Part shown: positions 1-34,125 of the stretch, in pieces
Position numbering within the stretch: the stretch's first letter is position 1
How the letters are laid out: the number at the start of each line of letters is the position of its first letter
Source: Desulfohalobiaceae bacterium
Lineage (GTDB): Bacteria > Desulfobacterota > Desulfovibrionia > Desulfovibrionales > Desulfothermaceae
Assembly: GCA_027013815.1 (NCBI GenBank)
Contig: JALWFY010000119.1
Coordinates: forward strand, 1 to 34,125
DNA length: 34,125 nucleotides
Reading direction: 5' to 3'
Translations under genes and position numbers: made by a program
The notes under the pieces: model-generated
The model's database searches: none
What the model saw: the letters and a program-made list of their open reading frames with translations, nothing else
What the model was told of the DNA's origin: nothing

Positions 1-347
1 TGGGGCAAAATTCTTTGAAAATATCTGGCACATACAATAAACTTTTCTTTTCCTTGGAAAATATTTGGGAGGAGACATAAGTTTATAAGCCCTTTTTCTA
101 CGTCATTTGCTTGAATACAAAGGCCTTTTACTTGCGTTGGGGTATTTAATATGGGATGTAATATTTCATATCCCCAGATGAGATCATATCCATTGTCGCA
201 TTCTTGGATGAGAACTGGTATTAAATCCTTACATGGATATGAAAAATTATTCAATCTCCCCTTTAATAGGGTCTTTGAAAATAGCCACTCCCCATTTGTG
301 TTAATAGAACTACATTCCACTTCCACAAGTCTTTTTATATTACCCAT
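1..347 (-). CDS. ParB/sulfiredoxin-fold-like protein (partial, runs off window)
   Basis: This frame stays open from an ATG at 347 to the window edge, giving about 115 residues, so the gene is truncated here. An upstream AGAGGTG in the preceding gene could serve as ribosome binding site. The start overlaps the stop of the diguanylate cyclase gene by 8 nt, which suggests translational coupling and membership of the same operon. Residues about 40-62 read KDLIPVLIQECDNGYDLIWG, which resembles the ParB-type pattern of a proposed value followed by 'y.li.G.r.l'. The resemblance is short and the C-terminal half is missing, so the family call is tentative. The function is not known. Confidence 0.5.
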   Translation of the reverse strand, partial: MGNIKRLVEVECSSINTNGEWLFSKTLLKGRLNNFSYPCKDLIPVLIQECDNGYDLIWGYEILHPILNTPTQVKGLCIQANDVEKGLINLCLLPNIFQGKEKFIVCARYFQRILP

Positions 348-1395
348 CTGCAGAAAACACCTCTACCCTATTCTTACCCTTCTTTTTTGCAATATATAAG
401 GCCTTATCTGCTTCTTCTATCATTTTATCACAGGACTTTAAACCATCATATGTAGTAGATACACCACCACTAATAGTTATCTTTATCCCAGATTCCACTA
501 CATTTCCCTCTGAATCTCTTATTATAAAATTGTATTTCTCCACCCCTGACCTGATAAGTTCGGCGAATTCATATCCTTTTGATTGATCAAAATCTTCCAA
601 TACAATGCAAAATTCCTCTCCACCATATCGAGCAGCAAAAAAATTACCTTTTGTAGCTTTGGTCAGGTACTTCTCTCCCTTGGACTTTATTATTTTGGCA
701 ACCATTATTAGCGCCTGATCCCCAATCCTATGACCATATTTATCATTTATGTTTTTAAAATCATCTATATCAAACATCAATATACAACATGGAATTCTAT
801 TTTTATGACATTTTTTTAATATCTTATGCAAATAGATATCTAAAAATTTTCTATTGTATAGAGAAGTCAGACCATCTAATTGTACCTCTTCATATAATTT
901 TTTTACATCACTATCTATTAAACTAATTACTTTTTTAAATGCCCTTTTAATTTTTTCTATTGAAACTTCAATATCATCTGTCTTTTCAATTATAGATATT
1001 GTGTGTTGTTCCAAACTTTCTATATGTTTTCTCCTTAAAATAGATATTTCAGCAAATTTTTTTATCAATTCAGTAGTCTCTTTTAAAGATTCATTAATCT
1101 TTTCTTTATAAGGCTCAAAAAATATATTCCCAAGTTCCTTAATTATTCTATCATATTCCTGTGCATCAAATTTTTTCTTTTTTATTACACCTATAAGTAG
1201 GGCCTGTATCTTTTCCTTTTGATTGTTTGTCAGATAAGAATAATCGGATATATATCTCAAATATAAGATAAGCGTCTGCCATCTCCCGTCCTCAGGCACT
1301 CCAATCTTTTTAAGACGTCGGAGTACATGTTCTACACTTGTCTTTTCTGGAGCAAGTAACATATCATACCCCTCCTCTATTTCAGATTCATACAT
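340..1395 (-). CDS. GGDEF-domain diguanylate cyclase
   Basis: This is a soluble protein of about 351 residues that should make cyclic di-GMP from two GTP. The C-terminal half is a full GGDEF domain. It starts at DGLTSLYNRKFLD, continues with the metal-binding FDIDDFKNINDKYGH, and has the active-site motif YGGEEF (a GGEEF variant). The allosteric RxxD inhibitory site normally found just before the motif is absent (KGNF there), so product inhibition is probably weak. The N-terminal roughly 180 residues are charged and helical with no membrane segment and no sensor domain I recognise. The ATG at 1395 has GGAG seven nt upstream. The ATG at 1362, with GAGGAGG upstream, is an alternative start. The gene follows the M18 peptidase gene by 13 nt. 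Confidence 0.9.
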   Translation of the reverse strand: MYESEIEEGYDMLLAPEKTSVEHVLRRLKKIGVPEDGRWQTLILYLRYISDYSYLTNNQKEKIQALLIGVIKKKKFDAQEYDRIIKELGNIFFEPYKEKINESLKETTELIKKFAEISILRRKHIESLEQHTISIIEKTDDIEVSIEKIKRAFKKVISLIDSDVKKLYEEVQLDGLTSLYNRKFLDIYLHKILKKCHKNRIPCCILMFDIDDFKNINDKYGHRIGDQALIMVAKIIKSKGEKYLTKATKGNFFAARYGGEEFCIVLEDFDQSKGYEFAELIRSGVEKYNFIIRDSEGNVVESGIKITISGGVSTTYDGLKSCDKMIEEADKALYIAKKKGKNRVEVFSADG

Positions 1396-1408
1396 CTCCT
1401 CTCTCCAA

Positions 1409-2773
1409 TCAATTCTGAAAAAATTCCTTATACGCCAGATAAGTTGCATATAAATCAAATTTACTACTTATTTCATAAGGGCTATGCATTCCCAAGATCC
1501 CAGGACCAAAATCTATTATATCCATACCATAACGTGCCAAAAATTTTGCCACAGTACCACCACCCCCTTCATCTACCTTTCCAAGTTCAGCCATCTGCCA
1601 TGGTATGTTTTTTCTATTTAAGATATTTCTTAAAAAGGCAATATATTCAGCACTCGCATCATTTGCACCAACCTTGCCCCTATGTCCTGTAAATTTACAA
1701 AATACTGGCCCATATCCTAGCTTAGAGGAATTCAGTTTATCATGGAGCTCTTGATAATCAGGGTCCAATGCACCATGCACATCTGCAGATATACCCTTTG
1801 TGTTTAAAAATACATCAGATATATTTGTATCCCTATCCCAATTATCTATCATCTCTCTAATTATATATTCCATAAACATAGACCTAGCGCTAGATGCACC
1901 CTCAGAACCTATTTCCTCTTTATCCCAAAAAACTGCAACCATTGTATATTCTGGCTCCTCTACATCAAAAAATGCCTTATATCCACAAAATGCGCATATG
2001 CGATCGTCTTGTCCATATCCGCCAATCAAGGAACCATCTAGACCTACTATACGAGCTGAATAGGCAGGTACCAATTGGAGCTCAGCACTGTAGAGGTCTT
2101 GTTCTGTAATATTGTATTTATCATACAATATTTTTAATACATTGAATTTTATTTTTTCTTCTATGTCTTTATCCTGTCCAGAATCAGGAATAGATCCAAC
2201 AACTGCATTCATCTTTTCGGCCTCAAATGCCTCAGATAACTTCTTTTCATTTTGCTTATATGCCAAATGGGGAAGTAGATCTGGTATAACAAAAACAGGA
2301 TCTTTTGGATCCTCTCCTATTTTTATATTTATCTTTGTCCCATCTGTTTTTACTATTACACCATGAATAGACAGTGGAATTGAAAACCATTGATGTTTCC
2401 TAATCCCTCCATAATAATGGGTCTTTAACATTGCAAGATATGTATTTTCATGTATTGGATGTTGTTTTAAGTCTAATCTTGGACTGTCTATATGTGCCCC
2501 TAACATTCTAAGGCCATGTTTTATAGGACGTCTTCCTTTTTTAACTAAAATAATTGTCTTATCTTTTAATTTTCTATAAAAAATTCCATTTTTTAATTCC
2601 TGAGAAATATTTTTTGAAATACATATATCCTCAATCCATCTAACTGTTTCTCTCTCAGTCTTACACGAGTTCAAAAAATTTATATATTCAAAACCAGTAT
2701 TATCTATATTCTTTTCCTCTCCTTTAAAAATCTCATAACAATCCTTTGGTTTATGAAACAGAATATCTTGCAT
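1409..2773 (-). CDS. M18 family aminopeptidase
   Basis: This 454-residue protein is a cytoplasmic dinuclear-zinc aminopeptidase of family M18 (aspartyl aminopeptidase type), which removes N-terminal residues from peptides. The expected metal and catalytic residues are all visible: His94 in LGAHIDSPRLD, Asp256/257 in GQDDRICA, the Glu286-Glu287 pair in FWDKEEIGSEGASS, Asp331 in ADVHGALDP, and His430 in GMHSPYEISSKFD. Length is normal for the family. The ATG is preceded by AGGAGGT. The gene starts 13 nt after the selA stop, and its ribosome binding site begins just past that stop, so the two are co-transcribed. No functional link to selenocysteine is evident. Confidence 0.93.
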   Translation of the reverse strand: MQDILFHKPKDCYEIFKGEEKNIDNTGFEYINFLNSCKTERETVRWIEDICISKNISQELKNGIFYRKLKDKTIILVKKGRRPIKHGLRMLGAHIDSPRLDLKQHPIHENTYLAMLKTHYYGGIRKHQWFSIPLSIHGVIVKTDGTKINIKIGEDPKDPVFVIPDLLPHLAYKQNEKKLSEAFEAEKMNAVVGSIPDSGQDKDIEEKIKFNVLKILYDKYNITEQDLYSAELQLVPAYSARIVGLDGSLIGGYGQDDRICAFCGYKAFFDVEEPEYTMVAVFWDKEEIGSEGASSARSMFMEYIIREMIDNWDRDTNISDVFLNTKGISADVHGALDPDYQELHDKLNSSKLGYGPVFCKFTGHRGKVGANDASAEYIAFLRNILNRKNIPWQMAELGKVDEGGGGTVAKFLARYGMDIIDFGPGILGMHSPYEISSKFDLYATYLAYKEFFQN

Positions 2774-2786
2774 AGCTACCTCCTAC

Positions 2787-4196
2787 CTAATTCTTTGATA
2801 TAAAATTATATGCTTGTTTAAGCACAGAGGGAATAATACTTAGATCTTGTTTTAACAGGGTCCTAACATCAAGGAAAAAAGAATCTTCTTCAATAATGCC
2901 TACCATTGGAGGGTCTGTGTTCAACAAGGCGTTTCTAAGATCTTCCACATTTTTGCAAAATAATGGAACTAGCTTGACTAAGTAGGTAGGTAGGTCCTTT
3001 TCTGGGCTAGCCCCTCCCCCTACCCTTGAATTCCCTCTTTTTATTGATACATTATATATATCTCCCACCTCTTTTTTTAATTTCATGGCCAAGGACCTTG
3101 CCCTATTTTGTATTGTCCTAATGGGCATTAAAATCATCTTCAAAGTTGGAATCCTTTCCTTTGCAATCTCAGGGTCTTTATACAATCTAAGGGTGGCCTC
3201 TAATGCAGCCAAGGTCATTTTATCTATTCTAAGTGCCCTATTTAAGGGATTTTTCTTTATCTTTTCAATATATTCTCTCTTGCCCACAATTATTCCTGCC
3301 TGAGGTCCACCTAAGAGTTTGTCCCCACTAAAACTGACCACGCTGGCTCCTTTTTTAATCCTATCCTGTACTGTTGGCTCATTAATATCTAAATTACCTT
3401 GAAAATTAATTAGATTCCCGCTCCCAAGGTCTTCAATAACAGGAAGGTCATACCTGTTTCCAAGTTCTACTAATTCCTTTAACGATACCTCTTTATGGAA
3501 TCCAATGATCCTAAAATTTGAGGTATGTGCCTTAAACAAGGCTGCTGTCTCAGGATTTATTGCCCTTTCATAATCATATACATGGGTCCTATTAGTGGCA
3601 CCAACTTCCTTTAATACTGCCCCACTGCTCGCCATTACGTCAGGAATCCTAAAGGAACCTCCAATTTCAATCAATTCGCCCCTTGAAACTATTACCTCTT
3701 TCCCCTTAGCAAGGGTGCTTAAGACAAGGAGTACTGCCCCAGCATTATTATTCACTACAAGAGCTCCCTCGGCTCCAGTGAGTTCAAGTAATAGATCTTC
3801 TACTAGAGAATACCTAGATCCCCTCTTTCCTGTGTCCAGGGAAAATTCTAAATTTGTATAATGGGAACATCCATAGACCACTGCTTCAATGGCATCAGGA
3901 CACATAATGGACCTGCCAAGATTAGTGTGAACCACAACCCCTGTTCCGTTTATCACACGTCTATACTTTGGTCTTGTGGCCTTTTTTAAAAAATCCAATA
4001 TATATCTTTTTTCAATACGTAATTTAAGATCATGTTCTCTAGTAATCCTTTCTTCTCTTATATCCTGCCTTAATCCATCTAAAAACATATTTATCTTTTC
4101 TTTTAAAAAACTCCGGGGCAGGTCCCTAAATTCTTTTTCTATTGACTTTAAAATAACATCTACAGATGGTATGAGTTTGAAAAGATTCTCCTTCAA
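2787..4196 (-). CDS. selA: L-seryl-tRNA(Sec) selenium transferase
   Basis: SelA is a PLP enzyme that converts seryl-tRNA(Sec) to selenocysteinyl-tRNA(Sec) using selenophosphate. The protein has 469 residues, the normal length. The N-terminal tRNA-binding region (LIPSVDVIL, DLPRS) is present, as are VINGTGVVVHTNLGRS (residues 81-96) and the PLP-lysine motif FSGDKLLGGPQAG with Lys293. Translation appears to start at a TTG (4196) with AGGAGGGG six nt upstream, because no ATG fits. It is the first gene of a minus-strand run with the M18 peptidase and the diguanylate cyclase. selB, selC and selD are not in the window. The gene implies that the organism makes selenoproteins. Confidence 0.95.
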   Translation of the reverse strand: MKENLFKLIPSVDVILKSIEKEFRDLPRSFLKEKINMFLDGLRQDIREERITREHDLKLRIEKRYILDFLKKATRPKYRRVINGTGVVVHTNLGRSIMCPDAIEAVVYGCSHYTNLEFSLDTGKRGSRYSLVEDLLLELTGAEGALVVNNNAGAVLLVLSTLAKGKEVIVSRGELIEIGGSFRIPDVMASSGAVLKEVGATNRTHVYDYERAINPETAALFKAHTSNFRIIGFHKEVSLKELVELGNRYDLPVIEDLGSGNLINFQGNLDINEPTVQDRIKKGASVVSFSGDKLLGGPQAGIIVGKREYIEKIKKNPLNRALRIDKMTLAALEATLRLYKDPEIAKERIPTLKMILMPIRTIQNRARSLAMKLKKEVGDIYNVSIKRGNSRVGGGASPEKDLPTYLVKLVPLFCKNVEDLRNALLNTDPPMVGIIEEDSFFLDVRTLLKQDLSIIPSVLKQAYNFISKN

Positions 4197-4263
4197 TCTA
4201 TCCCCTCCTAATAAATAATACTATTCTAATTGATTTTAACAAAAAATTTTTATTAACAAAGTC

Positions 4264-4292
4264 TTGACCAAAAGACAAACAATTTATATAGT
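4264..4292 (+). promoter_or_regulatory. Promoter of tRNA-Arg
   Basis: A -35 hexamer TTGACC (4264-4269) and a -10 hexamer TATAGT (4287-4292) are separated by 17 nt. Both are close to the sigma-70 consensus. The expected start point lies about 5 nt before the mature 5' end of the tRNA. Confidence 0.7.
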
Positions 4293-4304
4293 CTTTTTCC
4301 GCAC

Positions 4305-4378
4305 GCGCCCGTAGCTCAGTAGGATAGAGCATTGGACTTCTAATCCAACGGTCGGGGGTTCGAATCCTCCCGGGCGCG
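4305..4378 (+). tRNA. tRNA-Arg (anticodon TCT)
   Basis: A complete 74-nt cloverleaf is visible. The acceptor stem GCGCCCG pairs with CGGGCGC, the anticodon stem-loop is TTGGA-CTTCTAA-TCCAA with anticodon TCT, and the T arm contains GGTTCGAATCC. The 3' CCA is not encoded (discriminator G, then TC and a run of T). CCA addition and RNase Z-type 3' processing are therefore needed. The T-run directly downstream may end transcription. Confidence 0.97.
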
Positions 4379-4637
4379 TCTTTTTTTTGCCCTTTTTATC
4401 CCCCTATTTTTTCTCAATTTTTTATCATAACCTCTTAATTTTTAACATTTTTTTTGCCTTTTCCTCTCATTTCTTTTTCTCATTTTTCTTGTCTTTTTTG
4501 ATATTTTTATATCTCTTTTTATCTCCCTTATTTTTCATTTTGGGTATCCAGATTAAAATGGACGTAAGGTTTCACACAAGATAAGAAAAAGTTACAGGGT
4601 ATGTTAAAGGGATTCAAGGAAGGTGGGCAATAAAAAA

Positions 4638-4724
4638 TGCCCGGGGCCAGAATCGAACTGGCACGGGGACAAGGCCCCAAGGGATTTTAAGTCCCTTGCG
4701 TCTACCAAATTCCGCCACCCGGGC
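4638..4724 (-). tRNA. tRNA-Leu (anticodon TAA)
   Basis: This is an 87-nt class II tRNA with a long variable arm. The acceptor stem GCCCGGG pairs with CCCGGGC, the anticodon loop is CTTAAAA (anticodon TAA), and the T arm contains GTTCGATTC. CCA is not encoded; the discriminator A is followed by a T-rich tract suited to termination. It converges with the tRNA-Arg gene. The 259 nt between them are T-rich on the plus strand and show nothing else I can support. Confidence 0.96.
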
Positions 4725-4737
4725 AATAACAAAAGCA

Positions 4738-4766
4738 TAAATATAGAAAAGTTACACAAAAGTCAA
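4738..4766 (-). promoter_or_regulatory. Promoter of tRNA-Leu
   Basis: On the minus strand, TTGACT (4766-4761) and TATTTA (4743-4738) are 17 nt apart, followed within about 14 nt by the mature tRNA 5' end. An overlapping TATATT at 15-nt spacing is an alternative -10. Confidence 0.5.
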
Positions 4767-4811
4767 CTCTTATAAATTAAAGAATTTTATTTTAATGGGA
4801 AATTTCTTCTA

Positions 4812-4841
4812 AAAAAAGAGGGGGAATTCCCCCTCTTTTTT
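4812..4841. terminator. Palindromic bidirectional terminator after hsp20 genes
   Basis: A perfect 30-nt palindrome has 15-nt arms, A-rich outside with a GAGGGGG/CCCCCTC core and ending in six T on either strand. It lies 11 nt after the stop of the downstream hsp20 gene on the minus strand. It should insulate the heat-shock operon from the tRNA-Leu promoter that follows. Confidence 0.85.
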
Positions 4842-4852
4842 GCTACCATCTT

Positions 4853-5215
4853 TTATGCGGCCTGTATCTCTATCTTTTTTGGTTGCAGTTTTTCAGCCTT
4901 TGGCAGGGTTAGGGTAAGTACTCCATTCTTTAGATTTGCACCGATTTTTTCCCTATCAACTGCATCAGATAAGGTAAATTGTCTTACATATTTAACATTT
5001 CCAAACTCTGTCCTTAATATATTTTTTCCTTCAAATGAAGGATAATTAGTAGTAGCCTCTATGGTCAACACATCTTTTTCCACAGAGATATTTAAATTGT
5101 CCTTTGAAACCCCTGGAAGATCCATCACTATATAATAGGAATCATCCTTATGGATTATATCAGTAAAAGGTTGAACCTTGGGATATTCTTCTTTTTTTAC
5201 AATTTCTTCTGCCAT
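4853..5215 (-). CDS. Hsp20/alpha-crystallin small heat shock protein
   Basis: This 120-residue cytoplasmic holdase chaperone consists mostly of an alpha-crystallin domain. It has the hallmark DLPGVSKDNLNISVEKDVLTIEA near residues 33-55 and the C-terminal strand NGVLTLTLPKAEKLQPKKIEI, whose IEI tail is the I-x-I oligomerisation motif. The start ATG is preceded by GGGGGTG. It is the second gene of a pair with the paralogue 35 nt upstream and is followed by a strong palindromic terminator. The two paralogues differ considerably in sequence, suggesting a hetero-oligomeric pair. Confidence 0.93.
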   Translation of the reverse strand: MAEEIVKKEEYPKVQPFTDIIHKDDSYYIVMDLPGVSKDNLNISVEKDVLTIEATTNYPSFEGKNILRTEFGNVKYVRQFTLSDAVDREKIGANLKNGVLTLTLPKAEKLQPKKIEIQAA

Positions 5216-5250
5216 ATTATCACCCCCTTTTTATATTTCATTTTAATAAA

Positions 5251-5661
5251 TTATGACTCAATTTGAATTTTCTTTGGTTTTACTTCTTCTGCCTTTGGTA
5301 ATACAATTTCTAAAACACCATCTTTCATTTTAGCCTTTATATTATCCCTTATAACATCAACATTTAGATTTATAATCCTTTGAAAATATCCTGTTGGTCT
5401 TTCCTGACGAATGTACTCTACATCCTCTACTTTTCTCTCTCCTTTTAATATTAAACTTTTGTCAGCAACTGTTAAATCAATATCTTTTACATCAACCCCA
5501 GGTAACTCCATTACCACATAAATATTATTATCATCTTCTGCAATATTCATTGGTGGATATGCTAATCTTCTTTGACTAATCTCAAGTGGAGACCAAATTT
5601 CATCAAAAAATTTTTCTATTGTCCGTGGTATATCATATAGTGTATTAAAATCTAATACCAT
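5251..5661 (-). CDS. Hsp20/alpha-crystallin small heat shock protein
   Basis: This 136-residue small heat shock protein has a short N-terminal arm (LYDIPRTIEKFFDEIWSP) followed by an alpha-crystallin domain. Typical segments are MELPGVDVKDIDLTVADKSL, the Phe/Tyr-rich YFQRIINL and the terminal NGVLEIVLPKAEEVKPKKIQI with an I-x-I motif. A strong AGGAGGTGA precedes the ATG. It is the first gene of the two-gene hsp20 operon, with a candidate promoter at 5711-5738. Confidence 0.93.
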   Translation of the reverse strand: MVLDFNTLYDIPRTIEKFFDEIWSPLEISQRRLAYPPMNIAEDDNNIYVVMELPGVDVKDIDLTVADKSLILKGERKVEDVEYIRQERPTGYFQRIINLNVDVIRDNIKAKMKDGVLEIVLPKAEEVKPKKIQIES

Positions 5662-5710
5662 ATTCCATCACCTCCTGTTTTATTATTTTATATCATATTT
5701 TTCATAAATA

Positions 5711-5738
5711 AAAATAAAATGAATCTAGGAGGTGTCAA
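5711..5738 (-). promoter_or_regulatory. Candidate promoter of hsp20 operon
   Basis: On the minus strand, TTGACA (5738-5733) and TATTTT (5716-5711) are 16 nt apart. The sequence CCCTTGACACC around the -35 also partly resembles a sigma-32 -35 box, but no matching CCCCAT-like -10 is seen. No CIRCE operator (TTAGCACTC-type inverted repeat) is present. Confidence 0.4.
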
Positions 5739-5755
5739 GGGTAAAAAACAAAATT

Positions 5756-5944
5756 CTAACCCTGTTTTTCATAATCCTCTAATTTTATAACCTCTTCTAT
5801 AAGCATTATAGGGATTTCTTCTTTTATGGGATATACTAATTTACAATTATAACAAATGAGTCCATCTTCTTTTTCTGTAAGTTCCAAGTCTCCTTTGCAT
5901 TTGGGACATGCAAGTATTTCCAAGAGTTCCTTATTTAAGGCCAT
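5756..5944 (-). CDS. Trm112 family zinc-ribbon protein
   Basis: This small protein (62 residues from the chosen start) has the Trm112/UPF0434 pattern LLEILACPKCKGDLEL followed by GLICYNCKLVYPIKEEIPIML. The two Cys pairs (CPKC and CYNC) look able to bind zinc. Family members activate methyltransferases in eukaryotes; in bacteria the partners are usually unknown. The longer in-frame ATG at 5959 is unlikely, because the codons after it form the ribosome binding site GGAGGAGAAGG of the ATG at 5944. It is on the same strand as the hsp20 genes, with 94 nt and a promoter-like sequence between. Confidence 0.85.
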   Translation of the reverse strand: MALNKELLEILACPKCKGDLELTEKEDGLICYNCKLVYPIKEEIPIMLIEEVIKLEDYEKQG

Positions 5945-6106
5945 ATCCTTCTCCTCCATCTAGGTTTAGATTTTTGCTTGTTTGAATCATTTGACTAAAT
6001 AAAAATAACCAAATAAAAGGTCTTAAGAGGTATCTAAAATGAATTTTTATCTAGGATATTTAAAAAAAATATAATTCACAAGTAATTTTTAAAGGGTGGA
6101 CAAATT

Positions 6107-6964
6107 ATGGATCTAATAGATTTACACGTACACACCACTGCATCTGATGGAACAATGAGCCCTGAGCAAGTGGTTAAATTGGCAAAACAAATAGGACTCA
6201 AGGCCATTGCTATAACTGATCATGACACCACTAAGGGACTCAAGGAAGCAGCTTTGGCTGGGGACAAATACAACATAGAGGTAATTCCAGGGTGTGAGTT
6301 AAGTGTAGAATACCCAAAGGGGCAAATGCATATAGTTGGACTTTTTTTGCCTATAAAGCCAAAACACTTAAATAGTGAGCTAGAATACTTAAGAAACAAA
6401 AGACATTCTCGCAATAAGGATATAATCAAAAAATTAAATCAAGCAGGGGTAAACATCTCTTATGAGGATGTATTGGATATTGTTGAACCTGGGGCCTCAG
6501 TTGGGAGACCCCATATTGCAAGGGTGTTGGTCAAAAAAGGCGTGGTCAAAGATATCAAAGAAGCATTTTCAAGATATATAGGGCCAGATGGGATAGCCTA
6601 TGTGCCAAAGACAAAATTTACCCCCCAAAAGGCCATCTCTATCTTAAAAAAAGAAGGTGCAATAGTGATCTTGGCCCACCCATTTTCCTTAAATTTAGAT
6701 TTTGATGAATTAAGACAAGAGATTAAAAATTTAAAACTAATGGGTCTAGACGGTATGGAGGTGTATTATTCAGAACACAACCCTTATCAAATACAAGGTT
6801 ATTTAAAACTATGCAATGAAATGGACCTATTGGTTAGTGGTGGTTCAGATTTTCATGGAACAGTAAAAAAGGATATCTCCCTTGGAACAGGAAAGGGCAA
6901 TTTAAAAATACCTTATATTTTATTGGACACCATGAAAAAATATAGACAAAATAGGGGTTTATAG
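6107..6964 (+). CDS. PHP-domain phosphoesterase (RNase AM/YciV-like)
   Basis: This 285-residue metal-dependent phosphoesterase has the polymerase-and-histidinol-phosphatase fold. The metal ligand motifs appear in order: DLHVHTTASDGT (residues 5-16), ITDHDTTKG, GCELSVEY, ILAHPFS and SGGSDFHG near the C-terminus. The arrangement, including the short insert HIVGLFLP, matches the YciV/TrpH group, whose E. coli member is a 5'-3' exonuclease (RNase AM) acting on short oligoribonucleotides and rRNA 5' ends. AAAGGGTGG precedes the ATG. Its stop codon directly abuts the GTG start of the U32 gene, so the two are co-translated. Confidence 0.88.
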   Translation: MDLIDLHVHTTASDGTMSPEQVVKLAKQIGLKAIAITDHDTTKGLKEAALAGDKYNIEVIPGCELSVEYPKGQMHIVGLFLPIKPKHLNSELEYLRNKRHSRNKDIIKKLNQAGVNISYEDVLDIVEPGASVGRPHIARVLVKKGVVKDIKEAFSRYIGPDGIAYVPKTKFTPQKAISILKKEGAIVILAHPFSLNLDFDELRQEIKNLKLMGLDGMEVYYSEHNPYQIQGYLKLCNEMDLLVSGGSDFHGTVKKDISLGTGKGNLKIPYILLDTMKKYRQNRGL

Positions 6965-8185
6965 GTGTTTATACCTGAACTTTTATGTCCAGCTGGCAAT
7001 ATGGATAGGCTAGAGACCTGTATAACCTATGGGGCTGATGCCGTTTATTTAGGGGGCAGTGATTTTAATTTAAGGGCAAAGAACGCTAATTTTTCTAATA
7101 CAGAATTAATAAAGGCCATATCCTATATAAAAAAACACAATAAAAAAGTATATCTTTGCCTGAATATTTATGCATATGAGGAACAAATTCCAGCGATAAA
7201 AGAGTATTTGCATGAGATTAAAGACCTAGATATAGACGGGATCATAGCAGCAGATCCAGGGATAATTACCCTTTTAAAACTACATCTCCCCAATGTTCCC
7301 ATACACCTATCTACACAGGCCAATACATCGAATAGTCAGTCAATCAAGTTCTGGAAAGAGTTGGGAATAAAAAGGGTGAACCTTGCACGAGAGTTAAATA
7401 TGAGACAAATAAAAAATATTAGGGCTGCTATTCCTGATATTGAATTAGAGACCTTTGTGCATGGCGCCATGTGTATGGCAATATCTGGTAGATGCCACTT
7501 GAGTGCATATTTAAATTCCCGACCTGCAAATCAAGGAATGTGCACCCACCCATGTAGATTTTCATATAAAATAAAAGGGGTTGCAGTAGAAGAAGAACAA
7601 AGGCCAGGGAAAATACTTTGGGAATATTTTGAAGATCAAGGCTTTAGCTCTTTTTTTGCAGCACAAGACCTATGTCTTATTAAGTATTTAAAATGGTTTA
7701 TATCAAATAGGATAAATTGCTTAAAGATCGAGGGCAGGATGAAGACAAGCTCTTATCTAGGACCTGTTGTAGATGTGTATTCCACTGCCTTAAAAGATAT
7801 AGGGGAAAAAAACTTTAGACTAGGATATTATTTAAAAGAGCTTACTCCAGCACATACAAGGACGTGTAATACAGGCTTTTTCTTACCCCATAAAAGGATA
7901 AATATAATAAGTCCACCAGATATCAAACAAAATATAGTATTTAAGGTAATAGAGGTACTATCTAAAGACAAGTATCTTGTTTCCATAAGACATAAGATAG
8001 ACCTGTCAAAGGATTTGGAAATCTTAGTCCCAGGGCTAAAGAGACCCAAAATTCCTAGTAATAAATACGCATTTGAAGACAAATCTGGAAAGAAATTAAG
8101 AGAGGTAAACTCAGGTATACACTGTTTTTTCAGATTTGCCACATATGATTTAAAAGAAAACTATCTTGTAAGGGAGGTTATATAA
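6965..8185 (+). CDS. U32 peptidase-family protein (tRNA/rRNA hydroxylation type)
   Basis: This 406-residue protein belongs to the family named peptidase U32, whose E. coli members TrhP (YegQ) and RlhA hydroxylate tRNA U34 or 23S rRNA. It begins ELLCPAGNMDRLETCITYGADAVYLGG, then LSTQANTSNS and a cysteine quartet at C170, C177, C193 and C197. That spacing fits the [4Fe-4S] site of the family. KIEGRMKTSSYLGPVVDVY is also typical. The GTG start follows the PHP stop without a gap. The stop overlaps the next start as TAATG. Which RNA it modifies cannot be decided here. TrhP and RlhA activity depends on prephenate in E. coli, and prephenate is a product of the pathway encoded further on. Confidence 0.85.
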   Translation: MFIPELLCPAGNMDRLETCITYGADAVYLGGSDFNLRAKNANFSNTELIKAISYIKKHNKKVYLCLNIYAYEEQIPAIKEYLHEIKDLDIDGIIAADPGIITLLKLHLPNVPIHLSTQANTSNSQSIKFWKELGIKRVNLARELNMRQIKNIRAAIPDIELETFVHGAMCMAISGRCHLSAYLNSRPANQGMCTHPCRFSYKIKGVAVEEEQRPGKILWEYFEDQGFSSFFAAQDLCLIKYLKWFISNRINCLKIEGRMKTSSYLGPVVDVYSTALKDIGEKNFRLGYYLKELTPAHTRTCNTGFFLPHKRINIISPPDIKQNIVFKVIEVLSKDKYLVSIRHKIDLSKDLEILVPGLKRPKIPSNKYAFEDKSGKKLREVNSGIHCFFRFATYDLKENYLVREVI

Positions 8186-8595
8186 TGGACACAAATCGAT
8201 ATTTCTTTAAAAATGGAATACGATTTGAGTGTACTAGATGTGGTATATGTTGTACTGGAGAACCAGGTACAGTATATGTAAACAAAGAAGAGGTATATAA
8301 AATTGCAAAATATCTAAATATAGAAGTAGATGTTTTAAAAGAAAATTATCTTTACCCCTTTCGCGATTCATATAGTATAAAAGAATTAGAAAATGGAGAT
8401 TGTATATTTTTTAAAGATGGATGTAGTATATATCCTGTTAGACCCATGCAATGCAGGACATATCCATTTTGGATGATGAATCTTAGGAATGAAAAAAGAT
8501 GGGAACAAGTAAAAAAAGAATGTCCTGGTATTGGAAATGGTCGTATTTATACAGCAGATGAAATCATTGAAATAATAAATAATAGTCCAATATAA
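8185..8595 (+). CDS. YkgJ-family cysteine cluster protein
   Basis: This 136-residue cytoplasmic protein has the YkgJ/CxxCxxCC cluster: C16, C19, C22 and C23 in FECTRCGICCTGEPG. Downstream cysteines sit in DCIFFKDGCSIYPVRPMQC and KKECPGIG. The eight or so cysteines are suited to bind zinc or an iron-sulfur cluster. The function is not established for the family. The start overlaps the U32 stop by 1 nt (TAATG), so it is translationally coupled to an Fe-S protein and may assist it; that is inference. Confidence 0.88.
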   Translation: MDTNRYFFKNGIRFECTRCGICCTGEPGTVYVNKEEVYKIAKYLNIEVDVLKENYLYPFRDSYSIKELENGDCIFFKDGCSIYPVRPMQCRTYPFWMMNLRNEKRWEQVKKECPGIGNGRIYTADEIIEIINNSPI

Positions 8596-8640
8596 TTGGA
8601 AATCTCTCTGAGATTATAAGTAAAAATCAGGGTCAAGAAG

Positions 8641-9576
8641 TTGATTTCATTTATTAATAGCCTTGTGATCATATCTCCTATATTTATTATTATGTGTTGT
8701 GGCGCCCTTATCAGGACAATGGGATTAATTGATGCTCTATATATCACTAGCTCTAATAAACTACTATACTACTTCTTTCTCCCTGTTTTCTTATTTCTAA
8801 ATATTTATTCATCTCACCTAAAACATCCCTTAAACATTAAATTAATAATAGGTTATATAATAGGCACATTGGCAACCTTTATCTTGAGTTATATATTCAC
8901 CTGTTTGAGAAAATATCCCCCTTCTATAAAAGGTACCTTTGTACAGGGCTCTTTTCGTGGAAATATTGGATATATTGGACTTGCAATTGTATTTAATACC
9001 TTTGGAAAAATAGGATTATCTACTGCAAGTATCTTGCTTGGTTTTTTAACTCCTTTTATCAATTTTTTATCTATATTATCTTTTTTGATACCAGAAAAGA
9101 AGACAAAAGGATTAAATAATTTGTTTACATTAATTAAAGAAGTTGCAGTAAATCCCATCATAATCTCTTCTGTTCTTGGTATCTTGTTCAATAGAGCTCA
9201 TATTCCAGTTCCTGATATAATAATTACAACCCTTTCCTATATATCAAAGGTAACGCTTCCACTAGCTCTATTTATAATAGGTGCATCAATCCATTTACCA
9301 AAATTTAATAAAGATATCTTTATACCTATATTTGTGAATATATTTAAACTTATTATTATGCCCATGTTTATTTGGATTTTTTTAGTATTCTTTCACATAA
9401 CTGGTACTGATTTATACATTGGAATAATTTTTGCTGCTGCCCCCACTGCTGTAGTTACCTATGTGTTCGCATCTCAATTTAATGGAGATATGGAAATTGC
9501 ATCACTAATAGTTGTTATATCAGTAATATTATGTTTTTTTACATATCCTTTAATCTTCCAATTAATGTCTATATAA
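8641..9576 (+). CDS. AEC family transporter (auxin efflux carrier-like permease)
   Basis: This 311-residue inner-membrane protein has about ten hydrophobic segments in two halves, with the AEC pattern VIISPIFIIMCCGALIRTMGLID at the N-terminus and FIIGASIHLP, AAAPTAVVTYVFASQFNGD in the second half. Bacterial members export or import small carboxylates such as malate; the substrate is unknown here. The best start is a TTG at 8641 (CAGGG upstream), because starting at the next ATG would remove part of the first membrane helix. It follows the YkgJ gene by 45 nt and may share its transcript. Confidence 0.88.
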   Translation: MISFINSLVIISPIFIIMCCGALIRTMGLIDALYITSSNKLLYYFFLPVFLFLNIYSSHLKHPLNIKLIIGYIIGTLATFILSYIFTCLRKYPPSIKGTFVQGSFRGNIGYIGLAIVFNTFGKIGLSTASILLGFLTPFINFLSILSFLIPEKKTKGLNNLFTLIKEVAVNPIIISSVLGILFNRAHIPVPDIIITTLSYISKVTLPLALFIIGASIHLPKFNKDIFIPIFVNIFKLIIMPMFIWIFLVFFHITGTDLYIGIIFAAAPTAVVTYVFASQFNGDMEIASLIVVISVILCFFTYPLIFQLMSI

Positions 9577-9614
9577 ATAATTATCTCTAGGTCATATCTT
9601 TTTTCTATCCTTAG

Positions 9615-9644
9615 TTGACAAAAAATATTGATATAGAGTAAAAA
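9615..9644 (+). promoter_or_regulatory. Candidate promoter of the GMC flavoprotein gene
   Basis: TTGACA (9615-9620) is followed after 18 nt by TAAAAA (9639-9644). The predicted start point falls within a few nt of the ATG at 9653, and no ribosome binding site is visible, so the message may be leaderless. Confidence 0.4.
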
Positions 9645-9652
9645 ATTAGACT

Positions 9653-10933
9653 ATGAAATATCCAGAATATGATATTGTCATTGCAGGTACAGGACCTGGA
9701 GGGGCCACAGTTGCAAGAGAAGCAGCCAAAAGAGGCAAAAAGGTGTTAATGTTGGAATGGGGCGACAACCGTCCAATCAATGGGACAGTGGTCCAGGCCT
9801 TTAAAAATGCCCTTTTCCCAGGCAGGGGACTGCTCATTACCCCTGAGCTATTAGCCATAGTAAGGGGGATTACAACTGGAGGAAGTTCTATATACTATTA
9901 TGCAACTGCCTTTGACCCACCTATAGATCTCTTTAAAAAATATGGCATAAAAATAGATAATGAAGTTGAAGAAATACGCAGAGAACTTCCAATTGCACCT
10001 TTGTCTGACCAACTATTCGGCAAAATGGCAAAACGGATCATGGATAGCGCCCAGGACCTTGGTTATGCATGGAAAAAATTAAATAAATTTATATACCAAG
10101 AACGTTGCCATCCTGATTGTTATCAGTGCAATTATGGTTGTCCTTATGGGGCAAAATGGAATGCCCGCATGTATGTACACGAGGCCCAATTAAAAGGGGC
10201 TAGATTAATCAACCTGGCAAAGGTCAAAAAGGTAATTTGGGAAAACAACCAGGCCGTTGGACTTGAATACAAGAGATTAGGAGTAACACACAAGGTCTTT
10301 ACACATAAGATAGTAATTGCTGCTGGAGGCATTGGCTCACCTATTATCCTCAGGAACTCTGGCATTAAAGAAGCTGGATATAATTTCTTTTTTGACCCCC
10401 TAATCTGTGTAATGGGCAGTGTGAGGGACATAAAAGGGGGGAGAGAGATCCCCATGGCAAGTGGTGTGAATATCGATGAAGATGGTTATATAATGACAGA
10501 TATGACAGTACCTACAGCCCTGTACTCATTTTTTACAACTACGGTATTTCGCTTCCATAAATTATTCTCCCATAAAAACACCCTACAGATAATGGTTAAA
10601 CTCAAAGACCGATTAGGAGGTAGGATAACTGATAAGGGTGGAGTTCGAAAAAGACTAAGTAAAAATGACCGACAACGCCTTATGCGTGGTTATGTGAAGG
10701 CCAAAGAAATCCTTAAAAAAGCTGGGGCCAGAGATATTTTTAAGACCTGGTATGTAGCTGCTCATCCTGGGGGAACTGTCAAGATAGGTGAACTAGTAGA
10801 TAAAAATTTACAGACCAAATTTGACAACCTATTTGTGTGTGACTGCTCTGTTATCCCAGAGGCATGGGGACTCCCTCCAACTTTTACCCTCCTGGCATTG
10901 GGTAAGAGACTGGCCAAACATCTATGTAATTAA
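9653..10933 (+). CDS. GMC-type FAD-dependent oxidoreductase with Cys cluster
   Basis: This 426-residue flavoprotein has an N-terminal dinucleotide-binding motif (IVIAGTGPGGATVARE, residues 9-24) and GGSSIYYYATAF near residue 80. A second FAD-contact segment reads VIAAGGIGSPIILRNSGI. The C-terminal active-site region is AAHPGGTVKIG, and PPTFTLLALGKRLA closes the FAD site. The GMC family oxidises alcohols or related substrates; the substrate is unknown. A four-cysteine segment (C152, C156, C159, C163: CHPDCYQCNYGC) might hold an Fe-S cluster or zinc, which would allow electron transfer to another protein. At 426 residues it is shorter than choline or glucose oxidase types. It converges with the MBL-rhodanese gene. 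Confidence 0.8.
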   Translation: MKYPEYDIVIAGTGPGGATVAREAAKRGKKVLMLEWGDNRPINGTVVQAFKNALFPGRGLLITPELLAIVRGITTGGSSIYYYATAFDPPIDLFKKYGIKIDNEVEEIRRELPIAPLSDQLFGKMAKRIMDSAQDLGYAWKKLNKFIYQERCHPDCYQCNYGCPYGAKWNARMYVHEAQLKGARLINLAKVKKVIWENNQAVGLEYKRLGVTHKVFTHKIVIAAGGIGSPIILRNSGIKEAGYNFFFDPLICVMGSVRDIKGGREIPMASGVNIDEDGYIMTDMTVPTALYSFFTTTVFRFHKLFSHKNTLQIMVKLKDRLGGRITDKGGVRKRLSKNDRQRLMRGYVKAKEILKKAGARDIFKTWYVAAHPGGTVKIGELVDKNLQTKFDNLFVCDCSVIPEAWGLPPTFTLLALGKRLAKHLCN

Positions 10934-10940
10934 CAAAATG

Positions 10941-11004
10941 GGCTAATTGGTTAATTGTGTTAAATGAGTACAACCATTGACATTAACCAATCAACCAATT
11001 AGCC
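10941..11004. repeat. Inverted repeat of octamer units between convergent genes
   Basis: The arm GGCTAATTGGTT (10941-10952) is the exact reverse complement of AACCAATTAGCC (10993-11004). Each arm is itself an 8-nt degenerate tandem repeat (GGCTAATT-GGTTAATT; ATTAACCA-ATCAACCA-ATTAGCCA). It lies in the 78-nt gap between two convergent genes. It could form a stem with a 40-nt loop but has no T-run for intrinsic termination. Confidence 0.75.
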
Positions 11005-11011
11005 ACTACAG

Positions 11012-12391
11012 TTATTCAACCACCTCATAGCCTGCATTTATCCAGGCCTTCATACCTCCAGCAAGACTATGCACATGGGTAAATCCATTCTTTTGCAAAA
11101 AACTTGCAGCAATATTTCCCCTATAACCAACCCCACACGTAACAACTATTTCTTCATCTTTTGGAAGATCTGGGGGAGAGTTTAAGAGCTCAGGCAAAGG
11201 GATATGTTTGGCTTCTTTAATATGGCCCATATTCCATTCTGCTAGGGTCCTAACATCAAAAAAATGTTTGTAATCTCCTGATTCCAGTTTTTCTTTTAAT
11301 TCATGTGCTGATATCTGATAGAGTCGTCCAATTGGCAGTCCTTCTTCTTGCCATGCACTAATACCTCCATAAAGATAACCAACTATATTGTCATATCCTA
11401 TCCTGTGGAGTTGGTCACACATGGCATTATATTCATCCTCATTATCAACTACCAATATTAGCTGGGCATTGGGATCAATTACCATACCTATCCAATTTGC
11501 ACTTTGAGGAGCAAGGCCAATATTAATAGAACCAGGTATATGAACTCCTCCAAATGCAGCAGTGTCTCTAGTATCTAATATAGTTGCCCCTTTGTCTATC
11601 TCTTGTTTTACCTGTAGGGGGGAAAGATCCTTTATTATGGGACATCTTTCCAAAAGAGGTGGACCCTGTAAGTTGGTTTGGATAATATGTGTAAAGCTCT
11701 TTGGTCTTTCAGGAAACCCCTGGGACATTGTCTTAATGAACTCCTGTCTAGAGAGTTTTAATAGGGGGTTATGTCTCATTTCAAATCCAATAGTAGAGAT
11801 TGTCTTAGAGCTGAGCCCTTTTCCACAAAGAGAGCCTTCTCCATGGGCAGGATATACCTCAAGGTCTTGGGGGAGTTTTTTGAGTTTCTCATATAGGCTA
11901 TTATAGAGATTGTTGACCTGCTCTTCCAATAACTCCTCTCCAGCTAAATCTGGGCGACCAATGTCTCCAACAAAAAGACAATCTCCAGTTAAAACAAGCC
12001 ATGGTTCCTCACTTCTAGACCCATCAGTGACCAATATAGAAATAGAATGAGGGGTATGCCCTGGGGTTTTTAGGATCTCTAGCTTGACATTTCCAAAATA
12101 AAAGACATCACCCTCCTTTATTGGATTAAAACTATATTTCGCAGGGGTGCCTTCTAATAAATAAATTTCAGCACCAGTCCTTGATCTCAATTCCATATTA
12201 CCACTTACATGGTCAGCATGGATATGAGTTTCAAAGATATGAGTAATCCTCATACCATATTTTCTGCTCAGGTCTATATAATCCTGCACATCTCTTTTAG
12301 GATCAACTACACACGCTACTTTTCCCTGAGGACAACCAATAAAATAGGATAAACACCCCATGCCTTGTACTAAAATTTGTTTAAAAAACAT
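11012..12391 (-). CDS. Persulfide dioxygenase-like MBL protein with two rhodanese domains
   Basis: This 459-residue protein probably oxidises glutathione or other low-molecular-weight persulfides and handles sulfane sulfur. Residues 1-250 form a metallo-beta-lactamase domain of the ETHE1 type, with THIHADH (55-61), GHTPHS (His112), TGDCLFVGDIGRPDL (Asp137) and PAHG (His183). Two rhodanese domains follow. The first (about 255-352) has VVDNEDEYN where the active-site loop should be and lacks the catalytic Cys. The second (about 360-459) keeps it as Cys419 in VVTCGVGYRG. This MBL, pseudo-rhodanese, rhodanese order is the one described for CstB. It fits a sulfur-metabolising host. Its promoter is probably in the repeat-rich 12392-12500 stretch. 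Confidence 0.88.
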   Translation of the reverse strand: MFFKQILVQGMGCLSYFIGCPQGKVACVVDPKRDVQDYIDLSRKYGMRITHIFETHIHADHVSGNMELRSRTGAEIYLLEGTPAKYSFNPIKEGDVFYFGNVKLEILKTPGHTPHSISILVTDGSRSEEPWLVLTGDCLFVGDIGRPDLAGEELLEEQVNNLYNSLYEKLKKLPQDLEVYPAHGEGSLCGKGLSSKTISTIGFEMRHNPLLKLSRQEFIKTMSQGFPERPKSFTHIIQTNLQGPPLLERCPIIKDLSPLQVKQEIDKGATILDTRDTAAFGGVHIPGSINIGLAPQSANWIGMVIDPNAQLILVVDNEDEYNAMCDQLHRIGYDNIVGYLYGGISAWQEEGLPIGRLYQISAHELKEKLESGDYKHFFDVRTLAEWNMGHIKEAKHIPLPELLNSPPDLPKDEEIVVTCGVGYRGNIAASFLQKNGFTHVHSLAGGMKAWINAGYEVVE

Positions 12392-12406
12392 AACTAATCC
12401 CCCATA

Positions 12407-12492
12407 AATTTTGGATTATAAATTTTGAATTAAATTAGGAATAAAATTCTGTTGGGACAAAACTTAACCCAAAATTCAACATTCAAAATCAT
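12407..12492. repeat. ATTTTGGATT-type heptamer inverted repeat
   Basis: The left arm (about 12407-12438) has AAATTTTGGATTATAAATTT and TGAATT, built of roughly 7-nt units. The right arm (about 12475-12492) reads CCCAAAATTCAACATTC followed by AAAAT, the complement type. The same motif family recurs at 21485-21645, 24310-24400, 30755-30845, 32385-32420 and 33915-34105. The remaining part of this 574-nt gap, about 12500-12690, shows no gene or structure I can support. Confidence 0.6.
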
Positions 12493-12695
12493 ATTCCCTT
12501 TCACTTTGATTATTTCAATTTCCCTATGACTTTCCTGAAAGCTATGATGCTGCCCTGCCCCCAACTTAACTCACCATTAAATATAATATTTAAGATATAA
12601 AAACAACCCTCAATCTTTCATTTTGTGCCAAGAATAGTAATTAGCCATTCTACCAATTGTCCCCCTATCTTTTATATAAGAAATCAAATTTATTA

Positions 12696-12722
12696 TTGAC
12701 AACACAAAAAATCTAAGATAAT
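12696..12722 (+). promoter_or_regulatory. Candidate promoter of the aromatic supraoperon
   Basis: TTGACA (12696-12701) is a perfect -35. GATAAT (12717-12722) gives a -10 at 15-nt spacing, or TAATTT (12719-12724) at 17 nt. The predicted start point falls at about 12729-12732, that is at or within a few nt of the leader-peptide ATG. No ribosome binding site is visible between them, so the leader peptide may be read from a leaderless transcript. Confidence 0.5.
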
Positions 12723-12731
12723 TTTCTGACT

Positions 12732-12836
12732 ATGGAGAACAAACTCGGGTTACAATTCACCTATTTTAGTTATTTTATCAGCTTTTATTTTTGGTTTTTT
12801 AGGGGTGGAGTCTGTGGCCCGGGTGGTGAGATTTAA
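12732..12836 (+). CDS. Aromatic-rich leader peptide of the aro-phe-tyr-trp supraoperon
   Basis: This is a 34-codon open frame, ATG to TAA, too short for ordinary gene calling. Codons 9-23 read FTYFSYFISFYFWFF: 7 Phe, 3 Tyr and 1 Trp in 15 codons. After it comes RGGVCGPGGEI and the stop at 12834. It sits directly upstream of mutually exclusive antiterminator and terminator stems and 130 nt before the first biosynthetic gene. In Phe/Tyr/Trp attenuators such as pheA, pheST and trp leaders of enterobacteria, ribosome stalling at such codons prevents termination. No Shine-Dalgarno is seen. The peptide is likely to have no function apart from its own translation. Confidence 0.88.
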   Translation: MENKLGLQFTYFSYFISFYFWFFRGGVCGPGGEI

Positions 12837-12898
12837 TCTAAAATAAAAAAATAGAACCCATAAGGCCGCAGGCTCCAGAGAGCAGGCGGCCTTTTTTT
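12806..12898 (+). promoter_or_regulatory. Transcription attenuator: antiterminator and terminator of the supraoperon
   Basis: Antiterminator: TGGAGTCTGTGGCC (12806-12819, inside leader codons 25-30) can pair over 14 bp, two of them G-U, with GGCCGCAGGCTCCA (12864-12877). Terminator: AAGGCCGC (12862-12869) pairs with GCGGCCTT (12886-12893), followed by seven T (12892-12898). The two structures share 12864-12877 and exclude each other. A ribosome stalled in the aromatic codons (ending 12800) leaves the antiterminator strand free. One that reaches the stop at 12834 covers it, so the terminator forms. A weaker upstream partner, ACAAACTC (12739-12746), pairs 7 of 8 positions with GAGTCTGT (12808-12815) and could be the protector stem. 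Confidence 0.88.
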
Positions 12899-12965
12899 AT
12901 GGCTGCTTAGATCCTCTGGAGTTCCAAAAGGCCTAAGCAAAACCTTAAATCAAGGAGGTAGGAAA

Positions 12966-13766
12966 ATGCATCTGGGCAAATCAATCAGGCTAGAGAGGAT
13001 CTTCAACAGAAATACAGGAAGGACAATTATTGTTCCATTGGACCATGGAGTAACCGTTGGACCTATATATGGACTTGTTGATTTAAAGAACACAGTAAAT
13101 CAGGTGGCTGAAGGTGGTGCCAATGCAGTTGTTATGCACAAGGGTCTAGTTAGGTGTGGACACAGGGAACAGGGCAGGGATATTGGACTTATTATACACC
13201 TATCGGGGAGTACGCAGCTATCCCCATACCCAAATGCAAAGACTTTAGTTGGGAGAGTTGAGGATGCAATAAAACTTGGAGCAGATGGAGTTTCTGTACA
13301 TGTAAACCTTGGGGATGAAACAGAAAGGAATATGCTTGCTGATCTCGGCAGGATAACTAGTGAGGCTGCAGAATGGGGCATGCCTGTACTTGCAATGGTC
13401 TATGCCAGGGGTCCAAAGATCAAAGACAGTTTTGATCCAGATATTATTGGCCATTGCGCAAGGGTTGGAGAAGAACTTGGCGCAGACGTGGTAAAGGTAA
13501 GTTATACTGGGGACGTGGAATCCTTTAGGAAGGTAGTTGATGCATGTTGTATCCCAGTTGTTATTGCAGGTGGACCCAAAATGGACAATAGACGTGATTT
13601 ACTTAACATGGTGTATGAATCTATTCAAGCAGGGGGCGCAGGCCTTTCTGTTGGGAGAAACATATTCCAAGACAATGACCCAGCTACATTGGTCAAGGCC
13701 CTACATGGTATAGTACATGAGGACCTCACCGTGGATGAGGCTATGGAAATATTAAATGGCAAATAA
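12966..13766 (+). CDS. 2-amino-3,7-dideoxy-D-threo-hept-6-ulosonate (ADH) synthase, class I aldolase family
   Basis: This 266-residue class I aldolase-type protein probably carries out the first step of the archaeal-type shikimate entry (AroA', MJ0400 type), condensing an aspartate-semialdehyde and a ketose-phosphate-derived fragment. Visible motifs are IVPLDHGVT (Asp26), MVYARGP (Tyr146) and the Schiff-base lysine region [10 protein letters not shown] (Lys177). The phosphate-binding end reads VIAGGPK and [13 protein letters not shown]. Pairing with dehydroquinate synthase II immediately downstream argues for ADH synthase rather than fructose-bisphosphate aldolase. AAGGAGGT precedes the ATG. 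It is the first structural gene after the attenuator. Confidence 0.9.
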
Positions 13767-13782
13767 TGGAGTTAAATTAGTT

Positions 13783-14760
13783 ATGAAAGATATAGTTGTT
13801 AAGGCCATTCCATATGATAAAAAATTGGTTACCCTAGCACTTGAATCTGGGGCAGATGCAATATTAACAGAACAGGACAAGATTAAAGAGGTCACCTCCC
13901 TTGGGCGTATTTCTACTTTAACTCCAAAAGACATTCACACCATTTCCCTAAAAGAAAAAAAAGATGAACAAGAGGCTGCCCAATATTTGAAACAAGGAGA
14001 AATGGTTGTTATAGAAAAGGGGTGGGAAATAATTCCAATAGAAAATCTCCTGGCAACCCCAGGTAGTGGTAAATTAGGAGTAGAGGTAGAAGACTTGCAT
14101 CAGGCAAAGGTAGCATCGGGTATTTTAGAGAGGGGGGTGGACTTTCTCGTAATCTTGCCCCAGGCTGCACCTTTGATCAAACAAATAGTAAAAGAGATAA
14201 AGATCACAGGGGAAAAAATAGGGCTTATCCCAGCCACAATAACAGATATCAAACCCGTTGGGTTGGGACACAGGGTATGTGTTGATACATGTTCTATTTT
14301 GAGTACAGGGCAGGGAATGCTTGTTGGAAATTCCAGTGGATTTACATTTTTGGTCCATGCAGAAACAGAAGAGAATCCATATGTGGCTTCCAGGCCCTTT
14401 AGGATCAATGCTGGAGCAGTTCATTCTTATGTAATAAGGCCTAAAGACAAGACATCATATCTTGAGGAATTAAAGGCAGGAGATGAGGTCCTTATAGTAG
14501 ACAAGGAGGGGAACACCATGCTCTGCTCTGTTGGTAGGGTAAAAATAGAGATTAGACCACTTCTTATTATTTCTGCTGAATGTGAAGGTAAAAAAGGAGA
14601 TGTTATTCTTCAAAATGCTGAGACCATAAGGCTTGTTGCTAAGGACGGGAAACCCATCTCTGTTGTGTCATTAAAACAAGGAGACCAAGTACTAGTTAGG
14701 TTAGACGAGGCAGGGAGACATTTTGGAATGCGAATAAAAGAAGACATAAAAGAAAAATAA
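13783..14760 (+). CDS. 3-dehydroquinate synthase II
   Basis: This archaeal-type enzyme (AroB', MJ1249 family) oxidatively deaminates and cyclises ADH to 3-dehydroquinate with NAD, replacing DAHP synthase plus AroB. Typical family segments are ALESGADAILTEQD, GHRVCVDTCSILSTGQGMLVG, NSSGFTFLVHAETEENPYV, RPFRINAGAVHSY and PDKTSYL-like repeats near the end. I chose the ATG at 13783 (MKDIVVKAIPYDKKLV), which matches the usual start of the family and has GGAG 11 nt upstream. An in-frame ATG at 13756 would add nine residues and overlap the upstream gene by 11 nt. From this start it has 325 residues. Confidence 0.9.
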   Translation: MKDIVVKAIPYDKKLVTLALESGADAILTEQDKIKEVTSLGRISTLTPKDIHTISLKEKKDEQEAAQYLKQGEMVVIEKGWEIIPIENLLATPGSGKLGVEVEDLHQAKVASGILERGVDFLVILPQAAPLIKQIVKEIKITGEKIGLIPATITDIKPVGLGHRVCVDTCSILSTGQGMLVGNSSGFTFLVHAETEENPYVASRPFRINAGAVHSYVIRPKDKTSYLEELKAGDEVLIVDKEGNTMLCSVGRVKIEIRPLLIISAECEGKKGDVILQNAETIRLVAKDGKPISVVSLKQGDQVLVRLDEAGRHFGMRIKEDIKEK

Positions 14761-14781
14761 ATTCTAAGGAGTCTTAAATAA

Positions 14782-15876
14782 ATGGATCATAATTCAAAGA
14801 GGCTTGAGCAAATACGGAAAGAAATAAATAAAATAGACAAAGACATACTCATGTTGCTAAACAAAAGGGCGTCCCTTAGCCTGGAAGTGGGAAAGATCAA
14901 GGAACAAAGTGAAGATAGTATATTTAAGCCATTTAGGGAAAAGGATATATTAAAAGAACTAGAAAAAAATAATCCTGGACCCCTTCCTAAGGAACATTTG
15001 TATTCAATTTACAGAGAAATACTCTCCTCTTCTAGGAGCTTACAAAGACCACAAAAGGTGGTATACCTTGGACCAGAGGGTACTTTTTCATACTTTGCTG
15101 CCCTACATTATTTTGGCCACAGTGTACACTACTCGCCTAAATTTATACTAGAAGACGTGTTTAAGGCAGTTAGAAAAAAAGAGGCCGCCCTTGGTGTCAT
15201 ACCTTTGGAGAATTCCCTCCAGGGCACAGTGGGACAGAGTCTGGATATGTTTCTAAAATATCAGATATATATCCAGGCTGAAATATTTTGCAAGATAAGC
15301 CACAGTCTACTGTCTATGAGCAACAGTCTGAGCCAGATAGAAATTGTGTACTCCCATCCCCAGGCCCTTCAACAATGTTCTCTCTGGCTCAAAACACGTC
15401 TTCCCAGGGCAAAGGTAGTTCCTGTGGACAGTACTGCAGCTGGGGCCAAGATGGCATGTGAAGACCCAAAAACTGGCGCCATTGCCCATCCTGCCTTAGC
15501 AAACAATCTTGGGCTAAATGTATTGGAGAGTGGAATTGAGGACCTGCCTGAAAATTGGACCAGATTTTTAATAATCGGACCAGATGAACCACCAGCAGGG
15601 AACAGGGACAAGACATCTTTGTTATTTACTCTACCAGACAAACCTGGTTCCCTTGCTAGGATATTAAATCTACTTGCAATGGAAAATGTGAACATGAAAA
15701 AATTGGAATCAAGACCCCTTAGGGGAGAAAAATGGCAATATGTATTTTTCTGCGATGTAGAGTGTGATCTAAGCAAGGACCAATATACGGCCTTGCTTGA
15801 GGACCTAAGACACTCTTGTCATACACTGAGGATACTTGGTAGTTATCCAAATGGACCTTATATTGATTTACCTTAA
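14782..15876 (+). CDS. pheA: Bifunctional chorismate mutase / prephenate dehydratase
   Basis: This 364-residue P-protein leads chorismate to phenylpyruvate for Phe synthesis. Residues 1-90 are an AroQ chorismate mutase (LEQIRKEINKIDKDILMLLNKRASLSLEVGKIK). Residues about 92-270 are prephenate dehydratase (YLGPEGTFSYFAA, PLENSLQGTVGQSLD, NWTRFLIIG). The C-terminal ACT domain has KPGSLARILNLLAMENVNM and the Phe-binding ESRPLRG motif, so feedback inhibition by Phe is likely. AAGGAG lies 10 nt before the ATG. An imperfect hairpin begins at the stop codon (see the spacer entry). Confidence 0.95.
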   Translation: MDHNSKRLEQIRKEINKIDKDILMLLNKRASLSLEVGKIKEQSEDSIFKPFREKDILKELEKNNPGPLPKEHLYSIYREILSSSRSLQRPQKVVYLGPEGTFSYFAALHYFGHSVHYSPKFILEDVFKAVRKKEAALGVIPLENSLQGTVGQSLDMFLKYQIYIQAEIFCKISHSLLSMSNSLSQIEIVYSHPQALQQCSLWLKTRLPRAKVVPVDSTAAGAKMACEDPKTGAIAHPALANNLGLNVLESGIEDLPENWTRFLIIGPDEPPAGNRDKTSLLFTLPDKPGSLARILNLLAMENVNMKKLESRPLRGEKWQYVFFCDVECDLSKDQYTALLEDLRHSCHTLRILGSYPNGPYIDLP

Positions 15877-16055
15877 GCGGTGCTTTGCTCCGCTTTTCTG
15901 TATTCACATATTATAAGGAATTTATTCCTTATTAAGGTTGGCCTAAATGACCAAGATAAAGTGGAACAGAGCTTCACTCTGGATAAAGGTGAAAATCATA
16001 GTTCACTGTTCACAGTTAACAGTTCTTTTATAATTAACAGTTAAAAATTGGGGAC
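15875..16055. repeat. Composite palindromic element plus heptamer repeats in pheA-aroA spacer
   Basis: Read in order: AAGCGGTGC-TTT-GCTCCGCTT (15875-15895, one mismatch) overlapping the pheA stop, then ATAAGGAAT-TT-ATTCCTTAT (15913-15932, perfect). Next come TTGG...CCAA within 15936-15954 and GTGGAACAGAGCTTCAC. The block 15913-15980 aligns with 21552-21618 and, inverted, with 30692-30754. After it lies a 7-nt phased tract, AGTTCAC-TGTTCAC-AGTTAAC-AGTTC (16000-16025). The first hairpin ends in CTTTT and might cause partial termination inside the operon, but no competing antiterminator is seen. Confidence 0.7.
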
Positions 16056-16060
16056 AATAG

Positions 16061-17425
16061 ATGCAAAAAACTATAAGTGCTCCACCAAGTAAATCAATCT
16101 CTCATAGGGCACTAATATGTGCAGCCTTGGCAAGGGGTGAGTCCATTGTCAAGAACCTACTAATTAGTGATGACACCTTATGCACAGCAAGGTGTCTAAA
16201 CAAACTAGGCACCACTTTTTTTAATACATCATCAGGAGATATAATAGCTTTAAGTAAAAACACAATACCCAGGGATCTAAGTTCAATTAAGGTCTCTGGC
16301 ATCCCTGATAAAAATTTTAGCGACAAAAAAAAGACCTTAGATATGGATGTTGGAGAATCAGGAACCACCTGTAGATTAATTACTCCAATAGTAGCAGCAT
16401 TTAATAATATCCAAGTTAGAATATATGGCAAGGGCAGGATGCATAAAAGACCTATAGGAGACTTGAAGATGGCCCTTGAAAGATTGGGAACTAGGTTTAT
16501 ATGGGATGCTGAACCAGGTTTTCCTCCTTATATTATTCAGGCAAGGGGTCTGAAGGGAGGACGAGTCCAAATAAGCATTGAAAAATCCTCTCAATATCTC
16601 TCAGGCCTCTTGCTTGCATCTCCCCTTGCCCAGGGTCCAATTGAAATTGAATTGATTGGTAAAAAGGCCGTGTCATGGCCATATGTGGGACTGACCCTGC
16701 AGACAATGGAGGCCTTTGGAGTAAATGTAGAGATCTACACCCTAGATCAGGGCAGTTGGGTTCAAAGGGAAATAAAGGAGATAAAATATGCTATACCCGG
16801 AGAGATAAAGTTCAAAATAAAACCATCTAAATATACACCATCAGACTTTTTTGTGGAAGGAGATTGGAGCAATGGTTCATACCTTATTTCTGCAGGCCTT
16901 TTATTAAAAAATGGATTGAGAATAACTGGGCTTAAAAAAGACTCCCTCCAAGGTGATAAACGGGTGATCCAGATATTAAGACAAATGGGGGGCAAGATAT
17001 ACTGGGAAAAAGAGGATATTGTGTCCACTTACTCAGAACTAAAAGGGATAGATATTGACATGGGGGATTGTCCTGACCTAGTGCCTACCATTGCTGTAAT
17101 GGCATCCATGGCATCAGGAACCACTAGGATAAGCGGTGTTGCCCATCTTCGGCTAAAAGAGAGCAATAGGCTAGAAGGGGTGGCTAGGGAAATATCAAAG
17201 ATAGGTGCCAGGGTTAATACCTTTGACCATGGACTAGTAATTGAACCACAGCCCATTCCAAAAGGCAAGACAATAGAGTTTTCCACCTATGGAGACCACA
17301 GGATGGCCATGGGACTATCTTTATATGAACTTACAGGTATAAATGTTGTGTTGGACAACAAAGGATGTGTGACTAAGTCTTTTCCTGATTTTTTTCAGGT
17401 ATGGCAGACGATTATAAATAGTTAA
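16061..17425 (+). CDS. aroA: 3-phosphoshikimate 1-carboxyvinyltransferase (EPSP synthase)
   Basis: This 454-residue enzyme joins shikimate-3-phosphate and PEP to give EPSP. Diagnostic motifs are SAPPSKSISHRALICAALA at the N-terminus, DMDVGESGTTCRLITPI (the PEP/glyphosate loop), GKGRMHKRPIGDL and the LKESNRLEGVA segment. Near the end are STYGDHRMAMGLSLY and CVTKSFPDFF. The LITP in place of the commoner LLTP/MRPL near the PEP site and the 454-residue length suggest a class II-like variant. GGGGA precedes the ATG. It is separated from pheA by the repeat-rich spacer but has the same orientation. Confidence 0.95.
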   Translation: MQKTISAPPSKSISHRALICAALARGESIVKNLLISDDTLCTARCLNKLGTTFFNTSSGDIIALSKNTIPRDLSSIKVSGIPDKNFSDKKKTLDMDVGESGTTCRLITPIVAAFNNIQVRIYGKGRMHKRPIGDLKMALERLGTRFIWDAEPGFPPYIIQARGLKGGRVQISIEKSSQYLSGLLLASPLAQGPIEIELIGKKAVSWPYVGLTLQTMEAFGVNVEIYTLDQGSWVQREIKEIKYAIPGEIKFKIKPSKYTPSDFFVEGDWSNGSYLISAGLLLKNGLRITGLKKDSLQGDKRVIQILRQMGGKIYWEKEDIVSTYSELKGIDIDMGDCPDLVPTIAVMASMASGTTRISGVAHLRLKESNRLEGVAREISKIGARVNTFDHGLVIEPQPIPKGKTIEFSTYGDHRMAMGLSLYELTGINVVLDNKGCVTKSFPDFFQVWQTIINS

Positions 17426-17500
17426 ATGGTTGAATAGTTGAATGGTGGAATGGGGAAGTAATAATGTTATCTAACTTAACCAGTTAACTAACAAGCTATA
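17426..17500 (+). repeat. Octamer-phased repeat tract in aroA-tyrA spacer
   Basis: The spacer has two 8-nt degenerate tandem tracts: AAATGGTT-GAATAGTT-GAATGGTG-GAATGGGG (17425-17456) and TTATCTAA-CTTAACCA-GTTAACTA-ACAAGCTA (about 17466-17497). The second holds the palindrome GTTAAC. No recognisable ribosome binding site for tyrA is left in this stretch. Confidence 0.6.
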
Positions 17501-17509
17501 GTTTTAAGT

Positions 17510-18289
17510 ATGAGAAATAAAATCAATAACATACTAATAATTGGCCACAAAGGGGCAATGGGAAACTATTTTTTTAATAAATTTAAATCTATTAAAAATA
17601 TAGAAGTGCGGGGTATAGATAGACCCTTAGATGGTTCTAAGATTAGAGCCAATTCAAGGGACATTAACATGGTGTTATTTTGTATACCAGTACAGGCCAT
17701 GGAAGAGGTAATCCCCCAAGTAGTTTGTCACTTAAGGCCAAATACCATTATAGTAGACATATGTTCTGTAAAGGTTATTCCCATGAAGACCATGTTAAGA
17801 CATTACCCTGGACCTGTGATTGGCACACACCCCTTGTTTGGTCCAAACCCTGACCCAGATTTTCCCCTAAAAATTGCCATGGTAAGGGGCAGAGGTGAGG
17901 TAGAATTTAATATGGTCAAGGAGTTTTTTAATAGCTTGGGATTTCTCACCTTTGATTGCAGTGCAAGAGAGCACGACCAGGCCATGGCATTTATTCAAGG
18001 GCTTAATTTTGTCACCACCCTATCTTATGTTGCTGCTGTTTCAGAAGACGAGACATTAGTAAAATTCATAACCCCGTCCTTTGAACGTAGGCTAAAGGCA
18101 GCAAAAAAAATGATCACACAGGATGCCTATTTATTTCAAACCCTATTTGAGACTAATCCATATTCCCACAATGCAGTGAAAAGATTTAGGTCCTTTTTGA
18201 ACCTTGCCTCTGCAGGTGAACTGGATCTCTTGATCCAAAAGGCTTGGTGGTGGTGGGAAAAGGGATTAAAATGGGAGGATGGGGCCTAA
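17510..18289 (+). CDS. tyrA: Prephenate dehydrogenase with Trp-run C-terminus
   Basis: This 259-residue NAD(P)-dependent enzyme decarboxylates prephenate to 4-hydroxyphenylpyruvate for Tyr. It has a Rossmann start (NILIIGHKGAMGNYF), the catalytic GTHPLFGPN segment, and REHDQAMAFIQGLNF with the expected His. There is no chorismate mutase or ACT domain. No Shine-Dalgarno precedes the ATG; the only other in-frame Met would cut the NAD site. The oddity is the tail KAWWWWEKGLKWEDGA: four consecutive TGG codons at 18245-18256 and another at 18272. The last five codons are the 5' strand of an antiterminator for the trp genes. The tail therefore looks like a built-in trp leader peptide. Confidence 0.92.
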   Translation: MRNKINNILIIGHKGAMGNYFFNKFKSIKNIEVRGIDRPLDGSKIRANSRDINMVLFCIPVQAMEEVIPQVVCHLRPNTIIVDICSVKVIPMKTMLRHYPGPVIGTHPLFGPNPDPDFPLKIAMVRGRGEVEFNMVKEFFNSLGFLTFDCSAREHDQAMAFIQGLNFVTTLSYVAAVSEDETLVKFITPSFERRLKAAKKMITQDAYLFQTLFETNPYSHNAVKRFRSFLNLASAGELDLLIQKAWWWWEKGLKWEDGA

Positions 18290-18349
18290 TTTTTGTTTTA
18301 GAAGGGTATTAAAAGGCCACATCCTCCCACAGGATGTGGCCCTTTTTTT
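18245..18349 (+). promoter_or_regulatory. Trp attenuator using the tyrA 3' end as leader
   Basis: Control codons are four TGG in a row (18245-18256) inside tyrA. The antiterminator pairs TGGGAGGATGGGGCC (18272-18286, the last five tyrA codons) with GGCCACATCCTCCCA (18315-18329) at 14 of 15 positions, with one G/A mismatch. The terminator pairs GGCCACATCCT (18315-18325) with AGGATGTGGCC (18331-18341), 11 bp perfect, loop CCCAC, then seven T. The tyrA stop is at 18287-18289. A ribosome waiting at the Trp run covers to about 18270 and leaves the antiterminator strand free. A ribosome at the stop masks it. Only 28 nt separate the T-run from trpE, too few for a promoter, so trp transcription must pass this site. 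Confidence 0.87.
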
Positions 18350-18377
18350 ATTAATAAAAGAAAAATAAGGAGAACTT

Positions 18378-19787
18378 GTGGAAATGAAAAAAGAAATAAC
18401 CCAACACATAACATTGTATAAATCAGATATATCTACCCCTATAGGGCTTTATTTAAAATTTATAGGAAAAAACAAGGGGATACTCTTAGAGAGTGCAGAG
18501 GTAGATGGAAGATTAGGCAGATATAGCTTACTCGCCTGGGACTTTAAATTCTGTCTAAAATGCAAACATGGTTCTATGCATGTAGAGATCATGCACCCTG
18601 AATTTGATTTTCTCAAAGAATTTGAAGGAAGAAAATATTTTCAAGCCTTAGACGAGATTATATCAATAATAAATCCAATACCTCAAGGTGAAGTACTTCC
18701 TCCAATAACTAGATCATTAATAGGATATATTGGTTATGAATGTGTATCAATGTTTGAGCCTATCTTACAAAAAAACATCCTATTAGAACAGGCAGAATCT
18801 ATATTTGTCCTCCCTGGAAAACAAATACTCTATGACCACTTACACTATAATTGTTTTTATATCTCTTTAGACAAAAACAAATTAAAAGAGCCAAAACAGA
18901 CTATAGATGTAGAAGGTGAAATAAAGATCGGGAAGATTGAAAACTCTTTTACTAAACAAGGGTTTGTCAAAGCAGTCGAACAAACCAAAGATTTGATATT
19001 TCAAGGAGAGGCCATCCAAGTAGTCCTATCCAATAGATTTTCTTCTAATTTTTCAGGGGATCCCTTTACTGTATACAGGAAGCTTAGACAGACAAACCCC
19101 TCTCCATATATGTTCTTTTTAAATTTAAATGATATCTGTCTTATTGGTTCTTCCCCAGAGCTAATGGTGAGGAGCAGTAATGGAGTGGCTGAGGTAAGAC
19201 CCATAGCTGGGACCAGGAGACGAGGGACAGATAAAAAAGAAGACAATGCACTGGCTGAGGAGTTGATAAATGACCCAAAGGAAAGGGCTGAACACGTGAT
19301 GTTAGTTGATCTAGGGAGAAATGACTTAGGAAGGATCGCCAAACCTGGATCAGTTGAAGTAGTAAAATTTATGCAGATTGAGAGATTTTCTCATGTGATG
19401 CACCTAACCTCTTATGTAAAATCCAAAATAAAAGACTCAGTAAATGCAATAGACATATTAAAGGCTACCTTTCCTGCAGGCACTGTATCTGGTGCCCCAA
19501 AAATCAGGGCAATGCAAATTATATCAGACATGGAAGCAAAAAAAAGAGGGCCATATGCAGGGGCTATTGGATGGATAGGCCTTGGAGATAACAAGATGGA
19601 TCTAGACACAGGTATAATTATCAGATCCATCTGGATCAAGGGTAATAAGATATTCTGGCAGGCAGGAGCGGGTATTGTGGCTGATTCCATACCAGAAAAA
19701 GAATGGCAAGAATGTTTAAACAAGGCAAAGGTCATACATAAGGTCCTAGCGGAACAGAGCCCTGTTAAAGGCTTACGCCGATTATAA
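18378..19787 (+). CDS. trpE: Anthranilate synthase component I
   Basis: This 469-residue protein is the large subunit of anthranilate synthase, the first committed step of Trp synthesis from chorismate. The Trp-binding feedback motif is present near the N-terminus (GILLESAEVDGRLGRYSLLAWD). The chorismate-binding core has RPIAGTRRRG, EDNALAEELINDPKERAEHVMLVDLGRND, FPAGTVSGAPKIRAM and AGAGIVADSIPEKEW-type C-terminus. The GTG at 18378 has AGGAG five nt upstream; an ATG two codons later is the alternative. It is the first gene after the tyrA-embedded attenuator and works with TrpG, encoded next. Confidence 0.95.
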   Translation: MEMKKEITQHITLYKSDISTPIGLYLKFIGKNKGILLESAEVDGRLGRYSLLAWDFKFCLKCKHGSMHVEIMHPEFDFLKEFEGRKYFQALDEIISIINPIPQGEVLPPITRSLIGYIGYECVSMFEPILQKNILLEQAESIFVLPGKQILYDHLHYNCFYISLDKNKLKEPKQTIDVEGEIKIGKIENSFTKQGFVKAVEQTKDLIFQGEAIQVVLSNRFSSNFSGDPFTVYRKLRQTNPSPYMFFLNLNDICLIGSSPELMVRSSNGVAEVRPIAGTRRRGTDKKEDNALAEELINDPKERAEHVMLVDLGRNDLGRIAKPGSVEVVKFMQIERFSHVMHLTSYVKSKIKDSVNAIDILKATFPAGTVSGAPKIRAMQIISDMEAKKRGPYAGAIGWIGLGDNKMDLDTGIIIRSIWIKGNKIFWQAGAGIVADSIPEKEWQECLNKAKVIHKVLAEQSPVKGLRRL

Positions 19788-19895
19788 GGCTAATAGCTAA
19801 GGACAAATGGCAAAAGGAAAGATTCTAAGCCCTTTGCCTTTAGTCCCTTATTTACTCAAAACCCAGAATCTAGGACCTAAAACCTATATCTGGAG
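19788..19895 (+). repeat. Heptamer-phased tract filling the trpE-trpG spacer
   Basis: Nearly the whole spacer can be read in 7-nt steps. First comes GGCTAAT-AGCTAAG, then GACAAAT-GGCAAAA-GGAAAGA. Then CCCTTTG-CCTTTAG-TCCCTTA, and finally AAAACCC-AGAATCT, AGGACCT-AAAACCT. The first and second parts are roughly complementary (GGAC...GGCAAAAGG against CCCTTTGCC...GTCC) and could fold into a long hairpin. The trpG ribosome binding site (GGAGG) lies just after. Confidence 0.65.
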
Positions 19896-19901
19896 GAAAC
19901 A

Positions 19902-20492
19902 ATGATCTTATTAATTGATAATTATGACTCCTTTACTTTCAATTTAGTACAGTTGTTTCAGAAACTTGGAGCATTTCCTATTGTCATGAGAAACGACAAT
20001 AGAAAAATTTTTGATTTCCTTGAAAAAAAAGAGCTAGAGGCAGTGGTAATATCCCCTGGACCAGGCAGTCCTAAAACCAGTGGTCTTTGTGTAGAATTCT
20101 TACAAAAACTCTCCCCCACTATCCCAGTCTTAGGTGTATGTTTAGGACATCAAATACTTGGGCATGTTGCTGGATATGAGATAATTAGGGCAAAAAATAT
20201 AATGCACGGAAAGACCTCTTATATAACTTATAAACCACACATAATCTTCTCTGACATTGAAAATCCATTTAAAGCAACTAGATACCATTCCCTTGTGATT
20301 GGGGAACCTGAAAAGAAAACCTCTCTTTCAATAGAAATCATAGCAAGGAGTAAAGATGGGGAAATCATGGGAATTTCTTATAAGGATAGGCCATGGATAG
20401 GGATACAGTTCCATCCAGAATCTATACTAAGCACAAGTGGGCCTAAGATTATTGAGAATTTTATTAAAAAAGTCGTAGGAGGGACAAAATGA
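19902..20492 (+). CDS. trpG: Anthranilate synthase component II (glutamine amidotransferase)
   Basis: This 196-residue class I glutamine amidotransferase supplies ammonia to TrpE. Motifs are IDNYDSFTFNLVQ, ISPGPGSP, the nucleophile loop LGVCLGHQILG and the terminal GIQFHPESILS with the catalytic His-Glu. There is no TrpD fusion. The ATG follows TGGAGGAAAC. Its stop overlaps the trpD start as ATGA, so the two are translationally coupled. A pabA role in folate synthesis is possible as a second use but cannot be judged. Confidence 0.95.
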   Translation: MILLIDNYDSFTFNLVQLFQKLGAFPIVMRNDNRKIFDFLEKKELEAVVISPGPGSPKTSGLCVEFLQKLSPTIPVLGVCLGHQILGHVAGYEIIRAKNIMHGKTSYITYKPHIIFSDIENPFKATRYHSLVIGEPEKKTSLSIEIIARSKDGEIMGISYKDRPWIGIQFHPESILSTSGPKIIENFIKKVVGGTK

Positions 20493-21490
20493 AACTAAGA
20501 AATGCATTATTGTCATTAGCAGAAAAAAAAGAGTTATCAGAAGATATGGCTTGTTTTTGTTTTAATAGGTTATTTAAAGGAGAATTATCCCCTTCTCAGG
20601 CTGGGGCATTTTTAATGGGACTAAGGGTAAAGGGAGAAACCCCAGGGGAAGTATTTTCTGCGGTCAAGATTGCAATGGAGTACGCAAAAAAGATAGATAC
20701 AAACGGATTAGGGGAAAAGACCATAGACACCTGTGGCACTGGTGGTGATGGGAAGATGAGCTTTAATTGTTCTACTGCAGTTGCCCTGTACTTAGCTGAT
20801 ATGGGATACAAGGTTGTAAAACACGGAAACAGAGCCATATCTAGCAAATGTGGAAGTGCTGACATTATAAGGGCACTAAATATCCCTATATATGAGGAGG
20901 AGGATGAAATTAAGAAATATTTAGAAAAAAACAATTTTGTATTTTTATTTGCACCCTATTTCCATCCTGCATTTGCAAATATTGCCCCAATAAGGGGAGA
21001 GCTTGGGGTACCTACTATTTTTAATTTAATAGGCCCACTACTCAACCCCGCAGAGCCATCCCATCAACTAGTAGGAGTTGGGGATGAAAGATATATGGAA
21101 TTAATTGCTCAGGTATTAAAGAAAAAAGGGATAAATCGAGCTGCCGTGGTACATGGAGATGGATTTGATGAAATTACACCCACTGGAGAGACAAAAGTCA
21201 TCTTAGTACACCAGGATCAGATAAGTAATTTTACCATTAAACCAGAAGATTTTGGAATAAAAAGGTGTACCTCAGATGAGCTGACATGCAAAGACAGGGA
21301 CAGGGCTATAGAGCTAATGGCAATGGTCTTAAAGGGCAAGGGACCTGATGCAATTAGGAATATGGTTGCCCTAAATCTAGGTATGTGTATCTTTTTATTG
21401 GAAGACTCCATGTCACTAAAAGATGCAATTTTAATGGCTAAAGACAAGGTGGAGAGAGGCATAACAAAGATAAAAGATTTTGGATTTTAA
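20489..21490 (+). CDS. trpD: Anthranilate phosphoribosyltransferase
   Basis: This 333-residue enzyme attaches phosphoribose from PRPP to anthranilate. It has the PRPP-binding DTCGTGGDGKMSFNCSTA, the KHGNRAISSKCGSADI loop and the substrate-site segment FLFAPYFHPAFANIAPIRGELGVPTIFNLIGPLLNP. All are typical of TrpD rather than of thymidine phosphorylase. The start overlaps the trpG stop by 4 nt. A 173-nt repeat-bearing spacer separates it from trpC. Confidence 0.95.
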   Translation: MKLRNALLSLAEKKELSEDMACFCFNRLFKGELSPSQAGAFLMGLRVKGETPGEVFSAVKIAMEYAKKIDTNGLGEKTIDTCGTGGDGKMSFNCSTAVALYLADMGYKVVKHGNRAISSKCGSADIIRALNIPIYEEEDEIKKYLEKNNFVFLFAPYFHPAFANIAPIRGELGVPTIFNLIGPLLNPAEPSHQLVGVGDERYMELIAQVLKKKGINRAAVVHGDGFDEITPTGETKVILVHQDQISNFTIKPEDFGIKRCTSDELTCKDRDRAIELMAMVLKGKGPDAIRNMVALNLGMCIFLLEDSMSLKDAILMAKDKVERGITKIKDFGF

Positions 21491-21650
21491 ATCTTGGATT
21501 TTGGATTATAAGATGAAGCAAAGCTTCACTTTAAAGGGCTTTACGCCTTTTATAAGGATTTTATTCCTTATTAAATTTGGATGCAAGGCCAAGATAGGGT
21601 GAAACAAAGTTCCACTTTAAATTCAAAATCCAAAATTTTTTCATAAATGA
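21491..21650. repeat. Composite palindromic element flanked by heptamer arms, trpD-trpC spacer
   Basis: Outer arms of the ATTTTGGATT family (left about 21493-21511; right about 21619-21640, AATTCAAAATCCAAAATTTT) enclose a chain of short palindromes. These are TGAAGC-AAA-GCTTCA; AAAGGGC...GCCTTTT; ATAAGGA-TTTTAT-TCCTTAT (21552-21571); TTGG...CCAA; and GTGAAACAAAGTTCCAC. The block 21552-21618 matches 15913-15980 and the inverted 30692-30754. Its upstream part (TGAAGC...GCCTTTT) matches the inverted 30850-30885. It lies inside the trp operon. Confidence 0.72.
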
Positions 21651-21663
21651 GAGGTAGATATAG

Positions 21664-22530
21664 ATGTTAGATAAATTTATCAAGGCAAAAGAAAAAGAGA
21701 TCTATGGATTAAAGAAGTTGGAAGAAAAAGGTAATTTCCCCAAACCCTATGAAAAAAATAGGATCAAGTTCTCCAGTGTATTAAAAAAACGAAGGGGAAT
21801 TATTGCAGAGTTTAAAAAGGGATCTCCTTCTATGGGGATAATTAACCCCCATGTGAAGGTAAGAGAGGTGGTTGAACAATACAGGAAAAACGGGGCAATT
21901 GGTGTATCTATTATTACTGAAGAAAAATTCTTTTTCTCTTCAGTGGAACTTTTATTTGAACTAAGTGGTATATCAGTGCCCATTTTGAGAAAAGACTTTA
22001 TCTTTGACCCAATACAGATAAAATATACAGCATCTACCCCGGCTTCTGCAATCTTACTGATTGTTAAAACATTCATTAATTTGTATAATGTTACAAAAAA
22101 GAGTTCAAATAAAATAAAATATCCTGCCAATATGTTATTAAGATTAATAGATTATACACATCTACTGGGTTTGGAACCTATAGTAGAGGTATTTGATGAA
22201 AAAGAACTGGAGATTGCAAGACAAAGTGGAGCAAGGCTGATCCTTGTAAACAATAGGGATTTAACTAACCTTGAAGTGGACTTAAATGTATCCAGGAGAA
22301 TGATAAAACATAAACAAAAGCAAGAGATATGGATAAGTGCAAGTGGCTTGAGTAAGCCAGATGAGATTGAAGAGATGATAGGGCTTGGTTTTGATGGTTG
22401 TTTAATAGGCACATCCCTTATGAAGCAAAAAGACCCTGGTGCTGCTCTGTATAGGTTAACCAGAAATCTCAGAAAATTAACCCATGTTGGAGTTATAGAC
22501 TATGCTCATAAAAGTATGCGGTCTAACTAG
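21664..22530 (+). CDS. trpC: Indole-3-glycerol phosphate synthase
   Basis: This 288-residue TIM-barrel enzyme closes the pyrrole ring of CdRP to give indoleglycerol phosphate. Visible motifs are IIAEFKKGSPSMGII (Glu49, Lys51), VPILRKDFIFDPIQI (Lys110), LEPIVEVFDEKELEIA, ILVNNRDLTNLEVD, ISASGLSKPDEIEEM and CLIGTSLM. Residues about 139-156 (NLYNVTKKSSNKIKYPAN) look like an insertion compared with the usual short loop after LLIV. The usual GADA before that strand is replaced by STPAS. AGAGGTAG precedes the ATG. The 3' end overlaps trpF by 29 nt. Confidence 0.93.
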   Translation: MLDKFIKAKEKEIYGLKKLEEKGNFPKPYEKNRIKFSSVLKKRRGIIAEFKKGSPSMGIINPHVKVREVVEQYRKNGAIGVSIITEEKFFFSSVELLFELSGISVPILRKDFIFDPIQIKYTASTPASAILLIVKTFINLYNVTKKSSNKIKYPANMLLRLIDYTHLLGLEPIVEVFDEKELEIARQSGARLILVNNRDLTNLEVDLNVSRRMIKHKQKQEIWISASGLSKPDEIEEMIGLGFDGCLIGTSLMKQKDPGAALYRLTRNLRKLTHVGVIDYAHKSMRSN

Positions 22531-23122
22531 ATATGAGGATGTTTGTTTTTGTGACAAGCTTGGAATCAATATGGTTGGATTTATTTTTTATCCCAAGAGT
22601 CCAAGATTTATCTACCCTGAAAAGGTCCAGGGATTTTCATGTGATTTTGCAAAAAAGGTTGGGGTCTTTGTAAAACATGATATATGTAAAATAAATAAGA
22701 TAATTGAACAGGCAGGGCTTGATCTTATTCAGTTGCACGGGCCTTACTCTATTAATGACTGTATCAAGATTGGCACATCAAGGGTGATAAAGGTAATTTG
22801 GCCTGATTCATTTAAAACTAAAAAGGACTTTCTAAATGAAGTGAGAGATTATTCCAGGGCTTGCAAATACCTTCTCTTTGACGCAGGCACAAAGGGGGGA
22901 GGACACGGCATTGGGATAAAAAATATTGAATATTTAAGAGATATCCCAAATGATATAAGTTGGTTAATTGCTGGGGGAGTATGTTTAAATAATATATCAT
23001 ATTTTTTAGGACATATCTCACCTCATGGTATTGACATGAATTCTGGAGTAGAGTCATCCCCTGGCATAAAAGACAAAAAGGCAATTTTAAAAATATTTAA
23101 AAAAATAAAGGAGACAAGATGA
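22502..23122 (+). CDS. trpF: Phosphoribosylanthranilate isomerase
   Basis: This 206-residue TIM-barrel enzyme performs the Amadori rearrangement of PRA to CdRP. It has [12 protein letters not shown] with the catalytic Cys, [39 protein letters not shown] (Asp) and [12 protein letters not shown]. The end is [18 protein letters not shown]. It is not fused to TrpC but starts inside it: the ATG at 22502 has GGAG eight nt upstream and lies 29 nt before the trpC stop. Its own stop overlaps trpB as ATGA. Confidence 0.95.
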
Positions 23123-24285
23123 AAAAATCGTATTTTGGAGAATTTGGAGGACAATTTGTACCAGAATTACTCATGCCCCCGCTTATTGAATTAGAAGAGG
23201 CATATGAACAAATAGTGGGATCTACGGAATTTAAAGAGGAATTTAACAATATACTAAAAGATTATGTGGGCAGACCAACCCCTTTGACCTTTTGCAAAAA
23301 TTTATCAAAGGAGCTTGGATTTAATCTTTGGTTAAAAAGGGAAGACCTGGCCCACACTGGGGCACACAAGATAAACAACACTATTGGCCAGGCCCTACTC
23401 ACTAAATACATGGGCAAAAAAAATCTAGTTGCAGAAACAGGGGCAGGTCAACATGGGGTTGCAACTGCTACTGCTGCTGCCCTACTGGGCCTAAAATGCA
23501 TAGTATTTATGGGGGCAAAGGACGTTAAAAGACAGGCACCAAATGTAAAAAGGATGGAGCTTTTAGGTGCAGAGGTGAGGCCAGTATATTCTTCTACTCA
23601 GACCTTAAAAGATGCTATAAATGAGGCCCTAAGATACTGGATATCTCATCAAAAAGACACCCATTATTGTCTAGGTTCAGTGGTGGGACCTCACCCATTT
23701 CCTTCCTTGGTAAGGGACTTTCAAGCAGTGATTGGCAAAGAGGTAAAACAAGAGTTTTTAAAAAAGAATAACAAACTTCCAGACCATATTATTGCATGTG
23801 TTGGTGGGGGTTCCAATGCAATGGGTATTTTTTATGAATTCATAAAACACAAAGAGGTTAAACTCACAGGGGTTGAAGCAGCAGGTACTGGTACACCCAA
23901 TTGTTACCACTCTGCCACTTTAAACAAAGGCAGTTTAGGGATACTCCACGGTACCAAGACGTACCTACTCCAGACCAATGAAGGCCAGATCCTACCTTCA
24001 CACTCAGTTGCCCCAGGTCTAGACTATCCAGGAGTTGGACCAGAACATGCCTATTTAAAGGACACAAAAAGGGCAGAGTACAAGAGTGTAAATGATGACC
24101 AGGCCCTTTATGCCTTCAGGCTGTTGAGTGAAAAAGAGGGGATTATACCAGCACTTGAGAGCTCCCATGCCCTAGCCTGGGCCCTATCTTTAAAAAACAA
24201 GGTCCCTTCAGACTATAATGTGGTGGTAAACCTTTCTGGAAGGGGAGATAAGGACTTAAATATAGTTTTTGGAAATATAGAATAA
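23119..24285 (+). CDS. trpB: Tryptophan synthase beta subunit
   Basis: This 388-residue PLP enzyme condenses indole with serine. It is the classical TrpB1 form: [12 protein letters not shown], the PLP lysine in [14 protein letters not shown] (Lys84), [13 protein letters not shown] with the catalytic Glu, and the phosphate loop [10 protein letters not shown]. Near the end is [10 protein letters not shown]. The start overlaps the trpF stop by 4 nt. The alpha-subunit gene follows after a 133-nt spacer. Confidence 0.96.
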
Positions 24286-24309
24286 CCAAATGGCTTTTTA
24301 TAATAATCT

Positions 24310-24400
24310 TAAATTATGGATTTTGGATTTTGAATTAAAAGTAAAACAGTTCAAATGAATATTAATCCAACATCCAAAATTTAAAATCCAAAATTTTTCA
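24310..24400. repeat. ATTTTGGATT heptamer inverted repeat in trpB-trpA spacer
   Basis: The left arm holds TGGATTTTGGATTTTGAATT in 7-nt phase (about 24316-24337). The right arm (about 24362-24397) is the complement type, AATCCAACATCCAAAATTTA followed by AAATCCAAAATTTTT. The trpA ribosome binding site follows directly. Confidence 0.7.
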
Positions 24401-24418
24401 TTATAAATGGAGGAGATC

Positions 24419-25186
24419 ATGTCAGTTAACTCACTTGAAGCACTGTTTATACAAAAAAGACAATTGGGCAAAAAATGCCTTATTCCCTTTTTACCTGGGG
24501 GATATCCAGATAAGAAAAAATTCTGGGAGCTTTTGTTCTCAATGGATAGATGTGGTGCAGATATAATAGAAATTGGAGTCCCATTTTCAGACCCTGTGGC
24601 AGATGGGCCAGTGGTAGAAAAGGCATCCAATATATGTTTGGAAAATAATATTAGCCTTTCATGGATCTTAGATGAATTAAAGAGCAATAGGGACAAACTA
24701 AATAGTGAAATAGTCTTAATGGGATATTGCAACCCTTTTTTTAAATATGGATGGGAAAAACTAGCCAAAGATGCAAAAAAAGCAGGTGTTAGTGGGATAA
24801 TAGTTGCTGATCTTCCATTGGAAGAGAGCATGGACATAAGAACATTATTAACAGAACACCATATATCTTTAATCTATTTAATAGGGTTAAATACGTCCCT
24901 GCATAGGATGGAAAAATATGCAAAAGTTGCACAGGGATTTGTATATTTTGTATCTGTACTTGGTACCACAGGGGCAAGAGATAACTTGCCTAAAGAACTA
25001 CAGGACAAGCTAATTGAAGCAAAAAAGATCTTTCCAAAGCCATTGGCAATTGGATTTGGAATAAAATCACCATCCCAGACAAAAGAGATTGAACAATGGG
25101 TAGATGGAATCGTGTTTGGGAGCTCCCTAATTGAACATATAGACAGATACAAGGAAGTAGAGACATTTTTTAATAATTGGAAGTAA
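24419..25186 (+). CDS. trpA: Tryptophan synthase alpha subunit
   Basis: This protein of 255 residues from the chosen start cleaves indoleglycerol phosphate to indole for TrpB. It has LIPFLPGGYPD, EIGVPFSDPVADGPVVEKAS with the catalytic Glu51 and Asp58, MGYCNPFFKYG, FVYFVSVLGTTGARDNLP and AIGFGIKSPSQ. The in-frame ATG at 24407 is unlikely, since the codons after it are the ribosome binding site GGAGGAG of the ATG at 24419. It is the last gene of the supraoperon. Confidence 0.95.
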   Translation: MSVNSLEALFIQKRQLGKKCLIPFLPGGYPDKKKFWELLFSMDRCGADIIEIGVPFSDPVADGPVVEKASNICLENNISLSWILDELKSNRDKLNSEIVLMGYCNPFFKYGWEKLAKDAKKAGVSGIIVADLPLEESMDIRTLLTEHHISLIYLIGLNTSLHRMEKYAKVAQGFVYFVSVLGTTGARDNLPKELQDKLIEAKKIFPKPLAIGFGIKSPSQTKEIEQWVDGIVFGSSLIEHIDRYKEVETFFNNWK

Positions 25187-25204
25187 ATAATAAAAAAAGT
25201 CCAA

Positions 25205-25236
25205 ATCGGGGGGCTTTGGTATCAAAGTCCTCCGAT
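25205..25236 (+). other. Stable hairpin after trpA
   Basis: ATCGGGGGGCTTTG (25205-25218) pairs along 14 positions with CAAAGTCCTCCGAT (25223-25236) in RNA, two pairs being G-U, with a 4-nt loop. No T-run follows, so it is not a canonical intrinsic terminator. It may protect the 3' end or assist another kind of termination of the supraoperon. The G-U pairs make it a plus-strand RNA structure. Confidence 0.65.
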
Positions 25237-25379
25237 ACCTGGTTTAGTCAAAATCCAACATATTTTAATTATAACTATTTTTTAATCTTTGGTTACATCT
25301 ACATCAAGAGAAAAACAACCTATTAGTTTGAAATAAATTGTTTTGCTTAATACTTTGCTGTGTAAGTTCCTTAAACTAA

Positions 25380-25409
25380 TTGACACCCCTTAAGAATAGA
25401 GATTAAATA
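25380..25409 (+). promoter_or_regulatory. Candidate promoter of the propeller-protein gene
   Basis: TTGACA (25380-25385) is followed by TTAAAT at 17 nt or TAAATA at 18 nt (25403-25409). This would give a 5' leader of about 110 nt. The rest of the 342-nt gap 25187-25528 has the post-trpA hairpin and a structured-looking leader (25415-25528) that I cannot assign to a known RNA class. Confidence 0.5.
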
Positions 25410-25502
25410 AAAAAACAGGTTTTGTATACGGACCTAGATTGTCAGGACCTGAAAAGTGGGTAATGTGTAGAAAAACTACCAGACGGCCAATAACCAGATG
25501 AA

Positions 25503-25526
25503 CTACAAAAAAAGGAGATTTTGTAG
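25503..25526 (+). promoter_or_regulatory. Hairpin presenting the ribosome binding site in its loop
   Basis: CTACAAAA (25503-25510) pairs exactly with TTTTGTAG (25519-25526), leaving AAAGGAGA as the loop, three nt before the ATG at 25529. The spacing of GGAG to the ATG (11 nt) is long unless the stem shortens it. An upstream GTAG...CTAC (about 25468-25482) could compete for the same strands. Confidence 0.5.
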
Positions 25527-25528
25527 GG

Positions 25529-27016
25529 ATGAAAAACAAAAATTTAGTCTTTATTAGTTTTACTATCTTATTGGTTATGTATTCTCAATTTTCATTTGCC
25601 AATAAATTAAAGGAAGAGGTTATCCCATTAGGCAGTCCACCTAAAGGTTATGAATTAATACCAGCATCAGTTATCCCAAGTCCACATTTAAGACACTTAG
25701 GATTTGTATGTGTATCAAGGACCAAAAAATCCATGATAGCAATAATAGATGGGAAACAATCAATGGCATTTGATGCCATAGCAAAGGGATATCCAAGGTT
25801 CTCACCTGATGGCAAACACTTTCTATTAGTAGGAGAAAAGGACCACAAGGCCTATGTGTTATTAGATAAGACTTTATCTAGGGGCTATGACCTGGTATAT
25901 AAGGCAATGTTTACCCCAGATGGAGAGGATGTGGTGTTTATTGCCAGGGATAATAATCAGGAGTTCTTAGTAGTAAATGGAAGGCCATGGAAGGCCTACC
26001 CTGCTATAGCAGAAAAAATATGCCCAGTATTTAGTCCAAATTCAAAAAAAATCGCCATAATAGCTGAAAAACCCAATAAAAAATCTACCTTGGTTGTAAA
26101 TAATAAAGAACTCGGAGAATATGACCTAGTACTTAAACCTGTGTTTAGTCCTGATTCAAATCATATTGCATATCCTGTAAAGATTGGGACCCAATATAGA
26201 TTGAGGCTAGATAATAAATTTATGGGAGATAAATATGATGAGATCCGAGACATTACATTTAGTCCTGATTCTAAAAATATTGCCTTTGTTGCAAGGCAGG
26301 GGAAAAAATTCCTTTTAATATTAAATGGCCAAAAACAAAGGGAAGCCCTATATATTGGACAACCTATATTTTCTCCAGACAGCAAACATCTTGCTTATAT
26401 GGAGTTCAAAGATAAAAAAATGTTTATTGTATTAGATAATAAACCAGGTCCCAAATTGGACCAAATTGGCGTATATTTCTTTTCACCAGACAACAAACTA
26501 TTATATATGGGAGTTAAAGACAAAAAAGGATGTATTTTTATTAATAACAATCCTCAAAAATTCTTTGATTCTGTGGGACTTCCAGTGGTTAGTAAAGATG
26601 GAAAACATATTGCCTATAGGGCCAGGAAGGGTTCCAAGTGGTTTATTGTACTAGATGGAAAACCAGGACCTAGCTTTGAGCTTGTGAGGAGGCCTAAATT
26701 TTCCCCAGAGGGAAAACACCTTGCATATATAGCTAGAGAAAATAAACATTATATCTGCGTAGAAGACAATAAACCAGGCAAGCCATATGTATGGACTGAT
26801 TTCCCATATTTTTCAAAGGATGGAAAACATGTTGCCTATGTTGCCAGTAATGGAAAGGGCACATTTATTGTTTTAGATGGGAGGGAATCAAACAAAGAAT
26901 TTTTGGGATTTTTAAAGGGAGTTCCACTTATATTTTCTGGTCATTGCGTTACTGGACAGGCCTTAAATCTTCCCGGTCCTGAGTTTTTTAAAGTAAATGT
27001 ATGTCTTGGAAACTAA
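25529..27016 (+). CDS. Exported WD40-like (PD40/TolB-type) beta-propeller repeat protein
   Basis: This 495-residue protein has a signal peptide (MKNKNLVFISFTILLVMYSQ, cleavage probably after FSFA). About ten copies of a 38-42-residue unit follow. The unit has the pattern FSPDSKHIAYvA..gkkfivldgk.g..yd.v...p, starting near residue 92 and ending near 460. Examples are FSPDSKNIAFVARQGKKFLL, FSPDSKHLAYMEFKDKKMFI and FSKDGKHVAYVASNGKGTFI. Such units form blades related to TolB. The protein should lie in the periplasm or outside the cell. Its role is unknown. It converges on cbiK. Confidence 0.82.
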   Translation: MKNKNLVFISFTILLVMYSQFSFANKLKEEVIPLGSPPKGYELIPASVIPSPHLRHLGFVCVSRTKKSMIAIIDGKQSMAFDAIAKGYPRFSPDGKHFLLVGEKDHKAYVLLDKTLSRGYDLVYKAMFTPDGEDVVFIARDNNQEFLVVNGRPWKAYPAIAEKICPVFSPNSKKIAIIAEKPNKKSTLVVNNKELGEYDLVLKPVFSPDSNHIAYPVKIGTQYRLRLDNKFMGDKYDEIRDITFSPDSKNIAFVARQGKKFLLILNGQKQREALYIGQPIFSPDSKHLAYMEFKDKKMFIVLDNKPGPKLDQIGVYFFSPDNKLLYMGVKDKKGCIFINNNPQKFFDSVGLPVVSKDGKHIAYRARKGSKWFIVLDGKPGPSFELVRRPKFSPEGKHLAYIARENKHYICVEDNKPGKPYVWTDFPYFSKDGKHVAYVASNGKGTFIVLDGRESNKEFLGFLKGVPLIFSGHCVTGQALNLPGPEFFKVNVCLGN

Positions 27017-27048
27017 AACACAGAGGGACCCTGATTCCCCCTGTGTTT
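27016..27048. terminator. Bidirectional terminator between propeller gene and cbiK
   Basis: AAACACAG (27016-27023) pairs with CTGTGTTT (27041-27048), and GGG with CCC inside. A-rich and T-rich flanks let it end transcription from both convergent genes. Confidence 0.75.
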
Positions 27049-27064
27049 ATTTATAAACTTACTA

Positions 27065-28048
27065 CTACCTTAAAGAGATGTGATTGTCCTCTGCAGCATC
27101 TTTTACATGCTGGACAAATATCTTAACTATTTTAGGATTTTCACCAAGGCCTTCTATTATAGGATATACCTTTATACCCTCTGACCTTATAACAGACATC
27201 CAAGAATCCTTATCAGGTCCTGCCATATCGTTGTTTGCATGATCCCCTGCAACCATCATAAGTGGCTTTAATACTACCCTTTTTACTTTGGAATGCACTA
27301 ATGCCCGAACCACATCGTCTAGAGATGGATAACCCTCTACTGTACCAATAAAGATCTTAGTATGAGGGTACATTCTTCTCATTATTTCCTGTAATTGCGC
27401 ATAAATCCCTGTGGAAAGATATTCATTACCATGTCCCATATAAACTAATGCTGCATGTTTTCTCCTTGCAAGCTCAACATCCCTCTTTAACGCCCTTGCA
27501 GTAGCTTTCATGTCTTCATGATAATTGTGTTCAACACCCCATTTACCAGTAAGTGGCCTACCTATGACCAATTTGTCAAAGGGCATATATTTTTTCTTTA
27601 TGGTCTTTATGCTATTTAGCCCATTAACATAAGAACACAGATCCATAAATTCTTCACCAGCATAAAAATGTGTGGGTTGGACAATTATAGTTGCATAGCC
27701 TTCGTCTTGAAGGTCTGCTATAGCTGCAAGAGGACTCTTAACATAAAAAATATCCTTTGGAATATCTTTTCTCTTGGTCCACTTTGGATCATGTTGTCTC
27801 TTGTGCCAGATTGTCCTAATAATATTAGAGGTAAAGGCCATCTTAACTATAGCATTTGGAAATGCCTTTTGAATACCGTTCCTTATGTTTAAAAGAGACC
27901 TCAAGGCCTTAGGATAAGCGGTTCCAAAAGACGCTACAACAATGGCAGGCTTAGACTTTTTTAAGACCCAATGCATGGCAAACCCCTGTGTAATTAAAGA
28001 AAATGAAATCAACACACACAAAAAAGTCACTCGTTTAAAATACCTCAT
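27065..28048 (-). CDS. cbiK: Periplasmic sirohydrochlorin cobaltochelatase
   Basis: CbiK inserts cobalt into sirohydrochlorin in the early-cobalt (anaerobic) route to cobalamin. The protein has 327 residues. It starts with a signal peptide (MRYFKRVTFLCVLISFSLIT, cleavage probably after QGFA), so it is an exported form like the CbiK-P described in Desulfovibrio vulgaris. Metal-site residues are visible: His206 in VYMGHGNEY, Glu238 in GTVEGYPS and His270 in VAGDHANNDMAG. PTHFYAGEEFMDL is also typical. I chose the ATG at 28048 with AGGAGG eight nt upstream, instead of the TTG two codons earlier. A cobalamin riboswitch precedes it. Confidence 0.93.
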   Translation of the reverse strand: MRYFKRVTFLCVLISFSLITQGFAMHWVLKKSKPAIVVASFGTAYPKALRSLLNIRNGIQKAFPNAIVKMAFTSNIIRTIWHKRQHDPKWTKRKDIPKDIFYVKSPLAAIADLQDEGYATIIVQPTHFYAGEEFMDLCSYVNGLNSIKTIKKKYMPFDKLVIGRPLTGKWGVEHNYHEDMKATARALKRDVELARRKHAALVYMGHGNEYLSTGIYAQLQEIMRRMYPHTKIFIGTVEGYPSLDDVVRALVHSKVKRVVLKPLMMVAGDHANNDMAGPDKDSWMSVIRSEGIKVYPIIEGLGENPKIVKIFVQHVKDAAEDNHISLR

Positions 28049-28082
28049 AACCAAAACCTCCTTTTAAGATTTTACCAACAAA

Positions 28083-28128
28083 TAAAAAAAACCCTTTAAC
28101 TGGACAATAGAATCCCGGTTAAAGGGTT
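28083..28128 (-). terminator. Intrinsic terminator of the cobalamin riboswitch
   Basis: On the minus strand AACCCTTTAAC pairs perfectly with GTTAAAGGGTT (11 bp; 28128-28118 with 28100-28090), followed by seven T. It sits between the aptamer and cbiK. AAAAGGGT (28154-28147) upstream can pair with the AACCCTTT arm and is a candidate antiterminator. Confidence 0.85.
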
Positions 28129-28189
28129 GCACCCGCACTTTGCTTCACCCTTTTTATCCTACCCTGTCCATGGCAGAGTAAGAATAACT

Positions 28190-28417
28190 AGTTGTGGCAG
28201 GTCTTCTGACTCCAGGATCATCCTACTCACTGCACCTTCCCCCCCTGCCATTTTTTTAGCAAATAATATAGTAAAGTCTCACTATTGAAAAACATCCTAT
28301 TTTCTTACTAAAAAAATGGCGGGAAGTGGCATATTTCAGTTTTCGTCCCCTGTTACAGCGGCCGGGACCGTGCCAGACTTTCACTGGCTTCCCTTTTAAG
28401 CCTTGCTAGGCACCACG
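28190..28417 (-). promoter_or_regulatory. Cobalamin (B12) riboswitch aptamer
   Basis: The conserved core is clear on the minus strand. It starts GTGGTGCC, then AAAAGGGAAGCCAGTGAAAG, GTCCCGGCCGCTGTAA and ATGCCAC. It ends in the B12 box GAGTCAGAAGACCTGCCAC (near 28212-28194). GTGG at the 5' end pairs with CCAC after the box as P1. With the downstream terminator it should switch off cbiK when cobalamin is plentiful. An insert around 28250-28310 forms a long peripheral hairpin (GCCATTTTTTTAG against CTAAAAAAATGGC). The stretch 28418-28596, up to the TatD-like gene, shows no clear feature apart from that gene's ribosome binding site. Confidence 0.93.
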
Positions 28418-28596
28418 AAATTTTTTATACTTCCATCTATATTAAGTCGTCAAGAAAAAAATTCTAACAAATTTATCATTTTCAATCCTTATGGAATTAG
28501 TCGATTTTATAGAAAGGAAAAACAATATATTGCAAATTTTTATTTAAGACCTATAATTTCCAAAGACCTAAAAATAGATTTTAGGAGGAACAAAGA

Positions 28597-29403
28597 ATGA
28601 GTGAAACAACAGGAATAGATGGACATATGCATGGAGACATACTCCTTAGAATGGAAAAAAAATTCCCATCAATCTATTATAATAATCACATAGGTGGTAT
28701 AATATGGGCTTATAATGAAAAAATAAAATCTATCGAAGATTATTCTACATATTGGAAAAGTCTAAGAGATATTGTTTATCATATATCAAGGCCAACTTCT
28801 CCTTTTTTTTACAAGGTTGGGATACACCCAAGGACTATTTGTTATGAATTAAAAATCAATAATTCCCTTTTTGAAGAACTAAAAAAAGTCCTGGAGTACC
28901 ACATCAAAGATCCAAGATGTCTTGGCATAGGAGAAATTGGATTGGATGAAAAGGATTCATCCCAGGAATCCATATTCATAGAGCAGTTAAAGTGGTGTAG
29001 GGATTTCTTGCCACAGGATAAAAAAATTGGGATTCACACGCCAAGAAAAAACAAAAAAGAGATAACAAAAAGAATACTAGAGATACTAGAGGACTTTAAA
29101 GGATTATATGATCAAATAATCATAGACCATGTGGAAATCACTACAATAGATCTGATCAAAGAACTCAATATACAAATTGGGATGACACTTCAACAAGGCA
29201 AAAGCACACCTATGGATATAAAAAAATTAGTGGAAGAGGGATTATATAACACAGACAAGATAATCCTAAATAGCGATGGTGGGAAAAAGATATCAAATCC
29301 ATATTTTGATTTTATAAAAAATAAATATATATCAAATGAAATAAAGACAAAATTAATCAAACATAACATTGTCTCATTTTATAAACTAGAGAGGTTCCTT
29401 TGA
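28597..29403 (+). CDS. TatD-like metal-dependent hydrolase
   Basis: This 268-residue amidohydrolase-fold protein is related to TatD nucleases. The metal ligand positions can be followed: DGHMHGD (residues 8-14), KVGIHPRT, CLGIGEIGLDE, KIGIHTPRKNK, IIIDHVE and a C-terminal NSDGG with the last Asp. It differs from canonical TatD in several loops (HTPRKN in place of HxR), so its substrate may not be DNA. TAGGAGGAAC precedes the ATG. It lies divergent from riboswitch-cbiK and is followed by khpA after 130 nt. Confidence 0.8.
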   Translation: MSETTGIDGHMHGDILLRMEKKFPSIYYNNHIGGIIWAYNEKIKSIEDYSTYWKSLRDIVYHISRPTSPFFYKVGIHPRTICYELKINNSLFEELKKVLEYHIKDPRCLGIGEIGLDEKDSSQESIFIEQLKWCRDFLPQDKKIGIHTPRKNKKEITKRILEILEDFKGLYDQIIIDHVEITTIDLIKELNIQIGMTLQQGKSTPMDIKKLVEEGLYNTDKIILNSDGGKKISNPYFDFIKNKYISNEIKTKLIKHNIVSFYKLERFL

Positions 29404-29533
29404 ATGAGGCCTTGAAAAAAAACTGTATTGAGTATAAGTAACAACTTATCGATCTAATTAACTTAAAAAATTTGATTTTTGGGATTAGGGTTTTTATTTT
29501 TATCTGTGTCACCTTTAACAAGAGAGTTGTATA

Positions 29534-29773
29534 ATGAAAGAATTTGTTGAAAGACTTGTAAAGGAAATAGTGGATAGGCCAGAAGAGGTTGTTGTAGAAG
29601 AAAATATGGAAAACATAAGAAATCCTCTTCTAGAGCTCAAGGTAGCCAAACAGGACATGGGTAAGGTAATTGGTAAAAAAGGAAAGATGATAGAGGCCCT
29701 GAGGGTATTACTGGCAGCAGCATCAAAAAAACAGAGAAAGGACTATCAATTAATAGTAGTAGATCAGGACTAG
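29534..29773 (+). CDS. khpA: KH-domain RNA-binding protein
   Basis: This 79-residue single type II KH domain has the GKKG loop at residues 47-50 in MGKVIGKKGKMIEALRVLLAAAS. It matches the KhpA/YlqC family, whose members bind RNA and affect translation and cell division in Gram-positive bacteria. It is usually next to rpsP and the SRP genes. Here it is 7 nt upstream of the RNase Z gene, an RNA-related pairing. GAGAG lies before the ATG. Confidence 0.9.
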   Translation: MKEFVERLVKEIVDRPEEVVVEENMENIRNPLLELKVAKQDMGKVIGKKGKMIEALRVLLAAASKKQRKDYQLIVVDQD

Positions 29774-29780
29774 GACGGAC

Positions 29781-30692
29781 ATGAAAAAAATCATAATACT
29801 GGGGACTGCATCTCAGGTCCCCAGTAGACAGAGAAACCATGTGGGCCTTTTTTTGAGGTGGGACACAGAGGATCTATTGTTTGACCCAGGAGAAGGGACA
29901 CAAAGACAGCTTATTCGTTTCAAGGTCCCTGTAAACAAAATAAAAAAAATATTTATATCCCACTTTCATGGAGATCATTGTCTAGGTCTTCCAGGGATAA
30001 TACAAAGGCTTTCTCTAAATCAGGTAAAACACCCTGTGGAGATCATCTATCCCAAAACAGGAGAAAAATTTTTAAAAAACCTAATCAATTGTGCGGTATT
30101 TCATAACAATCTAAAAATAATATACCACCCAATAGAGGAACAAGGAGAGATAAAGACCAACTCGGATATCAAAATCCAGGCCTATTTACTTGAACATGGC
30201 ATAGAGACCTTTGGATACAGGATCACAGATCCAATAACATGGAATATTGTCCCATCTAAACTTCCAAAAGGGCTGAGGAAACAGGCCCTGGGAGAACTCA
30301 AAAAAAAGGGAGTAATAGACTTTCAGGGTAAAAAAATATTTTTACATGAGGTAGCTGTGCCCAAAAAAAGACAGATCTTTGGATATTGCATAGATACAAA
30401 GCTATGTGAAAATGCATATAAGATTGCAAAGGATGCAGATGTTTTTGTATGTGAATCCACTTATCTTTCAAGCGAGGAGAGCCTTGCCTTAAATTATAAT
30501 CATTTAACTGCAACACAAGCTGGAGAAATAGCTAGTAAATCTAATTCAAAACAGCTGATACTTACTCATTTTTCCCAACGATACAGTAAAAATGATCTAT
30601 TTGAAGAAGAGGCAAAAAAAATCCATCCCACCACCTTGGCAGCCTATGATGGGATGGAAATTGTCTTTCCTCAGGTCAAAAGACAGACCTAA
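29781..30692 (+). CDS. rnz: Ribonuclease Z
   Basis: This 303-residue short-form tRNA 3' endonuclease of the metallo-beta-lactamase fold cuts after the discriminator base of pre-tRNAs that lack CCA. It has the zinc motif ISHFHGDHCLGLPG (HFHGDH at 61-66), a flexible-arm region in the middle (KLPKGLRKQALGEL), CESTYLS and LTHFSQRYS. Both tRNA genes in this window lack encoded CCA, which fits a need for RNase Z. It probably forms an operon with khpA. Its stop adjoins the palindromic repeat at 30692. Confidence 0.95.
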   Translation: MKKIIILGTASQVPSRQRNHVGLFLRWDTEDLLFDPGEGTQRQLIRFKVPVNKIKKIFISHFHGDHCLGLPGIIQRLSLNQVKHPVEIIYPKTGEKFLKNLINCAVFHNNLKIIYHPIEEQGEIKTNSDIKIQAYLLEHGIETFGYRITDPITWNIVPSKLPKGLRKQALGELKKKGVIDFQGKKIFLHEVAVPKKRQIFGYCIDTKLCENAYKIAKDADVFVCESTYLSSEESLALNYNHLTATQAGEIASKSNSKQLILTHFSQRYSKNDLFEEEAKKIHPTTLAAYDGMEIVFPQVKRQT

Positions 30693-30906
30693 AAGTGGAA
30701 CTTTGTTCCACTTTATAGTGGCCTTTCAGGCCAGCTTTAATAAGGAATTTTATAATAATTTTGAATTAAAAATAACATGTTACTGGTCGTGGTTAAAGGA
30801 ATATTAATCCAAAATTCAAAATTTAAAATCCAAAATTTTTTATCACAAAAGGCGCAAGCCCTAAAATGAAGCAGGGCTTCAGTTGTGGAACTTTGTTCCA
30901 CTTTAT
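30692..30906. repeat. Composite palindromic element spanning rnz-paaK gap
   Basis: The gap between two convergent genes is almost entirely repeat. An identical 22-nt sequence containing the palindrome GTGGAACTTTGTTCCAC occurs at 30695-30716 and 30885-30906, at both borders. After the first come TGGCC-TTTCA-GGCCA and TAATAAGGAATTTTAT, which is the inverse of 15913-15980 and 21552-21618. In the middle (about 30755-30845) lie ATTTTGAATT/CCAAAATTCA heptamer arms. Before the second come GGCGCAAGCC and GAAGC-AGG-GCTTC, the inverse of about 21515-21550. Confidence 0.75.
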
Positions 30907-32171
30907 TATTCCCACTTCCTCTTATCATTAATGGCCTTTATATCTGGGGGAAGAGTACCTGGGGGGATGATTTCCAGATTTGGTCTTATCTTTATCTTTT
31001 CCCTAAACATATGCAGTAGTTCATCTTTTCTAGTAAATTCAACTGTCTCCACATAAAGTTTTACCTCATCAATGCCTCCCTCATTGGTCACTTCTAACTG
31101 CCATCTCTTAATCTCTTCAAACCTTGAAACCACTTGTTCTATTTGATGAGGATACACAAACAACCCTTTTATCCTTGCAGTGGTATCTACCCTGCCAATG
31201 ATTCCCCCAAGCCTTGGAGATGTCCTTCCACAAGGACATGGAGACCTGTCTATGTATGACAAATCCCCTGTTGCCAATCTGATCAAGGGATAAGTCTTAT
31301 TTAAACCTGTAACTACCACTTCCCCTACTTCACCATCCTTTAATGGGATACCTGTATCAGGATGGCATATCTCCACAAATACCTTTGAGGAGATGTGGAG
31401 TCCATTTTTGTGATAACATTCATATCCTATGCATCCAACATCCGCTGTCCCATATCCCTGCCTCATTATGAGATCAAATTTTTTCTCCAGTGTATTCCTT
31501 ATCTTTTCTGAGAGCTTTTCTGCAGTTACAAAGGCGACCTCTAAGGTGAGGTCTTTTCTCAGATTTATACCCATGTCCTCTGCCTTTTGAGCAATATGGG
31601 ACAAATAACTCGCAGTGCCCACATATCCAGTTACCCTGATCTTTTTCATTATATCTAACTGTGTATTGGTATTCCCAGGTCCAGCAGGTATAACTGCACA
31701 TTCTAAATTTCTAAGGGGTTCTTCAAACATAAGACCCGCTGGATTTAAATGGTAATTGAAACAATTTTGTACAATATCCCCAGCCCTAAAACCAGCTGCA
31801 TAAAACCCTTCTGTCCATCCCCAATAATCAGGTTTTCTGTCTTCTGGGTCAAAAATAGGGCCAGGAGACATAAAAATCCTCCTCATCTTGCCCAAATCCT
31901 TAGTAAGTAACCCTCCTAATCTAGGTCCCATTGATTGTAGAAATATAAGTTCTTTTTTCTTTAAGATTGGAACATGTTTGATGTCTGATAATTCATCAAA
32001 TTTATTCACATCAAATTGAGCCCTGTCAAACCGCTTCTTTACTTCTTCAGAATAGCGATACGCATATTGCAAAAGCTCTTTTAAATGAATTCTATAAAAT
32101 TGTTTTCTCTCTGATTCGTCTAATACCTCGAGACGACTGTAAATTCCCTCTGTCCTGTCTTTCCTTGTCAT
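30906..32171 (-). CDS. Phenylacetate-CoA ligase family protein (PaaK-like AMP-forming)
   Basis: This 421-residue adenylate-forming enzyme resembles phenylacetate-CoA ligase. Features are LLQYAYRYSEEVKKRF at the N-terminus, PGPIFDPEDRKPDYWGWTEGF, VGTASYLSHIAQKAEDMGIN, and RQGYGTADVGCIGYEC. The adenylate-binding TYPLIRLATGDLS and a Cys pair PCPCGRTSPRLGGIIGRVD follow, then the C-terminal domain KGLFVYPHQIEQVV. The natural acid is unknown, as many relatives act on other aromatic acids. The phosphate loop is modified (FMSPGPI instead of a TSGTTG-type sequence). I use the ATG at 32171 with GGAGG upstream, rather than the TTG at 32189. It stands alone between repeat-rich gaps. Confidence 0.82.
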   Translation of the reverse strand: MTRKDRTEGIYSRLEVLDESERKQFYRIHLKELLQYAYRYSEEVKKRFDRAQFDVNKFDELSDIKHVPILKKKELIFLQSMGPRLGGLLTKDLGKMRRIFMSPGPIFDPEDRKPDYWGWTEGFYAAGFRAGDIVQNCFNYHLNPAGLMFEEPLRNLECAVIPAGPGNTNTQLDIMKKIRVTGYVGTASYLSHIAQKAEDMGINLRKDLTLEVAFVTAEKLSEKIRNTLEKKFDLIMRQGYGTADVGCIGYECYHKNGLHISSKVFVEICHPDTGIPLKDGEVGEVVVTGLNKTYPLIRLATGDLSYIDRSPCPCGRTSPRLGGIIGRVDTTARIKGLFVYPHQIEQVVSRFEEIKRWQLEVTNEGGIDEVKLYVETVEFTRKDELLHMFREKIKIRPNLEIIPPGTLPPDIKAINDKRKWE

Positions 32172-32548
32172 ATTAAAACATACCTCCAAATTATCAAATT
32201 ACAGATATAAGACTTTAGAAAACACTAAGCCTTAACTTATTGTTCAAATTACAGATTTCAAACATGTGGTGTTTGTAAATTTTTAGTGTTAAAGACTTTC
32301 TCTTTAATGTCAAGATAATTAACTCTATCCTATTCCTTAAATATAACCCAATTAAATTTAATGTAAACCCAGTTATATTAATAATAATTTTGAATTATAA
32401 ATTTTGGATATGGATTAAATATATTCTATACTCTACGTTCTATGAAGGCGAACAGAGAAAATGACAGTTTACTGCTCATAGCTCACAAATATCATGATGC
32501 AAAATCTAATCCTTTACTTTTTTTGTTAAAAAAATTAAAACCCTAGAT
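32172..32548. other. Repeat-bearing intergenic region between PaaK-like gene and cbiA
   Basis: No gene is visible in these 377 nt. CAAATTACAGAT occurs twice (about 32197 and 32244). AACACTAA and TTAGTGTT (near 32222 and 32284) are inverted, and CAAACA-TGTGG-TGTTTG is a small hairpin. At 32385-32420 an ATTTTGAATTATAAATTTTG tract recurs. At 32427-32448 (ATTCTAT-ACTCTAC-GTTCTAT) and 32465-32487 (AGTTTAC-TGCTCAT-AGCTCAC) there are 7-nt phased tracts. No ribosome binding site is seen before cbiA. Confidence 0.5.
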
Positions 32549-33907
32549 ATGAATGGATTTGTTATTGCTGGCACACATAGTGGCTCTGGAAAGACCACAG
32601 TTACTTTGGGTATTATGGCACATCTAAGGTCAAGGGGTTTAAAGGTACAGGGGTTTAAAGTAGGTCCAGATTTCATAGACCCAGGCCATCACGAACAAAT
32701 ATGTATGGTACCTTCCCACAACCTTGACACCTGGATGTTAAAGCCCTGGTGCAATAAGGCCATTTATGAAACCCATTCAAAGAGTTCAAATATTAGCATA
32801 ATCGAAGGGGTAATGGGATTATATGATGGATTCTCCTCAATAGAAGACACAGGCTCCACTGCCCAACTTGCCAAGGTCTTAGAAGTGCCCACAATATTGG
32901 TCATAAATGCATCCTCCATGGCAAGGTCTGTAGCTGCAATTGCAAAGGGATTTAAAGAATTTGATCCCGATCTAAATATCATAGGCATAATCCTAAACAA
33001 AGTAGGAAGCCCTTCACATGCCAAAATCCTTGGTGAGGCAATTAAATTTTATACCAATCTTCCAATTTTTCTATATCTCAAAAAACAGAAAGACCTAGAA
33101 ATAAAGTCCAGACACCTAGGCCTAGTCACTGCAGAACAAGGGCTTTGGACTGATAAAAATATAAAAAAACTTATTACGTGGATAGGAGATGGTATTACAA
33201 ATGATTTTAAGGACCTCATCAAAAATAATGCCAAACCTATAAAAAATACCATTCCTATAATAGGAAAAACACCCAAGACAAGGATTGGTGTAGCAAGGGA
33301 CAGTGCATTTTGTTTTTACTACAAAAAAAACCTAGAACTTTTGGAATCTGCTGGTGCAGAAATTGTATATTTTTCCCCATTAACTGACAGAAAATTACCT
33401 AACGACATCAAGGGTATTTATATAGGCGGAGGATACCCTGAACTTTATGCAAGGGATCTGTCTAAAAATGTCTCTTTAATAAGGGATCTTATAGATTTTA
33501 TTGAAAATATGGGTATTGTCTATGCTGAATGCGGTGGATTTATGTATTTAATGGACAATATTATAACCACTGAACATGGAAAACAAAAAATGGTAGGTAT
33601 TTTCCCCTTTAACACAAGACTTGAAAAAAAACTCGTATCCCTTGGTTATAGAAGGATTGTACTCTTAGAAAATTCTCCATTAGGACCAAAGGGATTAGAG
33701 GCAAGGGGACATGAATTTCATTATTCATCTGCAAATGGAATAGACCATTATCCATATAAAGTGTATATGTCTCTTACAAGGGATGGGAATGAAAAAAAAT
33801 CCTTTGGTGTGAGATATAAAAATTGTATTGCCTCTTATATACATCTTCATTTCGCAAGTAATCCATTAGTAGCGAGATATTTTGTAAGATCATGTAAACC
33901 CAGTTAG
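32549..33907 (+). CDS. cbiA: Cobyrinate a,c-diamide synthase
   Basis: This 452-residue ATP- and glutamine-dependent enzyme amidates cobyrinic acid side chains a and c in cobalamin synthesis. The N-terminal half is a dethiobiotin-synthetase-like domain with the P-loop GTHSGSGKTTVT (residues 8-19), KVGPDFIDPGHH and EGVMGLYDG. The C-terminal half is a class I glutamine amidotransferase domain with IYIGGGYPELYA, the nucleophile Cys328 in YAECGGFMYL and a terminal IHLHFASNP with His. With cbiK nearby it indicates the anaerobic pathway. No Shine-Dalgarno is visible before the ATG, and no B12 riboswitch precedes it. Confidence 0.93.
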   Translation: MNGFVIAGTHSGSGKTTVTLGIMAHLRSRGLKVQGFKVGPDFIDPGHHEQICMVPSHNLDTWMLKPWCNKAIYETHSKSSNISIIEGVMGLYDGFSSIEDTGSTAQLAKVLEVPTILVINASSMARSVAAIAKGFKEFDPDLNIIGIILNKVGSPSHAKILGEAIKFYTNLPIFLYLKKQKDLEIKSRHLGLVTAEQGLWTDKNIKKLITWIGDGITNDFKDLIKNNAKPIKNTIPIIGKTPKTRIGVARDSAFCFYYKKNLELLESAGAEIVYFSPLTDRKLPNDIKGIYIGGGYPELYARDLSKNVSLIRDLIDFIENMGIVYAECGGFMYLMDNIITTEHGKQKMVGIFPFNTRLEKKLVSLGYRRIVLLENSPLGPKGLEARGHEFHYSSANGIDHYPYKVYMSLTRDGNEKKSFGVRYKNCIASYIHLHFASNPLVARYFVRSCKPS

Positions 33908-34125
33908 GTTATAATAATTTTGGCTTATGGATTTTGAATTATGAAATTAAAAACAAATATTATATTAAACTAAAGTTCCCAAAAATGCAGCTTAATATGA
34001 AAGGTGGCAACAGGCGAAAACCATTAATATAATTTTGGATGTTGAATTTTGGATTTTGGATTAATCCTTTTTTCATTCAAAATTTAGAATTTATAATTCA
34101 AAATTAAAATTAAAAAATAGCCCTT
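33908..34125. repeat. ATTTTGGATT heptamer inverted repeats at window end
   Basis: After the cbiA stop come TAATTTTGGCTTATGGATTT and TGAATTATG (about 33912-33945). A second set is at about 34030-34105: TTTTGGATGTTGAATTTTGG and ATTTTGGATT against TTCAAAATTTAGAATTTATA and ATTCAAAATT. These form an inverted pair in 7-nt phase. No gene is seen in the last 218 nt. Confidence 0.6.

Follow-up and report, generated by a model that had tools for sequence, protein, structure and literature searches.

A probable tryptophan attenuator in the Desulfovibrionales that uses the C-terminal tail of TyrA as its leader peptide

The supraoperon and its middle junction

How might the trp genes be governed apart from the aro, phe, and tyr genes when all of them lie one behind another in a single supraoperon? 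The question is raised by a stretch of 34,125 nucleotides from a Desulfohalobiaceae bacterium (contig JALWFY010000119.1), referred to here as the window, in which the first gene of the supraoperon begins at 12966. The same gene order has been reported for Desulfovibrio vulgaris (PMC1173090). A first-pass annotation of the window had proposed that the Trp-rich end of tyrA serves as the leader peptide of an attenuator in front of trpE. The features that matter are these.

12732 to 12836, + strand: head leader peptide MENKLGLQFTYFSYFISFYFWFFRGGVCGPGGEI, followed by a stop codon (7 Phe, 3 Tyr, 1 Trp), ahead of aroA'
12862 to 12898, + strand: head terminator, from the window sequence and folding
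12966 to 17425, + strand: aroA' (ADH synthase), aroB' (DHQS II), pheA (CM-PDT-ACT), and aroA, between the two proposed attenuators, profile-confirmed
17510 to 18289, + strand: tyrA, prephenate/arogenate dehydrogenase, 259 aa (PDH_N, 7.8e-14), the 3' end being the proposed leader ORF
18245 to 18256, + strand: four consecutive TGG (Trp) codons, read from the sequence, the proposed stall site
18272 to 18287, + strand: region 2, the antiterminator 5' strand, spanning TyrA's final five codons together with the first stop base
18314 to 18329, + strand: region 3, the shared strand, which becomes either the partner of region 2 or the 5' arm of the terminator
18315 to 18349, + strand: Rho-independent terminator, 11 bp and perfect, with arms 18315-18325 and 18331-18341
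18378 to 19787, + strand: trpE, GTG start, profile-confirmed
19902 to 25186, + strand: trpG, trpD, trpC, trpF, trpB, and trpA, the genes proposed to be gated, profile-confirmed

The gene called aroA is the one for EPSP synthase, and the TrpB call rests on a PLP enzyme family profile. Some further observations concern the same DNA. A terminator-like hairpin with seven T (16191-16222, + strand) lies within the aroA ORF, toward its 5' end. The AT-rich spacers at 12400-12500, 17426-17509, 19788-19901, and 21491-21663 share recurring phrases such as aaattcaaaatccaaaatttt, which may represent a dispersed short repeat. A cobalamin riboswitch (Rfam RF00174, 100.7 bits) is found at 28179-28432 on the - strand. 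Outside the window, genome G000 encodes a second chorismate-binding enzyme (contig C217, 16853-17923; locus L245) that is 38% identical to TrpE and lies directly 3' of a glutamine amidotransferase-like end; it is likely to be PabB or a second TrpE.

Anatomy of the junction

The C terminus of TyrA is KAWWWWEKGLKWEDGA, also read as ...IQKAWWWWEKGLKWEDGA before the stop codon, and the four TGG codons, the 11-bp terminator with its seven T, and the pairing between the two segments are all exactly as first annotated, to the base. The terminator loop is the 5-nt CCCAC (18326-18330), and the 3' arm is followed by one C and then by T7 at 18343-18349, about 30 nt ahead of the trpE start. Among terminator-like sites between 9 and 27 kb, this hairpin ranks first. 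The segment 18272-18286 is complementary to 18315-18329 at 14 of 15 positions, so that the same strand can enter either of two exclusive structures; folded separately, the terminator has an energy of -20.7 kcal/mol and the antiterminator -26.8 kcal/mol. The fold of 18240-18355 has a z score of -2.75. The minimum free energy fold of the window contains no independent 5' hairpin of the kind that regions 1 and 2 form as a pause hairpin, and Rfam gave no match at the gathering threshold; relaxing the cutoff to E=10 brought up no Trp leader family either.

How would such a junction work? RNA polymerase would move from tyrA toward trpE with a ribosome trailing behind. When charged tRNA-Trp is plentiful, the ribosome should clear the TGG run, reach the tyrA stop codon, and cover region 2, whereupon the hairpin at 18315-18349 would end transcription ahead of trpE. 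When tRNA-Trp is uncharged, the ribosome should stall on 18245-18256 with its leading edge just short of region 2. Region 2, left free, would then pair with region 3, the terminator would fail to form, and trpEGDCFBA would be transcribed. One detail of the window speaks against this reading: a fifth Trp codon (18272-18274) lies within the pairing segment, and a stall there would block the antiterminator. Even so, sequence comparison makes it very likely that a ribosome-mediated transcription attenuator, with the C-terminal tail of TyrA as its leader peptide, spans the tyrA-trpE junction. The comparisons that follow are the grounds for that view.

Conservation and covariation across the order

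TyrA is present in 309 of 348 genomes of the order. The 80 named loci come from Desulfomicrobium, Desulfonatronum, Desulfonauticus, Desulfonatronovibrio, Desulfohalobiaceae, Nitratidesulfovibrio, Halodesulfovibrio, Pseudodesulfovibrio, Humidesulfovibrio, Solidesulfovibrio, and Desulfovibrio. A terminator just 3' of tyrA with trpE downstream was found at 78 distinct loci covering all six families sampled, a recurrence that puts the architecture beyond chance, and at least three Trp codons precede it in 80 of 81 loci that have both trpE and the terminator. Relatives with the same gene order thus carry Trp tails, terminators, and alternative pairings together, as the first-pass annotation had anticipated. 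The homologous TyrAs examined outside the order (L210-L232) have no Trp tail and no trpE after them. A point against the proposal is that in Solidesulfovibrio and some other relatives tyrA and trpE are adjacent yet lack the device.

The pairing itself was assessed in several ways over the 78 loci. Against dinucleotide shuffles, the strongest pairing of the stretch past the Trp codons with the terminator 5' arm has a median z of -2.96, with p<0.05 in 88%. Mean pairing energy is -22.6 kcal/mol for native partners and -17.1 kcal/mol for partners swapped between loci, and control windows taken upstream in tyrA average only -11.5 and -14.1 kcal/mol; the native pairing is stronger than both controls in 77 of 78 loci. 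Grouping into 50 clusters gives -23.2 for native and -17.3 for swapped pairs (Wilcoxon p 1e-14), though related loci are not independent, so that the p values for pairing overstate the certainty while the direction is uniform. Choosing region 2 as the best duplex favors pairing, but swapped pairs were optimized alike, which spares the swap test this particular bias.

Covariation was judged by this swap test together with the behavior of triplets. At arm positions 5-9, regions 2, 3, and 4 change together (UAU, CGC, GCG, AUG/AUA), as in the combinations UAU/CGC/GCG and AUA/GCG. The antiterminator sequesters a median of 75% of the terminator-arm bases.

Spacing and ribosome geometry

What fixes the place of region 2? 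Counted from the last Trp codon, its start lies at a median of 15 nt (sd 2.2, 78 loci); in 88% of loci it falls 12 to 17 nt past the Trp codons, as against 15% of shuffled sequences. Measured from the tyrA stop codon its position is far looser (sd 8.1, range -26 to +7); in 17 loci it begins in or past the stop codon, and its codon phase varies. Because region 2 follows the Trp codons while the phase varies, what is constrained is the RNA close to the Trp codons and not the residues of TyrA.

The leading edge of the ribosome is assumed to lie 16 nt from the first base of the P site. By this computed geometry, a ribosome with the last Trp codon in its A site leaves region 2 wholly uncovered in 75 of 78 loci, whereas 24% of shuffles would begin inside the footprint of the stalled ribosome. 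In 77 of 78 loci, again by computed geometry, no less than 40% of region 2 lies under a ribosome that has reached the stop codon. These positions fit the suggestion that a stall frees the antiterminator strand and that arrival at the stop covers it, and Trp-dependent stalling with read-through into trpE is what we infer.

A likely protein role of the Trp run

Could the Trp run simply be something that the enzyme needs? The AlphaFold model of TyrA (mean pLDDT 93) predicts that W246-W249 are part of a C-terminal helix of residues 238-255. Across the 22 rows of a TyrA alignment, W247 and W248 never change and W249 hardly does, whereas the sequence beyond the run differs in length and composition; alignments with PDB relatives reach only to about residue 228. 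WWW is also kept in 38 of 51 TyrAs from split loci, where trpE lies apart and the attenuator is absent. This conservation is consistent with a protein role of Trp-Trp, in addition to the proposed regulatory one; the pair is found even in TyrAs that lack the attenuator, so that regulation is not the tail's sole function. The idea of a Trp run that serves regulation alone was accordingly rejected, and the original claim that the end of TyrA has become the leader stands, strengthened by the comparative tests, with that qualification.

For the same two reasons, persistence without the device and a predicted place in a helix, the Trp run alone is no proof of attenuation. In loci with trpE adjacent and no terminator, the run is mostly reduced: at least three Trp codons remain in 9 of 30, versus the 80 of 81 given above. 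A G-rich segment (at least three G) is present in 93% of attenuator loci versus 30 to 36% of terminator-less ones (Fisher p 2e-13, with loci treated as independent). On a TyrA tree built without the tail columns, the attenuator state has to change 9 times and the adjacency 4 times. Loss of the attenuator and loss of W3 go in the same direction in all informative independent pairs, which are too few to reach significance (median p 0.125).

Other explanations

Three other explanations deserve attention. The first keeps the codons and changes the peptide: a promoter and an in-frame internal start within 3' tyrA would produce a short nested leader, so that full-length TyrA would not be the sensor. 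In its favor, a GTG lying in frame 24 codons ahead of the Trp run has an AGGA-like motif upstream in 22 of 78 loci, and in one genome, described below, the leader is indeed a short TyrA fragment. The GTG and its motif are missing from most loci, the window included, however, and a search of the embedded loci for a nested start found no start codon column common to the set. Where the AGGA...GTG pattern does occur it is accounted for by codons for Gln-Asp-Ala-Val, and the region is not richer in promoter-like sites than shuffled sequence. We consider a nested leader improbable.

A still less probable explanation, to which we give very little credence, is that the hairpin is a plain terminator of the aro/phe/tyr operon, that trpE has its own promoter, and that the Trp tail is only structural in TyrA. 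The retention of WW(W) in TyrAs without a terminator, at a predicted helix position, fits this well. It leaves unexplained, however, the 15-nt Trp spacing, the three-way covariation, and the free leaders of like design. The distance from T-run to trpE is also at most 60 nt in 40 of 78 loci, about half, which leaves little room for a promoter; in many of the loci with a short gap, read-through from tyrA very probably supplies the trp mRNA. It was on the strength of the short gaps, the fixed spacing, and the free-leader replacements that this second explanation was rejected as the principal one.

Lastly, uncoupling as in Escherichia coli rph-pyrE, with the distance between ribosome and polymerase deciding termination and no codon-specific sensing, matches the layout of upstream gene end, terminator, and downstream biosynthetic gene (PMC2784333), but at least three Trp codons in 80 of 81 loci and an antiterminator that tracks those codons and not the stop make it scarcely credible.

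Free leaders, a decayed fragment, and losses

What becomes of the leader when trpE leaves tyrA? Two sets of 13 and 34 genomes, chosen mostly for a tyrA without trpE behind it, were examined by reading the region upstream of trpE where trpE was present. In these split genomes, most trpE genes are preceded by a free WW/WWW ORF, such as MNVFSNTISNSFKGWWWRIQLRGGDVRA or MHAFPTTFFADSFQGWWWRINMRGGDVRA, each ending in a stop codon, and then by a terminator; the median distance from Trp run to region 2 is 15 nt, as in the embedded form. A profile of the embedded elements without the TGG codons matched 14 of 41 trpE upstream regions (E<=1e-3) and none of 55 head attenuators.

The free trp leaders of Desulfovibrio sensu stricto (L235-L243, L251-L264) resemble the embedded form in their WWW-R-x-G-rich layout, spacing, and terminator, and are related to it in sequence. 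They differ in having their own ATG, about 25 to 35 codons, and a trp operon unlinked to tyrA. In the TyrAs of split Desulfovibrio, the G-rich segment has decayed, with at least three G in 30% versus 93%. The N termini of the L235-L243 leaders (MNVFSNTISNSF) are slightly like those of head leaders from L063-L113 (MQRIFSNHTSS), a likeness that could reflect a deletion joining the start of a head leader to a TyrA tail.

An intermediate state is seen in the Desulfovibrionales MAG AS09scLD_228 (G541). Its trp leader (locus L277, 2053-2256) is a decayed TyrA C terminus of about 68 codons, ending in ...AAAGGDLDLLSPKALWWWPRQHQPGEPAS and a stop codon. The genome also has an intact TyrA (L058), to which the fragment is 63% identical; that intact copy lies on another contig and has no terminator. 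A Phe/Tyr-rich leader with a terminator stands upstream of the fragment, so that 1820-2256 of L277 comprises both leaders. The layout is explained by an internal deletion that spared only the two leaders and trp. A misassembly, though possible, is unlikely given that the fragment carries substitutions of its own along its whole length. The enzyme has been lost while WWW, the tail, and the terminator were kept, and the part retained is thus the part that attenuation by the TyrA tail needs.

Which form came first? Each of the six families sampled has the embedded form, and the large clade of split Desulfovibrio sits nested among them, so that the embedded attenuator is most simply taken, from its distribution, to be ancestral within the order. 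A wider proposal, that the ancestral embedded leader repeatedly spawned free leaders, that it also acts as a branch-point switch, and that the codons of the helix are under regulatory selection, is tentative, its chances falling somewhat short of even. If it were true, Trp hunger would slow completion of TyrA, on the Tyr branch, and open trpE, on the Trp branch, both drawing on the same chorismate pool.

Probable two-tiered control

The tyrA-trpE junction would not be the only regulated point in the supraoperon. At its head, the leader peptide at 12732-12836 is followed by a region 2 at about 12805-12820, with an antiterminator duplex of -29 kcal/mol, and by a terminator; aromatic-rich leaders of like kind stand ahead of aroA' in most relatives scanned within the order. 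An attenuator predicted in the Merino database ahead of aroA'-aroB'-pheA-aroF-tyrA-[trp] in D. vulgaris (PMC1173090, Table 7) belongs to the same supraoperon in a relative and is placed ahead of the whole cluster; its position corresponds to the head attenuator (12732-12898), unlike the one between tyrA and trpE, and the two head elements are probably counterparts.

With an aromatic-rich leader attenuator at the head and a Trp attenuator in the middle, control would be two-tiered. The head attenuator, responding mainly to Phe and Tyr, would gate entry to the whole supraoperon, and the trp genes would have to pass two gates, one Phe/Tyr-rich at the head and one for Trp in the middle. This separate head leader lends further weight to the notion of a trp gate distinct from that of aro/phe/tyr. 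A mid-operon gate would thus have been added to a supraoperon already attenuated at its head, and Trp-specific control of trp is predicted in Nitratidesulfovibrio (the D. vulgaris group), a genetically tractable model.

Comparison with known systems

In the limited open-access literature consulted, no description of a TyrA-embedded trp leader was found, in line with the first-pass annotation, and a mention in older attenuator surveys is possible. Leader peptides are taught as short and dispensable; here, the sensing codons lie in a conserved enzyme, and one DNA stretch would have to satisfy the needs of the protein, the sensing of codon hunger, and two competing RNA folds. Embedded, decayed-fragment, free-leader, and lost states are all represented in the order, making the origin of a leader peptide directly testable.

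E. coli trpL is the classical case of ribosome-mediated transcription attenuation, with tandem Trp codons in a separate 14-aa leader peptide behind a promoter. Comparative evidence strongly supports the view that the tyrA-trpE junction works like a trp attenuator, sharing with trpL the tandem Trp codons, the exclusive antiterminator and Rho-independent terminator, trpE as first gene, and the stall/stop geometry. It is not a classical trpL attenuator, as its leader ORF is an enzyme: the C terminus of a conserved 259-aa protein encoded in mid-operon, with no separate leader start codon. A separate short leader ORF with its own start is absent from the embedded form and present in most split genomes. 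The window also folds without a separate 5' hairpin over the Trp codons, and the antiterminator is the more stable fold.

Two other systems place regulation within a larger protein or gene. Arrest sequences of the SecM and CGS1 type sit inside larger proteins and act by nascent-chain arrest; they resemble the TyrA tail in being regulatory stalling sequences within a larger protein and differ from it in that the tail would respond to codon hunger. Attenuation of pyrE is not known to require a conserved codon run. The nearest precedent is nevertheless E. coli rph-pyrE (PMC2784333, which cites a 1984 EMBO J paper for the attenuator), where translation at the close of one enzyme gene likewise determines whether a terminator ahead of the following gene acts, in response to pyrimidine supply. 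It differs in working through polymerase-ribosome coupling, where tyrA-trpE would rely on a regulatory run of Trp codons.
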